A stretch of 64,000 nucleotides of DNA from Roseobacter sinensis (GTDB taxonomy: Bacteria; Pseudomonadota; Alphaproteobacteria; Rhodobacterales; Rhodobacteraceae), in contig NZ_JALIEB010000009.1 in the NCBI RefSeq assembly GCF_025755255.1, positions 124,001-188,000 on the forward strand. The letters are read 5' to 3'. Position numbers and translations under genes: made by a program. The notes beneath the pieces are model-generated. The model was not told the origin of the DNA. It saw only the letters and a list, made by a program, of their open reading frames with translations, and made no database searches. Shown in pieces: positions 1 to 64,000 of the stretch (the stretch's first letter is position 1; each line of letters begins with the position of its first letter).

Positions 1-283
1 AGGTGCGGACTTCGAGGCCGGTAAGACGCACAAAGCACCAAGCCCCGAAGGCGGCACAGGCATATCCTGCCATCGCAGCGAGGCTGATCTGCGAGAGCGA
101 TTGCGCGGGAATTTTCGTTTGCATCAGCGCCACGAAGATGAGCGCGGGGACCGCGAGCGTCATCGACAGCCGCGTGACGAACTGGACGCGATACTCAAAG
201 CCCAGGCGGACCCACAGAAACCCGATACCGGCCAGCAGGAACACAGGCGCCGTGATTTCGATGACTTTCAGGGCAAGATCCAA
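1..283 (-). CDS. AEC-family (auxin efflux carrier) permease, N-terminal part
   Basis: Partial gene whose first 94 codons are in the window; the rest lies beyond the left edge. The TTG start at 283 follows a GAGG ribosome site by 7 bases, and an in-frame TGA lies 9 bases upstream, so no longer start is possible. The protein begins LDLALKVIEITAPVFLLAGI and continues with alternating hydrophobic segments (VFLLAGIGFLWV, LAVPALIFVALM, ISLAAMAGYACAAF). The early R-x-G and RLSM-TLAVPALIF motifs are typical of the AEC/malonate-transporter permease family of inner-membrane proteins. The substrate cannot be inferred from this fragment. It is read in the same direction as the small membrane protein upstream of it. 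Confidence 0.72.
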   Translation of the reverse strand, partial: MDLALKVIEITAPVFLLAGIGFLWVRLGFEYRVQFVTRLSMTLAVPALIFVALMQTKIPAQSLSQISLAAMAGYACAAFGAWCFVRLTGLEVRT

Positions 284-337
284 AGCGCGTCCTCAGGTTG
301 AAGTATGTCGCGTAATGCTTTGCTTTTGTGAGAAAGA

Positions 338-649
338 TTATCTCTCGACCGCGATGGTCTGCCGCAGCTGCCCGGTCACGCGATCGAAGATCAGGATCTC
401 GTCGGCATCGGTTGTCACCGCGTACCACTCCGGCCCTTGCGTGAAGCTCACGGCCCTTGCGCCATCGGGCAGCGCGATTGTTTCGGGCAAATCGGGGGCC
501 GGCCCGTTGAAACGCATGACAATCAGCGCGATGATCAGTAAGACACCGCCGATCATCGTGGCGGTGAGCACCGTGACCAGCCGGCGCAGAAACCGCAGGT
601 TGGCGGGCTCGGGTCGCGCTGCGTCCGCATCTGTTTCTGGGTTGTCCAT
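338..649 (-). CDS. Small single-pass membrane protein (DUF6476-like)
   Basis: A 103-residue protein. Residues about 1-22 are a hydrophilic, acidic cytoplasmic segment beginning MDNPETDADAARPEPANL. One strong transmembrane helix follows (LVTVLTATMIGGVLLIIALIV), then about 55 residues that look like a small extracytoplasmic beta domain (ALPDGARAVSFTQGPEWYAVTTDADEILIFDRVTGQLRQTI). This architecture matches the DUF6476 family seen next to rluD in Rhodobacterales, whose function is unknown. Its ATG (649-647) overlaps the divergent rluD ATG (648-650) within one CATG, so both genes share a promoter-free boundary in which each 5' untranslated region lies inside the neighbour's coding sequence. Confidence 0.75.
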   Translation of the reverse strand: MDNPETDADAARPEPANLRFLRRLVTVLTATMIGGVLLIIALIVMRFNGPAPDLPETIALPDGARAVSFTQGPEWYAVTTDADEILIFDRVTGQLRQTIAVER

Positions 650-1673
650 GCCGTCTCGCCAAATCCGCTTCACCATCGACGCCTCGCCGCCGTCGCGCCT
701 TGATAAGGCGCTTGCCCGCGATGTGCCAGAGGAGGCGTCGCTCTCGCGTACGCGCCTCGCCCGGCTGATCTCGGAGGGCGTTGTGCAGGTCAATGGCCAG
801 CCGCAAACCGACCCGAAGGCGCGCGTCGACGCCGGGGCCGAAATCACCATTGACGTGGAGGAGGCGCGGGAGAGCCATATCCTGCCCGAAGACATAGCCC
901 TCGATGTTGTGCATGAGGATGCGGATCTCATCGTGGTCAACAAGCCCGCGGGCCTCGTGGTGCATCCTGCGCCGGGGACGCCGTCGGGCACGCTTGTCAA
1001 CGCGCTGCTGGCGCATTGTGGCGATGACCTCTCTGGTGTTGGCGGTCTGAAACGCCCGGGCATCGTGCACCGGATCGACAAGGACACGTCTGGTCTGCTG
1101 GTGGTTGCGAAATCCGACGCGGCGCATCATGGGCTGGCCGCCCAATTCGAGGCGCATCGGGTCGAGCGCTACTACAACGCGGTCGTCTATGGTGTGCCGG
1201 ACGGGAACGACCCGCGGCTGCGCGGCGTCAAGGGCGTGAGTTTCGAGCCCGGCCACATCCTGAAGATCACAACGCAACTCGCGCGCCACAAGACGGATCG
1301 CCAGCGCCAGGCGGTGCTGTTCGAGGGCGGGCGGCATGCGGTGACACGGGCGCGGACTGTCGAACGCTTTGGACGGCCACCTGTCCTTGCACTGCTGGAA
1401 TGCTGGCTCGAGACGGGACGCACCCATCAGATTCGCGTGCATCTTGCCCATGCGGGCCATGGGCTTGTTGGCGATCCAACTTATGGTGGCAAGCGTAAAT
1501 TGCCCGCAAAGTCTCTCGACGCGGCGGCCGCTCAGGCGGTGGCCGCATTCCCGCGCCAGGCCTTGCATGCTGCCGTGTTGGGCTTTGAACACCCCGTCAC
1601 TGGCGCCAATCTGCGGTTCGAGGCACCCTTGCCACAGGATCTGTCCGAACTGCTCGGGAGTGTTCGCGCCTGA
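648..1673 (+). CDS. rluD: RluD-family 23S rRNA pseudouridine synthase
   Basis: Isomerises uridines to pseudouridine in 23S rRNA helix 69 (family knowledge for RluD: positions 1911, 1915 and 1917). The protein is 341 residues. An N-terminal S4 RNA-binding domain (SRTRLARLISEGVVQVNGQ, residues about 33-51) is followed by the catalytic domain. The HRIDKDTSGLL motif (residues 141-151) holds the catalytic aspartate D144, and LETGRTHQIRVHL is the conserved C-terminal motif. The frame stays open far upstream, but homology starts at this ATG, which overlaps the divergent gene's start codon. RluA or RluC specificity is less likely given the domain order and neighbourhood. It is followed by rpoH in the same direction. 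Confidence 0.9.
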   Translation: MPSRQIRFTIDASPPSRLDKALARDVPEEASLSRTRLARLISEGVVQVNGQPQTDPKARVDAGAEITIDVEEARESHILPEDIALDVVHEDADLIVVNKPAGLVVHPAPGTPSGTLVNALLAHCGDDLSGVGGLKRPGIVHRIDKDTSGLLVVAKSDAAHHGLAAQFEAHRVERYYNAVVYGVPDGNDPRLRGVKGVSFEPGHILKITTQLARHKTDRQRQAVLFEGGRHAVTRARTVERFGRPPVLALLECWLETGRTHQIRVHLAHAGHGLVGDPTYGGKRKLPAKSLDAAAAQAVAAFPRQALHAAVLGFEHPVTGANLRFEAPLPQDLSELLGSVRA

Positions 1674-1797
1674 CCGACACATTCCACAAACCTGCGTGAG
1701 CGCACCGTCATGTGAAGTGTTAACGCTGGCGCTTCGTGTCAGTCTTTCGTTAACGCGGCGGCGATACACTTGGCATTAACAATTTCGCAGCAGCTGA

Positions 1798-1827
1798 CTT
1801 GAACTGATCGGTTCAGACACCATATTT
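1798..1827 (+). promoter_or_regulatory. Putative heat-shock (sigma-32) promoter of rpoH
   Basis: CTTGAA (1798-1803) and CCATATTT (1820-1827) are separated by 16 bases, 34 bases upstream of the rpoH ATG. These hexamers resemble the sigma-32 consensus (CTTGAA and CCCATnT), and autoregulated rpoH promoters are known in alphaproteobacteria. A small dyad (TGAAC, 6-base gap, GTTCA; 1800-1815) lies between the elements. This is an inference from motif match only. Confidence 0.45.
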
Positions 1828-1860
1828 CATGTTAAGCCCTTAAACATTGGGAGGCTCTTG

Positions 1861-2757
1861 ATGGCAAATTACGCAAATCTTCCGGCACCGACGCCAGAGG
1901 GCGGGTTGAACCGCTATATGCAGGAGATCCGCAAATTTCCGCTTCTGGAACCGGAAGAGGAGTACATGCTGGCCAAGCGTTGGGTCGAAGAACAGGATAC
2001 CGAGGCCGCCCACAAGATGGTGACCTCACACCTGCGTCTCGCGGCCAAGATCGCCATGGGGTATCGCGGGTATGGCCTGCCGCAAGCCGAGGTCATTTCC
2101 GAGGCCAACGTGGGCCTCATGCAGGCGGTCAAGCGCTTTGACCCTGAAAAGGGGTTTCGTTTGGCCACCTACGCCATGTGGTGGATTCGTGCGTCGATTC
2201 AGGAGTATATCCTGCGCAGCTGGAGCTTGGTCAAGCTTGGCACAACCTCTGGCCAGAAGAAGCTGTTCTTCAACCTGCGCAAGGCCAAGAGCCGGATCGG
2301 CGCATTGGAAGAGGGCGACCTGCACCCCGACAACGTCAAGAAGATCGCCACCGATCTGGGCGTGACCGAGGAAGAGGTCATTTCCATGAATCGCCGGATG
2401 TCGGGTGGGGACGCGTCGCTTAACGCGACGGTGGGCTCGGAAGCCGAAGGCGCGATGCAGTGGCAGGATTGGCTCGAAGATGAGGATGCCGACCAGGCGG
2501 GCGACTATGAAGAGCGCAACGAGCTCGAAGCGCGCCGCGAGTTGCTGACTGAGGCCATGAGTGTCCTGAACGAGCGCGAGAAGGATATCCTGACGCAGCG
2601 CCGCCTGTCCGACCAGACCGTCACGCTGGAGGATCTCAGCGCTGAATACGATGTCAGCCGCGAGCGGATCCGCCAGATCGAAGTCCGCGCCTTCGAGAAA
2701 CTGCAGAAGAAGATGCGCGATCTGGCCCGTGAGAAGGGTATGCTGACCAGCGCCTGA
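1861..2757 (+). CDS. rpoH: RNA polymerase sigma-32 (heat-shock) factor
   Basis: A 298-residue alternative sigma factor that directs RNA polymerase to heat-shock and oxidative-stress promoters. Visible are region 2 (SEANVGLMQAVKRFDPEKGFRLATYAMWWIRASIQEYILRSWSLVK), the RpoH-box signature (QKKLFFNLRKAKSRIG) that separates RpoH from other group 3 sigmas, and region 4 with its helix-turn-helix (TLEDLSAEYDVSRERIRQIEVRAFEKLQ). The ATG is preceded by GGGAGG at 6-bases spacing; an in-frame TTG one codon earlier is less likely. Rhodobacterales often carry two RpoH paralogues, and which one this is cannot be decided from this window. RpoH paralogues drive the DUF1127/CcsR-type locus in R. sphaeroides, and a similar locus is present at 52.5-53.0 kb. 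Confidence 0.95.
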   Translation: MANYANLPAPTPEGGLNRYMQEIRKFPLLEPEEEYMLAKRWVEEQDTEAAHKMVTSHLRLAAKIAMGYRGYGLPQAEVISEANVGLMQAVKRFDPEKGFRLATYAMWWIRASIQEYILRSWSLVKLGTTSGQKKLFFNLRKAKSRIGALEEGDLHPDNVKKIATDLGVTEEEVISMNRRMSGGDASLNATVGSEAEGAMQWQDWLEDEDADQAGDYEERNELEARRELLTEAMSVLNEREKDILTQRRLSDQTVTLEDLSAEYDVSRERIRQIEVRAFEKLQKKMRDLAREKGMLTSA

Positions 2758-2765
2758 TCACATCG

Positions 2766-2798
2766 CGCCGCACCGTTCCGGCCTTGCCCGGTGCGGCG
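2766..2798 (+). terminator. Hairpin downstream of rpoH
   Basis: Perfect 10-bp arms CGCCGCACCG (2766-2775) and CGGTGCGGCG (2789-2798) with a 13-base loop, starting 8 bases after the rpoH stop. No U-tract follows, so it may be a weak or Rho-assisted terminator or a 3' stabilising hairpin. No gene is visible between it and 3077. Confidence 0.45.
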
Positions 2799-3012
2799 AT
2801 GCCCGACACCCCAGCCCGGCCAATCGAGCCCGAACCGATGCCGCCGGGAGGTGGCCTCAGGCCCAGCCGCAATGGGCCTGATACAACCTTTCTGGCTTGA
2901 CCGCCCCAGATGAGGTATCATCGCACTTGCTGCCGTCGGATGGCATCGAGACGGAGGCGGTCGCGGTATTGATATTATATTTACCGCGGTTTGCTGACCT
3001 ATGGCAGTGTCG

Positions 3013-3077
3013 CGGGTGCCGACCCCCGTTTTTTTAGTTGAAGTATTATATATAATTTATTGATTCAGGAGATTAAA
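3013..3077 (+). promoter_or_regulatory. T-tract and AT-rich leader before the 3078 gene
   Basis: A weak CGGG/CCCG hairpin (3013-3028) runs directly into seven T residues (3029-3035), which resembles a short intrinsic terminator. It is followed by a strikingly AT-rich segment (TATTATATATAATTTATTG) just before the ribosome site. The 2758-3077 interval otherwise holds only the rpoH hairpin. The AT-rich tract could be the promoter of the following gene, but no clear -35/-10 pair was identified. Confidence 0.3.
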
Positions 3078-3776
3078 ATGAGATATGGCCCATATTTTGC
3101 GATATTCATCGTGGCGGCCGTTGCGGCCTACGCCGCGGCCATCGGCTTCGGCAGCATATCGTTCGAGGAGGGTCTCGCAGAACGGGTCGTGACCCATTTG
3201 CTGGCACTGACGTTCTTTGCCCTGCTGATCGAGCGCGCCGTCGAAGTCATCGTCAACAACAAGTTCATAAAGCGGGAACTGAGCGTCGACGCCGAGGTCG
3301 TCAAGCTCCGGCGCAAGTGTGCAATTCTGCAGTCCGCTCTGGATATGGAACTGCAACAGCCCGTCCCGGCGATGACCGACCAGGCCGCCCTCGCTGCGGC
3401 CAATGCGGCCAAGAACGACACCATCGAACGGCTGCGCGAGCAGATCACGGCCGCAAAGAAAGACAAGATCGCCGCGGATCAGCAGGCTATGCCGCTGCGC
3501 GAAGAGCTCGGGACCGAAAAGGCGGCCTTTGCGGCGAGCACCGCCACGGTGCTGGGTGGGCTCGTTGCGCTGACCGGGACGACAGTTCTGGCCGAGTTCG
3601 TGGATGTCACCACGATCTCGGCGGCGAACAAGTTCCTGGGCCTCTTCGATCAGCTGCAACTCTTCGTGGCTGTGGACGTGTTGTTCACCGCACTCATCCT
3701 TGCAGGGGGATCCGATGGCATTCATCAGATCGTCAAGGGCGTGCTGTCGGCGAAAGACGATATGGCGCTGACCTGA
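3078..3776 (+). CDS. Uncharacterised membrane protein with central coiled coil
   Basis: A 232-residue protein of unknown function. Two N-terminal hydrophobic segments (YFAIFIVAAVAAYAAAIGF and VTHLLALTFFALLIERAVEVIV) are followed by a long charged helical region, residues about 70-150, rich in Ala, Lys and Glu (AANAAKNDTIERLREQITAAKKDKIAADQQ). At least two more hydrophobic segments follow (STATVLGGLVALTGTTVLAEFV and LFVAVDVLFTALILAGG). The ATG has AGGAG 6 bases upstream; an in-frame TTG at 3060 is less likely. It stands alone between rpoH and the convergent peptidase gene, behind an AT-rich leader unlike the rest of the region, which may indicate recent acquisition. I do not recognise the family. 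Confidence 0.7.
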   Translation: MRYGPYFAIFIVAAVAAYAAAIGFGSISFEEGLAERVVTHLLALTFFALLIERAVEVIVNNKFIKRELSVDAEVVKLRRKCAILQSALDMELQQPVPAMTDQAALAAANAAKNDTIERLREQITAAKKDKIAADQQAMPLREELGTEKAAFAASTATVLGGLVALTGTTVLAEFVDVTTISAANKFLGLFDQLQLFVAVDVLFTALILAGGSDGIHQIVKGVLSAKDDMALT

Positions 3777-3789
3777 CGTCCAGGCGGGA

Positions 3790-5604
3790 TCAGCCCTCCA
3801 TCGCCTCCAGCTCGTCGATGAACCCCGAGATCATGCTCAGCCCCTTGTCCCAGAAGGCAGGGTCGGAGGCATTGAGGCCGAAGGGCGCCAGAAGCTCCTT
3901 GTGGTGCTTCGACCCTCCGGCTTTCAGCATCTCGAAGTACTTGTCCTCGAAGCCCGCATCTCCTTCCGCGTAGACCGCATAGAGCGCGTTCACCAGCCCG
4001 TCACCGAAGGCATAAGCGTAGACGTAGAAGGGCGAATGCACGAAGTGTGGGATGTAGGCCCAGAAGGTCTCGTAGCCCTCCATGAACTCGAACGCGGGCC
4101 CAAGGCTTTCGGCCTGCACCGACATCCAGAGCGCGTTGATGTCGTCGGGCGTCAGCTCACCGCCGCGCCGCGCGGCGTGTAGCTTGCATTCGAAATCATA
4201 AAACGCGATCTGACGCACCACCGTGTTGATCATGTCTTCGACCTTGCCGGCGAGCAGCACCTTGCGTTGCGTGTCATCCGCCGCCCCGTCGAGCATCTTG
4301 CGGAAGGTCAGCATCTCGCCGAACACACTTGCGGTCTCAGCCAGCGTCAAGGGGGTGGACGATAGCATCTCGCCCTGTTCGGCAGCGAGCACCTGATGCA
4401 CGCCATGACCCAGCTCATGGGCCAATGTCATCACATCGCGCGGTTTGCCCAGGTAGTTCAGCATCACGTAAGGATGCACATTGGTCACCGTCGGATGCGC
4501 AAAGGCGCCCGGTGCCTTGCCCGGCTTCACCTCGGCGTCGATCCAGCCTTTGCGGAAGAAGGGCTCCGCAATCTCGGACATCCGCGGATCGAAGGCGGAA
4601 TAGGCGTCCATCACCGTCTTCTCGGCTTCGGCCCAATTCACGATGCGCGTGTCCTCCATCGGCAGCGGTGCGTTGCGGTCCCAGACCTGCATCTTGTCGA
4701 GGCCCAGCCACTTGCGCTTGAGGTCATAGTAGCGGTGGCTGAGCTTGGGGTAGGCCCCGACCACGGCATTGCGCAGGGCCTCGACCACTTCGGGCTCCAC
4801 CTGGTTGCTGAGGTGACGGCCCAGCTGCGCCGTCTCCATGCCGCGCCAGCGGTCGATGATCTCTTTTTCCTTCGCTTGCGTGTTGTGTACGCGCGCGAAG
4901 ATCTTGATGTTCTCGGCAAAGACCGAGGCCAGCTCGCGTGCCGCGGCTTCCCGCTTGGCGCGGTCCTGCTCGGTCAACAGGTTCAGCGTGCCTTCGATGT
5001 TCAGGGTCTCGCCGTCCACCTCGAATTCCAGCCCCGCGATGGTCTCATCAAAGAGCCGCTCCCAGGCGTCGCCGACCACGCCCAGATCGTGCAGGAACTT
5101 CTCCAGCTCATCGCTGAGCTGATAGGGCTTCATCGCGCGGATGCGATCGAAGACGGGCTTGTAGCGCGCCAGATCCGCGTTCTGCGCGTAGAGCGTATCG
5201 AGGTGGTCGTCGGCCAGCCGGTTGATCTCGAGCGTGAAGAACACCAGCGGCGTCGTGAAATTGGTGATCTTCTCCTGCAGATCGGCCATGAACTTGGCCC
5301 GGCCCGCGTCTGTCGTCAGCTGGTAGTAGCGCAGGCCTGCGAAGGACATGATGCGCCCGGCGATCTGGTTGATCTTCTCGTTCCGCAGCACGCAGTCGAG
5401 GAAACCCGCCGCGTCGAGCTCCGCCAGCTTGCCTTCATAGTCTGCGGCAAAGCTCGCGCAAGCCTGCTCCAGCCAGTCCAGATCGCGCTTGAGCTCGGTC
5501 GCATCTTCGCTGGTGTAGAGATCGCTCAGGTCCCATTCGGGCAGGTCGCCGAGCGGGCCGGACCCTCCGTTGGCATTGGCATCGTAAAGCGGGCGGTTGA
5601 ACAT
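3790..5604 (-). CDS. pepF: Oligoendopeptidase F (M3 family zinc metallopeptidase)
   Basis: A 604-residue cytoplasmic peptidase that cleaves short oligopeptides. The M3 zinc-binding motif HELGH is at residues 396-400 in TLAHELGHGVHQ, with a downstream ETASVFGEM segment (LAETASVFGE) supplying the third zinc ligand glutamate. An N-terminal PepF-specific helical domain occupies roughly residues 20-190. Length matches the family (about 600 residues). The ATG has AGGAG 7 bases upstream. It is convergent with the preceding membrane protein gene (13-base gap between stops) and divergent from the duplicated-module protein. It appears monocistronic. Confidence 0.93.
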   Translation of the reverse strand: MFNRPLYDANANGGSGPLGDLPEWDLSDLYTSEDATELKRDLDWLEQACASFAADYEGKLAELDAAGFLDCVLRNEKINQIAGRIMSFAGLRYYQLTTDAGRAKFMADLQEKITNFTTPLVFFTLEINRLADDHLDTLYAQNADLARYKPVFDRIRAMKPYQLSDELEKFLHDLGVVGDAWERLFDETIAGLEFEVDGETLNIEGTLNLLTEQDRAKREAAARELASVFAENIKIFARVHNTQAKEKEIIDRWRGMETAQLGRHLSNQVEPEVVEALRNAVVGAYPKLSHRYYDLKRKWLGLDKMQVWDRNAPLPMEDTRIVNWAEAEKTVMDAYSAFDPRMSEIAEPFFRKGWIDAEVKPGKAPGAFAHPTVTNVHPYVMLNYLGKPRDVMTLAHELGHGVHQVLAAEQGEMLSSTPLTLAETASVFGEMLTFRKMLDGAADDTQRKVLLAGKVEDMINTVVRQIAFYDFECKLHAARRGGELTPDDINALWMSVQAESLGPAFEFMEGYETFWAYIPHFVHSPFYVYAYAFGDGLVNALYAVYAEGDAGFEDKYFEMLKAGGSKHHKELLAPFGLNASDPAFWDKGLSMISGFIDELEAMEG

Positions 5605-5813
5605 GGTGGTCTCCTGATCCGTCTGGGACGCGGTGGCCGCATCGATATGCGTGACCTAGCGCTGTTCGGTCGAGGTAAAACCCTCGCGCGGGCTTCGCAA
5701 CCGCAGAAGCGCACATAATTCGCGGGGAGCTTTCCGATTGTTCTAGACTCCCGGATGTCGCGCGGATCGAATAAAACCGTGGCATTGGGAGTTTGAGATG
5801 GAGGGGAAGTGAC

Positions 5814-6719
5814 ATGCAAAATCAATTGGCCGTTGGCGTGGGAGGCGGGCTGCTCTTTGGCGTTTTGCTCGCCGTGGCGATCAGCGGGACATTGGCGGAC
5901 GGCAAGATAGAACGCGCCATGGGTGAGGCGGATGAGGCCTCGGAGGCAGCTATGAGCGCTGCGACAGAGGCGCTCGAGGCCCGGATCACGGAGCTTGAGG
6001 CGCGCTTGAGCGAAAGTGCTGCGGCGGCCGCTGCGGAAGTGGACGACAAACTGGCGGCGCTGCAAGCGGATGTGGCTGGCCAATTGGCCGCGGTCTCCGA
6101 GGCCGCGGAGGCACAGGCGAGCGATCTGGCGGCCCTGGCCGAGCAAATGGCTGAGGCGCCCGGGGCCAGCGCTGATCCGGCGAACGCGGCCGCCAACCTC
6201 GACATGCCGACGGCCGATGCGCGCGCTGTGGGCGAGACGGCGATCTTTGCCGATGGCGCGGTGCGCGTGTTTGTCTCCGCGCTCGATCAAGACGGTCAGA
6301 GCGCGCGCCTGAGTGTGAACGGCACTGCCCATAGCCTGGCGGTGGGTGCCTCTGCGCCCGTCACTGTTGACGAGGCGGAGTGCGCTGTGGCGCTGGCCGG
6401 TGTGACGGATGCGGGTGCCGTTATTGGCTTTGACTGCGGCACCGAGACCCCGCAAGCAGCGGCGGCAGATGTTCCGCCCGCGCCGGAAGACGGTCACACT
6501 CCGGGCACAACCGTGTCGCTGGCAGACGGGGCGTTGCGCGTGTTCGTCTCGGCATTGGCCGCAGATGGGTCGTCCGCGCGCCTCGCCGTGAACGGCATCG
6601 AGACGGTCACGGTCGCGTCCGGGTCTTCGATCGAGGTCACAGCCGGCGATCAGACTTGCACTCTCACGGTCACCGGGGTTGGCGCGGGCATGGTCGGCCT
6701 GGAGGGCAACTGCTCCTAG
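5814..6719 (+). CDS. Membrane-anchored coiled-coil protein with two copies of a Cys-containing module
   Basis: A 301-residue protein of unknown function. Residues 5-28 form a transmembrane anchor (LAVGVGGGLLFGVLLAVAISG). An Ala/Glu-rich region, predicted coiled coil, covers residues about 30-115. The C-terminal half holds two copies of a module of about 65 residues: copy 1 starts FADGAVRVFVSALDQDGQSARLSVNG and ends at FDCG; copy 2 starts LADGALRVFVSALAADGSSARLAVNG and ends at EGNCS. Each copy has two cysteines at matching places (AEC...FDC and QTC...GNC), suggesting an intramodule disulfide in the periplasm. The ATG has a GGAGGGGAAG ribosome site; an upstream in-frame TTG is less likely. The family is not recognised. 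Confidence 0.75.
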   Translation: MQNQLAVGVGGGLLFGVLLAVAISGTLADGKIERAMGEADEASEAAMSAATEALEARITELEARLSESAAAAAAEVDDKLAALQADVAGQLAAVSEAAEAQASDLAALAEQMAEAPGASADPANAAANLDMPTADARAVGETAIFADGAVRVFVSALDQDGQSARLSVNGTAHSLAVGASAPVTVDEAECAVALAGVTDAGAVIGFDCGTETPQAAAADVPPAPEDGHTPGTTVSLADGALRVFVSALAADGSSARLAVNGIETVTVASGSSIEVTAGDQTCTLTVTGVGAGMVGLEGNCS

Positions 6720-6761
6720 TTTGCAGCAAGGGCATCAGGCGGCGGTCTGACGCCCGCGGCG

Positions 6762-7655
6762 TCACTCTTTGCCGGACGCTCCGAAGCCAAACAGCGCGGC
6801 CGGGTTCTCCACGAGAATTCGGGCCCGTGTCCGGTCATCGGGCACGACGCGATCGAACGCATCGAGCAGGTCAGCCGCCTGCGGCATCTCCGCATCGGCC
6901 AGCATCAGATGCGGCCAGTCCGAGCCCCAGAGACAGCGCTCCGGATTGGCCGCGATCAGCGCCGCGACGAGCGGATCGGCCTGGGTGTAAGGGGCGGGGC
7001 ACATCCGGTAGAGCGCGGAGAGTTTGACCCACGCCTTACCCTCGGCCAGCAGAGCGCAGAGCGCCTGAAACCCGGCGCTCTGCGTGGTCAGCGCATCCTT
7101 CGGCCAGCCGATATGGTCGAAGACCACGTCGGTGGGCAGGCCGCGCACATCCTCGGCAAGATCGGTCATATGCTGATCCGCGTGGCAGAGCATCTGAATG
7201 TGCAATCCGCGCTCGGCCAGCAGGGGCGCCATGGCCTTTGCGCCGTCCCAGCTTAGCACCCCGCCGTGCACGTAGTTGAGCCGCACCGCCGCCATGTTCC
7301 ACTCCACGAACTGGTCCATCTCGGCCTCGGAGGCGCCATCTGCCAGCAACCCCACACCGCGGAAGCCCGCACCCATACGGCGCACAGCCTCGACTGTCAC
7401 GCTGTTGTCGGTGCCGTAGAGGATCGAATGCACGATCACCCCGCGCGACACCCCAAGCGTGTCGCATTGCGTGCGGAACATCTTGAGCCAGCCATCGAGG
7501 TCGGGGCCGGGCGCGGGGTTCTCGACCCGACCGTCCCAAAGCGGGAATTCGCCGCGCCCCGCCATCAGATGCACATGCGCGTCACACGCGCCCTCTGGCG
7601 CGCGACGGAGCGGTGCCTGCGGGGTGGGCGGCATCAACGCGTCGGGCTTATCCAT
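6762..7655 (-). CDS. Amidohydrolase-2 family metal-dependent hydrolase (TIM barrel)
   Basis: A 297-residue enzyme of the amidohydrolase_2 group (relatives include 2-pyrone-4,6-dicarboxylate hydrolase LigI). Visible are the N-terminal metal motif CDAHVHL (residues about 23-29), the central histidine in FDHIGWPKD, and the C-terminal GSDWPHLM motif carrying the catalytic aspartate. The substrate is uncertain; a lactone or dicarboxylate is plausible. Its start overlaps the end of the DNA ligase gene by 8 bases, so it is translated as the last cistron of the exonuclease-ligase transcript, although its chemistry has no obvious link to DNA repair. Confidence 0.82.
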   Translation of the reverse strand: MDKPDALMPPTPQAPLRRAPEGACDAHVHLMAGRGEFPLWDGRVENPAPGPDLDGWLKMFRTQCDTLGVSRGVIVHSILYGTDNSVTVEAVRRMGAGFRGVGLLADGASEAEMDQFVEWNMAAVRLNYVHGGVLSWDGAKAMAPLLAERGLHIQMLCHADQHMTDLAEDVRGLPTDVVFDHIGWPKDALTTQSAGFQALCALLAEGKAWVKLSALYRMCPAPYTQADPLVAALIAANPERCLWGSDWPHLMLADAEMPQAADLLDAFDRVVPDDRTRARILVENPAALFGFGASGKE

Positions 7656-9246
7656 AGATCCGCAGCATGTCGTTCAAATCCTCCAGCGTATTCGCCTCTT
7701 GCAGCGGTTTGTCCTGCCGCCAGCGCGACATACGCGGAAACCGCAGGGCGACGCCAGACTTGTGGCGCGGGCTGGCTTGAATGCCCTCAAATGCGATCTC
7801 GAACACGTGGTGCGGCGTGACCTGCCGCACCGGTCCAAAGCGCTGCAGCGTGTTCTTGCGCACCCATTTGGTGATCTCGCGGAACTCGGAATCCGTCAGG
7901 CCGGAGTAGGCCTTGGTGAAGGGCACCAGATCGTTGCCGTTCCAGACCGCAAATGTGAAATCGGTGAAGAGGTTTGCGCGCCGCCCGTGCCCCGCCTGGG
8001 CATAGATCATCACCGCGTCGATGGTCAGCGGGTCGAGCTTCCACTTCCACCAGTCGCCTTTCTTGCGCCCGACCAGATAGGGGCTGTCGGCGCGTTTCAG
8101 CATCAGCCCTTCGGCGTTCTCGTCCCGCGCTACGGAGCGGATCTCGCCCAGATCCTCCCAGTCGTCGAAATCAAGCTGAGGGGATAGGCGCACAGGCGCC
8201 TCGGGTGGCAGGTCGGCGCAGGCCTCTTCGAGCAGTGCGCGGCGTTCGGCAAACGGCGTATCGCGAAGGTCCTCGCCTTGCCATTCGAGCAGGTCATAGG
8301 CGTGCAGGACGACAGGCGCCTCGGTGAGCAGCTTTTTCGGCACCGTCTTGCGCCCGATCCGGCGTTGCAGCGCATTGAAACTAGCGGGGCTTTCGGTCCG
8401 GGGGTGCCAGACCAGAAGCTCCCCGTCCAGAACAGTGCCCGGCGGCAGAAAGTCCACTGCGCGCGCCAGTTCCGGGAAGCGGTCGGTCATCAGCTCCTCG
8501 CCCCGCGACCAGACGAAATGCTGCCCGTCGCGCAGGATCAACTGCCCCCGGATGCCGTCCCACTTCCACTCCGCGCGCCAGTCGTCAGGCGCGCCCAGAG
8601 CCTCCGGCCCGTCCTCCAGCGCGTAGGCCAGATAGAACGGATACGGCCGTGAGGCATCGGCGGAGGCATCCTCGGCCTCGATCAGCGCCTCCCATGTGGT
8701 GTCATCCGGGTGCCAGTTGCCCATGAGCCGATGCGCCAGTTCTGCCTCGGGTTTGCCGGTGGATTTGGCGAGCGCGCGAGTCATCAGCTTCTGGCTCACA
8801 CCCATGCGGAACCCGCCGGTGATCAGCTTGTTGAAGACGAAGCGCTCGGTGCCGCCAAGCTGCGCCCAGGCGTCGAGGATGGCCGCCTTGCGGGCGTCTT
8901 CTTCCACGTCACCCAGGCTGCGGACAAAGAGAATCCAGTCCGACAGGCTTCGGTCCGACGTGGTCTCCACCGGCGGTAGCACCAGCGCGATGGTTTCGGC
9001 CAGATCGCCGACGATGGGGTAGCTTTCCTCGAAGAGCCAGAGCGGAATGCCGGCCTGCTCGGCTGCCCATTCGCGCAGCTTCGTCGTCGTTACCGCCCGC
9101 TTGGGCCGCCGCCCGGAGAAGAGCGCGATGGTCCACATCCGGTCCGTATCCGGCGCCGCGCCGAAGTAATCAGCGAGGGCTGCCACCTTCACGGTGGTCT
9201 TCGTGCTCTGGTCAATGGCGTTGAAGAGGGCGGCGAAGCGTTTCAC
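7648..9246 (-). CDS. ATP-dependent DNA ligase (ligase-associated DNA damage response type)
   Basis: A 532-residue ATP-dependent DNA ligase. The adenylation motif KWDG is at residues 228-231, with K228 the predicted AMP-accepting lysine in AEWKWDGIRGQL. An N-terminal DNA-binding domain covers about residues 1-200, motif III is near VLDGELLVW, motif IV near NAEGLMLKRADSPY and motif V at WWKWK. This is the type paired with a metallo-beta-lactamase-fold exonuclease in a damage-response operon that usually also includes an Lhr-type helicase and a metallophosphoesterase. Here the exonuclease gene overlaps by 4 bases upstream (ATGA), but the other two partners are absent from the window. It is distinct from the NAD-dependent LigA used in replication. 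Confidence 0.92.
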   Translation of the reverse strand: MKRFAALFNAIDQSTKTTVKVAALADYFGAAPDTDRMWTIALFSGRRPKRAVTTTKLREWAAEQAGIPLWLFEESYPIVGDLAETIALVLPPVETTSDRSLSDWILFVRSLGDVEEDARKAAILDAWAQLGGTERFVFNKLITGGFRMGVSQKLMTRALAKSTGKPEAELAHRLMGNWHPDDTTWEALIEAEDASADASRPYPFYLAYALEDGPEALGAPDDWRAEWKWDGIRGQLILRDGQHFVWSRGEELMTDRFPELARAVDFLPPGTVLDGELLVWHPRTESPASFNALQRRIGRKTVPKKLLTEAPVVLHAYDLLEWQGEDLRDTPFAERRALLEEACADLPPEAPVRLSPQLDFDDWEDLGEIRSVARDENAEGLMLKRADSPYLVGRKKGDWWKWKLDPLTIDAVMIYAQAGHGRRANLFTDFTFAVWNGNDLVPFTKAYSGLTDSEFREITKWVRKNTLQRFGPVRQVTPHHVFEIAFEGIQASPRHKSGVALRFPRMSRWRQDKPLQEANTLEDLNDMLRIYG

Positions 9247-10250
9247 GCGGCGGGCTCCGCATCCAGCGTTTCCCCTTCGAACTCCGTCGGCACCACCTCT
9301 GCAGACCAGCCGTTTTCCGTCAGGTAGCGCGCGAAGATATCCGTGTAGCCATGGGTGACATAGATATGCTCCGCGCCCGTCTCCTTGATGGTGCTCAAGA
9401 GCCCGTTCCAGTCCGCATGATCGGAAATGACGAAGCCGCGGTCCCCCGCACGCCTGCGCCGCACACCGCGCAGCTGCATCCAGCCGCTGGCAAAGGCGGT
9501 CTCCTGCGCGCCGAATTTCTTGGCCCAGGCACTGCCCAGAGCTGACGGAGGCGCCAGCACAAGCGCGCCTTTGTGCGCCTTTGGATCGATCTCAGCAGTT
9601 GCAGCGATGGTGTCAGGCAGCGTGAGGCCTTGCCCGCGCAACACCGCGTTGGTGTTCTCCACCGCTGCATGTGTCAGGATCGGCCCGATCTCGGGGTCGA
9701 GCAACGTGAGTAGCCGCTGCGCCTTGCCAAGCGCATAGGCCCCCAGGAAGGCCGTCTTCCCGGCGGCGGCACAGCGCGCCCACCAGGCGTTGATCTCGTC
9801 CGCGACCCTCGCCTGTGGCTGCCAGCGGAAGACCGGTAGACCAAAGGTCGATTCGGTGATGAAGTGGTGGCAGCGCTGTGGCTCAAAGGCCTCCGACAGC
9901 CCATCCGCCTCGACCTTGTAGTCGCCCGAGGCCACCCAGACCTCTCCGCCGACCTCGACCCTGATCTGCGCCGATCCAGGCACGTGTCCGGCGGGGTGGA
10001 AGGACACCGTGGCGTCGCCGATCTGCAAAGGCGCGCCAAAACCGATGCCCTCGGCGGTAATCTCCCCCAGACGGTGGCGCATCACGGGCAGTGCCGCATG
10101 GGTGGCAAGGTAGTGCTGATGCCCATGCCGCGCGTGATCCGCGTGGCCGTGGGTGATCAGCGCGCGCTCTACGGGGCGCCAGGGGTCGATGTAGAAATCG
10201 CCCGCGGCGCAGTAGATACCGCGGTCGGTGAAGGTCAGGGCGGGGCTCAT
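9243..10250 (-). CDS. Ligase-associated DNA exonuclease (metallo-beta-lactamase/beta-CASP fold)
   Basis: A 335-residue nuclease of the MBL/beta-CASP superfamily (SNM1/CPSF-like). The HGHADH motif (ITHGHADHARHGH) supplies the zinc ligands, with HPAGHVPGSAQI, SGDYKVEADG and a late ISDHADW motif completing the active site. The GIYCAAGDFYIDPWRP start is typical of the ligase-associated exonuclease family. I chose the ATG at 10250 because homology begins there; an in-frame TTG three codons upstream at 10259 also has a GGAG. It overlaps the downstream ligase gene by 4 bases, implying translational coupling and joint action in end processing followed by sealing. Confidence 0.9.
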   Translation of the reverse strand: MSPALTFTDRGIYCAAGDFYIDPWRPVERALITHGHADHARHGHQHYLATHAALPVMRHRLGEITAEGIGFGAPLQIGDATVSFHPAGHVPGSAQIRVEVGGEVWVASGDYKVEADGLSEAFEPQRCHHFITESTFGLPVFRWQPQARVADEINAWWARCAAAGKTAFLGAYALGKAQRLLTLLDPEIGPILTHAAVENTNAVLRGQGLTLPDTIAATAEIDPKAHKGALVLAPPSALGSAWAKKFGAQETAFASGWMQLRGVRRRRAGDRGFVISDHADWNGLLSTIKETGAEHIYVTHGYTDIFARYLTENGWSAEVVPTEFEGETLDAEPAA

Positions 10251-10289
10251 GGCTCCCAAACTAGAGGCTCCAGCCGATTTGCCCAGACG

Positions 10290-11237
10290 TCAGCCGTGGC
10301 CGCCGCTGAGAAAGAGAGCAGCGATCTGATCGAAAAGCGGCCCCGCGACGGCTTCGCTCTCCATCAGCACCTCGTGTTCGCCGTCCTCCACCAATTCCAG
10401 GGAGCTGCGTTTCCACGCGGCCATGCGGGCCTGAATGGCAGACACCTCGACGATGCGTTCGTTCGTGCCGACGAAGGTCAGGCAGGGCAGGTTGGGCGAG
10501 GGGCGGCCCGCGAGGTGCCGCGTTTCCCGCAAGGCTTCCCGCAGCCAGACAAAGCTCGGGCCTCCCAGCGCCAGCTCGGGATGGGCCTCGAGCTGCCGGC
10601 GCATTTGCTCGAACTGTGTCTGATCCCGGGTGAGCAGATTGCCTTCGAATCCATCGGTCAGCACGTGGTGCTCGATCGTCGTGCCGGGCGGCAGGCGGTC
10701 GCCACGCCCCACATGCGGCATCACATGGCTGAGCAGCCAGGCGACCGGGCGCAGGTGAGGTGCAAGCTTGATGCCCCACATCGGCCCGGTGAAAGCCGTG
10801 GCCTGCACCGACAGCCCCTCCATTGCCGCCCGCAAACCGATGGCACCGCCCATCGAATGGGCAAGCAGAAAGAACGGCCGCGGCATCTCGAGCGTCCGGG
10901 CCGCGCGCACCAGCGCGTTCACGTCCTTCTGGTAGTCCGGGAAGTGCTCCACATGGCCGATCAGCGGGTTGTCGAGCAGCCGGTCCGCGAGCCCCTGGCC
11001 GCGCCAGTCGATGGCCATGCTGGCAAAGCCACGCCTGGTCAGCTGCGCGGCGCAGACATCGTATTTCTCGATGAACTCCGTGCGGCCGGGAAAGATCAGA
11101 ACCGTGCCCTTGGCCTCGGGTCGTTCCCACACGCCGAGGCGCACGCGATGCCCATCCGAGGTCTGCGCCCAGTGCGCGGCACCGCCCGGTTCTCCGAAGG
11201 CGATGTCGCTCAGAAAGGGCGCAGAAGTCGGGCTCAT
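10290..11237 (-). CDS. Alpha/beta hydrolase, lysophospholipase (PldB)-like
   Basis: A 315-residue serine hydrolase of the monoglyceride lipase/lysophospholipase L2 group (Hydrolase_4 type). Evidence is the oxyanion segment VLIFPGRTEFIEKYDVCAAQL, the DWRGQGLADR turn, the nucleophile elbow AHSMGG and a late EDGEHEVLMES containing the catalytic histidine. There is no signal peptide, so it is likely cytoplasmic and acts on membrane lipid breakdown products. The ATG overlaps the stop of the SCP2 gene (ATGA), suggesting a two-gene operon with a lipid-binding partner. Confidence 0.85.
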   Translation of the reverse strand: MSPTSAPFLSDIAFGEPGGAAHWAQTSDGHRVRLGVWERPEAKGTVLIFPGRTEFIEKYDVCAAQLTRRGFASMAIDWRGQGLADRLLDNPLIGHVEHFPDYQKDVNALVRAARTLEMPRPFFLLAHSMGGAIGLRAAMEGLSVQATAFTGPMWGIKLAPHLRPVAWLLSHVMPHVGRGDRLPPGTTIEHHVLTDGFEGNLLTRDQTQFEQMRRQLEAHPELALGGPSFVWLREALRETRHLAGRPSPNLPCLTFVGTNERIVEVSAIQARMAAWKRSSLELVEDGEHEVLMESEAVAGPLFDQIAALFLSGGHG

Positions 11238-11527
11238 CAGGCCAGCGCAGAGGCCAGCTGCATTGCCATGCCCATATCGCCGTCGACGCTCAGCTTGCCG
11301 GTCATGAAGGCGCTCGTGGGGTTGGTGTCGCCGTCGAGGATCGATTTGAACGTCTCCGCGTCCGCCGAGAGCGTCACATCCGCGGCCTCATCGCCCGCGC
11401 GGGCACCGCTGCTGTCCATCATCACGCAGCCTTCACCCGCGATGTCGAATTTTGCAGTGCCACCGAAGTCGGCTCCGGCCAGTTTTTCGTTCAATGCGGC
11501 CACGGCCTCGTTCACAATATCGCTCAT
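11237..11527 (-). CDS. SCP2 sterol-binding domain protein
   Basis: A 96-residue single-domain protein of the SCP-2 lipid-transfer fold (GTAKFDIAGEGCVMMD, ADVTLSADAETFKSILDGDTNPTSAFMTGKLSVDGDMGMAMQLASAL). The fold binds fatty acyl chains or lipids. It precedes and overlaps the alpha/beta hydrolase by 4 bases, so the two may handle the same lipid substrate (inference). The ATG at 11527 is preferred over an in-frame TTG two codons earlier because an AAGG lies at workable spacing. Confidence 0.88.
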   Translation of the reverse strand: MSDIVNEAVAALNEKLAGADFGGTAKFDIAGEGCVMMDSSGARAGDEAADVTLSADAETFKSILDGDTNPTSAFMTGKLSVDGDMGMAMQLASALA

Positions 11528-11601
11528 CTTCAAGCCTTTTGGGTTGCGGGCAGTCGCGGGGTCTGGAATTGCCGGGACGGCCTGTTACATTCAAGAGTGT
11601 T

Positions 11602-12159
11602 ATGGCGATGAAACTCTATTTCCTCAAATATGTCGTTACGGCATTTGTTGCAGCGCTTGTTTTCACAGGACCTGTGTCTGCACAGCACGCCGAAGAGGCG
11701 CTGCTCGAGCAGTTGCGCGAGGCGCCGGAGACCGAGGCGGCCCGGCTGGACCGCGCGCTGTCGCTGATCTGGGACAACTCCGGCTCGCCGGCCATGAACC
11801 TGCTGCTGAAGCGTGGCCGGGACGCGCTGAAAGAGGAAGAGACCGAGAAGGCCATCGATCATCTGACGGCGCTGACGGACCACGCGCCTGAGTTTGCCGA
11901 AGGCTGGCACGCGCGCGCCACGGCCTACTATCAGGCGGGGCTCTATGGCCCTGCACTCGACGATCTGGAGCGCGCGCTGGCGCTCAACCCCAATAACTAC
12001 AACGCAATCTTCGGCCTTGGCGTGATGCTGCGGGAGTTCGGCGACCTGGAGCGGGCCGCAGAGGCTTTCGACCGGGTTCTGGCCTTGAACCCGCATCACG
12101 AGAACGCGAAAACTGCCATGGAGCAGCTCGAGCGCAACGGTATCGGCCGCACGCTCTGA
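11602..12159 (+). CDS. Secreted/periplasmic TPR protein
   Basis: A 185-residue protein with a signal peptide (MAMKLYFLKYVVTAFVAALVFTGPVSAQ, cleavage predicted after VSA) and about three tetratricopeptide repeats. The clearest repeats are FAEGWHARATAYYQAGLYGPALDDLERALALNPNN and NAIFGLGVMLREFGDLERAAEAFDRVLALNPHH. TPRs mediate protein-protein contacts; the partner is unknown. The frame is open upstream but the signal peptide fixes the start at this ATG, with another ATG two codons in. It is divergent from the SCP2 gene and lies 24 bases upstream of the Suv3-like helicase gene, so the two may be cotranscribed. Confidence 0.85.
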   Translation: MAMKLYFLKYVVTAFVAALVFTGPVSAQHAEEALLEQLREAPETEAARLDRALSLIWDNSGSPAMNLLLKRGRDALKEEETEKAIDHLTALTDHAPEFAEGWHARATAYYQAGLYGPALDDLERALALNPNNYNAIFGLGVMLREFGDLERAAEAFDRVLALNPHHENAKTAMEQLERNGIGRTL

Positions 12160-12183
12160 ACACCGGACACGAAGGACAGCGCC

Positions 12184-14997
12184 GTGACAGGTGACAAGCG
12201 GGTGGTGGCCGTTCTGGGCCCCACCAACACAGGCAAGACCACCTATGCGATCGAGCGGATGCTGGGCCATCGGACCGGGGTAATGGGCCTGCCGCTGCGG
12301 CTGCTCGCGCGGGAAGTCTATGACCGCGTCGTGGCTGCGCGCGGGCCTTCGGTGGTGGCGCTCGTCACCGGTGAGGAGCGGATCGTGCCGCCACGCACGC
12401 AGTACTGGGTCTGCACGGTGGAGGCGATGCCCGAGGGCATGGGCTGTGATTTTCTTGCGGTGGATGAAATCCAGCTCTGCGCGGACCCTGAGCGCGGGCA
12501 TGTCTTCACCGACCGTCTGCTGCGGGCGCGCGGGCTGCACGAGACGCTCTTTCTCGGCTCGGACACCATGCGTGGGCCGATCCGGGAGCTCGTGCCGCAG
12601 GCACAGTTCATCCAGCGCGAGCGCATGTCCGAGCTGACCTACGTTGGTGCGAAAAAGATAAGCCGGATGAGGCCGCGCAGCGCTATCGTGGGCTTTTCGG
12701 TTGAAAATGTATATGCGATCGCCGAGCTCATCCGCCGCCAGAAAGGTGGCGCCGCGGTGGTCATGGGGGCATTGAGCCCGCGCACGCGCAACGCGCAGGT
12801 CGACATATACCAGACCGGCGATGTGGACTATCTGGTTGCGACCGATGCCATCGGCATGGGCCTCAACCTCGATGTGGATCACGTGGCTTTCTCGGCGCTT
12901 GCCAAGTTCGACGGGCGGCGGATGCGGCCGCTGGCGCCGAACGAGTTGGCACAAATCGCGGGTCGTGCAGGGCGGGGGATGAAAAACGGAACCTTTGGCG
13001 TGACCGGCGATGCCGCTCCGCTCGAGGAGGGTGTCGCCGAAGCCATCACGTCGCACCGCTTCACCCCGCTGAAGAAACTCAACTGGCGCAACCCCGCGCT
13101 GCAGTTCGGCTCCATCGACCGGCTGATCGCGACGCTCGAGGCAAGCCCGGATCACGAGATGCTGGTCAAGGCGCGAGAGGCCGATGATCTGCGCGCGTTG
13201 AAGGCGCTGGCGCAGGATGCTGAGGTCACGGCCCGCTGCACCGACGCGCCCTCGATCCGCCTGCTCTGGGACGTCTGCCGCATTCCCGATTTCCGCGGCA
13301 TCAGCCATGCCGAACACGCGGGTCTCCTGGAGGTGATCTTCACCCATCTGCATGAGCGCGGACAAATTCCCGACGATTGGCTGGCGCGACAAATACAAAG
13401 AATTGATCGAACCGATGGCGACATTGATGCGTTATCGAAGAGGTTGGCGTTTATCCGCACATGGACGTATGTCGCGCAGCGCAAGGGCTGGACCGGCGAC
13501 GAAAGCCATTGGCGAGAGGAAGCGCGTTCTGTAGAAGACCGATTGTCAGACGCGCTGCACGAGCGCTTGACCCAGAGATTTGTAGACCGGCGCACATCCG
13601 TGCTTTTGCGCCGGCTCGGCCAGAAGGAAGCCATGGTGGCAGACGTATCGACGACCGGCGAAGTAACCGTCGAAGGGGAATTTGTAGGACGGCTGGAGGG
13701 ATTCCGCTTCAGCCAGGACAAGAGCGCCAGCGGCGCCGAGGCCAAGACGATCAAGTCCGCGGCCCTGCAGGCGCTTGCGCCGCAATTCCACCTCCGGGCC
13801 GACCGCTTCTACAATGCACCCGACACCGAGATCGACTTCACCGAGCAAGGCGGCCTGATGTGGGGCAAGGACGCGGTCGGCAAGCTCGTGGCCGGGCCCG
13901 AGGCGCTCAAGCCGCAGGTCGAGGTCTTTGTCGACGATGTGGCGGGACCAGAAGTGGCGCAGAAGGTGCAGCGGCGTCTCCAGCACTTCATTGACCGCAA
14001 GATCGCGGCGCTGTTCGAGCCGCTGATGACCCTCAGCCGGGACGAGACGCTAACGGGGCTGGCACGCGGCTTTGCGTTCCAGATGGTCGAGGCGTTTGGT
14101 GTTCTGCCCCGATCCGCCGTGGCCGACGAGGTCAAGGCGCTGGATCAGGAGGCGCGGGGCGCTCTGCGCAAACACGGCATCCGGTTTGGTCAGTTCACGA
14201 TCTTCATGCCGCTTCTGCTGAAACCCGCGCCCACGCGGCTGCGCCTTGTTCTGTGGTCGCTCTCCAAGGGGCTCAGCGATTTCCCGGAAGCCCCGCCACC
14301 GGGGTTGGTCACCATCCCCGCCGATGCCGGCGCGCCCGCCGGTGCCGATACGATGTCGGGCTACCGTAACGCCGGCGCGCGGGCGATCCGCATCGACATG
14401 CTGGAACGGCTCGCCGATATGCTGCGCGGCGAGAATTCGCGGGCGGGTTTCGAGGCCAGTGCCGACATGCTTTCGATCACGGGCATGACGCTCGAGCAGT
14501 TCGCGGATCTCATGCAGGGCCTGGGCTACAAGGCCGAGCGCGGCGAGCGCGAGAAGGTGAAACCTGTTGATGCGGTCGTGGCGGAAGCGCCCGCAGCCGC
14601 CGATGACGGGCCTGTCGTGGATCAGACAGAGCAAGGCGCAGCCCCTGCTGCGGGCGCCACATCTGATGCGCCGGAGGCCGAAGCCGGGGTGCCTGAGACA
14701 CCCGCCGAAGAGACTGCGATAGGCGCAGCCCCCGACGCAGAAGAAGCAGGCCCGGAGGTGGAGGTCTTTTACACTTTCACCTGGGGTCGAGCGCCGCGCG
14801 CCCATGGCGCGGGCCGCAAATCGGGTGGCGACCGGCCCAAAGGCAAGGGCAAACCCGGTGGCAAGGGCAAGCGCAGTGGTCCGCGTGGTGACACGGGTGC
14901 GCAGAAATTCTCCGCCCGGCCGCCCAAATCCGAGAAAAAGATCGACCCCGACAACCCCTTTGCGGCGGCTCTCATGGGGCTGAAGGACACGAAGTGA
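12184..14997 (+). CDS. Suv3-like DExH-type RNA helicase
   Basis: A 937-residue superfamily 2 helicase related to mitochondrial SUV3, which unwinds RNA for degradation. The Walker A motif is GPTNTGKT (residues 12-19), Walker B is DEIQ (94-97), motif III GSDTM, motif V VATDAIGMGLNLDVD and motif VI QIAGRAGRG. Alphaproteobacteria carry this protein widely. The C-terminal 150 residues are low complexity: an Ala/Glu/Pro-rich acidic stretch, then a Lys/Gly/Arg-rich tail (RKSGGDRPKGKGKPGGKGKRSG) likely to bind RNA. The start is GTG with AAGGA 7 bases upstream. The stop is immediately followed by the TTG start of the S4 protein gene, so the pair is translationally coupled. Confidence 0.9.
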   Translation: MTGDKRVVAVLGPTNTGKTTYAIERMLGHRTGVMGLPLRLLAREVYDRVVAARGPSVVALVTGEERIVPPRTQYWVCTVEAMPEGMGCDFLAVDEIQLCADPERGHVFTDRLLRARGLHETLFLGSDTMRGPIRELVPQAQFIQRERMSELTYVGAKKISRMRPRSAIVGFSVENVYAIAELIRRQKGGAAVVMGALSPRTRNAQVDIYQTGDVDYLVATDAIGMGLNLDVDHVAFSALAKFDGRRMRPLAPNELAQIAGRAGRGMKNGTFGVTGDAAPLEEGVAEAITSHRFTPLKKLNWRNPALQFGSIDRLIATLEASPDHEMLVKAREADDLRALKALAQDAEVTARCTDAPSIRLLWDVCRIPDFRGISHAEHAGLLEVIFTHLHERGQIPDDWLARQIQRIDRTDGDIDALSKRLAFIRTWTYVAQRKGWTGDESHWREEARSVEDRLSDALHERLTQRFVDRRTSVLLRRLGQKEAMVADVSTTGEVTVEGEFVGRLEGFRFSQDKSASGAEAKTIKSAALQALAPQFHLRADRFYNAPDTEIDFTEQGGLMWGKDAVGKLVAGPEALKPQVEVFVDDVAGPEVAQKVQRRLQHFIDRKIAALFEPLMTLSRDETLTGLARGFAFQMVEAFGVLPRSAVADEVKALDQEARGALRKHGIRFGQFTIFMPLLLKPAPTRLRLVLWSLSKGLSDFPEAPPPGLVTIPADAGAPAGADTMSGYRNAGARAIRIDMLERLADMLRGENSRAGFEASADMLSITGMTLEQFADLMQGLGYKAERGEREKVKPVDAVVAEAPAAADDGPVVDQTEQGAAPAAGATSDAPEAEAGVPETPAEETAIGAAPDAEEAGPEVEVFYTFTWGRAPRAHGAGRKSGGDRPKGKGKPGGKGKRSGPRGDTGAQKFSARPPKSEKKIDPDNPFAAALMGLKDTK

Positions 14998-15375
14998 TTG
15001 GCTGAGAAACTCCGTCTCGACAAATGGCTCTGGCACGCGCGGTTCTTCAAAACCCGCTCGCTGGCGGCCACGCGGGTCACGGCGGGGGAGGTGCGGGTCA
15101 ACGGTGCGCGGACCGAAAAGCGCAGCCAGATGGTGGGACCGCAGGATGTTCTGACCTTCGCCCAGGGCGATCACATTCGAGTGATACGCATCGAGGCGGT
15201 CGGAACACGGCGCGGACCGGCCACCGAAGCGCAGACGCTCTACACGGATTTGTCCCCGCCTCAGCCCAAATCTCGAAAAACCACACCGGAAAACCCTGCT
15301 TTTGAAGGAAAAGGTCGCCCGACCAAGCGCGATCGCCGCATCCTTGATCTTTCTAAGGCCCGATCTCTTGAATGA
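14998..15375 (+). CDS. S4-domain RNA-binding protein (Hsp15/HslR-like)
   Basis: A 125-residue protein with an N-terminal S4 domain (EKLRLDKWLWHARFFKTRSLAATRVTAGEVRVNGARTEKRSQMVGPQDVLTFAQGDHIRVI) and a basic C-terminal tail (KGRPTKRDRRILDLSKARS). Hsp15 binds stalled 50S subunits carrying nascent peptidyl-tRNA; the same role here is an inference. The TTG start abuts the helicase stop codon (TGATTG), and RLDKWLWHAR must lie near the N-terminus in this family, which supports that start. Confidence 0.88.
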   Translation: MAEKLRLDKWLWHARFFKTRSLAATRVTAGEVRVNGARTEKRSQMVGPQDVLTFAQGDHIRVIRIEAVGTRRGPATEAQTLYTDLSPPQPKSRKTTPENPAFEGKGRPTKRDRRILDLSKARSLE

Positions 15376-15428
15376 TCCTCGTGGCTCATTTAGCTAACCG
15401 CAAGAGATAGGGGTTAAATGAGGGTCCG

Positions 15429-15767
15429 ATGACCTACATCGTGAACGACAGCTGCATTGCCTGCAAATACACCGACTGCGTCGAAGTCTGCCCGGTGGAT
15501 TGTTTCTATGAAGGCGAGAACATGCTGGTGATCCACCCCGACGAATGCATCGACTGCGGTGTCTGCGAGCCGGAGTGCCCGGCGGATGCGATCCGCCCGG
15601 ACACCGAGCCCGACACGGAGAAATGGGTCGAGTTCAATCGCAAGTACTCCGAACTCTGGCCGGTCATCATCACCAAGAAGGACCCGTTGCCGGGCGCCGA
15701 AGAACGTGATGGTGAGACCGGGAAGCTCGAAAAATACTTCTCGGAGGCGCCTGGCGAGGGGGGATAA
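15429..15767 (+). CDS. fdxA: 7Fe ferredoxin FdxA
   Basis: A 112-residue electron carrier with one [3Fe-4S] and one [4Fe-4S] cluster. The N-terminal motif [18 protein letters not shown] and second motif [16 protein letters not shown] are both intact and arranged as in Azotobacter FdI-type ferredoxins. The C-terminal extension ([15 protein letters not shown]) is also typical. The gene follows the S4 protein gene by 53 bases and ends in a strong hairpin, so it probably closes the helicase-S4-fdxA unit or is transcribed on its own. Confidence 0.95.
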
Positions 15768-15788
15768 CCCCCGATTCGACTCTGATCG

Positions 15789-15820
15789 GGCCGGGCTTTG
15801 GCTGTTAACCGGCCTGTTTT
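15789..15820 (+). terminator. Intrinsic terminator of fdxA
   Basis: Arms GGCCGG (15789-15794) and CCGGCC (15809-15814) with a 14-base loop, followed by TGTTTT. A second small GGGGG/CCCCC stem (15759-15772) straddles the fdxA stop codon. The remaining stretch to the carD start (15821-16050) is T-rich with two T-runs and a TTATAT; a carD promoter is likely there but not assignable. Confidence 0.6.
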
Positions 15821-16050
15821 ACGGTGTTTTTTCGAATCTGACGCAGGGTCCGCTTTTTTGGCACCCGTTTTTGTGTTATATTGCCATCATAAAGTAGTAA
15901 CGGGACCGCACATTGCCGCGCGTGGTAGAGGACGCCGGCACGGAAAATTCGGATCAGTCACACTCGGACGCGCGGCCGAAACGGCGACGCTTGGTGTGGT
16001 TTTGACTGTCGAATCCCCCAAGGTGCGCGCCCAGGTGTAAGGAACACTGA

Positions 16051-16563
16051 ATGACCAAATCGAAGAAACTTGATTTCCGTCCCAATGAGTTTGTCGTCTA
16101 CCCCGCCCATGGTGTGGGCCAGATCCTGTCGATCGAGGAGCAGGAAGTCGCAGGCATCTCGCTCGAGCTCTTCGTGATCTCCTTCGAGAAGGACAAGATG
16201 ACCCTGCGGGTGCCGACGCACAAGGCGACGGAGATCGGGATGCGCGCGTTGAGCTCTCCGGATGTGATCGGGCATGCGATGAAGACGCTCAAGGGCAAGG
16301 CGAAGGTCAAGCGGGCCATGTGGTCGCGCCGCGCGCAGGAGTATGAGCAGAAGATCAACTCGGGCGATCTGATCGCGATTGCGGAGGTCGTGCGCGACCT
16401 GCACCGGACGGACGATCAGCGCGAGCAGAGCTATTCGGAGCGGCAGCTCTATGAAGCGGCCCTCGAACGGCTGACCCGCGAAGTGGCTGCTGTTGGCGGA
16501 GGCGACGAGCTGGCCGCGGCAAAACAGGTGGGCGACGTACTGGAAAGCCGCGTCGCGGCCTGA
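16051..16563 (+). CDS. carD: CarD-family transcription regulator
   Basis: A 170-residue protein with the N-terminal RNA polymerase-interacting (Tudor-like) domain (FRPNEFVVYPAHGVGQILSIEEQEVAGISLELFVISFEKDKMTLRVPTHKA) and a C-terminal helical DNA-binding domain (RRAQEYEQKINSGDLIAIAEVVRDLHRTDDQREQSYSERQLYEAALERLTREVA). CarD binds the RNAP beta subunit and stabilises the open complex; in R. sphaeroides it activates many promoters lacking a T at -7. The ATG has TAAGGA upstream. It is monocistronic, ending at a strong terminator. Confidence 0.95.
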   Translation: MTKSKKLDFRPNEFVVYPAHGVGQILSIEEQEVAGISLELFVISFEKDKMTLRVPTHKATEIGMRALSSPDVIGHAMKTLKGKAKVKRAMWSRRAQEYEQKINSGDLIAIAEVVRDLHRTDDQREQSYSERQLYEAALERLTREVAAVGGGDELAAAKQVGDVLESRVAA

Positions 16564-16589
16564 CCAACAGCCGATTTTCACAGAGATGG

Positions 16590-16615
16590 CCGCGCCTGTG
16601 AGGGCGCGGTTTTTT
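16590..16615 (+). terminator. Intrinsic terminator of carD
   Basis: Perfect 7-bp stem CCGCGCC (16590-16596) and GGCGCGG (16603-16609), 6-base loop, followed directly by six T residues. The T-run touches the last base of the convergent cobS stop codon. Confidence 0.85.
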
Positions 16616-17376
16616 CACGCCAGCAGAACTACGAAGGCACCCAGGGTGCAGACCTCGCTGATCTGCTGCGCTGCGCCCAGAACATCGCCGGTCTGACCGC
16701 CGATCTTGCGCCGGGCGAGCATCCCGACCACAGCGGTGCCGGCCAGCATCGCGAGCAGGCCACCGATGGCGGCGCCCCCCACGCACAGACCACCGATCAG
16801 CAGGGCAATCCCGAGGCCAAGGACCGCTGTGGGCGCATCCGGCCGACCGACGCTTTTGGATAGCCCATCGTCTCTTGAATGCGGCAGGGCTGCCATAACG
16901 CAGGCCATCCCGGCGCGTGAAAGCGCAGCCACCGCGATCACCTGCAACAGCCCAAGCGGCAACAGCGCGGCATAGGCGCTCCACCGCAGACCGGTGATCA
17001 GGATCAGCGCGAGAACACCGAAGCTGCCGATGTGGCTGTCGCGCATGATGTCCAGCCGCCGCGCATGATCGACCCCGCCCCAGAACCCGTCAGCCGTGTC
17101 GCCGAGGCCGTCCTCGTGCATCGCGCCGGTCAGCAGCATCAGCGCTGCGAGCAGCACGCCGGCTGCGAAGACGGCCGGCAGACCGAGCGCGAGGCTCAGG
17201 CCCGCTGCACAGGCGGCGAGCGCGCCCAAAACCGCGCCGACGATAGGGTAGGTCCAACAGGCGTTTGGCGCACGCGCGAAGGCTGCTTCGGGCAGCTGCG
17301 GCAGAGGAATCCGGCTCAACAGCGTGGCGGCCACGAGCAGGTCGGTGAACCAGGACGGGAAACTGTCGGTTTTCAT
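16615..17376 (-). CDS. cobS: Adenosylcobinamide-GDP ribazoletransferase
   Basis: A 253-residue integral membrane enzyme joining adenosylcobinamide-GDP and alpha-ribazole(-phosphate) in the last steps of cobalamin assembly. The conserved HEDGLGDTADGFWGG motif and the downstream DSHIGSFG segment are intact, with about six hydrophobic helices around them and the C-terminal RRKIGGQTGDVLGAAQQ motif. It is divergent from cobT, which makes the ribazole phosphate it uses, with 81 bases between the starts. No cobalamin riboswitch could be recognised in that gap. Confidence 0.94.
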   Translation of the reverse strand: MKTDSFPSWFTDLLVAATLLSRIPLPQLPEAAFARAPNACWTYPIVGAVLGALAACAAGLSLALGLPAVFAAGVLLAALMLLTGAMHEDGLGDTADGFWGGVDHARRLDIMRDSHIGSFGVLALILITGLRWSAYAALLPLGLLQVIAVAALSRAGMACVMAALPHSRDDGLSKSVGRPDAPTAVLGLGIALLIGGLCVGGAAIGGLLAMLAGTAVVGMLARRKIGGQTGDVLGAAQQISEVCTLGAFVVLLA

Positions 17377-17457
17377 CGCGCGGTCGGTCGTTCCTGACTT
17401 GTAGGTGCCCGTCCATTGGGTAATCAGGTGCGGGCAAGGTTACAACCGGGGGCACCG

Positions 17458-18471
17458 ATGACAGCAGCTTTTTCCGATATGGCCGGGTTTCGGGCAGCCC
17501 TTGCCGCGCAGCCGGAGGCGGATGACGTGGCCCTCGCGGCAGCCCGTGCACGGAACGGTCAGCTGACCAAGCCGCCGGGCGCGCTGGGGCGGCTTGAGGA
17601 GCTCGCGATCTGGTATGCCGGCTGGCGCGGCACCGAGCGGCCCGCTGTCACGCACCCGCAGATCATCGTCTTTGCCGGCAATCACGGTGTCGCAGCCCAG
17701 GGTGTCTCGGCGTTTCCGGCGGAGGTGACCGCGCAGATGGTTCTGAACTTCCAGCACGGCGGTGCAGCGATCAACCAGCTGGCGAAGACCTTCGGCGCGA
17801 CGCTCGATGTGCATGCGCTGTCCCTTGACCATCCGACGGCGGATTTCACCACGGCACCCGCGATGACCGAGGCAGAGCTTGTCGCGGCGCTCTCCACCGG
17901 CTGGGCGGCCGTCGATCCGGAGGCGGATGTGCTGGTGGTGGGTGAGATGGGGATCGGCAACACGACCTCCGCCGCGGCTCTGGCGGCAGCCCTGGTGGGC
18001 GGTGACGCAGCGGAGTGGACCGGGCGCGGCACCGGCGTCGACGATGCGGGCCTTGAGATCAAGACGCGGGTGGTGCGCGACGGCGTCGCCCTGCATGCGC
18101 AAAAGGGCGATGGGCTTGAGATGCTGCGCCGCCTCGGCGGGCGCGAGCTGGCAGCCATGGCAGGAGCGATTGCGCGGGCGCGCAGCCTGCGCTTGCCCGT
18201 ACTGCTCGATGGGTTCATCTGCACCGCGGCGGCACTCACGCTGGAGAAGACGCAGGCGGGCGCGCTCGATCACTGCGCAGCCAGCCACGTCAGCGCCGAG
18301 CACGCCCACGCCCCGATGCTCGCGGCGCTTGGCAAGACCCCCCTCATGTCACTCGACCTGCGGCTTGGCGAAGGGTCGGGGGCAGCTCTGGCCATCGGCG
18401 TGCTGAAAGGGGCAGTGGCCTGCCTGAGCGGCATGGCCACTTTTGCGGAGGCGGGCGTCTCCGACGCCTGA
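17458..18471 (+). CDS. cobT: Nicotinate-nucleotide-dimethylbenzimidazole phosphoribosyltransferase
   Basis: A 337-residue enzyme that transfers phosphoribose to 5,6-dimethylbenzimidazole to form alpha-ribazole phosphate, the lower ligand of cobalamin. Conserved motifs are [59 protein letters not shown] and [12 protein letters not shown] near the C-terminus, where the glutamate in GEGSG is the family's catalytic base. The ATG has GGGGGC upstream. It is divergent from cobS and its stop abuts the stop of the convergent antiporter gene. Confidence 0.94.
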
Positions 18472-18478
18472 TCAGGCG
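18465..18478. other. 14-bp palindrome spanning two abutting stop codons
   Basis: CGCCTGA-TCAGGCG is a perfect palindrome whose centre is the junction of the cobT TGA and the antiporter TGA (TCA on the plus strand). With no loop it is a poor terminator; it may simply reflect compaction of two convergent genes. Confidence 0.6.
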
Positions 18479-20346
18479 CGCTTTTCTTCCGACTCCCGGC
18501 TGAGAATGGCCGTTTCCAGCTCTTTCTGCAGCTCTTTGGCGCGAGCGAGGTAGGCCGGGTTCTGGCTTGCGGGGACTTCCGGGTCCCAGAGCTGCGCCAG
18601 CTCTTGCACCGAGTAGCGGTCGTGGTGGTAGAAGATCCGCTCGGCCTCCGCGGCCTCGAACTCGCTCAGCCCGATGTTTTCGAGCACGTAGCGCCCGGCG
18701 CGCAGCGAACTGTCGAACATCTCGCGCACGATATCATCAGCCCCGGCCTGATAGAGGCGGTAGACATGCGTGCGGTCGCGCGCCCGCGCCACGATGTGCA
18801 GATCGGGGCGCAGCTTGCGGGCATAGGTGACGAGTTTGATCGCGGCCTCCGGATCGTCCAGCGCAACCACCAGCACGCGCGCGTTTTGCAGCCCGGCGGC
18901 GCGCAAGATGTCGGGCCGCGTCGGATCGCCCAGGAAGCCCTTGAAGCCAAACCGCCGCATCACCGCGATGGTTTCCATGTCATGGTCCAGCACGACGGTA
19001 TCGAAACCGCTCGCCTGAACCAGCCGGTTCACGATCTGCCCGAAGCGGCCAATGCCCGCGATGATCACCGGCCCTTCGATGTCGATCTCGTCATCTGGGT
19101 GCTGTTCCTTGGTCTCGGGCGCGCGTTTGGAGAGGTAGTCATAGATGATGAACAGCAGTGGCGTGATCAGCATCGAGATGGAGATGACCAGCAGCAGGGT
19201 TTCGGCGACGCCGCGCGGGATGACGCCTTGGACCACCGAGAAGGAGACCAGCACAAAGCCGAATTCCCCGGCCTGCGCCAAGGCGAGTGTAAAGAGCCAG
19301 TGATCCTTGCCTTTCAGCTTGAACGCGCGCCCCAGGCCATAGAGGATCACCCCTTTCAGCACGATCACCAGCAGGGCCATGCCGATGATGTTCAGCACAT
19401 TGTCGAAGAGCAGGGTGAAGTTGATGCCTGCGCCGACGGTGATGAAGAAGAGGCCCAGCAGCAGCCCCTTGAACGGCTCGAGGTCGGTTTCCAGCTCGTG
19501 GCGGAACTCGGAGCTGGCAAGCACCACACCCGCAAGGAAGGCACCAAGCGCAGGCGAGAGGCCCACAAGGGTCATCAGGAATGAAATGCCGACGACAATG
19601 AGCAGGGCGAGCGCGGTATACATCTCGCGCAACCGCGCGGAGTGGATGTAGCGAAAGACCGGGCGCGTGAGGAAGACGCCGGCAAGGATCACCGCGGCGA
19701 TGGCCGCAATCGTGACCAGCGTGACGCCCCAGCCGGGCAAGCCTTCGACCAGCGAGAGGCTGTGATGTGCCTTGTCGTGGGTGTCTGCGCCGGCGCGCTG
19801 GATCGAGCCGTCTCCTGCGATCTGGGCCGGAACGGTCGCGACCAGCAGCGGCAGGAAGGCGAGGATCGGGATCACCGCGATGTCCTGGGTCAGCAGCACC
19901 GAGAAGACCGAGCGCCCTCCGCTCGTCTGCATCAGCCCTTTCTCCGAGAGGGTTTGCAGCACAATCGCCGTCGAGCTGAGCGACAGCGCAAGTCCGATGG
20001 CAAGGGCCACGCCCCAGGGCTGATTGTAGGCCATGGCGATGGCCATCAGCGCCAATGCGCTCAGAACGATCTGAAGCCCGCCAAGGCCAACGAGCCTGTG
20101 CCGCATGTCCCAGAGAGCCCGCGGTTCCAGCTCCAGCCCGATCAGGAACAGCATCATCACGACGCCGAACTCGGCAAAGTGCTGCAGGTCCTCGGTTTCC
20201 GAGCCAACCAGCCCGAGCAGCGGGCCAATGATGATGCCCGCCGCGAGATAGCCCAAAACCGAGCCGAGCCCCAGCCGCGAGGCAAAGGGCACGGCGATCA
20301 CCGCGGCCGCGAGATAGATCGAGGCCTGAAACAGGAAGCTATCCAT
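18472..20346 (-). CDS. Kef-type K+/H+ antiporter (CPA2 family)
   Basis: A 624-residue monovalent cation:proton antiporter. About twelve hydrophobic helices occupy residues 1-395, with family motifs GYLAAGIIIGPLLG, FLIGLELEPRALWDMR, SLSSTAIVLQTL and LLTQDIAVIPILA. A RCK/TrkA-N domain begins at GPVIIAGIGRFGQIVNRL (about residue 420), where the GxGxxG motif would bind a nucleotide, and VVLDHD supplies an acidic residue at the end of strand 2. Kef systems export K+ and are gated by glutathione adducts; whether that gating applies here is unknown. It lies 24 bases downstream of the Lrp gene in the same direction. Confidence 0.9.
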   Translation of the reverse strand: MDSFLFQASIYLAAAVIAVPFASRLGLGSVLGYLAAGIIIGPLLGLVGSETEDLQHFAEFGVVMMLFLIGLELEPRALWDMRHRLVGLGGLQIVLSALALMAIAMAYNQPWGVALAIGLALSLSSTAIVLQTLSEKGLMQTSGGRSVFSVLLTQDIAVIPILAFLPLLVATVPAQIAGDGSIQRAGADTHDKAHHSLSLVEGLPGWGVTLVTIAAIAAVILAGVFLTRPVFRYIHSARLREMYTALALLIVVGISFLMTLVGLSPALGAFLAGVVLASSEFRHELETDLEPFKGLLLGLFFITVGAGINFTLLFDNVLNIIGMALLVIVLKGVILYGLGRAFKLKGKDHWLFTLALAQAGEFGFVLVSFSVVQGVIPRGVAETLLLVISISMLITPLLFIIYDYLSKRAPETKEQHPDDEIDIEGPVIIAGIGRFGQIVNRLVQASGFDTVVLDHDMETIAVMRRFGFKGFLGDPTRPDILRAAGLQNARVLVVALDDPEAAIKLVTYARKLRPDLHIVARARDRTHVYRLYQAGADDIVREMFDSSLRAGRYVLENIGLSEFEAAEAERIFYHHDRYSVQELAQLWDPEVPASQNPAYLARAKELQKELETAILSRESEEKRA

Positions 20347-20370
20347 GGCGATCGGGTCTCCTAGGCGAGG

Positions 20371-20826
20371 TCATGTGGGCAGTGGCCCGTCGGATTTCAG
20401 CTGATCCATGACGATCTGGCTCTGGACGCGGGCCACCGCCGGGTGCGGAAGCAGTATCTCGTGGATCAGAACGTTGAGTGCGGGTAGATCGGCGCAGTAC
20501 ACCCTCAACAGATAGTCCGCATCGCCGGTCATTGTCCATGCGCTGGTGATCTCGGGCCGTGTGTTCACCAGCCGCGCGAAGCTCTTGGAATGCTCCGGCC
20601 CGTGCGTGCTGAGGTGAACCTGCACGAACCCCTGAACCTGCAGCCCCAGGCGGACAGGGTCGAGCCGTGCTACATAGGACCGAATATAGCCCGCGCTCTC
20701 CAACCGCTGCCGGCGGCGCCCGGCCTGGCTGGGCGAGAGATTGAGAAGCTCGCCCAACTGTTGCGCGGTCAGATGCGCATCGCGTTGCAGGGCTTGCAGC
20801 AGGCGGGTGTCGGTCTCGTCCAGCAC
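20371..20826 (-). CDS. Lrp/AsnC-family transcription regulator
   Basis: A 151-residue regulator with an N-terminal winged helix-turn-helix (LDETDTRLLQALQRDAHLTAQQLGELLNLSPSQAGRRRQRLESAGYI) and a C-terminal RAM ligand-binding domain (VQGFVQVHLSTHGPEHSKSFARLVNTRPEITSAWTMTGDADYLLRVYCADLPALNVLIHEILLPHPAVARVQSQIVMDQLK). Such regulators sense amino acids. It is divergent from hpd, so control of tyrosine/phenylalanine breakdown is a reasonable guess. The intergenic region holds repeats suitable for Lrp binding. Confidence 0.9.
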   Translation of the reverse strand: MLDETDTRLLQALQRDAHLTAQQLGELLNLSPSQAGRRRQRLESAGYIRSYVARLDPVRLGLQVQGFVQVHLSTHGPEHSKSFARLVNTRPEITSAWTMTGDADYLLRVYCADLPALNVLIHEILLPHPAVARVQSQIVMDQLKSDGPLPT

Positions 20827-20868
20827 GATGCGTCCTTTTTGATCTGAATGTGCATATCTTGCGGTGTT

Positions 20869-20938
20869 CGCGCATCAGACGCCATGATGGAGACCCCATT
20901 TGCGCGGAATTAACGCGCATCATGCCATAATTTAGGCA
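20869..20938. promoter_or_regulatory. Candidate Lrp operator region between lrp and hpd
   Basis: CGCGCATCA occurs twice as a direct repeat (20869-20877 and 20914-20922), 45 bases apart. The second copy overlaps a dyad TGCGCG (20901-20906), 7-base AT-rich gap, CGCGCA (20914-20919). A further TGCC (20923-20926) and GGCA (20935-20938) dyad flanks an AT-rich core. The placement between divergent genes fits autoregulation plus control of hpd; this is inferred from repeats only. Confidence 0.4.
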
Positions 20939-20984
20939 AAAGCACCCCGACAGACGCGACTCACTCAGCATATTGGAGGCCAAA

Positions 20985-22079
20985 ATGGGTCCTTTCCCGC
21001 ATGACGCACCGAAGTCGACCATCACGCCAGAGAACCCGGCCGGGACGGACGGGTTCGAATTTGTGGAGTTTGCCCACCCCGAGCCAGAGGAGCTGCGCGT
21101 GCTTTTCGCGCGTATGGGCTATGCCCATGTGGCCAATCACAAGACCAAGATGATCGAGCTGTGGCAGCAGGGCGACATCACCTACATCCTGAATGCAGAG
21201 CCCGACAGTTTCGGGGCGCGGTTCGTCGAGGCACATGGCCCCTGTGCCCCCGCGATGGGGTGGCGTGTGGTCGATGCGCGGCACGCCTTCGATCAGGCGG
21301 TGGCCAAGGGGGCAGAGCCCTACGAAGGCGCGGACAAGGTGCTGGATGTGCCTGCGATCATCGGCATCGGCGGGTCGCTGCTCTACTTCGTGGATCAGTA
21401 CTACGACACCAGCCCCTACAACGAGGAATACGACTGGATCGCGCAGTCCAAGCCTGACGGTGTGGGGTTCTATTACCTCGATCACCTGACGCACAACGTG
21501 CACAAGGGGAATATGGACACCTGGTTCAAGTTCTACGGGGATCTCTTCAATTTCCGCGAGGTCCGGTTCTTCGACATCGAGGGGAAGTACACCGGGCTGT
21601 TGAGCCGGGCGCTGACCTCGCCATGCGGGCGGATCCGGATCCCGATCAACGAGGACCGGGGCGAGACGGGCCAGATCGTGTCGTATCTGAAGAAATACAA
21701 GGGAGAGGGCATCCAGCACATCGCAGTCGGCGCGCGCAATATCTACGACAGCACCGACGAGATCGCCGCGCGCGGGCTGACCTTCATGCCTGGACCGCCC
21801 GATACCTACTACGCACTCAGCCACGAACGGGTCGTGGGCCATGACGAGCCCACTGACCGCATGAAGACACACGGCATCCTCATTGACGGCGAAGGCGTCG
21901 TCGATGGCGGTGAGACCAAGATCCTGCTTCAGATCTTCTCCAAGACGGTGATCGGTCCGATCTTCTTCGAGTTCATCCAGCGCAAGGGCGATGACGGTTT
22001 CGGGGAGGGCAACTTCAAGGCGCTGTTCGAGAGCATCGAGCAGGAGCAGATCAACAGCGGAGAACTAAAGGCGGGGTAG
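20985..22079 (+). CDS. hpd: 4-hydroxyphenylpyruvate dioxygenase
   Basis: A 364-residue non-haem Fe(II) dioxygenase converting 4-hydroxyphenylpyruvate to homogentisate in tyrosine catabolism. It has two VOC-fold halves; the metal site uses two histidines and a glutamate, seen as FYYLDHLTHNVHKG (first His), GEGIQHIAVGARNIYD (second His) and GPIFFEFIQRKGDDGFGEGNFKALFESIE (Glu in FFEFIQRKG). The C-terminal GFGEGNFKALFESIE signature is diagnostic of HPPD. The ATG has GGAGG at 6-base spacing; an in-frame TTG four codons upstream is less likely. The downstream homogentisate genes are not nearby. Confidence 0.95.
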   Translation: MGPFPHDAPKSTITPENPAGTDGFEFVEFAHPEPEELRVLFARMGYAHVANHKTKMIELWQQGDITYILNAEPDSFGARFVEAHGPCAPAMGWRVVDARHAFDQAVAKGAEPYEGADKVLDVPAIIGIGGSLLYFVDQYYDTSPYNEEYDWIAQSKPDGVGFYYLDHLTHNVHKGNMDTWFKFYGDLFNFREVRFFDIEGKYTGLLSRALTSPCGRIRIPINEDRGETGQIVSYLKKYKGEGIQHIAVGARNIYDSTDEIAARGLTFMPGPPDTYYALSHERVVGHDEPTDRMKTHGILIDGEGVVDGGETKILLQIFSKTVIGPIFFEFIQRKGDDGFGEGNFKALFESIEQEQINSGELKAG

Positions 22080-22133
22080 GGGCGGCCTGAAAGCCCGCCC
22101 AACCTGCCGGTACGACGGTGGCCGCCGAGAGAT

Positions 22134-24461
22134 CTACCCTCTTGGCATCTTCAGAACGATGTTGCGGCCGCGCTTCTCGTAGCGCAGCTCGCCCTCGCCA
22201 ATGGCCGAGACGCGGCCACCGTCGATCCGGTCGCCGACCTGCACCTTCTTGTAGCGCCCGTTTGAGAGGCGCACCAAGGCCCGCCGGGACGAGGGCGTGC
22301 CGTAGACGCCGATCAGGTTGACCTTGCGCAGGTTGATCGCGTTGCGCAGCGTGGCCTCGCGGGCCACGGACGCGCTGGAGGGGATCTGCGGGGCCACAGC
22401 CGCGCGGGGCGCGGGGGCCGCGATGCTTGCGGTGCCGACCGCTGCGGCCGAGGCTGCGGTTTGCTGCGCGCGCGCCACGATCTGGCTGAAGTTGCTGGGC
22501 CGTGCATCCGGGCGCAGCGAGGCGGCAAGCGCCAGGCGGCTGTTGCTGGCCTCGATGGTCTCCGGCTCTGCGTCATCCAGCGGCACGAGGCTGGCTCCGG
22601 CGGCGGGCGCGCCGCTTGCGGGGGGCACCGGGCGGACGGGCGGGCGCAACTCGGCCAGCTCGTCACGGGTCAGCCCGTCCAGAACCGCGCGCTCGGTGTT
22701 CTCGACCAGATCGGCCGGGCGCGCGCGCGGGCGGAAGGCGGCCAGCTCCGTTTGAACCGGGCTCAATTCAACCCTCTCGCCACTGCTGCGGCTCGGGAAG
22801 GCGGCAGGGCGCGCGGGGGGCGCGCCCGCAAAGATGCGGATGCCATCCGGGTTCACCGTGCCGTCGGCACTGGCCACCACGAGGCCGCGGCTGTCCAGAG
22901 CGAAGGTCGTACCGGCGGCGGCGGGCGAGACCGGCGCATCAAAGAGGGTATCCCGGTCGAAGGTGGCCACATCTGGCAGCGCAACCGCGTCGAAGGCGGG
23001 CTCGATCGGGTCGATACTGGTGACATAGAGATCCTCGATATCGACGAGGGGCGGCGGTGACGGCACGGTCGGCGCCAGCGGCCAGATGCCGGTGACCGCG
23101 TAGTTGGCGCGCAGCTCGTCCAGATTGGGCGCAGGTGCTGCCGCCTCGTCCGCCGCCAGCGGTGTGCGCAGTGCGTCCAGAACCGCCGCATCCTCATCGC
23201 TCAACCCCGGCTGCAGCGATGCCAGCTCCGGTTGTCGCTGTGCTGGTGTGCTGGCGGTTGGATCAATCGGCGGCGCCACTTCGATGGCCGTGGGTTCTGG
23301 CACATCTGGGGCGGACCCTCCGGTCCACCCAGCGACCGTGTCCCGCAGGCTTCCCGCAGACCATGTGCCGATCGCGACAAGTGCAAGCACCAGGACCCCC
23401 GTCAGGGCCAGCGGCACCCGCCAGGCTGTGGCCGGGTGCGGGCGTTCCGCGTTGCGCGCGCCGAAAACGGTCATGCGTTCGGCTTCGCTGCTGACTTTGG
23501 TGGTCACCGGCGGCGCTGCGGGCACGGGCGGGCGGGCGGCGCGCGGCTTGGCCGGTGCACGCGGTTTGGGAACGAAAGGCTCCGCCGGTTCGGCAAAGCC
23601 GCCGACGGTCGCTGCTTGCTCGGCGCCCGTGTCATAGACAGGGGGTGCTGAGGTGCGGCGGCTCGCGAACGAAGGCTTGACGATATCGACATCGCGCGGC
23701 GGCAGCGAGGGGTCGGTCACGCCCGCCGGCGTCGCCTCCTCCGAGCGCAAACTGGCGAGCGCATCGCTCAGGACATCCTCGGCCTCGACGGTGCCGCGGG
23801 CGGATCTGAACGCCGGGAGTTCGGGTTCCACTGGGTCCGGCGAGGCGGTCTCCGGGACATCGACCACCGGGATGTCCGTGGTCACATCGGCCACCGGCTC
23901 GGCGGCCTCTTCGATGTCGTCGAGGATGACGATGGCGGCCGCATCCGGGTCGACCGTCTGCCCGGGCTCCAGCACGGCGCGGGCTGCCTGGGCCGGCCCG
24001 AAATACGGCTCGGCCGCAAACGGGTTGTCGTCTGGGCAGGCGACGAAGCTCACCGGGTGAAAGCGGTGCGTGGTTGCGAAGTGTTCCGCCTCCCGCAAGG
24101 TTTCTAGCGCGACCGCGGCGACCTGCGTGGTCTCGCCGACCTGCACCACGTCATAGGCGAGATCGTCGACCGGGTAGGGGGTCGCTTTGCTCAGCGCCTG
24201 ACGTGCGGCATCGCGGGCTTCAGACAGATCCAGCCCCGGCGTCTCCACTGTCAGGTAGCGGATCTGCTCGTTCGGGATGACCACCTTGCAGCGCAGGCCA
24301 TCGGGTGCAAGTGCCGTTCCCGTCCGGCGCAGGGCGGCCAGCTCCGTCGTCAGATCCTGCGCCTGTGGCGAAACCTCGCCGACGATACGCCAGCCGCCGG
24401 TGACGCGATGCAAAAGGCGAATACTCTCGGCAGACAGAGACAGCGCGAAGTTTGGTTTCAT
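22134..24461 (-). CDS. GspL/PilM-like plus GspC/PilP-like fusion, uncharacterised
   Basis: A 775-residue inner-membrane protein not assignable to a named family. Residues 1-145 resemble the cytoplasmic actin-like domain of GspL/PilM: CKVVIPNEQIRYLTVETPGLDLSEARDAARQALSKATPYPVDDLAYDV is like the stretch of GspL that reads through P-x-L-E...RTPY. A long acidic, Pro-rich linker covers about 165-345. A single transmembrane helix lies at 349-368 (VPLALTGVLVLALVAIGTW). Low-complexity periplasmic sequence follows. The last 60 residues (NLIGVYGTPSSRRALVRLSNGRYKKVQVGDRIDGGRVSAIGEGELRYEKRGRNIVLKMP) look like the homology region of GspC/PilP. No other secretion or pilus gene is in the window. Both assignments rest on pattern similarity. 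Confidence 0.6.
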   Translation of the reverse strand: MKPNFALSLSAESIRLLHRVTGGWRIVGEVSPQAQDLTTELAALRRTGTALAPDGLRCKVVIPNEQIRYLTVETPGLDLSEARDAARQALSKATPYPVDDLAYDVVQVGETTQVAAVALETLREAEHFATTHRFHPVSFVACPDDNPFAAEPYFGPAQAARAVLEPGQTVDPDAAAIVILDDIEEAAEPVADVTTDIPVVDVPETASPDPVEPELPAFRSARGTVEAEDVLSDALASLRSEEATPAGVTDPSLPPRDVDIVKPSFASRRTSAPPVYDTGAEQAATVGGFAEPAEPFVPKPRAPAKPRAARPPVPAAPPVTTKVSSEAERMTVFGARNAERPHPATAWRVPLALTGVLVLALVAIGTWSAGSLRDTVAGWTGGSAPDVPEPTAIEVAPPIDPTASTPAQRQPELASLQPGLSDEDAAVLDALRTPLAADEAAAPAPNLDELRANYAVTGIWPLAPTVPSPPPLVDIEDLYVTSIDPIEPAFDAVALPDVATFDRDTLFDAPVSPAAAGTTFALDSRGLVVASADGTVNPDGIRIFAGAPPARPAAFPSRSSGERVELSPVQTELAAFRPRARPADLVENTERAVLDGLTRDELAELRPPVRPVPPASGAPAAGASLVPLDDAEPETIEASNSRLALAASLRPDARPSNFSQIVARAQQTAASAAAVGTASIAAPAPRAAVAPQIPSSASVAREATLRNAINLRKVNLIGVYGTPSSRRALVRLSNGRYKKVQVGDRIDGGRVSAIGEGELRYEKRGRNIVLKMPRG

Positions 24462-24619
24462 GTCGTGCGTTTACCAGTCATGAGGGACCTTGCACAGATC
24501 GTTGCTAAGCGCGAGAAGCATACAGCAGGTCTTTGCCGAGGAAAAGTGAACGGGCCGTTAACCGTGTGCTGCAACCTGGACCCGCTGTATCAGATGCCAA
24601 TGCAATCAGGAGGATAACG

Positions 24620-25303
24620 ATGAGATATGTTTTGACGGCGCTGCTGATGGTGATCTTCACCAGCGGGGTCGCCCTGGCGGAGGACGAGCGCGTCATCACG
24701 GTGACCGGCATCGGGTCCGTGGAGACGGTGCCCGATATGGCGACGCTGCGCCTCGGCGTGACGCATGAGGCCAAGCGGGCGACGGATGCCATAGCGGCCA
24801 CGACAGAGGGTGTCGCCGCGGTTCTCAGCCGTCTCGAAGAGGCGGGCATCGAGGCGCGCGACATGCAGACCGATCAGCTGTCGCTGCAGCCGGTCTGGTC
24901 GGACTACGACGCCAATACGCGCCGTATCACCGGCTTCGTGGCCAGCAATATTCTGATCGTGCGCGTGCGCGATCTCGACGGTCTGGGCCAGGTGCTCGAT
25001 CTGGTGATCAGTGATGGCGCGAATTCCTTCAACGGGCTTTCCTTCGGTCTGCAAGAGCCGAAACCCGCGCAGGATGCCGCCCGCACGGCCGCGGTGGCCG
25101 ATGCGGTCGATCGCGCCGAGCAGCTTGCCGCTGCCGCCGGTGTGACACTTGGGCCGATCCAGAGCATCAGCGAACAGGGGGGTGTCGCCCGGCCGCAGAT
25201 GATGGAAATGGCGCTGTCCCGTGCGGCGGCGGATGTGCCGATCGCGCAGGGCGAAGTCTCGACCTCCGCTCAGGTGAACATCGTCTTTGCCATTGCCGAG
25301 TAA
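24620..25303 (+). CDS. Periplasmic SIMPL-domain (DUF541) protein
   Basis: A 227-residue exported protein with signal peptide MRYVLTALLMVIFTSGVALAED and a SIMPL domain (ERVITVTGIGSVETVPDMATLRLGVTHEAKRATDAIAATTEGVAAVLSRLEEAGIEARDMQTDQLSLQPVW). The domain's role in bacteria is poorly defined; E. coli YggE is linked to oxidative stress. A perfect AGGAGG precedes the ATG at 24620, which settles the start although the frame is open further upstream. It is divergent from the GspL/GspC-like gene and ends in a terminator facing metY. Confidence 0.87.
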   Translation: MRYVLTALLMVIFTSGVALAEDERVITVTGIGSVETVPDMATLRLGVTHEAKRATDAIAATTEGVAAVLSRLEEAGIEARDMQTDQLSLQPVWSDYDANTRRITGFVASNILIVRVRDLDGLGQVLDLVISDGANSFNGLSFGLQEPKPAQDAARTAAVADAVDRAEQLAAAAGVTLGPIQSISEQGGVARPQMMEMALSRAAADVPIAQGEVSTSAQVNIVFAIAE

Positions 25304-25322
25304 CACCGGCGCGCTGACGTAA

Positions 25323-25345
25323 AAGGGCGCCCGTGCGGCGCCCTT
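25323..25345. terminator. Bidirectional hairpin between SIMPL gene and metY
   Basis: Nine-bp perfect arms AAGGGCGCC (25323-25331) and GGCGCCCTT (25337-25345), 5-base loop. The A/T ends of the stem give a short U-tract in either direction, so it can serve both convergent genes. Confidence 0.75.
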
Positions 25346-25370
25346 CCTTGTTTGGGACGTTCCGGGGCGC

Positions 25371-26663
25371 TCAGCTGGTCGCTTTCGAGAGCGCCTGGTC
25401 AAGATCGGCGATGAGATCCTGCGCATTCTCGATCCCGATGGAGATCCGCACAACCCCCGGCCCGGCCCCGGCCGCTTCCTGCTGCTCGGCTGTCAGCTGG
25501 CGATGGGTGGTCGAGGCGGAGTGGATCACGAGGCTGCGCGTATCGCCGAGGTTGGCCACATGGCTGAAGATCTCCAGCGCGTTGACGAACTTCACGCAGG
25601 CCTCGTAGCCGCCCTTGATCGCGAAGGTGAAAAGCCCGCCCGCCCCACGCGGGCAGATTGTCTTCACCCGGTCGAAATAGGGAGAGGACTTCAGCCCGGC
25701 GTAGGTCACATACTCCACCCGCGGGTCCTTCTCGAGCCAGCCTGCGACCGTCTCCGCGTTCTCCACGTGCTTCTGCATCCGCAGGCTCAGCGTCTCCGTG
25801 CCCATCAGCGTGTAATGGGCGGCCTGCGGGTTCATGGTCAGCCCCAGATCGCGCAGGCCGATGGCGATGGAGTGGAAGGTGAAGGCCAGTGGTCCGAAGG
25901 TCTCGTGGAACTTCAGCCCGTGATAGGCAGGCTCGGGCTGGCTGAGCGAGGGGAACTTGTCGTTCGCCGACCAATCGAACTTGCCCGAATCCACCACACA
26001 GCCGCCTGTGACGGTGCCGTTGCCCGTCAGATACTTGGTGGTCGAATGCACGACCAGAGTCGCACCATGTTCGATGGGGCGGCAGAGGTAGGGGGTTGCC
26101 GAGGTGTTGTCGACGATCAGCGGGAGGCCCGCCGCATCCGAGATCTTCGCAATCGCATCGAGGTCGGTGATATAGCCGCCCGGGTTCGCAATCGACTCGC
26201 AGAAAACGGCGCGCGTGTCCTCGTCGATCGCCGCTTTTACCGCATCCAGATCGTCGAAGTCGACAAAGGTGCAGGACCAGCCGAAGCGCTTGATCGTATG
26301 GCTGAACTGCGTGACCGTCCCGCCATAGAGCCGGGTGGAGGCGACGATGTTCTTGCCGGGCCCCATCAGCGGGAAGAGCGCCATGATCTGCGCGGCGTGC
26401 CCTGACGAGCAGCAGGCCGCACCCACACCGCCCTCGAGCGTCGCAATCCGCTCCTGCAGGACGGCGACGGTCGGGTTGGTCAGGCGCGAATAGATGAAGC
26501 CCACTTCCTGCAGATTGAAGAGGGCGGCGGCATGATCTGCATCCCGAAAGACGTAGGCTGTGGTCTGGTAGATCGGCGTCTGTCGCGCGCCCGTGGCCGG
26601 GTCGGGCCGGGCCCCTGCATGAATCTGCAGCGTGTCGAAGCCGTAATCGGGGCCATCTGTCAT
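25371..26663 (-). CDS. metY: O-acetylhomoserine sulfhydrylase
   Basis: A 430-residue PLP enzyme of the Cys/Met metabolism family that makes homocysteine from O-acetylhomoserine and sulfide. The PLP lysine is K210 in VVHSTTKYLTGNGTVTGG. FIYSRLTNPTVAVLQERIATLEGG and the C-terminal LGDTRSLVIHSASTTHRQL block are typical of MetY/OAH sulfhydrylase (about 425-430 residues), longer than MetB/MetC. A perfect AGGAGG precedes the ATG. The 72-base upstream gap was checked for a SAM-II riboswitch, common in front of met genes in alphaproteobacteria, and none was recognisable. Confidence 0.93.
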   Translation of the reverse strand: MTDGPDYGFDTLQIHAGARPDPATGARQTPIYQTTAYVFRDADHAAALFNLQEVGFIYSRLTNPTVAVLQERIATLEGGVGAACCSSGHAAQIMALFPLMGPGKNIVASTRLYGGTVTQFSHTIKRFGWSCTFVDFDDLDAVKAAIDEDTRAVFCESIANPGGYITDLDAIAKISDAAGLPLIVDNTSATPYLCRPIEHGATLVVHSTTKYLTGNGTVTGGCVVDSGKFDWSANDKFPSLSQPEPAYHGLKFHETFGPLAFTFHSIAIGLRDLGLTMNPQAAHYTLMGTETLSLRMQKHVENAETVAGWLEKDPRVEYVTYAGLKSSPYFDRVKTICPRGAGGLFTFAIKGGYEACVKFVNALEIFSHVANLGDTRSLVIHSASTTHRQLTAEQQEAAGAGPGVVRISIGIENAQDLIADLDQALSKATS

Positions 26664-26735
26664 GGGTGTTCCTCCTGGTGGACCTGTTTTGCCGGTATCG
26701 TTAGGCCAAGCCCGTCAGGCATACAAGGGCAGGGG

Positions 26736-27743
26736 TCACCGCATCCAGAAGCCATTCGACTTGATGCGGTTGCGGATGACCTGCTCGCGCCGGGGCAGGT
26801 GATCCCGGTCAAAGAGCGCGCGCACCTTTGCGCCGCGGCCCTGGTAGACCATGCGCTTGATCGGCTCGTGGGCTTTGAGCACCTTCTTCAGCCGATTGGG
26901 GGCGGCGACCTCCTCCAACACCTCGATCACATGGTCGCTTTCCCGTGCGTAGAGCAGGGGAAAGTGCCGGTAATGACAGCTCACCGACCCATCCAGCAGG
27001 CCCGGCGGCAGGCTGTCGCGCCCCCCGCCCAGAGCATGGATCACCAGCGGCAGAGCGATCTGGTCGAGCCACGGGTAAAGCTCCTGGGCACAGAGCTCGG
27101 GCGGTGGGGTGTCGCGGATGGCCAGAGCATAGTCTTCGAAGCGCGCGCCGAACTGGCGCGGACAGCGATAGAAGAAGTAGCCGGCGTTGAAGTAGAGATA
27201 GCGCTTCCAATACTCATCCGGCTGGCTCGGATCGAGCGAGCTGTCGAAGTCGAGCCCGAACTTGTCGTAGAGCGATTTCCATAAGGTCCCGTAGCCGGGT
27301 CCGTAAAGTGCAGGCTGCGGCCAAGTCCCCTCGCGGCGCAGCGACGCCGACGGCCGCTCGAAGTCGAAAGGGACGGACACGAGATCGCCGGTGATCAGCG
27401 TATCGGTGTCGAAAAAGACGAAGGGCGCGCCTTCTGGCAGGGCCTTCAGCATCTCGATCTTGTTGCCTTGCGGATAAGCCGCCCCGAAGTGGCGGCTTTC
27501 GAAAGGGACAATCTCGGCGCCGAGCGCCTGCAACGCCTCCCGCGCCGCGTGATCCGAGATGCGGGGGTCCTTGGGCCAGAGCTTGCCCGGCTGCGGCTCG
27601 GCGATCAGCAGGCGGCCCGAAAACCCTGGGCTCATCCGGCGCAGAGACGCGGCAAAGAGCAGCGCCTCATAGGTCAGCCGCCCGCCTTGCGCGACCACCA
27701 CAACGTTGAAGCTGTCCGGGTGCGTCTCCGCCTCGTCGGCCAT
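26736..27743 (-). CDS. Putative glycosyltransferase-like protein
   Basis: A 335-residue protein with a GT-A-like look: an N-terminal beta strand (FNVVVVAQGGRLTYEALLFAASLRRM), a DxD-type metal motif in PFVFFDTDTLITGDL, and an FNAGYFFYRCPRQFGARFEDYA segment resembling the acceptor loop of family 8 type enzymes. Donor and acceptor are unknown. I chose the ATG at 27743; an in-frame TTG at 27761 is possible. It lies 72 bases upstream of metY in the same direction and next to the gene-poor region; the sulfotransferases at 37-40 kb suggest the organism decorates surface glycans. Confidence 0.6.
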   Translation of the reverse strand: MADEAETHPDSFNVVVVAQGGRLTYEALLFAASLRRMSPGFSGRLLIAEPQPGKLWPKDPRISDHAAREALQALGAEIVPFESRHFGAAYPQGNKIEMLKALPEGAPFVFFDTDTLITGDLVSVPFDFERPSASLRREGTWPQPALYGPGYGTLWKSLYDKFGLDFDSSLDPSQPDEYWKRYLYFNAGYFFYRCPRQFGARFEDYALAIRDTPPPELCAQELYPWLDQIALPLVIHALGGGRDSLPPGLLDGSVSCHYRHFPLLYARESDHVIEVLEEVAAPNRLKKVLKAHEPIKRMVYQGRGAKVRALFDRDHLPRREQVIRNRIKSNGFWMR

Positions 27744-28509
27744 ATGCGCCTGTCTGTCCAAGGTTTTCTACAACTATAGGGGTAAGTGCCCGACGGCAAA
27801 AGTGTTTTGGAGGCCTGCGTGCGGCGGCGCCTGCGCTCGGAGCGACTGATCGGCATCTGCCCGCGCATGGGTGGGCGCGGTTGGGACGCATCAGTATTGG
27901 CGGATGTGAGGGGGTGGGCGATCGTAGAGAAACCACTTCTACTTTACAGTAAGTTATATTCTCTTGTTTGCCTTCGCGCTACCGTCTGGAAAGCTTGGTC
28001 AAAGGTCAGACCTTCATCCAAAACCTGTTGGACAGCCGGTTTGCCCGACACGCGTCCCGTCCACCAAGTTAGGCGCGCCAAGCCGCGACATCTTTTGAAG
28101 GACCCAACCCAATGCCCATCTTGTCTTTCCATAACTTTGGGTTGCAGTGGTCGCTTGACGACAGCGCCAAGCTCCGATGACGAGCATCCGACAGATGGCT
28201 TTGCAGAACCGACGAAATGAAGACGGCGTTGCAATCCTAGGTCTCGGATACGCATCGAGAGACGAGACGTGTCGCAAGAGCGCCCGCGACAGCAGATTAG
28301 GCGTCAACAGATGGCGAAACCTTTGACCCGGTCCGGTTACTATTTTTGCAAATTTTGACAAGAGCCGCCCCGCAAACCTCATGAACATGATCAAGCCCTT
28401 TCCGATATCTGGTAAGTCCGATCTTGTGCCGTCGTGGGACTTGTATCACGCCGCGAAAAGATAGACATGAGACAGCAGTGGTTTCATTTTGATATTGGAA
28501 CATCTGACT
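27744..28509. other. Gene-poor interval, no supported gene
   Basis: About 770 bases with only short overlapping open frames (103-144 codons) that show no recognisable motif, no good ribosome site and no consistent codon bias. By eye the sequence is less GC-rich than its flanks, with AT-rich patches near 27940-27970 and 28320-28340. It could hold decayed genes or promoter sequence for the methyltransferase. Confidence 0.5.
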
Positions 28510-29337
28510 ATGAAAACGTTAGAGGCAGAAGTTGCGGAAAACCGCGTGCGTCGCGAAGCCAATCGGAAAGCGGCCGAGCAGAGTGCGAGTCGCGGCAAGT
28601 CACACATGCGGCGGTGGGCAAAATGGGCGATCGAACCGCTCAATGCTGCCATGCATGCTCTTCGGTTGGCGCGGCTGAAGGCTGAACGTCGGAAGCGTAT
28701 TGCAGAATATCTGGAACGGGACGGCTTCAAGGGGCTTCAGGTCGGCTGCGGTCCGCATATCAATTCAGGTTGGCACAACAGCGACATTTTCATGCCCCGT
28801 CCGTTCTTCCGGGGTTTCACAAAGCAGGAAAGTGAACTCGACCTGCATGTCGACATTACGGAGCCGCTTCCTTATCCGGACGACTCCCTTGATGCGATCT
28901 ACGCTGAAGAAGTATTGGAGCACGTCCCCAATCCAGCCGGCCGGGCATTCCTTTCGGAAGCGAAGCGCGTGCTGCGGCCCGGCGGCGTGCTGAGGCTGAC
29001 CACGCCGGATGCCTTGGGTATCTGCAAAGTCTTTGCTGGCGGCGTGCCCGATGTCGATGTCGAGCACTGGGAGCCTTTCTGGCTAAATCCGTACTGGAGC
29101 CGGGAGTATTGGCTGAACGGGCAGTTCTATCTCTACGGACACCAACACCTCTGGACCTTCGAAGAGTTGTCTGACGCTCTTGGTCAATCCGGTTTCAAAA
29201 AAGTCGAACGCGTGGAGCCCATGCAGACCAATTCCGAAATGCCACAGCTTGCCAACCTGGAGCGCCACGCGGTCTCCAATCCGGAAATCCTGCGCATCGA
29301 CGCGCATGTTCGTCAGATTGTCGAAGCGACCGCCTAG
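28510..29337 (+). CDS. Class I SAM-dependent methyltransferase (type 11)
   Basis: A 275-residue protein. Residues 1-70 are a basic helical N-terminal extension. The methyltransferase fold follows: motif I is degenerate, LQVGCGPHINSGWHNSDIF; LDAIYAEEVLEHVPNPAGRAFLSEAKRVLRPGGVLRLTTPD carries the post-I acidic region and motifs II-III. The degenerate LQVGCGP-type motif I is common in methyltransferases of surface polysaccharide or natural product loci. The ATG lacks a strong ribosome site; an in-frame TTG at 28489 is the alternative. It sits isolated in a lower-GC segment beside tRNA-Tyr, suggesting lateral acquisition. Confidence 0.8.
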   Translation: MKTLEAEVAENRVRREANRKAAEQSASRGKSHMRRWAKWAIEPLNAAMHALRLARLKAERRKRIAEYLERDGFKGLQVGCGPHINSGWHNSDIFMPRPFFRGFTKQESELDLHVDITEPLPYPDDSLDAIYAEEVLEHVPNPAGRAFLSEAKRVLRPGGVLRLTTPDALGICKVFAGGVPDVDVEHWEPFWLNPYWSREYWLNGQFYLYGHQHLWTFEELSDALGQSGFKKVERVEPMQTNSEMPQLANLERHAVSNPEILRIDAHVRQIVEATA

Positions 29338-29690
29338 CCGTTGTCTTGAGAAGTCCGACGGGTGGGTAGCCCGGTACCATTTGCGATATATTGATCAAGG
29401 AATTGCCGGCAAGCTTGTCTGATCCGCTGCCAAGCTTTGACCGCAATCCTCGTTTGCTGGATTTGAGCAAAAAGTCTCAATCGCGGCCAAGCAGTTGATC
29501 GTTCCCCGGTTCGATTTTCGAAAATCTGGTGGACAGCGGTCGGCCACAAAACTGTCCAGGATCTTCAGCCGATGGTTAACAATTCAACCAAGAACCAATT
29601 CCACCAAGACGCGACAGCTGAGGCGCAAATTGTTGATTTGGGTCGCTGTGAGACGCCTTGAGATAAACTGAAAGTGAAATTCTGGAATGA
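29338..29690. other. Intergenic region between methyltransferase and tRNA-Tyr
   Basis: No gene is visible. A dyad TGGACAG (29530-29536) and CTGTCCA (29552-29558) with a 15-base loop could form a hairpin but lacks a U-tract. The 3' end of tRNA-Tyr faces this stretch. No direct repeat of the tRNA 3' end was spotted nearby. Confidence 0.45.
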
Positions 29691-29774
29691 TGGTGGGCGA
29701 CCCTGGAATCGAACCAGGCGTGCGTCTCCGCGAGGGAGTTACAGTCCCCTGCCACACCTTGCGGCCTGTCGCCC
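29691..29774 (-). tRNA. tRNA-Tyr (GTA)
   Basis: Read on the minus strand, the gene has a 7-bp acceptor stem GGGCGAC/GTCGCCC, anticodon stem GGGGA/TCCCT with loop CTGTAAC (anticodon GTA), a long class II variable arm (CCCTCGCGGAGACGC region), a T-arm CCTGGTTCGATTCCAGG and an encoded CCA. The class II variable arm and GTA anticodon identify tRNA-Tyr. Confidence 0.95.
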
Positions 29775-29886
29775 ACGCCGCAGGGGCGGTTGCACCTGCG
29801 GTGAAGGCGTGATTACAAGCGGTGCTGAGAGGCGTCAAGGCGAAATCACACCCTTTTTTGACGCCGCAAAGCGGGGTGCAGGCGCG

Positions 29887-30663
29887 ATGAAAAAACCCAA
29901 GTGGGTCGTGCAGAAGGAGCAGGAGAAGAAGGCGCAGGGCCGCGATACGGTCTGGCTCTTCGGGCTTCATGCGGTGCGCGATGCGCTGCTCAACCCGGCG
30001 CGGCAAAAGCTGCGTCTGATGGTGACGCTCAACGCGCAGAGCAAGCTGTCCGAGGCCATCGCCGAGAGCGGCATGAGCGCGGAGGTGGTCGATGCGCGCA
30101 AGTTCTCCGCACCGCTGGATCCCGGATCGGTGCATCAGGGCGCGGCGCTGGAAGTGAAACCGCTCGACTGGGGGCCGCTCGAGCAGGTCTGCATCGGGCC
30201 TGCAGCACCGCGGGTGGTGTTGCTCGACCGGGTGACGGACCCGCACAACGTTGGCGCGATCCTGCGCTCGGCCGAGGTGCTGGGTGCTTCGGCGGTGATC
30301 GGCACGCGGCATCACGCGGCCCCCGAGACCGGAGCGCTCGCCAAGACCGCGAGCGGTGCGCTGGAGCGCCAGCCCTATCTGCGGGTCCGCAATCTGGCAG
30401 ATGCCATCACGGCGCTTCAACGCATGGGCTATCTGGTTCTGGGCCTCGACGGCGACGCGGAACAGACCATCGAAGCGGCTCTGGACGGCAAGCGGGACCG
30501 TGCCGTGGCCCTCGTACTCGGAGCCGAGGGGCCGGGCCTGCGCGCCAAGACCAAGGAGACGGTGGATGCACTGGTGCGGATCGACGCGGGAGGCGGCTTC
30601 GGGTCGCTCAACGTCTCGAATGCGGCGGCAATCGCCTTATATGCAAGTAAACCCCCGACCTGA
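29887..30663 (+). CDS. rlmB: 23S rRNA (guanosine-2'-O-)-methyltransferase RlmB (TrmH/SpoU family)
   Basis: A 258-residue SPOUT methyltransferase. The N-terminal substrate-binding domain starts at TVWLFGLHAVRDALLNPARQK. The knotted SPOUT domain has motif 1 LLDRVTDPHNVGAILRSAEVLGA, motif 2 VALVLGAEGPGLRAKT and motif 3 VRIDAGGGFGSLNVSNAAAIALY. RlmB methylates G2251 of 23S rRNA; a tRNA or other rRNA target of the same family cannot be excluded. The reading frame continues upstream through tRNA-Tyr, so I placed the start at the ATG at 29887, where the lysine-rich leader MKKPKWVVQKEQEKK typical of these proteins begins. Confidence 0.9.
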   Translation: MKKPKWVVQKEQEKKAQGRDTVWLFGLHAVRDALLNPARQKLRLMVTLNAQSKLSEAIAESGMSAEVVDARKFSAPLDPGSVHQGAALEVKPLDWGPLEQVCIGPAAPRVVLLDRVTDPHNVGAILRSAEVLGASAVIGTRHHAAPETGALAKTASGALERQPYLRVRNLADAITALQRMGYLVLGLDGDAEQTIEAALDGKRDRAVALVLGAEGPGLRAKTKETVDALVRIDAGGGFGSLNVSNAAAIALYASKPPT

Positions 30664-30689
30664 CGCGCGGCGGGTAACCGGGGAAGGGC

Positions 30690-31004
30690 ATGCCTCACTC
30701 AACGAAGATCGCGACCTGTTGCTACTGTGGGACACGGGCGGCGCTGGTTCTGGGACGGAACCGGCACGAATTGGCGTGCTCGAGTTGCGGCGCCCCGCTT
30801 CATGAACTCAAGCGCCTGCCGCAGGAGCATCCTGGCAAGACCGAGTTGGTGCGCCCCTCGGCCGTGCGCAAGAGCGCGCCGCCCGATGCTTATCGCAGCT
30901 ACAAGTCGCCCAAGAAGCGTCGAAAGCACCACAAGCGGCGCAAGGGGCTGATGCGCCATTTGATCGAAGAGGCGTTCGATGTGATCGAAGACATCCTCGA
31001 CTAG
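30690..31004 (+). CDS. Small zinc-ribbon protein with basic tail
   Basis: A 104-residue protein with two CxxC knuckles (CCYCGTRAALVLGRNRHELACSSCG) forming a zinc ribbon, a middle linker, a strongly basic stretch (SYKSPKKRRKHHKRRKGLM) and an acidic amphipathic C-terminus (HLIEEAFDVIEDILD). The basic patch suggests nucleic-acid binding. Function is unknown; similar short zinc-ribbon proteins occur beside rlmB in Rhodobacterales by recollection. It is followed by the structured intergenic RNA candidate. Confidence 0.75.
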   Translation: MPHSTKIATCCYCGTRAALVLGRNRHELACSSCGAPLHELKRLPQEHPGKTELVRPSAVRKSAPPDAYRSYKSPKKRRKHHKRRKGLMRHLIEEAFDVIEDILD

Positions 31005-31023
31005 CCGTTCGGCAGGTTTTGGC

Positions 31024-31192
31024 CGCAAATGTTAAGACTTCGTTCACAGATTTGCGAGACAGTCTGGTTAAGCACGCTTGCGTGCTTACTTAAGTGTCAT
31101 GTCAGACGGCTCGGAACGCCTTCTGATTTCATGACTGTCCCTCGTTCCGTACCTCTTCGCGCCCTTTGCTTTCTGCATTGGGCGCTTTTTTT
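31024..31192 (+). ncRNA. Candidate structured sRNA or leader RNA with four hairpins
   Basis: Four successive stems fill this intergenic segment. Hairpin 1 is CGCAAAT (31024-31030) with ATTTGCG (31050-31056). Hairpin 2 is TAAGCACG (31069-31076) with CGTGCTTA (31081-31088) around a CTTG loop. Hairpin 3 is GTCATG-TCAGA (31096-31106) with TCTGA-ttt-CATGAC (31122-31135), 11 pairs with a 3-base bulge. Hairpin 4 is GCGCCC/GGGCGC followed by seven T residues. Between hairpins 3 and 4 lies a pyrimidine-rich single-stranded stretch containing ACCTC, which could pair with Shine-Dalgarno sequences. It matches no RNA family I know. It may be a free sRNA, the 3' UTR of the zinc-ribbon gene, or an attenuator for the CoA-binding protein gene 28 bases downstream. 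Confidence 0.5.
31159..31192 (+). terminator. Intrinsic terminator in the rlmB-CoA-binding intergenic region
   Basis: GCGCCC (31159-31164) and GGGCGC (31180-31185) with a 15-base loop, followed by seven T residues (31186-31192). It ends 28 bases before the GTG of the next gene, so any transcript reading into that gene must pass it or start after it. Confidence 0.7.
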
Positions 31193-31220
31193 CGCCGAGA
31201 GGGTCCGCTAGGACGGTCTG

Positions 31221-31688
31221 GTGAGCTACTCCGATGATCTGATCCGTTCGATTCTGAGCCGGACGCGCCGTATCGCGGTGGTGGGCGTGTCGATGAACCC
31301 GGTGCGCCCGAGCTATTATGTGGCGCGCTATCTCGATCTGAAGGGCTATGAGGTGGTGCCGGTGAACCCCGGTCACGCGGGCGAGATGCTTTTCGGGCGC
31401 AAGGTTGTTGCCTCGCTCTCGGAGATCGAGGGAGAGGTCGACATGGTCGACATCTTCAGGCGCTCGGATGCGGTGCCGCCGATCGTGGACGAGGCGCTGG
31501 AGCGGTTTGCGGGTTTGCAGACGCTCTGGATGCAGATCGGGGTGACCCATGCTGCGGCGGCGGCCAAGGCCGAGGCACGGGGTGTGACGGTGGTGCAGGA
31601 CCGCTGTCCGAAGATCGAGTACCAGCGGCTTTACGGAGAGTTGCGGATGGGTGGCTTCGCGACGGGTGTGATTTCGAGCAAGTTGTGA
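31221..31688 (+). CDS. CoA-binding domain protein (YccU-like)
   Basis: A 155-residue Rossmann-fold protein (CoA_binding family). RRIAVVGVSMNPVRPSYYVARYLDLKGYEVVPVNPGHAGEMLFGRKVVASLSEIEGEVDMVDIFRRSDAVPPIVDEAL and the C-terminal LWMQIGVTHAAAAAKAEARGVTVVQDRCPKIEYQRL match the family across its length. A substrate or reaction is not known for these small stand-alone proteins. The start is GTG with AGGA 8 bases upstream. It follows a candidate terminator or leader RNA and is convergent with hisE. Confidence 0.87.
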   Translation: MSYSDDLIRSILSRTRRIAVVGVSMNPVRPSYYVARYLDLKGYEVVPVNPGHAGEMLFGRKVVASLSEIEGEVDMVDIFRRSDAVPPIVDEALERFAGLQTLWMQIGVTHAAAAAKAEARGVTVVQDRCPKIEYQRLYGELRMGGFATGVISSKL

Positions 31689-31706
31689 GAGCGTCGGGCG
31701 GCTCTG

Positions 31707-31724
31707 TTTGGCCATGCGGCCAAA
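31707..31724. terminator. Hairpin between convergent CoA-binding gene and hisE
   Basis: TTTGGCC (31707-31713) and GGCCAAA (31718-31724) around a 4-base ATGC loop. The A/T-ended stem is symmetrical and may work in both directions; there is no long U-tract. Confidence 0.5.
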
Positions 31725-31742
31725 GGCGCCCGCCCGCCGACC

Positions 31743-32050
31743 CTAGCGGCTGCGCGCTGCCTTTTCGGCGAGACCGGATTGGCTCTGGCGGCGGCCGAGT
31801 TCGATCAGAACGTCCTTAAGGTGAACGTCGCTTGCGGCCAGCATGACCAGCAGGTGGTAGAGCACATCGGCGGCTTCGGCTGTCAGCCGCGCCTTGTCGC
31901 CCTTGGTGGCCTCGATGATCGCTTCAATCGCCTCCTCCCCGAATTTTTCGGCACATTTCTCTGGACCCGCGGCGAGGAGTTGGGCGGTCCAGCTGGTGTC
32001 GGGGTTGGCCGTCTTGCGTGCTTCGATGGTGCGGAAGAGATCGTCCAGTG

Positions 32051-32054
<4 letters not shown>
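31743..32054 (-). CDS. hisE: Phosphoribosyl-ATP pyrophosphatase
   Basis: A 103-residue enzyme for step 2 of histidine synthesis, hydrolysing phosphoribosyl-ATP to phosphoribosyl-AMP and pyrophosphate. The MazG-like all-alpha fold is shown by [52 protein letters not shown], with the conserved E-x-x-E/E-x-x-D metal-binding helices ([10 protein letters not shown] and EAADVLYHL). Stand-alone HisE without HisI fusion is usual for alphaproteobacteria. Its ATG overlaps the hisF stop by 4 bases. Confidence 0.94.
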
Positions 32055-32812
<758 letters not shown>

Positions 32813-32814
32813 GT

Positions 32815-33291
32815 TCAGGCGGCTCCGGCCAGATGGTCCGCCCCGGCGACGCGCGCCAGCGCGTTGCGCGCGATGAGGATGTGGAACGGCAGGATCGCTG
32901 TCAGATAGGCCCGCCCGCCGATGTTGTGCGGGTGCACCCAGGTGGCCAGCGAAACCTGCCCGTCGGCGCGGTAGACACTAACTCGGAAATCGAGGTGCTT
33001 GTCATTGAAGCCTGCGATCACTTCGGTGTCGCTGGTGTGTTCGACCGGGAAGGGGCCAAGTTTGTTGCTCTCACCCGGGGCATCGTTCCTCAGGCCGAAG
33101 GGGGCGACAAGTACTCCACGCAGCGCGACAAGCGCCTTGGCCCACTGAGGAAACGCCACGATGATCTGGGCCGCGTCTGGCGCGGGCAGGGTGCTCTGGA
33201 CCCGGTAGCAGTCGAGAAAGTCACCGGGCCTCATGTACCCGTGCAGCCGGCTCTGGGCGGGCAGATCTGTCTTGATCACGGTTGCGGGCAT
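32815..33291 (-). CDS. DUF2867-like protein embedded in the his operon
   Basis: A 158-residue protein of unknown function. Recognisable blocks are [44 protein letters not shown] and [58 protein letters not shown], which resemble DUF2867. It sits between hisA and hisF with gaps of only 2-3 bases, so it must be cotranscribed. DUF2867 has no known role in histidine synthesis, and a small-ligand-binding role is a guess. Confidence 0.75.
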
Positions 33292-33294
33292 GGC

Positions 33295-34017
33295 TCAGTC
33301 TTTCAGGGCGGCGAGCGCCTCAGCGAGGTCGATCGCCCCATCATAGAGCGCGCGGCCCGAGATTGCGCCATTCAAATCTGCGCCACAATCGCGCAGGGCA
33401 ATGAGGTCGGCGAGCGATGAGACGCCGCCCGAGGCGATCACGGGGATCGAAACGGCGCGCGCCAGTGCGGCGGTCGCCTCGATATTGGGCCCGCCCATGG
33501 CACCGTCGCGCAGGATATCGGTGTAGATGATCGCGGCGACGCCTGCGTCTTCGAAGGATTTCGCGAGGTCAGTCACCTGCACGTCGGTCTCTTCGGCCCA
33601 GCCCTTGGTGGCCACGAACCCGTTGCGCGCGTCGATGCCCACCGCCACATGGCCGGGAAAGACCCGTGCGGCCTCGCGCACCAGATCGGGGTTTTCGACG
33701 GCGACCGTGCCGAGGATCACGCGGCTCAGCCCCTTGTCCAGCCAGGTCTCGATGGTGGTCATGTCGCGGATACCGCCGCCAAGTTGGACGGGGACGGGAC
33801 ACTCCCGCAGGATCGTCTCGACCGGGGTGGCGTTGACCGGCGCACCGGCAAACGCACCGTTCAGATCGACCAGATGCAGCCATTGGCATCCCGCCTCGAC
33901 GAAGCTGCGCGCCTGCGCGGCCGGGTCGTCGTTGAAGACGGTCGAGCGGTCCATGTCGCCGTGCACGAGGCGTACGGCCTGTCCGTCCTTCAGATCGATG
34001 GCGGGGTAGAGGATCAT
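33295..34017 (-). CDS. hisA: ProFAR isomerase (HisA)
   Basis: A 240-residue TIM-barrel isomerase converting ProFAR to PRFAR. The N-terminal [21 protein letters not shown] carries the catalytic aspartate (A-I-D), and the partner aspartate is in [48 protein letters not shown] and [15 protein letters not shown] form the phosphate sites. The frame is open upstream, but homology starts at the ATG at 34017. It is divergent from the DUF2147 gene, so a his promoter is expected between them. Confidence 0.96.
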
Positions 34018-34162
34018 GACCGCGCTGCCTTTTCTGAGATGCGCCCCGGGGGCTCGGCCCGTCTCTTGCACGGTTTGCCGAGGATTTGCAACGCGACGCA
34101 GGGTCATGCTTGCGTGGGGCGGTGGCACGGGCCAAGCCTGCTCTGCAGACAGGGAGGACAGG

Positions 34163-34546
34163 ATGAAAACACTGATGACGACCGTGGCGCTTGTGGGGGC
34201 CGCAAGCCTCGTGCAGGCCGACCCGATCGAGGGCGTCTGGCAAACCGAACCCGACGAGGGCGCCTATGCGCTTGTCACCATGGCCCCGTGCGGCGCGAAC
34301 TTCTGCGGTACCATCGATCGCACCTTCAATGCGGATGGCGAATACGCGTCTCCGAACATCGGCAAGACGCTGGTGATGGACATGGCACCGGACGGCGCGG
34401 GCAAGTACCGCGGCAAGGTGTGGCGCCCGTCGAATGACAAGATTTACCTCGGCAAGATCGACCTGAGCGGAGATCGCATGCGGCTGTCGGGCTGCGTGGC
34501 AGGCGGGTTGATCTGCTCCAAACAGATCTGGTCGCGCGTCAAGTAG
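34163..34546 (+). CDS. Exported DUF2147-family protein
   Basis: A 127-residue protein with signal peptide [19 protein letters not shown] and a compact beta domain starting [36 protein letters not shown]. It ends [30 protein letters not shown], with the GxW start and paired cysteines of the DUF2147 family. Function is unknown, probably envelope-related. A GGGAGG ribosome site precedes the ATG. It is one of two plus-strand genes sitting between hisH and hisA. Confidence 0.87.
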
Positions 34547-34691
34547 GGCGACGGCGTGCGGCATGCGTGCCGTCTGGCGCGGGTTCGACGCAACCCTTCC
34601 TTAACCGGTGTAAGGTAATGTCCGCGAACGTCCTTGTGTGTCCGGCCGGGCGCGCGGGGCTGTTTCGGGGTGTTTCTTATTGGGCCACAAC

Positions 34692-35165
34692 ATGCCGCAT
34701 CGTCGCAAACCAGCTTCAGAGGTGACGCCCGAGTATGAGGACTCGGGGCTCTTCAAGAACAAGGTCGGCCAGCTTCACGTCGAGCTGGTTCCACAGAGCA
34801 TGTACAACGCGCGCAAGGATCTGGTCGTGCGCGCCTTCGTCAACCGCACCATCGAGATCGAGGTGGCCTTTGCCGGGCGGCGTGTGAAAGAGGTCGGCCC
34901 GCTCGAGGCGCGGCTGCGTGCGGTGCGGACAAAGGCACTCAAGGAGGCAGCCGAGAAAGGCCTGCCGCCGCCCGACATCGATCACATGCGTTTGCCGGTG
35001 CTCGTAGAAGGCGCCTGGCGGCCGCGCTTCAAGCGCGATCAGACCGGGTGGGAGACGCGCAGCTACTATCTCTTCGCAGCGCGGTGGTCCTTTCTGGATG
35101 AGGCGGGGCAGACGGTGTCCTTCGGGGTCCGGCCCATGGTCGTCGCACGGCAGGCGCAGGACTGA
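34692..35165 (+). CDS. Conserved hypothetical cytoplasmic protein
   Basis: A 157-residue protein without recognised domain or membrane segment. It is rich in charged residues and shows beta-strand-like stretches (GQLHVELVPQSMYNARKDLVVRAFVNRTIEIEVAFAGRRVKEVGPLEARLRAVR) and a basic, aromatic C-terminus (WRPRFKRDQTGWETRSYYLFAARWSFLDEAGQTVSFGVRPMVVARQ). The start is uncertain: the ATG at 34692 lacks a strong ribosome site, and a GTG at 34638 in frame is the alternative. It is convergent with hisH. Confidence 0.65.
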   Translation: MPHRRKPASEVTPEYEDSGLFKNKVGQLHVELVPQSMYNARKDLVVRAFVNRTIEIEVAFAGRRVKEVGPLEARLRAVRTKALKEAAEKGLPPPDIDHMRLPVLVEGAWRPRFKRDQTGWETRSYYLFAARWSFLDEAGQTVSFGVRPMVVARQAQD

Positions 35166-35207
35166 CGCGCGGCTGGCCTCCGGCACGGACCAACCGCCCC
35201 ATTGGTT

Positions 35208-35846
35208 TCAGGGTGACCAAAGCAGGAAATTGCCAATCATCCGTAGCCCCGTGGCCTGGCTTTTCTCGGGGTGGAACTGCAGCCCGATCATCGTGCCGGT
35301 GCCGATGACCGCGGTCACCTCGCCGCCGTAGTCCACATGCGCGAGGCGCTGGGCACGGTCCCGGACCTCCATGTGGTAGCTGTGCACGAAATAGGCGTGA
35401 TCGCCTGTCGCAACACCGTCGAACACCGGGTGCGCGCTACCCAGAACGAGATCGTTCCAGCCCATGTGCGGCACCTTCAGGGTCGGGTCCGCGGGCTCGA
35501 TCTTGCGCACTTCGCCTGCCACCCAGTCGAGCCCGCGCGTATCGGCATACTCGCGCCCCCAGGTCGCCATCAGCTGCATGCCGACGCAGATGCCCATGAA
35601 GGGGCGGCCCTTGGCCTCGACGGCCTCGACCATGGCGTCGTAGAGACCGGAATGGCCCTTGAGCTCGGCCATGCAGGCCGGGAACGCGCCGTCGCCGGGC
35701 AGCACGATGCGGTCGGCGCGGGCCACGACATCCGCATCTCCGGTCACCACGATCTCGCCGCCGCCGGTTTCCGCCGCCATGCGCTCGAAGGCTTTCTGCG
35801 CCGAGTGCAGATTGCCGCTTTCATAGTCGATAATGGCCGTCAGCAC
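35208..35846 (-). CDS. hisH: Imidazole glycerol phosphate synthase glutaminase subunit
   Basis: A 212-residue class I glutamine amidotransferase supplying ammonia to HisF. The nucleophile motif is PFMGICVGMQLM (Cys in GICVGMQ), and the His-Glu pair is in GLQFHPEKSQATG. IDYESGNLHSAQKAFE is the conserved N-terminus. The start is GTG, one base after the hisB TGA (TGA-C-GTG). Its partner hisF is 2.4 kb downstream, beyond two plus-strand genes. Confidence 0.95.
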   Translation of the reverse strand: MLTAIIDYESGNLHSAQKAFERMAAETGGGEIVVTGDADVVARADRIVLPGDGAFPACMAELKGHSGLYDAMVEAVEAKGRPFMGICVGMQLMATWGREYADTRGLDWVAGEVRKIEPADPTLKVPHMGWNDLVLGSAHPVFDGVATGDHAYFVHSYHMEVRDRAQRLAHVDYGGEVTAVIGTGTMIGLQFHPEKSQATGLRMIGNFLLWSP

Positions 35847-35847
35847 G

Positions 35848-36435
35848 TCAGAGCGCACCCTTGGTTGAGGGGATCGCATCGGATTTGCGCGGGTCGAGCT
35901 CGACCGCGTCGCGCAGCGCACGTGCGACCGATTTGAACGCCGCCTCGGCGATGTGGTGGCTGTTCAGCCCGTGCAACATGTCCACATGCAGCGTGATGCC
36001 GCCATGGGTGCTGAGCGCCTGGAAGAACTCACGTACCAGCTCCGAATCGAAGGTCCCGATCTTCGGCGTCGGCAGGGGGACGTTCCAGATAAGATATGGC
36101 CGCGCGGAGAGGTCGAGGGCACAGCGCACCAAGGCATCATCCATGGGCAGCAGGCAGGATCCGTAACGCCGGATGCCGCGCTTGTCGCCGAGGGCCGTGG
36201 TCAGCGCCTGGCCGATGGCAATGCCCGTGTCCTCTACCGTGTGGTGGTCGTCGATGTGCAGATCGCCCTTGGCGCGGACCGTGAGGTCGATCAGCGCGTG
36301 GCGCGCCAGCTGGTCCAGCATGTGGTCGAAGAACCCGACCCCTGTCTGGTTGTCATAGGCGCCGGTCCCGTCCAGATCGAGCGTGACGGTGATGTCGGTT
36401 TCCGCGGTGGCGCGGGTGATGGTGTGGCTGCGCAT
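35848..36435 (-). CDS. hisB: Imidazoleglycerol-phosphate dehydratase
   Basis: A 195-residue manganese enzyme of histidine synthesis step 6. The duplicated metal motifs are [17 protein letters not shown] with [21 protein letters not shown]-type sequence (here [15 protein letters not shown]), and [26 protein letters not shown] with its SHHIAEA. There is no phosphatase fusion. It is the promoter-proximal gene of the hisB-hisH pair; a promoter is expected in the 137-base gap shared with the divergent Lrp-like gene. Confidence 0.96.
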
Positions 36436-36571
36436 GGGCTCTCCGGGCCAAGAAAGATGCGCGCCCTTATACCAGCCCTTACCGGCAGGCCAAGATGCGA
36501 CATTCGGGATTGCAGCGCCCGTGCCGGATATGCCAGCTTGGGGCAGGGCGCATTGCCCGATAGGAGCACCC

Positions 36572-36811
36572 ATGGCCACATGTGTCTTTATCCAGATCCG
36601 CTGCACGCCGGGGACGACGTACAGCGTGGCCGAAGAGATCGCCCTGCGGGAGATCCACTCGGAGCTCTACTCGACGAGCGGCGACTATGATCTGCTGATG
36701 AAGCTCTACATTCCGAAGGACGCGGATGTGGGCAAGTTCATCAATGAAAACCTCCTTGATATCAAAGGGATTGAGCGATCGCTGACGACGATGACGTTCA
36801 AGGTCTTTTGA
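36572..36811 (+). CDS. Stand-alone Lrp/AsnC ligand-binding (RAM) domain protein
   Basis: A 79-residue protein made only of the AsnC C-terminal RAM domain ([76 protein letters not shown]). It lacks the helix-turn-helix, so it cannot bind DNA itself. Stand-alone RAM proteins can bind amino acids or assemble with full-length Lrp proteins. The ATG has TAGGAG upstream. The stop overlaps the TTG start of the next gene by 4 bases. Confidence 0.88.
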
Positions 36812-37152
36812 GTATCGCGCGGCTTCTCTGCGCGCTAGCTTTTGTGGTCGGCGCCGGTGCGGCGCAGGCCGGGCAGAAAACCTATACGGGTGAGGAGGCC
36901 GCCGCGCTGCGCTGCGCCAACACGCTGGCCTTTACAGCTGTCGCCCTGGAATCCTCGGGTGGTATTTCGAGCCTCGAAAAGGACGTGATGCTGGACATCA
37001 CGGTCCGTATTCTGGCCGAGCATGTGAGCGGGACATGGCGCCAGAAAAAGGAAGCCCTGCGGGTAGTGCGTGACCGTCGTGACGTCCTCGAAACGCTGGA
37101 CGATTTTCAACGCTTTGCCAATCAGTGCCTGCTGCAATTCCCGATCAACTGA
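36808..37152 (+). CDS. Small exported protein of unknown function
   Basis: A 114-residue protein with signal peptide [22 protein letters not shown] and a helical mature part carrying two cysteines (LRCANTLAFTAVALESSGGISSLEKDVMLDITVRILAEHVSGTWRQKKEALRVVRDRRDVLETLDDFQRFANQC). The TTG start overlaps the previous stop (TTGA), so translation is coupled to the RAM-domain gene. I recognise no family. Confidence 0.75.
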   Translation: MSIARLLCALAFVVGAGAAQAGQKTYTGEEAAALRCANTLAFTAVALESSGGISSLEKDVMLDITVRILAEHVSGTWRQKKEALRVVRDRRDVLETLDDFQRFANQCLLQFPIN

Positions 37153-37220
37153 GCGGCCAGTCCCGAGGGCCGATCATCGCACACTGCGGAGGGTCCGTTT
37201 CTGTTGGAGCGGGCCCTGCT

Positions 37221-38060
37221 TCAGGCGATTTGCTGCAGGAACCCGGCCCCGAACCGGTCTTCCAGGAATCGCTGCTGCGGGCGCGCCAGCGCGGTGAGTG
37301 CTCCCAGCACGGCCTCGGGCAGATCCAGCGGCGCCGTTGCGTGCACCTTCTGGCCCGCCGCAACGGGGGTCTGTGCAGGTAGCGCGCAATGCGCCTCGAC
37401 TTGCCGCAGCGCGTCGCCGGGATCGCTGCGGATCAAGCCGAACGGCAGGTAGAGCAGCCGTTCTGGGCCGAAATGCGCATCCCAGCGCGGCACGTTGTTG
37501 AGATAGTCGCCGCGGCTTCGCAGCGCCGGCATCTCCAGGATCTGTGCCCAATCGGCCTCGGTCAGCTTCGCGTCTTTGCGCCGCTGCGCGATCATCCGCA
37601 CTTGCGATTTCAGCCGATCCAGAGGGTCGCGTATGATATAGACGATCTGTGTTTGGGGCAGAAACCGGGCAAAGAAGGCGACGCCCGCTGCCGGAATGCA
37701 GCAATACTCGGGTGTCACGTCGAGACAGTTCTGCTGCGCTTCCGCCCGCGAGAAAACATATTCGTACCAGATGGCGTTGAGCGGCGGTCCCTGTTCCAAC
37801 CGGTCGATATAGGCAAGGTAGGCCGGGCAGGGTGGGATAACCTGCTCCAAATGACGCGCCCGCGCTGCCTTCAGGCCCCGGCGCACATGCCAGGGGGTCC
37901 AGCGGCGGCATTCCGGTACGAACCTGTGGTCGAAGAAGTGCAGCTCCTTGAAGGGGGGCACCCAGACATCGGGCCGCGCGCCAAGCACCTCATGCAGCCA
38001 GGAGGTGCCCGCTTTCTGCGCACCGATACAGACAATGTCGGGCTTGCGGGCCGCGGTCAC
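37221..38060 (-). CDS. Sulfotransferase domain protein
   Basis: A 279-residue PAPS-dependent sulfotransferase. The 5'-phosphosulfate loop is IVCIGAQKAGTSWLHEVLGARPDVWVPPFKELHFFD, and the 3'-phosphate motif is QIVYIIRDPLDRLKSQVRM with its conserved R and S. The C-terminal part has the LYLPFGLIRSDPGDALRQVEAHC segment typical of bacterial sulfotransferase_1 proteins. The GTG start overlaps the stop of the preceding gene (GTGA); an ATG four codons upstream is also possible. It ends a three-gene run that probably sulfates a surface glycan or similar acceptor. Confidence 0.85.
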   Translation of the reverse strand: MTAARKPDIVCIGAQKAGTSWLHEVLGARPDVWVPPFKELHFFDHRFVPECRRWTPWHVRRGLKAARARHLEQVIPPCPAYLAYIDRLEQGPPLNAIWYEYVFSRAEAQQNCLDVTPEYCCIPAAGVAFFARFLPQTQIVYIIRDPLDRLKSQVRMIAQRRKDAKLTEADWAQILEMPALRSRGDYLNNVPRWDAHFGPERLLYLPFGLIRSDPGDALRQVEAHCALPAQTPVAAGQKVHATAPLDLPEAVLGALTALARPQQRFLEDRFGAGFLQQIA

Positions 38061-38959
38061 TGCACGTCCCATTCGACGTCGTCGAGGAGGGCCACGTTCT
38101 CCATGCCGCGCAGCGTCTCCATGTCGGAGGCAAACCGTTCCTTGGAATGTGCCACCTGTTCGGCGCTCCAGGGGCTTGCAATGACCTTGCGCAGGATCGG
38201 CACATGTGTCCCGTATTCGGCGAAGACCTGCGACATCAGCGCCGTCCACTCCGGCACGCTGCCCGGCGGCGTGCGCCGCAGCGCTTCACGACAGGGCGCG
38301 TGCCCCTCTTCGGCCAGGCAGGCCAGCGGGAACTGCAAGAGGCGATGGAACTTGTGCGCATCGGGATGGCCGGTGACCAGCGCGGCAACGGCGGCCCAAT
38401 TCTGTGGCAGCGTGTCAGCGTCAAGCACGACGACCAGCGCTTCGGGCCAGACCTCCTGCAGGCGCTGCACGAAGTGCACCCAGGAAAAATCCGTGCCCTC
38501 CGGATAGGTCTCGGTCAGGTGGCGCATATGCGGGTTGCGGATCAGCTCGCGTTCGAAGAACTGCGTCATATGCTGCAGGCAGAGGAAGACGGTCACCTGA
38601 TGGCCAAGGGTCAGCTGCCGCAGCGGCGCGATCTTCGTCTCGAGCGCGCGGTAAAGGATGCCTGTGCGCAGCGCATTCTCCCGGCTGCCGAGGAAAGCGT
38701 CGTAGTTGTAGATCAGGCAGCGCGTGGTTTCCTGGGTCCGCACCGCATCGATGTAGGCCTGCTGGATCCGCGGCTGCGCCAAGGTTTCGATCGGCAGGGC
38801 CAGCGTCTTTGCCATGACATTGCGATGTAGCTTGACCTGCGGCAATTCGGTCCGCACCTCGGCCAGCATCCCGGGATTGCCGGACAGAAGCCGCTGCAAG
38901 GGCACCGACATGGGCGAATGCGGCCCGAGGATCAGTCTGTGATCGTACGCTGTCTCCAT
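38057..38959 (-). CDS. Uncharacterised protein in the sulfotransferase run
   Basis: A 300-residue protein with no clear signature. It begins METAYDHRLILGPHSPMSVPLQRLLSGNPGMLAEVRTELPQ, includes CLIYNYDAFLGSRENALRTGILYRAL and HQVTVFLCLQHMTQFFERELIRNPHMRH, and ends in a hydrophilic helical region. The middle contains alternating beta/alpha patterns (ALVVVLDADTLPQNWAAVAALVTG) compatible with a sulfotransferase- or P-loop-like fold, but no phosphosulfate loop is evident. It overlaps the sulfotransferase gene by 4 bases and lies 16 bases downstream of the larger sulfotransferase gene, which suggests a shared pathway. Confidence 0.65.
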   Translation of the reverse strand: METAYDHRLILGPHSPMSVPLQRLLSGNPGMLAEVRTELPQVKLHRNVMAKTLALPIETLAQPRIQQAYIDAVRTQETTRCLIYNYDAFLGSRENALRTGILYRALETKIAPLRQLTLGHQVTVFLCLQHMTQFFERELIRNPHMRHLTETYPEGTDFSWVHFVQRLQEVWPEALVVVLDADTLPQNWAAVAALVTGHPDAHKFHRLLQFPLACLAEEGHAPCREALRRTPPGSVPEWTALMSQVFAEYGTHVPILRKVIASPWSAEQVAHSKERFASDMETLRGMENVALLDDVEWDVQ

Positions 38960-38975
38960 CTGCTGGTCGGCTCCG

Positions 38976-40373
38976 CTACAATCTGCGCTTCATCATGCGC
39001 TGCATCCGCGTCCTGACCTCGTCCGTGACCAGCGGCACGGCAGGTTGCCCGGCGATCCGCCCGAAACGCCGGTAGACGGTGGGGCCGATGCGCAGCCGTT
39101 CGATCACCTCCATCAGGACCTGCCCCGCGACCGGTGTGCGTTCCGCGATCGCGGCACTTCGGGCAAACATGTTCTCGACCATGTCGCCTTTCTCGGTCCA
39201 GTAGGTGATCATGCCATCAAATAGAGGCCCGCCGCGTGACAGGCGTGCCTTCGGTGGCCAGGGCCGTTCGGGGTAGAAGACCGAAAGCTCGGTTTCGTAC
39301 AGTTTGCAGCTGTTGGCAAAGACGCTGGCATTCAGGGCCGTCGCGCGCTCGACGTCTGAGCGGCCAAGATCGGTGAGCGTGTCGGCGATGGCAACGAGCC
39401 AGCGCAGCGAGAGCTCGCCACGGATCGCATCGAACTGCTCGTCGAGGATGCGCCAGAAGAGCCGCTGCGCCGGCAGACAGGCCGGATCGCGCCGGATCAC
39501 GACGATGGTGCAAGCCAGCAAGTGCGACAGGCGCGAGCTGCCGCTGAACTCCGGCTGCAACTTGTGAAAATGTGCGTTCAGATCCTTCGAGCGCCCCGCC
39601 CAGCTCGCCTCCGGGCGGCCCGGGATGACACAGTCGACGAAGGGCTCCAGCGCAACATCGGGATCAGGCAGCGCCGTCGCGGCGCGGTCGGTGCCGATCA
39701 CGCGGCTGGAAAAATAGGCAGACCAGAGCTGATACACGGTCTCATCCGTCTCCGCGCGCGGCGGCAGCTGCATCTTGCCGTTGCCGTCCGCGCCGTATCC
39801 CAGCACCTCGTAATCCGCCGCGAACAGCCTGCGGAACCGGGCTTCGTCCTCCGCTGTCCAAGTGTCCTTCCCATCGGTTGGCCCGCGAGAGGGGCGCAAC
39901 TTGGGCAGCGTCGCAGTGAGCCCAAGCTCGGCACAGGCCCGGGCAAAGTCACTGTCGAGCTGCTCCAGCCGCAAAACGCGCGTGGCAAGATGCAGGCAAT
40001 TGAAGGGATGGGTCTGCGGAATGAGGTGGTGTTTGAGGTTCCAGCTGAGGTTTCGGGCACTGCGGTCGTGGCCGATCCATGGGTCCTCGAGAACGTCGAG
40101 CGCCTTCGCGATGGTCAGATCGGGCCAGCGGGGCTGCGTGTAGTAGTCTCCGACGCCGTCGTTGCCGTATTTGAACATGCGAAAGGCCGAGAGAAACCGC
40201 GCCTTCGGCTCGCGGATCACCGCCAACCGGGCCCATTCAGCATAGCGCTTGGGGATATGGCCGAAAAACCGCTGCGCGACCCGGCCCCCCAGAGCGGCCT
40301 TGACCGAGGTGCCAGCCGTCTTTGGCAGGTGTATGAAGACGATCTTCGGGTCTGGCAGAATGAAATTGGTCAT
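38976..40373 (-). CDS. Sulfotransferase family 2-like protein
   Basis: A 465-residue protein. The N-terminus PKIVFIHLPKTAGTSVKAALGG is the phosphosulfate-binding loop of Sulfotransfer_2 proteins, and RLAVIREPKARFLSAFRMFKYGN is the 3'-phosphate binding motif. The sulfotransferase domain spans about residues 1-200; the C-terminal 250 residues form a second unrecognised domain (a possible acceptor-binding or fused domain). The frame is open upstream through tRNA-Gly, so the start is placed at the ATG at 40373 where homology begins. It is the first gene of the three-gene run. Confidence 0.82.
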   Translation of the reverse strand: MTNFILPDPKIVFIHLPKTAGTSVKAALGGRVAQRFFGHIPKRYAEWARLAVIREPKARFLSAFRMFKYGNDGVGDYYTQPRWPDLTIAKALDVLEDPWIGHDRSARNLSWNLKHHLIPQTHPFNCLHLATRVLRLEQLDSDFARACAELGLTATLPKLRPSRGPTDGKDTWTAEDEARFRRLFAADYEVLGYGADGNGKMQLPPRAETDETVYQLWSAYFSSRVIGTDRAATALPDPDVALEPFVDCVIPGRPEASWAGRSKDLNAHFHKLQPEFSGSSRLSHLLACTIVVIRRDPACLPAQRLFWRILDEQFDAIRGELSLRWLVAIADTLTDLGRSDVERATALNASVFANSCKLYETELSVFYPERPWPPKARLSRGGPLFDGMITYWTEKGDMVENMFARSAAIAERTPVAGQVLMEVIERLRIGPTVYRRFGRIAGQPAVPLVTDEVRTRMQRMMKRRL

Positions 40374-40488
40374 TGCGGATTTTTGTCGTTTTTCGTTCGG
40401 CCTGCGGTCACGTCTTACAGTGAATTCCAACCACCGCAAAGCGCAAACCCCCCGCGCAACGGTCGCGCCTGGCCTGCGGCTGCGGGTG

Positions 40489-40542
40489 CCCGTCGTACAG
40501 CAGATGCCACAGGTGCACGACGGGCCACCCGAGGGTGGCCCG
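40489..40542 (-). terminator. Overlapping, mutually exclusive hairpins downstream of tRNA-Gly
   Basis: CGGGCCACCC (40521-40530) and GGGTGGCCCG (40533-40542) form a perfect 10-bp dyad (2-base loop). CCCGTCGT (40489-40496) and ACGACGGG (40517-40524) form another perfect dyad. They share bases 40521-40524, so only one can form at a time. No U-tract follows. It probably terminates tRNA-Gly transcription, but an attenuator ahead of the sulfotransferase gene is possible. Confidence 0.4.
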
Positions 40543-40576
40543 GTTCGTATCCAGATCTTATGATTGGAGAGTGTCT

Positions 40577-40651
40577 TGGAGCGGGCGATGAGATTCGAAC
40601 TCACGACCCTAACCTTGGCAAGGTTATGCTCTACCCCTGAGCTACGCCCGC
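40577..40651 (-). tRNA. tRNA-Gly (GCC)
   Basis: Read on the minus strand: acceptor GCGGGCG/CGCCCGC, D-arm with GGGGTAGAGC, anticodon loop CTTGCCAAG with anticodon GCC, T-arm with GTTCGAATC and an encoded CCA end. The 4-base variable loop and stem lengths are standard. Confidence 0.96.
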
Positions 40652-40745
40652 ATCCTTGGGTGAGGCGTGAGATACCTCTGCTGCCCCGAGCCTGCAAGTG
40701 AAAAATAAAGGTTTCATCAAAAAAACAGTGCCGGGACAGCCCCCT

Positions 40746-41126
40746 TCAACTGGCGCGCTGGATCAGATCCCATCGGTTGCCGAAAGGGTCCCGGAAGACT
40801 GCAACGGTGCCGTAGATCTCATCGCGCGGCGCCTCCTCGAAGACGATCCCCCTGGCGATCAATGCGGCGTGATCACGGGCAAAGTTGTCGGTCTCCAGAA
40901 ACAGCCAGACACGCCCCGCGCCCTGTTGCCCGATCGCTGCGCGCTGTGCCTGCGTTGCGGCACGCGCGAGCACGATGCGCGTCTGTGACCCCGGCGCTGC
41001 CACGGTGACCCAACGCTTGTTGCCCTGCGGAATGTCTTCGCAGAGCTCAAAGCCGAGCGTGCCGCAGAAAAACGCGATCCCCGCCTCGTAGTCGGGCACG
41101 ATGACAGAGAGGGCGGCGAGGTGCAT
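40746..41126 (-). CDS. VOC-family (glyoxalase/bleomycin-resistance fold) protein
   Basis: A 126-residue protein with two VOC beta-alpha-beta-beta-beta units. It starts LAALSVIVPDYEAGIAFFCGTLGFELCEDIPQGNKRWVTVAAPG and ends EIYGTVAVFRDPFGNRWDLIQ, where FRDPFGNRWDL is the usual C-terminal VOC signature. Metal-binding residues are not obvious at all expected positions, so its activity (dioxygenase, isomerase or binding protein) is open. It lies 14 bases downstream of the disrupted KtrB/TrkH gene in the same direction. Confidence 0.85.
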   Translation of the reverse strand: MHLAALSVIVPDYEAGIAFFCGTLGFELCEDIPQGNKRWVTVAAPGSQTRIVLARAATQAQRAAIGQQGAGRVWLFLETDNFARDHAALIARGIVFEEAPRDEIYGTVAVFRDPFGNRWDLIQRAS

Positions 41127-41140
41127 GGGGGCTCCGGGGG

Positions 41141-42546
41141 TCAGAGGACGAGGTCGTTGTCCTCTTCCTCTTCGCGGCTTTCGTCATGGGTGGCAAGGGC
41201 GATCCCGAAGGTCAGGATGCCGACACGCCCTGCTGTCATCAGCCCGATCACGATGAGCTTGCCGAGATCGCTCAACTCTCCGGTCAGCCCCATGCTCAAC
41301 CCCACGGAGCCAAGCGCCGAGATCACCTCGAACATGACCACATCGAAGGCCGCGTCGGCCTCCGTCAGAAACAGAAGGAACATCGCCAGCGCCATGAGCA
41401 CGAGATAGTACGCCAGCCCGGCCGTGGCATTCTGCAACCGTTCCAGCGGGATCTCGCGCTTGAAGAAGCGGATGCGGTCACGGCCCTTGGTGGTCGAACG
41501 GACGAGCCCGATGAGTGCCGCGAAGGAGGTGGTCTTGAGCCCACCCCCGGTGCCCGCGGGCGAGGCACCGATGACCATCAGGAAGAAAAAGACGATCAGA
41601 ACCGCATGGCTCAGCGCGCCGATGGGGTAGGTGCCGAAGCCCGCGGTGGTCGAGGCCGACATCACCTGGAAGAAGGCGGTGAGCAGCCGTTCGTTCGCGG
41701 GCAGCGTAGCGATGCCGGGCTCCACCACCATGAGGAGCACGGTGCCGATCAGAAGGAACAGCAGTGTCATCCGGATAATCACCTTGCTGGTGAACCCCAG
41801 ATGCGCAGCGCGGCCCGACAAGGTGCGCGACGCATCCACGACGATCAGAAAGCCCATGCACCCAAGATGCTCAGCGCGCTGATGGTCAGGGTGATGCCCG
41901 GATGCGCGTAGAAGCCTTGGAAGCTATTCGAAAAAAGGCTGAAGCCCGCCGTACAGAACGCTGAAATCGAATGAAAAATCGCGCTCCAGAGCGGGTTTTC
42001 CACCTCCTGTTGGCGGAAGAAGACAAAGAGGATTGCCGCACCAAACGCTTCGCAGATGAGGGTGAAACGGATCACCGAGCGGATGACCGGCTTCGGCCTG
42101 ATGTTCTCCGGCAGGTTGAAGGCGTTCTTTGTTGCCTCGCGGCGCAGTTTGCTCATGCGGTCTTGCGCCGTCATCAGGATGAACGAGCCCACGGTCATGT
42201 ATCCAAGCCCGCCCAACTGGATCAGGAGCAGGATCACCAGCTCGCCGAAAAACGTATAGCTGCTGCCGGGATCGACCGAAACGAGCCCGGTGGTGGAGGC
42301 CGCCGAGGTGGCGATGAAAAGGGTGTCGACGGCACTGATCGCTGTGTCCTGCGGGAAGGGCAGGCTGAGCAGAAGCCAGCCCAGCAGGATGTAACTCAGA
42401 TACCCCAGCAGCAACAGACGGGCCGGCGTGGTGTGCAAGAGCGCGGCGCGCAGCCGGATCGTGCGGGCGCGCAGGCTGCGCGGCTTGCCGGTCTCGGTTT
42501 GCTCGGCGCCGTCACTTTCGTCGCTGTCCTGGAACATGCGTGCCAA
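41141..42546 (-). pseudogene. KtrB/TrkH-type potassium transporter, frameshifted
   Basis: Two adjacent frames together make one complete TrkH/KtrB protein. The 5' frame (41845-42546) encodes the first half, with a selectivity-filter-like loop TSAASTTGLVS and HSISAFCTAGFSLFSNSF, and stops after ILGAWAF. The 3' frame (41141-41857) resumes with MGFLIVVDASRTL and continues through SASTTAGFGTYPIG and the last pore segment to the acidic C-terminus. Family sequence at the join is ILGGMGFL; restoring one G near 41858-41861 (GGTGCATG to GGTGGCATG) rejoins the frames. The four P-loop regions are otherwise intact. No matching KtrA/TrkA gene lies beside it. A base-calling error or a very recent mutation is possible. 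Confidence 0.8.
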
Positions 42547-42650
42547 TCGTCCCCGAAATCAGGAAGGCAACGCCGGAGTGAGCGCCTCTGTTCCAGAGTG
42601 ATGCCGCGCAGCGCAGGGCTGCGCGCCGTGTCCGGATTATGTCTCGGCGC

Positions 42651-43490
42651 TCAGGTCGGGCCGACCGGTGCGCTCAAGTCGGACCAGAGGTCTTCCAGTG
42701 TCCGCTGAGCCTCCGGCATATCCGCCGCCACTCCGTCGAGCCCCATCATAGCCACGAGATCGGCGGCGACGCGCGTGATCTGCCCGCTGAGAACGATGCG
42801 CAGATCGGGCCGGCTGACGCGCAGGGCCATGACCAGGCGTGCAAGCGCTGCGGCGGAATGCACTCCGCCCGCCGAAAGGCCAAGGATCCGGCAGGGACTC
42901 GCGGTGATGTCCGCCATCAGCTCCTCGTGGCTGCGCCCCGTCAGCACGTCCACATTCCAGCCGTCCTGGCCGAAGAGGTCGGCCGCCATATGCACGCCCA
43001 AGGTATGAATTTCGCCGGGCACCGTCGCAAAGATCGCGGACTTCACCTCGACCGGATGATGCGGGACGAAGAGATAGCTGTATTCGCGCAGAATCGCGTA
43101 GATCCGGCTGCTGGCGATCGTGACCTCGTGAAAACTGACATGGTCGTCGTCCCACCACTCGCCGAGGATCGCCGCGGCTTCGGCAAGGTAATTGAGATAG
43201 ATCGACTCGAGCGCGGCGCCGTCGTCCTTGACCTCCTGCACGAAGGCTGCCCCTTCGCCCGGGTCATCCGAAATCAGCGCATAGCATAAGGATTCGACCT
43301 TGCGGCGGCTGGGCTGGTTGACCGGGTCTCGATTGGTGCGCCGCTCGGCTGTGACGCGGGTCAGCACCTCGCGCACGATGTCTCCAACCGCCTCCTGCGG
43401 CAGTCGTGCCTTGAGCTGCAAAACGTCGGACTGCACTTGGTCGTAACGTCCGAACGCACGCGGTTCGGACGATCCGTCGGGCTCGGGCAT
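42651..43490 (-). CDS. Cobalamin-binding AerR/PpaA-like regulator
   Basis: A 279-residue protein. Residues about 60-140 form a helical B12-binding_2-like region (AAILGEWWDDDHVSFHEVTIASSRIYAILREYSYLF). Residues 150-275 form a Rossmann-like B12-binding domain with ATVPGEIHTLGVHMAADLFGQDGWNVDVL, in which E160-x-H162-x-x-G165 corresponds to the D-x-H-x-x-G cobalt-ligand motif. The order matches AerR/PpaA, the B12-dependent antirepressors of the photosynthesis repressor PpsR/CrtJ. A metabolic B12 enzyme is unlikely because there is no catalytic domain. The ATG has GGGGGAG upstream. A PpsR-type box lies 84-101 bases upstream of it. Light sensing via adenosylcobalamin is an inference. Confidence 0.8.
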   Translation of the reverse strand: MPEPDGSSEPRAFGRYDQVQSDVLQLKARLPQEAVGDIVREVLTRVTAERRTNRDPVNQPSRRKVESLCYALISDDPGEGAAFVQEVKDDGAALESIYLNYLAEAAAILGEWWDDDHVSFHEVTIASSRIYAILREYSYLFVPHHPVEVKSAIFATVPGEIHTLGVHMAADLFGQDGWNVDVLTGRSHEELMADITASPCRILGLSAGGVHSAAALARLVMALRVSRPDLRIVLSGQITRVAADLVAMMGLDGVAADMPEAQRTLEDLWSDLSAPVGPT

Positions 43491-43557
43491 GGCTCCCCCC
43501 CTGGGCGCGGCTATGTCGTTCCTTCGTGTACTTGATGAGTCTTTCGGCAAGGGTAGC

Positions 43558-43591
43558 TGACACGCAATACGTGTGTCAACGAAAGTTGACA
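43558..43591 (-). promoter_or_regulatory. Palindromic operator with PpsR/CrtJ-type consensus
   Basis: TGTCAAC (43574-43580), GAAA, GTTGACA (43585-43591) is a perfect dyad that also satisfies the PpsR/CrtJ consensus TGT-N12-ACA exactly. A second overlapping dyad is TGACAC (43558-43563) with GTGTCA (43573-43578). The block lies upstream of the cobalamin-binding regulator gene and downstream of pyc, so control of the regulator is likely. Binding by PpsR or by a MerR/LitR-type regulator is inferred. Confidence 0.5.
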
Positions 43592-43650
43592 GTCTGCACC
43601 TTAAAGCTGTGCAATTGGCGTGCGTTCGCGCCCCAATCCAGTCCCGTGGG

Positions 43651-46600
43651 TCAGTCCAGTTCGACCAGCAAGTCCTTCGCGTCGATCTGGCCCCCGGGGC
43701 TCACATGCACCGCCTTGACCGTCGCATCGCGGTCGGCATGAATGCCCGTCTCCATCTTCATGGCTTCGATGGTCAGCAACAGATCGCCCGCCTTGACGGG
43801 CTTGCCCGCCTGTGCTGCGACAGAGGCCACCACGCCCGGCATCGGCGCACCGATGTGGTTGGCGTTGCCGGCTTCCGCCTTGGGCCGTTGCGCGGTGCTC
43901 GATTTCACCAGACGGTTCGGCACCCGGATCACGCGGGGCTGGCCGTTGAGCTCGAAGAAGACGCGCACTTCGCCGTCCTCGGTGGTTTCACCGACCGCTT
44001 GCAAACGGATCTCCAGCGTCTTGCCGGGGTCGATTTCGGCGCTGATCTCCTCGCCCGGCTCCATGCCGTAGAAGAACGTCTTGGTGGGCAGGGTGCGCAC
44101 CGGGCCATAGGTGCGGTGACGGCCCATGTAATCCAGAAAGACCTTGGGATACATCAGGTATCCGCAGAGGTCCTCGTCATCGACCTCCTTGCCCTCCATC
44201 GCCTCCGAGGCCTCCTTGCGCAGCGCCTCCAGATCGGCGGGCGGCAGGTGCTTGCCGGGGCGCTCGGTGTTCGGTTTTTCGTCCTTCAGCACCTTTTTCA
44301 CGATGCCATCGGGGAAACCGCCCGGGGGCTGGCCGAGGTTGCCGCGCATCATGTCGATGACCGAATCCGGGAAGGCCACATCGGTCTCCGGATCCTCCAC
44401 ATCCGCTCGCGTGAGGCCTTGGGAAACCATCATCAGCGCCATGTCGCCAACGACTTTCGAGGACGGCGTGACCTTAACGATATCGCCGAACATCTGGTTC
44501 ACATCCGCATAGGTCTGGGCGACCTCGTGCCAGCGCTCTTCGAGGCCCAGCGAGGCCGCCTGCGCCTTGAGGTTGGTGAACTGCCCGCCCGGCATCTCGT
44601 GCAGATAGACCTCCGATGAGGGGGCCTGCATGCCGGTCTCGAAGGCGGCGTAGTGGCTGCGCACCTCTTCCCAGTAGTCGGAGATTTCGCGGATCGCCTT
44701 GGTGTCGAGCCCGGTGTCGCGGTCGGTATGCTTGAGCGCCGCCACAACCGAGCCAAGCGTCGCCTGAGAGGTGTTGCCTGAGAGCGCGTCCATCGCGCAA
44801 TCCACCGCATCGACGCCCGCTTCACTGGCGGCGAGAATGGTGGCACAGGCCACGCCCGCGGTGTCATGGGTGTGGAAGTGAATGGGCAGGCCGACCTCCG
44901 ACTTCAGCGCGCGCACCAGCTGCCGCGCCGCGGCGGGTTTCAGCAGCCCCGCCATGTCCTTCAGCCCCAGCACATGGGCGCCGGCGTCCTTCAACTCCTT
45001 GCCCATCTCGACGTAGTATTTCAGATCATACTTGGCGCGGTCCGGGTCATTGATGTCGCCGGTGTAGCAGATCGTGCCCTCGCAGATCTTCTCGGCCTGG
45101 ATCACCGCGTCCATGGCGACGCGCATGTTCTCGACCCAGTTCAGGCTGTCGAAGACGCGGAAGACGTCCACGCCGGTTTTCGCCGCGACCCGCACGAACT
45201 CCTGCACCACGTTATCGGGGTAGTTGGTATAGCCCACGCCGTTCGAGGCGCGCAGCAGCATCTGCGTCATCACGTTGGGCATTCGGCTGCGCAGATCGCG
45301 CAGGCGCTGCCAGGGGCATTCCTGCAGGAAGCGATACGCCACATCGAAGGTCGCCCCGCCCCAGCATTCGACGCTGAAGAGCTGCGGCAGGTTGGCGGCA
45401 TAGGCGGGGGCCACGCGGATCATGTCGATCGACCGCATGCGCGTGGCCAGAAGCGACTGGTGCCCGTCGCGCATGGTGGTGTCGGTGATCAGAAGCTGGC
45501 GCTGCTGCCCCATCCAGTCGGCCACCGCCTGTGGGCCCTTCTGCTCCAGGAGGTTGCGGGTGCCCATCAGCGGCTCGGCCTTCAGCGCGGGCGGGCGGGG
45601 CTCGCGCACATGCGCGCCGGGACGCGGGTGGTCCTTCGTCTCCGGATGCCCGTTCACCGTCACATCAGCGATATAGGTGAGCACCTTTGTGCCGCGGTCA
45701 CGACGGCGCGAGAACTGGAAGAGCTCCGGCGTCTCGTCGATGAACTTGGTGTGGTAGGTGTTGTCGAGGAAGGTAGGGTGCTTCAGCAGGTTCTCGACAA
45801 AGGCGATGTTGGTGCTCACGCCCCGAATCCGGAACTCGCGCAGCGCCCGATCCATCCGTGCAATCGCGGCTTCGGGCGTCTGCGCCTTGGCGGTCACCTT
45901 CACCAGCAGGCTGTCGTAGTAGCGCGTGATCACACCCCCGGAATAGGCGGTCCCGCCGTCGAGCCGGATGCCCATACCCGTGGCCTCCCGGAAGGCGGTG
46001 ATGCGGCCATAGTCGGGGATGAAGTTGTTCTGCGGGTCTTCCGTGGTGATCCGGGTCTGCAGTGCGTGACCGTTGAGCCGCACATCGTCCTGCGTGGGCT
46101 TGCCGGTCGCTTCCGCAATGGTCTTGCCCTCCGCGATCAGGATCTGCGCCTGCACGATATCGATGCCGGTCACTTCCTCGGTGACCGTATGTTCCACCTG
46201 AACACGGGGGTTCACCTCGATGAAGTAGAACTTGCCGTCCTCCATATCCATCAGGAATTCGACGGTGCCCGCGCATTCGTAATTCACATGTTTGCAAATC
46301 TTGTAGCCGAGTTTGCAAATTTCTTCCCGTTGTTTTTCAGTGAGATAGGGGGCTGGCGCGCGCTCCACGACCTTCTGATTGCGTCGCTGCACCGAGCAGT
46401 CCCGCTCGTAGAGGTGATACATCCCCCCATGCGTGTCGCCGAGGATCTGAACCTCCACGTGGCGGGCGCGCAGGATCATCTTCTCCAGATAGCCCTCGCC
46501 ATTGCCAAAAGCCGCTTCAGCCTCACGGCGGCCTTCGAGCACCTTCTCTTCCAGTTCCTTCTCGGCAATGATCGGACGCATGCCGCGCCCGCCGCCGCCC

Positions 46601-47091
46601 CAGGAGGCCTTGAGCATCAGCGGATAGCCGATCTCCTTGGCCTCCGCCTTGATCGCCTTCATGTCATCGCCCAGTACCTCGGTGGCGGGGATGACCGGGA
46701 CACCGGCCTCCATCGCCACGCGCCGCGCGCTCGCTTTGTCGCCCAGAGCCCGCATGGTCTCGGCCTTGGGGCCGATGAAGGTGATGCCGTTCTGCTCGCA
46801 GGCGTCGACGAAATCGGGGTTTTCCGAGAGCAAGCCGTAGCCCGGGTGGATCGCGTCGGCCCCGCTGGCCTTCGCGACGCGGATCATTTCGTCGATCGAC
46901 AGGTAGGCGGCCACCGGCCCCAGCCCTTCGCCGATGCGGTAGGCCTCATCCGCCTTGAAGCGGTGCAGGCCCAACTTGTCTTCCTCCGCATAGACCGCAA
47001 CCGTTTTCTTGCCCATTTCATTGGCCGCGCGCATGATGCGGATGGCGATCTCACCCCGGTTTGCGATCAGGATTTTGCGGAACTCGGGCAT
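43651..47091 (-). CDS. pyc: Pyruvate carboxylase
   Basis: A 1146-residue biotin enzyme converting pyruvate, bicarbonate and ATP to oxaloacetate. The domain order is biotin carboxylase (RKILIANRGEIAIRIMRAANEMG at the start; the GGGGRGM ATP-grasp loop; EVNPRVQVEHTVTEEVTGIDIV), then carboxyltransferase (TTMRDGHQSLLATRMRSIDM; ECWGGATFDVAYRFLQECPWQRL), allosteric linker and biotinyl carrier (LTIEAMKMETGIHAD; the lysine in EAMKMET is biotinylated). Length fits single-chain Pyc. The ATG at 47091 has GGAGG 7 bases upstream; the ATG four codons earlier overlaps this ribosome site and is less likely. It appears monocistronic. Confidence 0.97.
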   Translation of the reverse strand: MPEFRKILIANRGEIAIRIMRAANEMGKKTVAVYAEEDKLGLHRFKADEAYRIGEGLGPVAAYLSIDEMIRVAKASGADAIHPGYGLLSENPDFVDACEQNGITFIGPKAETMRALGDKASARRVAMEAGVPVIPATEVLGDDMKAIKAEAKEIGYPLMLKASWGGGGRGMRPIIAEKELEEKVLEGRREAEAAFGNGEGYLEKMILRARHVEVQILGDTHGGMYHLYERDCSVQRRNQKVVERAPAPYLTEKQREEICKLGYKICKHVNYECAGTVEFLMDMEDGKFYFIEVNPRVQVEHTVTEEVTGIDIVQAQILIAEGKTIAEATGKPTQDDVRLNGHALQTRITTEDPQNNFIPDYGRITAFREATGMGIRLDGGTAYSGGVITRYYDSLLVKVTAKAQTPEAAIARMDRALREFRIRGVSTNIAFVENLLKHPTFLDNTYHTKFIDETPELFQFSRRRDRGTKVLTYIADVTVNGHPETKDHPRPGAHVREPRPPALKAEPLMGTRNLLEQKGPQAVADWMGQQRQLLITDTTMRDGHQSLLATRMRSIDMIRVAPAYAANLPQLFSVECWGGATFDVAYRFLQECPWQRLRDLRSRMPNVMTQMLLRASNGVGYTNYPDNVVQEFVRVAAKTGVDVFRVFDSLNWVENMRVAMDAVIQAEKICEGTICYTGDINDPDRAKYDLKYYVEMGKELKDAGAHVLGLKDMAGLLKPAAARQLVRALKSEVGLPIHFHTHDTAGVACATILAASEAGVDAVDCAMDALSGNTSQATLGSVVAALKHTDRDTGLDTKAIREISDYWEEVRSHYAAFETGMQAPSSEVYLHEMPGGQFTNLKAQAASLGLEERWHEVAQTYADVNQMFGDIVKVTPSSKVVGDMALMMVSQGLTRADVEDPETDVAFPDSVIDMMRGNLGQPPGGFPDGIVKKVLKDEKPNTERPGKHLPPADLEALRKEASEAMEGKEVDDEDLCGYLMYPKVFLDYMGRHRTYGPVRTLPTKTFFYGMEPGEEISAEIDPGKTLEIRLQAVGETTEDGEVRVFFELNGQPRVIRVPNRLVKSSTAQRPKAEAGNANHIGAPMPGVVASVAAQAGKPVKAGDLLLTIEAMKMETGIHADRDATVKAVHVSPGGQIDAKDLLVELD

Positions 47092-47229
47092 CAGGGCCTC
47101 CATTGGTCGTGCGCGGATGCGTCTCTTTAGGAAGTATTAACCCTTCCGTAAACGCGTACTATTGGGTACGTGCCTGCGATCTCTGCCGCACCGCAGCATT
47201 TTGGATCGGAAATGTAAAGTGCCCTTCGG

Positions 47230-48375
47230 TCAGGCTGGCGGCAAGACGATGGGTGCAGGCAGGTCGGCGAGGGTTCGCGCGCCGAGTTGCCCCATGTTCG
47301 CAACGAGATCCTTTTCGAGAATGTCGATCAGATGTGCGGGGCCCTGGGCGCCGAGGGCTGCCATTGCGTAGTGGAAGCCGCGGCCGAGCATCACGAAGTC
47401 CGCGCCCGAAGCGAGCGCGCGCAGGATGTCGAGCCCGCTCTCGATGCCGGAGTCGAAGAGGAGCGGCAGCGAGGTTTCCGCGCGAACCTTGGGCAGGGCG
47501 TCGATGGCGGCGGGGGCGCCGTCGAACTGGCGGCCCGCGTGGTTCGAGACCCAAAGCGCATCGACGCCGATCTGCGCGAGCCTCGGGGCATCCTCGGCGC
47601 GCAGCACGCCTTTCACGATGAACGGCCCCTCCCAGGCGTCGCGCAGCCAGCGCACATAGTCCCAATCGGGTGAGGTACGCAGCAGGTAGCCCACATGGGC
47701 GGTGGAGGACAGCGCCGTGGCGGTCTCGGCGGCGTATTTCTCCAGCGTGCGCATCTTCGGCAGACCGTGGCGTGCCATCCCCAGCGCCCAGGCGGGCCGC
47801 ACGGCCACCTGCGCCAGAAGCCGTGGGGTGAGGCGCGGTGGCAGGGTGAGGCCGGAGCGCGTCTGCCGCTCGCGTCGCGAGGCGACGGGCACATCGACGG
47901 TGAGCACCAGCGCCTTGAAGCCTGCAGCCTTGGCGCGGGCAAGCATGTCGCTGCGGATCGCCTCGTCGCGCGGCGGGTACATCTGGAACCAGCCGTGGTC
48001 TCCGAGATGGGACGCGACGTCTTCCGGCGATTGCGTGGCGACGGTCGAGAGCGTGTAGGGAATGCCTGCCTTGGCAGCAGCGCGGGCGAGCAGGTCTTCG
48101 GCGTCGGGCCACATGAGCCCTGACATACCCACCGGGGCCACGCCGAAGGGGCGCGGAAGGCTCTCACCGAAGAGGGTCACGCTGAGGTCGGGGGTGAACT
48201 CGCCGTGCAGGATGCTTGGCAGGAAGCCGATGCGGTCGAGGCCGGCGCGGTTGCGCGCCTTTGTGCGTTCCTCGCCGGTGGCGCTGTCGAGATACTCCCA
48301 GACGAAGCGCGGCAGGCGCTGGCGCGCGCGGGTGCGCAGGTCGCTGAGGGCGGGGTATCGGCTGTGCAGATCCAT
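47230..48375 (-). CDS. lldD: FMN-dependent alpha-hydroxy acid oxidase (LldD-like)
   Basis: A 381-residue TIM-barrel flavoenzyme. It starts with the LPRFVWEYLDSATGEERTKARNRAGLDRIGFLP block that frames FMN, has the STVATQSPEDVA and WFQMYPPRDE segments, the lysine in FIVKGVLRAEDA, and the active site DALWVSNHAGRQFDGAPAAIDALP, where the histidine is the catalytic base and R binds the substrate carboxylate. LLFDSGIESGLDILRALASGADFVMLGRGFHYAMAALG is the phosphate-binding half. L-lactate dehydrogenase is the best guess; glycolate or mandelate specificity is not excluded. It is divergent from uvrD. Confidence 0.9.
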   Translation of the reverse strand: MDLHSRYPALSDLRTRARQRLPRFVWEYLDSATGEERTKARNRAGLDRIGFLPSILHGEFTPDLSVTLFGESLPRPFGVAPVGMSGLMWPDAEDLLARAAAKAGIPYTLSTVATQSPEDVASHLGDHGWFQMYPPRDEAIRSDMLARAKAAGFKALVLTVDVPVASRRERQTRSGLTLPPRLTPRLLAQVAVRPAWALGMARHGLPKMRTLEKYAAETATALSSTAHVGYLLRTSPDWDYVRWLRDAWEGPFIVKGVLRAEDAPRLAQIGVDALWVSNHAGRQFDGAPAAIDALPKVRAETSLPLLFDSGIESGLDILRALASGADFVMLGRGFHYAMAALGAQGPAHLIDILEKDLVANMGQLGARTLADLPAPIVLPPA

Positions 48376-48524
48376 GAGCGCCTTGGTGGCGCAAATGGGC
48401 GGCGGTGTCTATCGTGGCGGGCCGGAGGATATTGAGTATTTTTGGACGGCTGAAGCGGCAGGGCGTGTGGAACAATATGAGAACGTATCTTTATCTTGGG
48501 CGCAGTCAGATGTAGGGTGAGATC

Positions 48525-50876
48525 ATGAGCAGTTTTGACGAGATGGATGCCTTCGAGGGCGCCTCGCTGTCGGCGCGGGCGATGGCGGCGCGGCCGCAGC
48601 CCTATCTGGAGGGGTTAAACCCGGCGCAGCGCGAGGCGGTGGAACAGCTGGAAGGGCCGGTTCTGATGCTCGCGGGCGCGGGCACGGGCAAGACGCGGGC
48701 GCTGACCGCGCGGATTGCGCATCTGCTGATGACCGGCACGGCGCGGCCCAATGAGATTCTGGCGGTGACCTTCACCAACAAAGCCGCGCGCGAGATGAAG
48801 AACCGTGTGGGCCAGATGCTCGGGCAACCGGCGGAGGGGATGCCCTGGCTCGGCACTTTTCATGCGATCTGCGTGAAGCTCCTGCGGCGTCATGCGGAGC
48901 TGGTGGGGCTGAAGTCGAATTTTTCCATTCTGGATACGGATGATCAGTTGCGGCTGCTGAAGCAGTTGGTCGTGGCGGCGAATATCGATGAAAAGCGCTG
49001 GCCCGCGCGGCAGTTGGCGAGCATTATTGACGGCTGGAAGAACCGGGCGCTCACGCCGGAGAAAGTGCCTGCGGCGGATGCGGGGGCGTATAATCATCGC
49101 GGGGCTGAGCTTTATGCGCAGTACCAGAGCCGGCTGAAGGAGCTGAATGCCACCGATTTCGGCGATCTGCTGTTGCATATGGTCACGATCTTTCAGACCC
49201 ATGCAGATGTGCTGGAGCAGTATCAGCGCTGGTTCCGCTATATCCTGGTGGACGAGTATCAGGACACGAACGTGGCGCAGTACATGTGGCTGCGGCTGCT
49301 CGCGGGCGGGCACAAGAACATCTGTTGCGTGGGCGATGACGACCAGTCGATCTATGGCTGGCGCGGCGCCGAGGTGGGCAATATCCTCCGGTTTGAAAAG
49401 GATTTTTCGGGTGCCCATGTGGTGCGGCTGGAGCAGAATTATCGCTCGACGCCGCATATCCTCGCGGCTGCATCTGGCGTGATCGCGGGCAATGAGGGGC
49501 GGCTCGGCAAGACGCTTTTCACCGATCTCACCGAAGGCGAGAAGGTGCGGCTCATCGGCCATTGGGATGGTGAGGAAGAGGCGCGCTGGATCGGCGAGGA
49601 GATCGAGGCGGCGCAAAAGGGCACGCGGGGCAGGGCGCCCCATGGTCTGGACAAGATGGCGATTCTGGTGCGGGCCTCGCACCAGATGCGGGCCTTCGAG
49701 GATAGGTTCCTGACGATTGGATTGCCGTACCGGGTCATCGGCGGGCCGCGGTTTTATGAGCGGATGGAGATCCGCGATGCGATGGCCTATTTCCGGGTCG
49801 TGGTCAGCCCCGATGATGATCTGGCCTTCGAGCGGATCGTGAACACGCCGAAACGGGGGCTGGGCGACAAGGCGCAGCAGACGATCCAGCGCATGGCCCG
49901 CTCGAACGGGATCAGCCTCGTGGAAGGTGCGCGGCTCTGCGTGCAGACCAAGAGCATTGGCGGCAAGGGCGGCATTGAGCTCGGCAAGCTCATCGACGGC
50001 ATCGACCGCTGGGGCCGGATGCTGGGTGACACAGACCCCAGCTATATGGAACTGGCCGAGATCATCCTCGATGAGAGCGGCTATACCGCGCATTGGCAGA
50101 ACGACAAGACGCCCGAGGCGCCGGGCCGGCTGGAGAACCTCAAGGAACTCGTGAAGGCTCTGGAAGGCTTTGAAAACCTGCAAGGATTCCTCGAACACGT
50201 CAGTCTGATCATGGACAATGAAACCGATGATGGCGGCGAGAAGGTTTCGATCATGACGCTGCATGCGGCCAAGGGGCTGGAGTTCCCCATGGTCTTCCTG
50301 CCGGGTTGGGAGGACGGGCTTTTCCCCTCGCAGCGGTCGATGGATGAGAGCGGGATCAAGGGCCTCGAAGAGGAGCGGCGGCTGGCTTACGTGGGCATCA
50401 CCCGGGCGGAAGAGGTCTGTACCATCTCCTTTGCCGCCAACCGCCGGGTCTTCGGGCAATGGCAGTCCTCCATGCCCTCGCGCTTCATCGACGAGCTGCC
50501 GCAGGAGCATGTGGAGGTGCTGACGCCGCCGGGGCTTTATGGCGGCGGCTACGGGGCGGCGGGGATGCAGCCCTTGCGCTCGGACCTTGCGGAGCGCGCG
50601 GCGGAGGCGAATGTCTACAACTCGCCCGGATGGCGGCGGCTGCAGGAGCGCAGCCAGCAGCGCCCCGTGAGCCAACCGCGCGAGGCCAAGAACACGGTGA
50701 TCGACATGAATGCGGTCTCCAGCTTCACCGTGGGCGAGCGCGTGTTTCACCAGAAGTTCGGCTATGGCGCCATCCAGGGCATCGAAGGCGACAAGCTGGA
50801 GATTGCCTTCGAGAAGGCGGGCACCAAGAAGGTGGTGGCGAAGTTTGTCACGGGGTGTGACGATATTCCGTTTTGA
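48525..50876 (+). CDS. uvrD: UvrD/PcrA-type DNA helicase II
   Basis: A 783-residue superfamily 1A 3'-5' helicase for nucleotide excision and mismatch repair. Walker A is AGAGTGKTRAL, with the Q motif LNPAQREAVEQ just upstream. Motif II is VDEYQDTN, motif III CVGDDDQSIYGWRGAEVGNIL, motif IV VRLEQNYRST, motif V SIMTLHAAKGLEFPMVFLPGWEDGLFP and motif VI EERRLAYVGITRAEE. The C-terminal FTVGERVFHQKFGYGAIQGIEGDKLEIAFEKAGTKKVVAKFV is the RNA polymerase-interacting Tudor-like tail. The ATG has AGGGTGA upstream. Confidence 0.96.
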   Translation: MSSFDEMDAFEGASLSARAMAARPQPYLEGLNPAQREAVEQLEGPVLMLAGAGTGKTRALTARIAHLLMTGTARPNEILAVTFTNKAAREMKNRVGQMLGQPAEGMPWLGTFHAICVKLLRRHAELVGLKSNFSILDTDDQLRLLKQLVVAANIDEKRWPARQLASIIDGWKNRALTPEKVPAADAGAYNHRGAELYAQYQSRLKELNATDFGDLLLHMVTIFQTHADVLEQYQRWFRYILVDEYQDTNVAQYMWLRLLAGGHKNICCVGDDDQSIYGWRGAEVGNILRFEKDFSGAHVVRLEQNYRSTPHILAAASGVIAGNEGRLGKTLFTDLTEGEKVRLIGHWDGEEEARWIGEEIEAAQKGTRGRAPHGLDKMAILVRASHQMRAFEDRFLTIGLPYRVIGGPRFYERMEIRDAMAYFRVVVSPDDDLAFERIVNTPKRGLGDKAQQTIQRMARSNGISLVEGARLCVQTKSIGGKGGIELGKLIDGIDRWGRMLGDTDPSYMELAEIILDESGYTAHWQNDKTPEAPGRLENLKELVKALEGFENLQGFLEHVSLIMDNETDDGGEKVSIMTLHAAKGLEFPMVFLPGWEDGLFPSQRSMDESGIKGLEEERRLAYVGITRAEEVCTISFAANRRVFGQWQSSMPSRFIDELPQEHVEVLTPPGLYGGGYGAAGMQPLRSDLAERAAEANVYNSPGWRRLQERSQQRPVSQPREAKNTVIDMNAVSSFTVGERVFHQKFGYGAIQGIEGDKLEIAFEKAGTKKVVAKFVTGCDDIPF

Positions 50877-51099
50877 GTGTCGCGATCCCGGGTGAAGCAC
50901 TCTCTGGCCATGCGAGGTGAGCAGCCAACCTTATCGCACGGCTGGCAGGCTGGGTAACGCCGGTCTGCCCCCGGGGCGGGCGCTTGCAGCGCCACACCCG
51001 CAAACGGATGCTGCCCTCAGTGCGATACGCCAGCCATGATGAAATCAGTCAGCAATGCCGCCTCTGAAAACAGCAGGCTGGGCCTTGAGCCAGTTCAGG

Positions 51100-52353
51100 T
51101 CAGTCAAGCGGCAGCAGCGTGCGCGCCTCGAAGGCCTTCACGATGGGTCGCGCGGCCCGAGGCAGGCGCGTTGCAGCCAATTCGGGGAAGAGCGCCATGA
51201 TCTCTGCGTGCGTCTCACGGTCGGCATCCAGAATGTGATCGCCCGCGTAGAAGCTTTCCAGCAGCGCGCCATGCGCGAAAACCACTTCATGAGCGTCGAA
51301 CATCACGTGGAAATAAGTGACCGCATCGCAGGGCGCCGTGAAGATCCGATCACCGTCGCAGAGATGCTTGGCCGCGCATAGCACCTGCGGCACGTCGAAG
51401 AGGAGTTCGCATTTCCATCCGCTGAGCAAGACGCGATGCTGGGGGGAGACCCGCAGCACCTCGCGGTTGCCGATTGTGCCGGGCAGGAAGGTGACGGGGG
51501 TTTGCGCGCCTCGGCCGGGCACCGTTCGGCGGCCGATCCAGCGGATCGAGCGCGGGCCGTGATCCAAGGTCTCAACCAGATCGCCGACCGCCAGCCGATC
51601 CACCGGGACCTCGCCCCGAGGTGTGCGCAGCGGGGTGCCGGCAGTGAAACAGGCCACGGCTACAGTGTTGATGTTGAGATAGGTGAAGGTGCGGCCGTTC
51701 GGCAGAGTCACATTGCCGCCCGTGCGCGAGAAGGGGTTCACGGTCGAGCCGACGGGCACCGTCAGGCTGTCGTCGCCGTTGCCACCCTGTACGAACGTGG
51801 TGTTGAGACCGGCAAAGATCACATCGTCGCCGCGCCCGCCTTCCAGATTCCCGCCGCCATCCTCTGCGTAGAGCGTATCGTCGCCATTGCCGCCGCGCAG
51901 AATGTTGTTGTTGCCCGACCCGCCGCGCAGCACGTCGTCGCCGGTGCCGCCGTCGATATTGTTGTTGCCGCTGCCGCCCTGCAAGATGTCATCGCCGCGC
52001 CCGCCATCGATGGAGCCGCCCAGGCTGCCGTCGTCGGTCAGCGTGTCGTCGCCCGACCCGCCGACGTAGCCGGACGCATTCAGCCCGACCGATCCACTCA
52101 CGTCGTTGTCCGCGTCATTGCCACGCACCTGGACGAATTCTCCGAAGGAGCCGGAGTTGATGTCGGCATCCGTATAGGTGGTGACGGCCCCGCTGCGGGT
52201 ATCGGCAAAGCTGATGGAGTTGGCGGTCAGGGTGATCTGAAAGCGGTCATTGATACTGCGGGCGTCGATGGTGCTGTTGCGGGTGATGTCGAGCCTGGCC
52301 CAGAAGGCAGGATCGTTGATGTCCGCAGTCGTCAACCTCAGAAAGACTGGCAT
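51100..52353 (-). CDS. RTX-repeat protein with C-terminal Hint domain
   Basis: A 417-residue protein. Residues about 95-200 contain glycine/aspartate-rich RTX-type nonapeptide repeats (GGSGDDTL, GGRGDDIL, GGTGDDVL, GGNGDDTLYA, GGNGDDSL), expected to bind calcium outside the cell. At residue 235 a Hint domain begins (CFTAGTPLRTPRGEVPVDRLAVGDLVETLDHGPRSIRWIGRRTV) and runs past VLRVSPQHRVLLSGWKCELLFD. There is no N-terminal signal peptide, which fits type I secretion through an RTX signal, although no T1SS genes are near. Hint domains self-cleave at the cysteine (C235); many Roseobacter proteins carry this pair. It lies downstream of the CcsR-like RNAs on the same strand, beyond their terminator. 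Confidence 0.85.
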   Translation of the reverse strand: MPVFLRLTTADINDPAFWARLDITRNSTIDARSINDRFQITLTANSISFADTRSGAVTTYTDADINSGSFGEFVQVRGNDADNDVSGSVGLNASGYVGGSGDDTLTDDGSLGGSIDGGRGDDILQGGSGNNNIDGGTGDDVLRGGSGNNNILRGGNGDDTLYAEDGGGNLEGGRGDDVIFAGLNTTFVQGGNGDDSLTVPVGSTVNPFSRTGGNVTLPNGRTFTYLNINTVAVACFTAGTPLRTPRGEVPVDRLAVGDLVETLDHGPRSIRWIGRRTVPGRGAQTPVTFLPGTIGNREVLRVSPQHRVLLSGWKCELLFDVPQVLCAAKHLCDGDRIFTAPCDAVTYFHVMFDAHEVVFAHGALLESFYAGDHILDADRETHAEIMALFPELAATRLPRAARPIVKAFEARTLLPLD

Positions 52354-52523
52354 CTCACATCCACACACCCGTCCGCCTCGCTGCTCCGAGGCGCTGCCCG
52401 GCGATCAGCTCTGCGAAGATCCACCTCCAATGGTATGAATCTTAACAAAAAGCTGCCTTAAGTCACGGTCGCCGAGGCAAGTTGAAACATTTTGGCCGAA
52501 GCGCGCCGATCCGCGATGCCAAA

Positions 52524-52560
52524 GCAAAAAGGCGGTGCCCGGGAGGAGGGCACCGCCTTC
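52524..52560 (-). ncRNA. ccsR4: Fourth CCUCCUCCC hairpin RNA (CcsR4-like) with terminator
   Basis: A perfect 12-bp stem (plus-strand 52529-52540 with 52548-52559) exposes a 7-base loop TCCTCCC, part of the shared CCTCCTCCC motif. On the minus strand it runs into a T5 tract, so the last RNA ends at an intrinsic terminator that carries the anti-Shine-Dalgarno motif in its loop. This is the distal member of a tandem of four. Confidence 0.75.
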
Positions 52561-52567
52561 AAAATTC

Positions 52568-52600
52568 GCTGCATTGGTCAGGGAGGAGGAAGACCGCAGC
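52568..52600 (-). ncRNA. ccsR3: Third CCUCCUCCC hairpin RNA (CcsR3-like)
   Basis: On the minus strand GCTGC-GGTC pairs with GACC-aat-GCAGC (9 bp with a 3-base bulge), and the loop contains CCTCCTCCC (plus-strand 52581-52589). An ACCAGCC/GGCTGGT dyad at 52612-52626 lies between this hairpin and the second one. Confidence 0.72.
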
Positions 52601-52638
52601 AACGTGTCACAACCAGCCAGGCTGGTCTCAAATAGGGA

Positions 52639-52671
52639 CAGCGACATCCGGGAGGAGGATGAATGCCGCTG
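52639..52671 (-). ncRNA. ccsR2: Second CCUCCUCCC hairpin RNA (CcsR2-like)
   Basis: On the minus strand CAGCGGCAT pairs with ATGTCGCTG (9 bp, one G-U), and the loop contains CCTCCTCCC (plus-strand 52650-52658). The sequence is distinct from its neighbours outside the loop motif. Confidence 0.75.
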
Positions 52672-52678
52672 CCTGGTC

Positions 52679-52712
52679 ACAGACGCCCTAGGGAGGAGGA
52701 AAGAACGCCTGT
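52679..52712 (-). ncRNA. ccsR1: First CCUCCUCCC hairpin RNA (CcsR1-like)
   Basis: On the minus strand ACAGGCG pairs with CGTCTGT (7 bp, one G-U), and the loop contains CCTCCTCCC (plus-strand 52691-52699). It starts 14 bases after the stop codon of the DUF1127 gene, so it is expected to be cut from the common transcript. In R. sphaeroides four such RNAs follow the DUF1127 gene ccaF1 in the same order. Confidence 0.72.
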
Positions 52713-52725
52713 TTCGGACGCAGAG

Positions 52726-52962
52726 TTATGCCTCTGCGAATTTCTCTGCCGCTTCGAGGGCGAGGCCGCGGATCATCGACCGGCTCAGGCCAAGATCGTT
52801 CAGTTCGCGGTCGCTCAGTGCAGCCAGTTCGGTGAGTGTGATGCGGTACACGCGGTATTTGGCGTAGCGCCGTGCCGCGGTCTCGAACATATGTGCGGTG
52901 GCCGCCAGCGCCCGTTCGATCAGGCTGCCGGATGCGGAATGTGTCTGTGTGTAGTAGGCCAT
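52726..52962 (-). CDS. ccaF1: DUF1127 small protein (CcaF1-like), leader gene of the CcsR-type RNAs
   Basis: A 78-residue protein. Residues about 35-70 form the DUF1127 domain (YAKYRVYRITLTELAALSDRELNDLGLSRSMIRGLALEA), preceded by a Ser/Ala-rich N-terminus (MAYYTQTHSASGSLIERALAATAHMFETAARR). DUF1127 proteins are small, arginine-rich, and can bind RNA; the R. sphaeroides homologue is translated from the CcsR precursor and influences processing of those RNAs. The ribosome site is weak (GAGG 10 bases upstream). The gene is followed without a gap by four anti-Shine-Dalgarno hairpins. Confidence 0.85.
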   Translation of the reverse strand: MAYYTQTHSASGSLIERALAATAHMFETAARRYAKYRVYRITLTELAALSDRELNDLGLSRSMIRGLALEAAEKFAEA

Positions 52963-53004
52963 TGTCTGCGCCTCATCTCGTCTTGTCTTGTTGCTTGTGG
53001 TCTT

Positions 53005-53032
53005 TATGTAGGCAAATGCTGCGTGTGCACAA
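53005..53032 (-). promoter_or_regulatory. Putative stress promoter of the DUF1127-CcsR locus
   Basis: On the minus strand TTGTGC (53032-53027) and TACATA (53010-53005) are 16 bases apart, 42 bases before the ATG. In R. sphaeroides this locus is driven by RpoHI/RpoHII; the match to those consensus sequences is partial, so assignment to RpoH is an inference. A TGCTGC/GCAGCA dyad (53048-53062) lies upstream. Confidence 0.4.
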
Positions 53033-53185
53033 TAGCGCCTGTCACAATGCTGCTATGCAGCAATTGCATGGGCGCCCTAGCGCAAATTTATGCGTGTTGC
53101 TATAGGGTTAAGCAGTTGGGCACCCGAGATACCGTTAGCGGAAACAGGCGCTTATCAAAGTGGCGCGGATGAGGAGAAATTGAGC

Positions 53186-54259
53186 ATGTCTGTGACAAAA
53201 GCCGATGTTGAGGCCGCGCTCGCCCGCGTCGCCCTGCCGGACGGAAAGAGCCTGGTCGCGCATGACTTGATTCGCGCGCTGACAGTGGAAGGTGACACCG
53301 TGCGCTTCGTGATCGAGGCGCCGAGCCCGGAGGTCGCGCGCCAGATGGGCCCCCTGCGCGATGCAGCGGAGCAGGCGGTGAAACAGCTGCCCGGGGTGGG
53401 GGCCGCGCATGTGGCGCTGACCGCCCATGGTCCGGCAGAGAAGAAACCCGAGCCACCCAGCCTCAAGATCGGGGGGCATCCGAAGCCGCAGACCGGGCCG
53501 ACGCGGCCCGCAGGCGTCCAACGCATTCTCGCGATCGGCTCCGGCAAGGGTGGGGTGGGCAAATCAACGGTGTCGTCGAACCTCGCCGTGGCGCTGGCCC
53601 GTGCGGGCCGCAAGGTGGGGCTGCTGGATGCCGATATATATGGCCCCTCCCAGCCGCGCATGATGGGTGTCAACAAGCGCCCCGCCTCGCCCGACGGCAA
53701 GACCATCATCCCTCTGCACGCCCATGGGGTTACGCTCATGTCCATCGGCTTCATGCTGGAAGAGGGCAAGGCCGTGGTCTGGCGCGGCCCGATGCTGATG
53801 GGCGCGCTGCAGCAGATGCTGGGGCAGGTCGAGTGGGGTGCGCTTGACGTTCTGCTTGTCGATCTGCCGCCGGGCACGGGCGACGTGCAGCTGACGCTGT
53901 GCACGAAATCCGAACTCACGGGGGCGATCGTCGTCTCCACGCCGCAGGATGTGGCGCTGATCGACGCGCGCAAGGCGCTTGATATGTTCGCAACCCTCAG
54001 CACGCCCGTGCTCGGGCTCATCGAGAATATGTCAATGTTCGTCTGCCCGGATTGCGGTTCCGAACACCAGATCTTCGGGCAGGGCGGGGTCGCCGCGGAA
54101 GCTGAGAGGCTGGGCGTGCCGCTCCTCGGCGCCCTGCCCATCGATCTCGAGACGCGCCTCGCGGGCGACGGGGGCACACCGGTCGCGGCGGGGGACGGGC
54201 CAATGGCGGATGCTTATGCGCGCATCGCAGAAAGGCTGATCAAAGACGGTATGGCCTAG
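53186..54259 (+). CDS. mrp: Mrp/NBP35-family Fe-S cluster carrier ATPase
   Basis: A 357-residue P-loop protein that carries and delivers Fe-S clusters. Residues 1-80 form a MIP18/DUF59-like domain ([69 protein letters not shown]). The deviant Walker A motif GKGGVGKST lies at residues 120-128, switch I at [12 protein letters not shown], and the C-terminal CPDCG ([15 protein letters not shown]) provides the bridging cysteines. The ATG at 53186 has AGGAG upstream; the frame is open farther back without homology. It is divergent from the DUF1127 locus, and its stop overlaps the stop of the convergent membrane protein gene. Confidence 0.94.
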
Positions 54260-55017
54260 GTGAGCGCGCGGCCTTCGATCAAATGGCCGTAGAGCGTGCT
54301 CAGCACGCTGATTGACACGACGATCTGAAAGTAGGTGAGGAGGATCTGACCGAAGATCGCCAGCCCCAAAGATATGCCGATGAGCCCGGTCGCGATCCCC
54401 GCCAGCACCACCTGCATCACCGCCAGGATCACCACGACGCGGAAAATCCCGCCCGAGAGCGGCGCGGTGGCCCGCCAGCTTTCCGAGGTTTTCAGGCTGC
54501 GCCCCAGCGCAGCGGCGGGCAGGGTGAGGCTGATCCGCAGGGCGACCCAGGACAGGATCACGCCCACGGCAATGCCCAGGACCACGCCTATGCCAAAGCT
54601 GGCAGAAAGAGATCCGGCGCTGAAAAGCGCTGAAACAACGCCGATCAAAATGCCGCCGGGCAGGGCGGCGGCGAACAAGACCAGCCCCACGATCAGCAGC
54701 CGAATGAAATAGCCAATCAGAACGCCGGTGCCGGGGCGCATGACCGCCGCGCGGGCCGCGCCCTCCAGCAGAGCGTATCTGTGCCAGCAGACCGCGATCA
54801 GCAGCATACCCATCAGCCCGAGCATCAGGACCACCAGAAGCGTCGACAATGGTGTCTGCGCCGGATCCGAGCTTGGCAGGCCCAGCATCTCCGGGCCACC
54901 GACCACGGTCGAGGCCGCCACCAGCGCCGCGCCGGGGGCTGTCACTTTCAGGGTTTGAAGGGGGTCGGCAAGGATCAGGCCGAAGGATCGGTGCAGGATC
55001 GCGATATCCGTCTTCAT
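54256..55017 (-). CDS. Uncharacterised polytopic membrane protein
   Basis: A 253-residue protein with about six hydrophobic segments (for example [69 protein letters not shown] and [27 protein letters not shown]). The first 40 residues ([36 protein letters not shown]) are amphipathic. I recognise no family. The stop codon overlaps the mrp stop in a CTAG tetranucleotide. The frame is open upstream, but the ATG at 55017 is the first with membrane-protein character. Confidence 0.72.
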
Positions 55018-55247
55018 ACTCGTGACTCGCAGTGAACTCCGGTCGCAGCCTAAGACGCTTGCTACGTCGCAACAATCTGTCTTTGGCAGCTTGGTTAAGC
55101 GCCATGGGAGATCATGGGAGGGGTCGTCGTTCTGAGTGAAACTGCCCAAGGATGCGGCGCTCGAATCGGATTCAAACCATATTACCGCGCTGTGAGGGAG
55201 AACAAATCAAAAACATGAGCATGGTCGACACCGTTTGGATCAACTAA

Positions 55248-55264
55248 GTGGGATTTGATGGGAA
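55248..55264 (+). promoter_or_regulatory. MraZ-box-like repeats
   Basis: TGGGA occurs at 55249-55253 and again at 55259-55263, exactly 10 bases apart, preceded by G and followed by A residues. MraZ binds TGGG(A/N) repeats with one-turn spacing upstream of its own operon. An additional inverted copy, TTTTCCCAC (55425-55433), lies within the spacer of the promoter described next. The sites are 457-473 bases before the mraZ start, farther than usual, so function is uncertain. The 55018-55411 interval otherwise holds no gene. Confidence 0.4.
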
Positions 55265-55411
55265 GAAATATGCCGATGGTAATTATCTACATCTTGAAGG
55301 GCTAGATCAATAAAACACAATTTGTGGGGTAAAATCATCTCTCGCTGATCAATATCTTGTTTTTCGTTAACCTGAAAAGCAAGATTTAGGGATTTGGTAA
55401 CCAAAAATCTC

Positions 55412-55440
55412 TTGCCGTACCATGTTTTCCCACGTTATAC
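55412..55440 (+). promoter_or_regulatory. Putative sigma-70 promoter of the dcw cluster
   Basis: TTGCCG (55412-55417) and TTATAC (55435-55440) with an optimal 17-base spacer containing TTTTCCCAC. Transcription from about 55447 would give a 5' leader of about 275 bases before the mraZ GTG. Confidence 0.55.
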
Positions 55441-55446
55441 CTAGTG

Positions 55447-55665
55447 GCATCAGATGAGAACGAGCCGGGGCACCGAACGACCCCACGCAAACAAAACTCT
55501 AGCAGGTTCATACAGGCACCTCGCTTTCATCCGACCAAAGAGATCCGGCGCGCGAGCGAGCAGACATCCCCCCAGATGGCGCGCGCAGCTGGACTTACCG
55601 CCAAGCGCGGGACGAGGGCGGCGGGTTGATCAGTGGCAGCAGATCAACCCGCCGTTTCCATTTCA
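55447..55665 (+). ncRNA. upsM: UpsM-like leader RNA upstream of mraZ
   Basis: A leader of about 210 bases from the predicted start to a strong hairpin that ends 67 bases before mraZ. In R. sphaeroides the abundant sRNA UpsM (about 206 nt) is made from the 5' UTR of mraZ by premature termination. Here the position, size and terminal hairpin all fit. There is no supported protein-coding gene in this stretch. The identification rests on synteny, length and structure, not sequence alignment. Confidence 0.55.
55619..55657 (+). terminator. Attenuator hairpin upstream of mraZ
   Basis: Arms of 13 bp, CGGCGGGTTGATC (55619-55631) and GATCAACCCGCCG (55642-55654), around a 10-base loop and followed by TTT. 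It would terminate part of the dcw transcription and set the 3' end of the leader RNA. Confidence 0.7.
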
Positions 55666-55720
55666 GACTAGGGGGATAGACGCCGACATTCAAGCGGTGC
55701 GACGGGAACGGGATGAGGCA

Positions 55721-56224
55721 GTGAGCCGCAGGTTCAGAGGCGAGAGCCGCCACAAGGTCGACACGAAGGGGCGGGTGTCCATCCCGGCCTCGTTTCGCCG
55801 TGTGATCGAGGCGGCAGACCCCAACTGGACCTCGGGCAGCCCGCCGGAACTGGTCATCGTCTACGGCGATCACCGCCGCAGCTATCTGGAATGCTACACG
55901 ATGGAGGCGATCGACGAGGTCGACGCCAAGATCGACGCGCTGCCGCGCGGGTCAATGGAGCGCAAGATGCTTCAGCGCCTTTTTCACGGCCAGTCCTTTC
56001 CGACCTCGATTGACGAGACCGGGCGCCTCGTGCTGCCCGCCAAGCTGCGCAGCAAGATCGAGCTCGAGGGCGAGGCCTTCTTCATCGCCGCGGGCGACAC
56101 CTTCCAGATCTGGAAGCCCGAGACCTACGAGGCCGAGGAGGCGGCGCGCACGGAAGCCTGGCTCGACGAGTTGCCCGACGACTTCGATCCGCTCGAGTTT
56201 CTGGACGCAAAGAAGGGGGAGTAA
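55721..56224 (+). CDS. mraZ: Transcription regulator MraZ
   Basis: A 167-residue protein with two AbrB-like swapped-hairpin domains: residues about 5-55 (FRGESRHKVDTKGRVSIPASFRRVIEAADP) and 85-130 (LFHGQSFPTSIDETGRLVLPAKLRSKIELEGEAFFIAAGDTFQIW). MraZ forms octameric rings, binds TGGGA repeats and represses the dcw cluster. The GTG start has GAGG four bases upstream; the frame is open farther back, but only this start yields a normal MraZ. It begins the cluster and lies 3 bases before rsmH. Confidence 0.93.
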   Translation: MSRRFRGESRHKVDTKGRVSIPASFRRVIEAADPNWTSGSPPELVIVYGDHRRSYLECYTMEAIDEVDAKIDALPRGSMERKMLQRLFHGQSFPTSIDETGRLVLPAKLRSKIELEGEAFFIAAGDTFQIWKPETYEAEEAARTEAWLDELPDDFDPLEFLDAKKGE

Positions 56225-56227
56225 GCC

Positions 56228-57208
56228 ATGGCTGCCACGGCCTCCTCCGACGCGTCCGCCCCGCATACCCCTGTCCTTCTGTCCGCGATCCTCAAGGCGG
56301 TCGCGCCAGTGCGCGGCACCTGGCTTGACGGCACCTTCGGCGCGGGCGGTTACACGCGCGGTCTGCTCGACGCGGGGGCTGCGCGCGTCATCGCGGTCGA
56401 TCGCGACCCTCTGGCCTTCGAACTTGCTGCCGACTGGGCGGCGGGCTACGGCGACCGGCTGGTGCAGCAGCCGGGCAACTTCGCCCAGATGGACAGCTAT
56501 GCCAGCGGGCTCGACGGCGTTGTGCTCGATCTCGGGGTCTCCTCGATGCAGCTCGATCAGGCCGAGCGTGGATTCTCCTTCCTGCGCGACGGCCCGCTCG
56601 ACATGCGCATGAGCCAGGAGGGGCCCTCGGCGGCAGACATCGTGAACAGCGCCTCGGAAGAGCTGCTCGCCACCATCCTTTTTCAATACGGCGAAGAGCG
56701 TGCGAGCCGCCGCATCGCCCGCGCCATCACGCGCGCGCGCCCGATTGCCGGAACGCTTCAGCTGGCCGAGATCATCGAAGGGTGTCTGCCGCGCCCCAAG
56801 CCCGGCCAGTCACACCCGGCCACACGCAGTTTCCAGGCACTACGCATTGCGGTGAACGATGAATATGACGCTCTTTTCCACGGGCTTATGGCAGCCGAGC
56901 GTGCACTTGCGCCCGGAGGTCAACTGGCCGTCGTAACCTTTCATTCGGTCGAGGATCGGATGGTCAAGCGGTTCCTGACAGCGCGCTCGGGCGGGGGCGG
57001 CAACGCCAACCGTTATGCGCCGCAGGCCGAAATCGTGCCGCCCGGCTTCACGCTTGCCTCCCGCAAGGCCACAGTCGCCGATGCCGCGGAGGTGGCTGCG
57101 AACCCGCGTGCGCGGTCGGCCAAGCTGCGCCTTGCCACGCGCACCGATGCGCCGGCCGCCCCGGTCGACGCCAAAACCCTGAACATGCCGACAGTCAAAG
57201 AGGTCTGA
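56228..57208 (+). CDS. rsmH: 16S rRNA (cytosine-1402-N4)-methyltransferase
   Basis: A 326-residue SAM-dependent enzyme that methylates C1402 of 16S rRNA. Signatures are [52 protein letters not shown] for SAM binding, [31 protein letters not shown], and the C-terminal [17 protein letters not shown] and [13 protein letters not shown] motifs. The ATG follows GGGGGAG. It is cotranscribed with mraZ and ftsL (3-base gap each side). Confidence 0.95.
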
Positions 57209-57211
57209 TCC

Positions 57212-57562
57212 ATGCGCACCGTTCTCTACATTCTCACGACCCTCGCGGTGATCGGTCTCGCCTTCTGGGCCTACCGCGAGAACTACGCCACGCAGGCGGC
57301 GCTGGCCGACACCCGCGCGTTGCGCGCCGAGATCCGCGCGGCACACGAGCGGTTGGCGGTGTTGCGCGCCGAATGGGCCTATCTGAACCGCCCCGACCGG
57401 TTGCGCGATCTGGCCGAGATCAATTTCGACCGGCTGCAGCTGCTCGAGATGCGCTCGGAGCAGTTCGGCCTGGTGCGCCAGGTGGCCTATCCGCCCGATC
57501 CGCTGCTGCCAATCTCCAACCCCATTGATGTTGTCCATATCGAGGACGAGACCCGCCCATGA
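57212..57562 (+). CDS. ftsL: Cell division protein FtsL
   Basis: A 116-residue bitopic protein with one N-terminal membrane helix (TVLYILTTLAVIGLAFWAYREN) and a periplasmic coiled coil (TQAALADTRALRAEIRAAHERLAVLRAEWAYLNRPDRLRDLAEINFDRLQL). The position between rsmH and ftsI and the L-x-x-E-W-A-Y-L-N-x-P-x-R-L motif identify it. It works with FtsB and FtsQ to activate FtsWI. Its stop overlaps the ftsI start by 4 bases (ATGA). Confidence 0.93.
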   Translation: MRTVLYILTTLAVIGLAFWAYRENYATQAALADTRALRAEIRAAHERLAVLRAEWAYLNRPDRLRDLAEINFDRLQLLEMRSEQFGLVRQVAYPPDPLLPISNPIDVVHIEDETRP

Positions 57563-59343
57563 TCCGCACCCCGCTGCGCCCGCTGGCGCGTATCCTCGAC
57601 GCCCGCGCCAGGGGCGAGAACCCTGATGTGATCGAGCGTGAGAACATCCGTATCCGGCATGAGCAGATGCGCGATCAAGCGCGCCAACGGGCCGAGGGGC
57701 GCCTTCTGGTCCTGGGCATGATCTTCGTGGCGGCCTTCAGCGTGGTGGGTCTCCGCATGGGTGTGCTCGCCACCGCCGAGCCGATGGAGCCCCGCGCAGA
57801 GGCGCCGGGTGCCGTGATCCTCGCCAGCCGCGCCGACATCGTTGACCGCCACGGGCGGCTCCTGGCCACCAACTTCGAGACGCATTCGCTTTATGCGCAG
57901 CCGCCGCAGATGGTGGACCCTGCCGCGGCGGCCCGCGGTCTGGCGCAGATCTTCCCCGATCTCGATGAGAAAGATCTCTACGAAGACTTCACCGGCAAGC
58001 GCAAATTCATCTGGATCAAGCGCAAGATCAGCCCCGAACAGATGCAGGCGGTCCATGAGATCGGCGATCCCGGCCTGCTCTTCGGATCGCGCGACATGCG
58101 GCTTTACCCGAATGGGCGGCTCGCCTCCCATGTCCTGGGCGGCGCGAGCTATGGCCGCGAAGGCGTGCATGCTGCCGAAGTGATTGGTGTTGCGGGGATC
58201 GAGAAATATTTCGACGACCATCTGCGCGATCCGGCCCATGGCAATCAGCCGCTTGAGCTATCGTTGGATCTGACCGTGCAGGCCGCCGCCGAGCGCGTGC
58301 TTGCCGGTGGCATGATGCTGATGAACGCCAAGGGTGCCACCTCGATCCTGATGGACGTAGAAACGGGCGAGGTGATCAGTGTCGTGTCGCTGCCGAACTT
58401 CGACCCCAACGACCGCCCGCGCCCCGCCACCAGCGGCGACCCTTCCGACAGCCCGCTTTTCAACCGCTCGGTGCAGGGCGTCTACGAGCTGGGTTCCACC
58501 TTCAAGATCTTCACCGTCGCCCAGGCGCTCGATCTCGGCCTGGTGAACCCAGGCACCGTGATCGACACGCGCGGGCCGTTGCGCTGGGGCAAGCACCGCA
58601 TTCGCGATTTCCGCTTCTACGGCAATGAGATGACCGTCTCGAAGGTGATCGAGAAGAGCTCGAACATCGGGACCGCGCGGCTCGCCCAGCGGATCGGTGC
58701 GGCGCGCCAGCGCGCCTTCCTGAAAGAGCTGGGCATGCTCGACACCACCGGTTTCGAGATCGTCGAAGCGGCCACCGGCAAGCCGCTTCTGCCCAAGAAC
58801 TGGTCCGAAATCAGCACCATGACCATCTCTTACGGCCACGGGCTCTCGACCTCGCCCATGCACCTCGCCGCGGGCTATGCAGCCATCGCCAATGGCGGCT
58901 TCAAGGTCAAGCCGACGATCCTGAAGCAGCACGGTCCGCAACTGGGTGATCGGGTGCTCTCTGATCCCGCCGCTCGCGCGGCGCGCAAGATGCTGCGCCG
59001 GGTGGTCACGGATGGAACCGCGAGCTTCGGCGATGTGGCGGGCTATGCGGTCGGTGGCAAGACGGGCACCGCAGACAAGCCGCGGCGACGCGGCGGCGGG
59101 TACTATGAGGACAAGGTGATCGCCACCTTCGCCTCGATCTTCCCCGCGCATGATCCGAAGTACGTGCTGATCGTGACGCTGGACGAGCCTGTCGACACCA
59201 TCGGCGAAGAACCGCGCCGCACTGCCGGCTGGACAGCGGTACCTGTCGCTGCCGAGATGATCAAACGCGTCGCACCGCTGCTGGGGCTGCGCCCGACCGT
59301 TGAACCCGTGGAATTGACCGATATAAAGCACACCAACAATTGA
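57559..59343 (+). CDS. ftsI: Penicillin-binding protein 3 (FtsI), septal transpeptidase
   Basis: A 594-residue class B penicillin-binding protein that crosslinks septal peptidoglycan. One membrane helix lies at about 48-68, followed by the pedestal domain. The active-site motifs are STFK with S313 (ELGSTFKIF), SSN at 367-369 (KSSNIGT) and KTG at 501-503 (GGKTGTADKP). A long basic cytoplasmic N-terminus precedes the helix. It overlaps ftsL and lies 19 bases before murE. Confidence 0.96.
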   Translation: MIRTPLRPLARILDARARGENPDVIERENIRIRHEQMRDQARQRAEGRLLVLGMIFVAAFSVVGLRMGVLATAEPMEPRAEAPGAVILASRADIVDRHGRLLATNFETHSLYAQPPQMVDPAAAARGLAQIFPDLDEKDLYEDFTGKRKFIWIKRKISPEQMQAVHEIGDPGLLFGSRDMRLYPNGRLASHVLGGASYGREGVHAAEVIGVAGIEKYFDDHLRDPAHGNQPLELSLDLTVQAAAERVLAGGMMLMNAKGATSILMDVETGEVISVVSLPNFDPNDRPRPATSGDPSDSPLFNRSVQGVYELGSTFKIFTVAQALDLGLVNPGTVIDTRGPLRWGKHRIRDFRFYGNEMTVSKVIEKSSNIGTARLAQRIGAARQRAFLKELGMLDTTGFEIVEAATGKPLLPKNWSEISTMTISYGHGLSTSPMHLAAGYAAIANGGFKVKPTILKQHGPQLGDRVLSDPAARAARKMLRRVVTDGTASFGDVAGYAVGGKTGTADKPRRRGGGYYEDKVIATFASIFPAHDPKYVLIVTLDEPVDTIGEEPRRTAGWTAVPVAAEMIKRVAPLLGLRPTVEPVELTDIKHTNN

Positions 59344-59362
59344 GCCGGCAGAAAGCGAGGCA

Positions 59363-60844
59363 ATGAGCGGAGACCCGAAAACCCTGTCCTCCCTGGGGCT
59401 GACTGCGCAAGCTGGCCGCAATCCGCAGGTCACCGGCCTCGCCGTGGACAGCCGCGAGGTGCAGGAGGGGTTTCTCTTCGCCGCGATGCCCGGTGTGAAG
59501 ATGCACGGGGGCGAATTCATCCGCTTTGCCCTGCGCATGGGGGCCGCGGCGATTCTCACGGATGCGGAAGGTGCGGAGATCGCCGCCGAGGAGCTTGCGG
59601 CGAGCGACGCGGCACTGATCGTGACCACGGCACCGCGCGAGGCGCTGGCGCGGGCCGCCTCGCTCTGGTTCGGGCGCCAGCCGCCGGTGATGGTCGCCGT
59701 CACGGGCACCAACGGCAAGACATCCGTCAGCACCTTTGCGCGCCAGATCTGGCAGAAGCTCGGCCATGCGGCGATCAACCTTGGGACAACCGGCATCGAG
59801 GGTGCCTGGAGCGCCCCGCTGGCGCATACCACGCCTGAGCCCATCACGCTGCACCGGGCGCTCGCGGAGGCCGCCGAGAACGGCGTAACCCATGCGGCGA
59901 TGGAAGCCTCCAGCCACGGGCTCGACCAGCGCCGGCTCGATGGGGTTACCCTCAAGGCGGCGGGGTTCACCAATCTGACCCAGGATCATCTCGACTATCA
60001 CAAGAGTTTCGAGGAGTACTTCGACGCCAAGGCGGGGCTCTTTGGCCGCGTGCTGCCGGAAGATGCGAAAGCGGTGATCAATATCGAGGCCGAGCGCGGC
60101 GTCGACATGGCGGCCATCGCCAATGCGCGGGGGTGCCCGGTGGTCTCTGTGGGGCGCGATATCGGCGATTTCCACTTGGGCCGCATTCAGGTCGACGCCA
60201 CGGGGCAGACGGTGCAATTCTTCCACCATGGCAAATCCTATGTGCGCCGGCTCAACCTGATTGGCGATTTTCAGGCCGAGAACGTGTTGCTGGCTGCCGG
60301 CCTGGTGATTGCCTGCGGCGAGAAACCGAACGTGGTCTTCGACACCTTCGAGGATCTGACCACCGTGCGGGGGCGTATGCAGCTTGTGGCCAAGCGCGAC
60401 AACGGGGCGACGGTCTTTGTCGATTATGCGCATACGCCGGATGCCGTCGCCACCGCGCTGAAAGCGCTGCGCCCGCATGTGGTGGGCCGCCTTATTGCTA
60501 TCGTGGGCGCGGGTGGGGACCGCGATGCGACCAAGCGCCCGCTGATGGGGCAGGCCGCCGCCGACAATGCCGATCTGGTGATCGTGACCGATGACAACCC
60601 GCGCACCGAGGACCCGGCCAGCATCCGCGCCTCCGTGCTGCTCGGCGCGCCGGATGCGCAGGAGGTGGGCGACCGCGCCGAGGCGATCCTGCGCGGGGTC
60701 GATGCGCTGGGAGAGGGCGATGCCCTGCTGATCGCTGGCAAGGGGCATGAGACCGGCCAGACAGTGGGCGAGGATGTGCTGCCCTTCGACGATGCCGAAC
60801 AGGCCAGCGTCGCGGTGGCAGCACTCGACGGGCGCATGGCATGA
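59363..60844 (+). CDS. murE: UDP-MurNAc-L-Ala-D-Glu:meso-diaminopimelate ligase
   Basis: A 493-residue cytoplasmic ligase adding meso-DAP to the muropeptide precursor. The ATP loop is VTGTNGKTS, followed by the carbamylated-lysine region and the VFVDYAHTPDAVATAL motif. The DNPRTEDPASI motif, which recognises meso-DAP in Gram-negative MurE, indicates a DAP-type wall. Residues ITLHRALAEAAENGVTHAAMEASSHGLDQRR form the central domain start. Its stop overlaps the murF ATG by 4 bases. Confidence 0.96.
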   Translation: MSGDPKTLSSLGLTAQAGRNPQVTGLAVDSREVQEGFLFAAMPGVKMHGGEFIRFALRMGAAAILTDAEGAEIAAEELAASDAALIVTTAPREALARAASLWFGRQPPVMVAVTGTNGKTSVSTFARQIWQKLGHAAINLGTTGIEGAWSAPLAHTTPEPITLHRALAEAAENGVTHAAMEASSHGLDQRRLDGVTLKAAGFTNLTQDHLDYHKSFEEYFDAKAGLFGRVLPEDAKAVINIEAERGVDMAAIANARGCPVVSVGRDIGDFHLGRIQVDATGQTVQFFHHGKSYVRRLNLIGDFQAENVLLAAGLVIACGEKPNVVFDTFEDLTTVRGRMQLVAKRDNGATVFVDYAHTPDAVATALKALRPHVVGRLIAIVGAGGDRDATKRPLMGQAAADNADLVIVTDDNPRTEDPASIRASVLLGAPDAQEVGDRAEAILRGVDALGEGDALLIAGKGHETGQTVGEDVLPFDDAEQASVAVAALDGRMA

Positions 60845-62277
60845 GCCTCTGGAACGCAGCGGACGCCGTCGCAGCCACGGGCGGCAAGAGCTCTGGTGAC
60901 TGGACGGCGACAGGCGTCTCCATCGACACGCGCACGCTGGAGCCAGGGGATCTCTTCGTGGCGCTCAAGGACCAGCGCGACGGTCATGAGTTCGTGGCGC
61001 AGGCCTTGGAGAAGGGGGCTGCAGCCGCGCTCGTCAGTCACCGCCCGGCGGATGTCTCCGCCGCAGCGCCGTTGCTGATCGTAGACGATGTCCTCAAAGG
61101 TCTCGAGTCGCTGGGACGTGCGGCCCGCGCGCGCATGCACGGCAAGGTCGCGGCGGTGACCGGCTCCGTCGGCAAGACCTCGACCAAGGAGATGCTGCGC
61201 GAGATGCTGGCGGTGCAGGGCCGTACCCATGCGTCGGTGGCCAGCTACAACAACCACTGGGGCGTGCCGCTCACGCTGGCGCGCATGCCGCGCGACACCG
61301 ACTTCGCGGTGATCGAGATCGGCATGAACCACCCCGGTGAGATCGCACCGCTGGCCAAGATGGCCGAGCCCCATGTTGCGCTGGTCACGACCGTGGCTGC
61401 AGCCCATCTGGAGGCGTTCGACGACATCACCGGCATCGCTGTCGAGAAGGCCTCGATCTATGAAGGTGTGGTGCCGGGTGGTGTCGCGGTGCTCAACGCC
61501 GATATCGACACCGCCGCAATCCTCATGGCCAAGGCGCAGGATTGCCGGCTGCGCGACATCAGCTTCGGCGAACATGGCTATGATTTCAAATTGATCCGCG
61601 CCGATCTTCAGGACGATACCACCGTCGTCCAGGCGGAGATGGGTGCGGAGCCGCTGCTCTACAAGATCGCCTCGCCGGGGCGTCATTTCGCGATGAACGC
61701 GCTAGGGGCGCTGGCCGTGGTTGCGGCCCTGCGCGCCGATATCGCCTTGGCCGTGGGCGCGCTGGGACGCTGGAAGCCCTACAAGGGCCGTGGCCAGCGC
61801 GAGCGCATTCACCTCGATGCCATCGAGGTCGGCATGACGCTCGACCTCATTGACGACAGCTACAACGCCAACCCCACCTCCATGGCCGCGGCCCTCGACG
61901 TGCTGGCTGCGGCTCCCGTGACCAACGACATCGGCCGCGTCTCGCGCGGGCGGCGCATCGCCTTTCTTGGCGACATGAAAGAGCTTGGGCCCGATGAAGG
62001 CGCGCTGCACGCGGGCCTGGCGCAGCTGCCAAGCCTGCAGAGCCTCGACGTGGTGCATTGCATCGGCCCGCTCATGCGGTCGCTTTACGATGTGCTGCCT
62101 GAGGCGCAGCGCGGTGACTGGTTCGAGACAGCCGAGGAGGCACTGCCGCGCCTCAAACGCCGCCTCGACAGCGGAGACGTGGTGCTCGCCAAGGGCTCGC
62201 TCAGCATGAAGCTGGGCCTGATCGTTGACGCGATCCGCGAAATGGGACATGCCCCGCCGGGCGACGAAGAAGGATAA
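60841..62277 (+). CDS. murF: UDP-MurNAc-tripeptide:D-Ala-D-Ala ligase
   Basis: A 478-residue ligase that adds D-Ala-D-Ala to the UDP-MurNAc-tripeptide. The N-terminal UDP-binding domain includes GVSIDTRTLEPGDLFVALKDQRDGHEF. The ATP loop is AVTGSVGKTSTKEML, followed by the conserved ASYNNHWGVPLTLARMP and EIGMNHPGEIAPLAKMAEPHVALVT. The DDSYNANPTSMAAALDVL motif marks the C-terminal domain. It lies 3 bases before mraY. Confidence 0.96.
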   Translation: MSLWNAADAVAATGGKSSGDWTATGVSIDTRTLEPGDLFVALKDQRDGHEFVAQALEKGAAAALVSHRPADVSAAAPLLIVDDVLKGLESLGRAARARMHGKVAAVTGSVGKTSTKEMLREMLAVQGRTHASVASYNNHWGVPLTLARMPRDTDFAVIEIGMNHPGEIAPLAKMAEPHVALVTTVAAAHLEAFDDITGIAVEKASIYEGVVPGGVAVLNADIDTAAILMAKAQDCRLRDISFGEHGYDFKLIRADLQDDTTVVQAEMGAEPLLYKIASPGRHFAMNALGALAVVAALRADIALAVGALGRWKPYKGRGQRERIHLDAIEVGMTLDLIDDSYNANPTSMAAALDVLAAAPVTNDIGRVSRGRRIAFLGDMKELGPDEGALHAGLAQLPSLQSLDVVHCIGPLMRSLYDVLPEAQRGDWFETAEEALPRLKRRLDSGDVVLAKGSLSMKLGLIVDAIREMGHAPPGDEEG

Positions 62278-62280
62278 CGG

Positions 62281-63402
62281 ATGCTCTACTGGCTCACGCT
62301 CTGGTCCGACGGGGGGGACGTCTTCAACCTCTTCCGCTATATCACCTTCCGCGCAGGCGGCGCCTTTCTCACCGCGCTGGTCTTCGGCTTTCTCTTCGGG
62401 CGCCCGCTCATCGCGGTGCTGCGCAAACGGCAGGGCAAGGGCCAACCCATTCGCGACGACGGGCCTGAAGGCCATTTCGCCAAGGCCGGCACGCCCACCA
62501 TGGGCGGCTTGCTGATCGTCGGCGCGCTGGTGACCTCGACCGCGCTCTGGGCCCGGCTCGACAACCCCTTCGTGTGGATCGTGCTCGGCGTGACGCTCAG
62601 CTTTGCCGCCATCGGCTTTGCCGACGATTACGCCAAGGTCTCCAAGGGCAATCACAAGGGCGTGCCGGGCAAAGTGCGGCTGTTGCTGGGTTTTCTGATC
62701 GCCGGTGTGGCGACTTATGCGGCCATGCATGTGCACGGGCTGAACGATGTGGACCTCGCGACCCGTGTCGAGAATTACGACCCGCTCGCAGGCCGCCTGG
62801 CGCTGCCGGTCTTCAAGGATGTGCTGATCAACCTCGGCCTCTTCTTCATCCCCTTCGGCATGTTCGTGATCGTCGGCGCTGCCAACTCGGTGAACCTCAC
62901 AGACGGGCTCGACGGGCTCGCGATCATGCCGGTGATGATCGCCGCTGGCACGCTGGGCGTGATCGCCTACGCCGTGGGCCGGGTCGACTTCACCGAGTAC
63001 CTCGACGTGCACTACGTGCCCGGTACCGGTGAGATCCTGATCTTCTGCGCGGGCCTCTTCGGCGGCGGTCTCGGGTTTCTGTGGTACAACGCGCCCCCCG
63101 CGGCCGTCTTCATGGGCGACACCGGCTCCCTGGCCCTCGGAGGTGCCCTCGGCGCCATCGCCGTCTCCACAAAGCACGAGATCGTCCTTGCTGTGGTCGG
63201 AGGCCTCTTCGTGGTGGAGGCGCTTTCGGTGATCATCCAGGTCCTCTACTTCAAGCGCACCGGCAAGCGCGTCTTCCTGATGGCCCCGATCCACCACCAC
63301 TACGAAAAGAAAGGCTGGGCCGAGAGCACCATCGTCATCCGCTTCTGGATCATTTCCCTGATCCTCGCGATGATCGGGCTGGCGACGCTGAAAGTGCGCT
63401 AG
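62281..63402 (+). CDS. mraY: Phospho-MurNAc-pentapeptide translocase
   Basis: A 373-residue membrane enzyme that forms lipid I from UDP-MurNAc-pentapeptide and undecaprenyl phosphate. About ten membrane helices are visible, with [28 protein letters not shown], the catalytic aspartates in [20 protein letters not shown] (DDYAK) and [16 protein letters not shown] (DGLDG), and the late [23 protein letters not shown] motif. The C-terminus is intact (LATLKVR). murD is the expected next gene, but a transposase begins 166 bases downstream. Confidence 0.96.
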
Positions 63403-64000
63403 ATAGCCCGGCTCCAAATCAAGATCAGTTTCCAGCCCGAAGCGGACATGATCCTACCGCGTCTTGAGTCCCATGCTTCCAGCAGGGCGGGCGTATCTCG
63501 TTGAAAAACTCGTCCTTGATTGCCGGGTAAGTCTCTGATTCAATTCGTCCTTTAGGGAGGGGTTGGCGATGTTGGGACCGAGGCAGGAAGCGCAGGCGGC
63601 ATTGTTCTATGAGTTCTCGTTGGATGACCACGTTCCCCAAGATCACCTGCTGCGGTCGATTGATCGGTTTGTCGACCTGAGCAACAACCGCGCGCATCTA
63701 TCAGAATTCTACAGCCATACAGGGCGTCCATCGGTCGATCCTGAGTTGCTGATCCGGATGCTGTTGGTAGGGTACTGCTTTGGCATCCGATCTGAGCGGC
63801 GGCTGTGCGAAGAGGTTCATTTGAACCTGGCGTATCGTTGGTTCTGCCGCCTCGATTTGAGCGACCGCATCCCTGACCATTCCACGTTCTCCAAGAACCG
63901 CCACGGGCATTTCCGAGAGAGCGAACTGCTCAGGCAATTGTTCGAGACCACGGTTGCGCGTTGCGTAGAAGAAGGTTTGGTCAGCGGCCAACGCATGGCG
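63403..64000 (+). mobile_element. IS1182-like insertion element, left part
   Basis: The transposase gene and the sequence after mraY are not part of the usual dcw order. The exact left end lies somewhere between the mraY stop and the transposase ribosome site. A GTTGAAAAACTC stretch near 63502 resembles ends of IS5/IS1182-group elements, but no target duplication or inverted repeat pair can be confirmed because the right end is outside the window. Confidence 0.6.
63569..64000 (+). CDS. IS1182-family transposase, N-terminal part
   Basis: The first 144 codons of a transposase that continues past the right edge. It begins MLGPRQEAQAALFYEFSLDDHVPQDHLLRSIDRFVDLS and includes GRPSVDPELLIRMLLVGYCFGIRSERRLCEEVHLNLAYRWFCRLDLSDRIPDHSTFSKNR, the DUF772/Tnp N-terminal domain found in IS1182-type (IS5 supergroup) transposases. 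The DDE residues lie beyond the window. AGGGAGG precedes the ATG by 8 bases. No frameshift or stop is seen in this part. Confidence 0.88.
   Translation, partial: MLGPRQEAQAALFYEFSLDDHVPQDHLLRSIDRFVDLSNNRAHLSEFYSHTGRPSVDPELLIRMLLVGYCFGIRSERRLCEEVHLNLAYRWFCRLDLSDRIPDHSTFSKNRHGHFRESELLRQLFETTVARCVEEGLVSGQRMA

Follow-up and report, generated by a model that had tools for sequence, protein, structure and literature searches.

In Rhodobacter (Cereibacter) sphaeroides, the DUF1127 gene ccaF1 is followed by the small RNAs CcsR1-4, whose paired hairpins present the loop motif CCUCCUCCC. Published work on this operon describes co-transcription of the gene and the RNAs, maturation of the RNAs by RNase E with the help of the DUF1127 protein, and induction by stress. 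PMC10253847 supplies the label CIN1 and depicts the operon under an RpoHI/RpoHII promoter, and one transcript of the same species, RS0680a, was reported to form two stem-loops, each with the motif (PMC3927594).

In the Rhizobiales, hairpins with the same loop motif occur in the sRNA NfeR1 (alpha-r14), which has three of them and is reported to be activated by the LysR-type regulator LsrB. The regulator, also known as VtlR, activates three DUF1127 genes and AbcR2 as well, and CAATGCAGCCATGCA has been given as its binding motif (both PMC12595884); a summary form of the motif is GCAT-N3-TG-N3-T (PMC7486931). LsrB has been called a LysR-type regulator unique to the Rhizobiales, from a comparison of few species (PMC11975290, published in 2025). 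Among the matches listed in open-licence PMC papers we found no link of LsrB/VtlR to CcsR or to the DUF1127 genes of the Rhodobacteraceae; PMC12501420 names LsrB solely in a reference.

The Roseobacter sinensis array is an ordinary CIN1 locus

We analyzed a 64,000-nt stretch of the R. sinensis genome, referred to as the window (contig NZ_JALIEB010000009.1, positions 124,001 to 188,000), and compared it with 198 sampled genomes of the family Rhodobacteraceae. On the minus strand of the window a gene matching the DUF1127 domain model is followed by four hairpins, each presenting CCUCCUCCC (Table 1), just as an earlier note on this DNA had described; its further point that the last hairpin doubles as an intrinsic terminator is upheld by the T run after it. 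The nine-base form of the motif, CCTCCTCCC, occurs four times 3' of the gene, the first copy 27 nt after the stop codon, and the spacings of 41, 69, and 40 nt describe two pairs rather than four equal units. All nine bases are unpaired in three of the four hairpins, while hairpin 4 holds two of them in its stem. The 211-nt array region folded with an energy of -86.9 kcal/mol, compared with -62.7 ± 4.7 kcal/mol for 200 shuffled versions, none of which folded as well (z, -5.1). Genome-wide, the 9-mer alone showed no enrichment, since its 43 copies (21 forward and 22 reverse) were matched by 24 and 21 copies of a reversed-letter control; the paired pattern was found only twice, both times at the DUF1127 array, and its control not at all.

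Table 1. Features of the DUF1127-CcsR locus in the window
Feature	Position	Strand	Evidence
Intrinsic terminator, formed by the final hairpin of unit 2 (stem of 13 bp, loop of 7 nt, TTTTT following)	52526..52559	-	Fold, sequence
Second CcsR-type unit, a pair of hairpins with motifs at 52581-52589 and 52541-52549	52526..52603	-	Rfam CcsR1 (RF02791), 23.8 bits, model positions 1-83 of 83
Small motif-free hairpin between the units, beside CCCUAUUUGAG	52611..52627	-	Minimum-energy fold
First CcsR-type unit, a pair of hairpins with motifs at 52691-52699 and 52650-52658	52633..52715	-	Rfam CcsR1 (RF02791), 35.2 bits, model positions 1-83 of 83; folds
DUF1127 protein, 78 aa, CcaF1-like	52726..52962	-	PF06568, 52.2 bits (cut-off, 23.3)
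Probable RpoH-type core promoter, ATTG-N17-CCTACAT	53006..53033	-	Sequence
Candidate operator box 2, ATTGTGCACACGCAGCAT, proximal, overlapping the -35 element	53016..53033	-	Conservation
Candidate operator box 1, TTGCTGCATAGCAGCATTGT, distal, VtlR/LsrB-like, also fitting the PhaR palindrome CTGCNNNGCAG	53044..53063	-	Conservation, motif comparison
Mrp/NUBPL-type P-loop ATPase, divergent, sharing the intergenic region (start codon picked by eye)	53186..54259	+	PF10609, 324.5 bits on 53180-54256

The locus is an ordinary member of CIN1 (the ccaF1-CcsR or "cuckoo RNA" type), an assignment supported by strong covariation of the stems and by the synteny of the divergent Mrp gene, and we take it to be the same ancestral locus. 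A stem of at least 6 bp could be formed around the motif in 87.5% of 511 distinct hairpin segments, compared with a mean of 29.7% (highest of 50 trials, 34.1%) after the 3' arms had been re-dealt among them, and there were 205 different stem tops. The segments came from fetched loci in which a second motif was required within 130 nt; the conservation of their loops is therefore no result, as the presence of the motif defined their choice, whereas the covariation of their stems is one, and the percentages describe segments pooled over related and in part overlapping loci, not independent events. The Mrp-type gene, recognized by its P-loop motif [GS][GS]KGGVGKS, was found divergent from 40 of 52 DUF1127-array rows, including those of genomes G111 and G104, which have high CcsR1 scores and share this neighbor with R. 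sinensis; of the 12 rows in which the P-loop motif was not found, five come with less than 850 nt upstream and two belong to Nitratireductor. Both lines of evidence support the earlier proposal of a ccaF1-CcsR-type locus whose stems have changed and whose loops are conserved.

In the covariance-model search that had been suggested as a check, both units remained below the CcsR1 gathering cut-off of 65.3 bits; the model of alpha-r14/NfeR1 (RF02344) scored 41.4 and 39.0 bits, also below its cut-off (58.8 bits). The Rfam CcsR1 threshold excludes most of the family, as RF02791 matched 163 of the 198 genomes at an E value of 0.001 or lower but only nine of them above the gathering cut-off. The paired pattern was present in 142 of the 198 genomes, and 21 of 33 named DUF1127 loci had at least two motifs within 250 nt. 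In a separate genome, G165, 26 motifs follow one another. A crude test for a terminator (TTTT in the 36 nt that follow the final exact motif) was positive for 28 of the 52 rows.

Compared with ccaF1-CcsR1-4 of R. sphaeroides, the R. sinensis locus has the same DUF1127 gene with paired CCUCCUCCC hairpins downstream, a 3' terminator, and a probable RpoH-type promoter, while its stems have changed. It differs in having two units instead of four, a DUF1127 protein somewhat longer than the 71-aa CcaF1, and operator-like boxes resembling LsrB/VtlR sites, an element unmentioned in the available excerpts on the R. sphaeroides operon. NfeR1 of Sinorhizobium meliloti is alike in its loop motif and in the diverged stems of its hairpins; it differs in forming three hairpins and in being transcribed from its own RpoD promoter, whereas here the hairpins come directly after DUF1127 and the conserved promoter block lies upstream of that gene.

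The array most likely encodes two RNAs, one unit having probably been lost

The Rfam CcsR1 model, with its 83 positions, spans two hairpins, and it matched the array twice. Many of the fetched family loci follow the rhythm of pairs, with about 38 to 42 nt between motifs inside a pair and 60 to 90 nt between pairs. Because the model comprises two hairpins, the motifs in many family loci are spaced as pairs, and RS0680a, which we take to be CcsR1, has two stem-loops, the unit is the hairpin pair, and the array most likely encodes two CcsR-type RNAs rather than four. The earlier note had equated the four loops with CcsR1-4; that equation fails, there being two pairs here and two hairpins each in the CcsR1 model and in RS0680a. 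Four separate one-loop sRNAs, a reading invited by the four loops and by the number four in CcsR1-4, are highly improbable in the face of the same three observations. Some arrays of the family, such as that of locus L015, stand apart in being evenly spaced with no clear pairs.

Three genomes gave CcsR1 scores above 100 bits. Two of these, G111 and G104, which are presumably close to R. sphaeroides, have four pairs each, the number expected of CcsR1-4 of that species, and the third, G051, with the highest score, has seven.

Alignment with relatives pointed to the recent history of the array. Two loci, L039 (an uncultured Roseobacter) and L040 (Roseobacter cerasinus), have three pairs by alignment, with one motif of L039 drifted, and in L041 and L042 the middle segment is present but its motifs have drifted. 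Relative to these, the R. sinensis array lacks about 145 nt, from inside hairpin 1 of unit 1 to hairpin 1 of unit 2, and the resulting hybrid hairpin still pairs. The simplest reading is that one unit was probably lost in R. sinensis through a deletion between homologous hairpins; a collapse during assembly is unlikely because the merged hairpins differ from each other in the relatives. The linker before the last unit carries a hairpin of 5 to 7 bp at the same place in L039 to L042, with a different stem sequence in L041 and L042, and CCCUAUUUGAG beside the linker hairpin of R. sinensis is a possible entry site for RNase E.

A conserved two-part operator lies upstream of the DUF1127 gene

The block upstream of the DUF1127 gene was almost invariant in an alignment of R. 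sinensis with four Roseobacter relatives. Most of this conserved region falls outside the span of the earlier note (52524..53032), which overlooked the operator. Judged against the alphaproteobacterial RpoH promoter consensus, the ATTG-N17-CCTACAT sequence is probably an RpoH-type core promoter, the resemblance being consistent with such a role rather than proof of it, and transcription would then start near position 53000. The RpoHI/HII promoter of rsp_0557 in R. sphaeroides has been reported to have TTG at -35 and TAT at -12 (PMC10673084); R. sinensis has TAC at the latter position.

Across the family, the operator can be written as TGCATRGCAGCATTG, 11 to 12 nt, and ATTGTGCANNYGCAGCA. Of 51 upstream regions, 34 carried TGCATRGCWGCATTG with at most one mismatch, and none of 469 windows taken elsewhere in these loci did; nine regions and two background windows had it with two mismatches, and the remaining eight regions had three or more (two of the 51 regions are from Nitratireductor, and the flank of one further row was too short for inclusion). 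Exact copies of TTGTGCANNNGCAG were present in 45 of 52 upstream regions, that of R. sinensis among them. The R. sinensis genome has four DUF1127 genes, and within the fetched loci of about 3.1 kb box 1 was found at zero or one mismatch only at the array-linked one, the other three having three or four mismatches.

We then searched the 198 genomes for the exact composite GCATTG-N6-14-TTGTGCA-N3-GCAGCA. It was present in 100 genomes, three of which have two sites, and missing from the other 98; the reversed control had no match. From the 103 sites, 30 were fetched, and all 30 precede either CCTCCTCCC (28 sites) or a DUF1127 frame recognized by a regular expression (21 sites). Nine sites had no DUF1127 frame by this expression, which may miss members, even though CCTCCTCCC follows, and the sites at L210 and L214 were without an exact CCTCCTCCC. 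The gap between the boxes took only two lengths, 11 and 12 nt, among the 59 distinct composites, even though the pattern permitted more. It places the box centers about 31 bp apart, that is, three helical turns, a distance at which LysR-type tetramers often bind their sites.

This geometry bears on the reading in which the operon is driven by RpoHI/RpoHII alone, the boxes being an extended stress promoter or serving the divergent Mrp gene. Just such a promoter is shown for the operon of R. sphaeroides in PMC10253847, the ATTG-N17-CCTACAT sequence resembles it, and the divergent Mrp gene accompanies most rows. However, box 1, some 31 bp upstream of box 2, resembles the site of a known regulator, and this distance exceeds the usual contacts of a sigma factor; the rows in which the P-loop motif was not found, five of them short upstream, count weakly against a role in Mrp expression. 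We consider this reading quite unlikely.

Box 1 resembles a VtlR/LsrB site more than a PhaR site

Over 15 positions, the family box departs from the reverse complement of the reported VtlR motif once in the variant with G and twice in the variant with A, which is that of R. sinensis, so that box 1 is identical to the motif at 13 of 15 positions. The strict form GCAT-N3-TG-N3-T is missed by one position in R. sinensis, which has A where the VtlR/LsrB site has T.

Our first reading of the upstream palindrome was that of a site for PhaR (AniA), the polyhydroxybutyrate-sensing regulator, in which case the locus would still be of the CIN1 type but its RNAs would be tied to carbon storage and not to an LsrB signal. 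The PhaR site of R. sphaeroides has been reported as CTGCNNNGCAG, and in S. meliloti PhaR is a repressor of the sRNA gene mmgR and binds paired palindromes that flank the -35 element, as in the phaP promoters (all PMC12542648). Box 1 of R. sinensis includes this palindrome as exactly CTGC-ATA-GCAG, and exact CTGCN3GCAG was present in 32 of 51 upstream regions compared with 4 of 587 background windows.

To compare the two site models position by position, we used 36 of the 52 rows, namely, the 45 with an exact box 2 minus nine that differ at one of four alignment positions; these four positions, three of which belong to each site model, were fixed by the choice of rows and are evidence for neither. 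GCAT-N3-nG-N3-T was found in 35 of the 36 rows and CTGCN3GCAG in 22. The position left open in the former, T in the VtlR site, is mostly A in the family and T in only 11% of the rows. The palindrome is incomplete in the other 14 rows, most often through loss of the A in GCAG (A in 69%), and locus L073, from the high-scoring genome G111, has GCGG. Positions that lie outside the palindrome but inside the VtlR site are conserved (A8, 1.00; T9, 0.97; A16, 0.94; T18, 1.00; G19, 0.94), and the three bases in the middle read A, T (G in 3%), and a purine, unlike the symmetric RNY reported for the S. meliloti motif (PMC12542648). Box 2, moreover, differs from CTGCN3GCAG, and no phasin gene appeared among the frames listed around the three further TGCTGCN3GCAGCA sites in the R. 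sinensis genome.

The position data favor VtlR/LsrB over PhaR for box 1. After the VtlR motif and the comparison anchored on box 2 had been considered, the PhaR reading was lowered but not dropped; it is unlikely, and it is still the main rival to control by LsrB. A second VtlR-like site, at window positions 28641-28655, lies within a methyltransferase-like frame (judged by eye) and has no box 2; we took it to be a chance match.

An LsrB-type regulator is widespread in the Rhodobacteraceae

Genes of the LsrB type were sought beside trxB. Among 30 trxB loci fetched from the class, a first, stricter regular expression found an LsrB-like frame at 1 locus and the one finally used at 14, with none found at the other 16, some of which were cut short. 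By frame reading, trxB of R. sinensis (C27) has no LsrB-type neighbor and adjoins an Lrp-type gene and a cytochrome P450 gene. A profile built from eight of the trxB-neighbor proteins had one match at an E value of 1e-60 or lower in 191 of the 198 family genomes. In R. sinensis the match (C69, 108348-109211) had an E value of 5e-107, the next paralog reaching 4e-51, and the best PDB match of this protein was 9hh1_A (2.4e-70; next entry, 2.4e-29), which we take to be Agrobacterium LsrB because it has cysteines at positions 144, 236, 244, and 273, as published.

A tree was then constructed from 30 family matches, the R. sinensis protein, 14 proteins of the class, and 9hh1_A, with two R. sinensis paralogs as the outgroup and no OxyR. 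The 31 family proteins joined 9hh1_A and the 14 trxB neighbors with a support of 0.964, apart from the two paralogs, and formed a clade of their own (0.995). The R. sinensis protein is 39.6% identical to 9hh1_A overall, and in the DNA-binding domain 47 of 62 residues are equal, compared with 24 and 30 for the two paralogs. The R. sinensis gene is thus likely orthologous to LsrB/VtlR, as judged with this small outgroup; it may instead be an old paralog, given the two-protein outgroup that contains no OxyR and the separate clade of the family.

None of the 31 family proteins has the redox cysteines of Agrobacterium LsrB at the four positions, which makes sensing through them unlikely. The presence of an LsrB-type match in 191 of 198 genomes disagrees with the restriction to the Rhizobiales proposed in PMC11975290. 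Seven genomes had no match at 1e-60, and three of them count against a simple link between LsrB and the operator: G114, with a completeness rating of 100%, carries at L030 the array and both boxes, box 1 with a single mismatch, and G028 and G196 (86% and 64% complete) have the exact composite. Because LsrB is so widespread, its co-occurrence with the operator says little in any case.

The R. sinensis system is like the VtlR/LsrB regulon of the Rhizobiales (DUF1127 genes, AbcR1/2, NfeR1, and VrsA) in the sequence of the candidate site, in an LsrB-type regulator, and in the kinds of target, here predicted, DUF1127 genes and sRNAs with anti-Shine-Dalgarno loops. It is unlike that regulon in belonging to another family and in having a predicted regulator without the Agrobacterium redox cysteines and not beside trxB.

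Proposed mechanism

The reading that we favor, and regard as fairly probable, is that of a CIN1 operon with an RpoH-type promoter and two sRNAs, subject to additional control of the LsrB/VtlR type through the two boxes. One transcript from the RpoH-type promoter would encode the small DUF1127 protein, rich in arginine, and extend into a 3' untranslated region, which would be cut into two stable sRNAs with two CCUCCUCCC loops each. A LysR-type regulator of the LsrB/VtlR group would bind the two boxes, the proximal one overlapping the -35 element, and would activate the operon in response to a signal that does not involve oxidizing the known cysteines.

Several of these steps are modeled on relatives. 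Co-transcription, cutting by RNase E, a contribution of the DUF1127 protein to RNA maturation, and induction by stress would be as in R. sphaeroides. The loops would act redundantly, as suggested for NfeR1: CCUCCUCCC resembles the anti-Shine-Dalgarno sequence of 16S rRNA, and the loops may pair with strong Shine-Dalgarno sequences at the translation starts of selected mRNAs, blocking translation. A search of the genome for GGGAGGAGG-N2-10-ATG gave eight sites, compared with one for the control. One of the eight is the antisense of the array itself and three look like chance, while four precede plausible genes (rhamnose mutarotase, DctQ, a response regulator, and IclR); as sequences of the Shine-Dalgarno type are common, these sites are leads only.

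Significance for the Rhodobacteraceae

The body of the locus is of a known and expected kind, and the operator in its promoter is the new part, conserved and, among the open-licence PMC papers listed, undescribed. If our reading of the operator is right, it joins the work on CcaF1/CcsR and RpoHI/RpoHII in R. sphaeroides with that on VtlR/LsrB in the Rhizobiales. CcsR would gain a second input, the notion of LsrB as unique to the Rhizobiales would be contradicted, and control of anti-Shine-Dalgarno RNAs by LsrB need not rely on the known thiol switch.

We also put forward, tentatively and judging its chances to fall just short of even, that the DUF1127-CcsR operon is the main and perhaps the only direct target of an LsrB/VtlR-type regulator independent of the known redox cysteines across the Rhodobacteraceae. 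In that case CcsR would answer to two inputs, the stress sigma factor RpoH and the LsrB signal, and the circuit that links such a regulator to DUF1127 genes and anti-Shine-Dalgarno sRNAs would be ancient and alphaproteobacterial in scope, not peculiar to rhizobia.

Surroundings and internal structure of the locus

The Hint-domain/RTX gene is the downstream neighbour of the array, lying past the terminator and transcribed in the same direction. When the loci of four Roseobacter relatives (L039 to L042) were folded, a hairpin was found at the place equivalent to that of the inter-unit hairpin, with a differing stem sequence in L041 and L042, so its structure may be conserved. This hairpin is perhaps a processing signal.

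Features flanking or separating the two CcsR-type units
Feature	Window position	Strand	Pfam
Hint-domain protein with RTX-type repeats	51103-52368	minus	PF13403, PF00353
Small hairpin without motif, between the two CcsR-type units	52611-52627	minus	

Variation of the layout among genomes

An array of the same ccaF1-CcsR type (CIN1) in genome G165 (locus L015, contig C1, about 334949-336120) held 26 CCTCCTCCC motifs, spaced in steps of 42 to 51 nt with a recurring three-hairpin pattern, and apparently arose by tandem expansion. The layout of a 6-kb locus of Nitratireductor sp. XY-223 (L069), a non-Rhodobacteraceae host, is likewise CIN1-like, with two DUF1127 genes and three CCTCCTCCC motifs after each.

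Genome G114 (rated 100% complete) carries the array, box 1 with one mismatch, and box 2 (locus L030) and gave no match to the LsrB-type regulator at an E value of ≤1e-60, which reflects either an assembly gap or a true exception. In loci L210 and L214 a DUF1127 frame lies downstream of a composite operator, but no exact CCTCCTCCC was present within 1.5 kb; either the RNAs are gone or their loops are altered.

The gathering cut-off of the Rfam CcsR1 model (RF02791) was reached in only 9 of the 198 family genomes, while 163 of the 198 gave a match at an E value of ≤0.001, and the model looks too narrow for the family.
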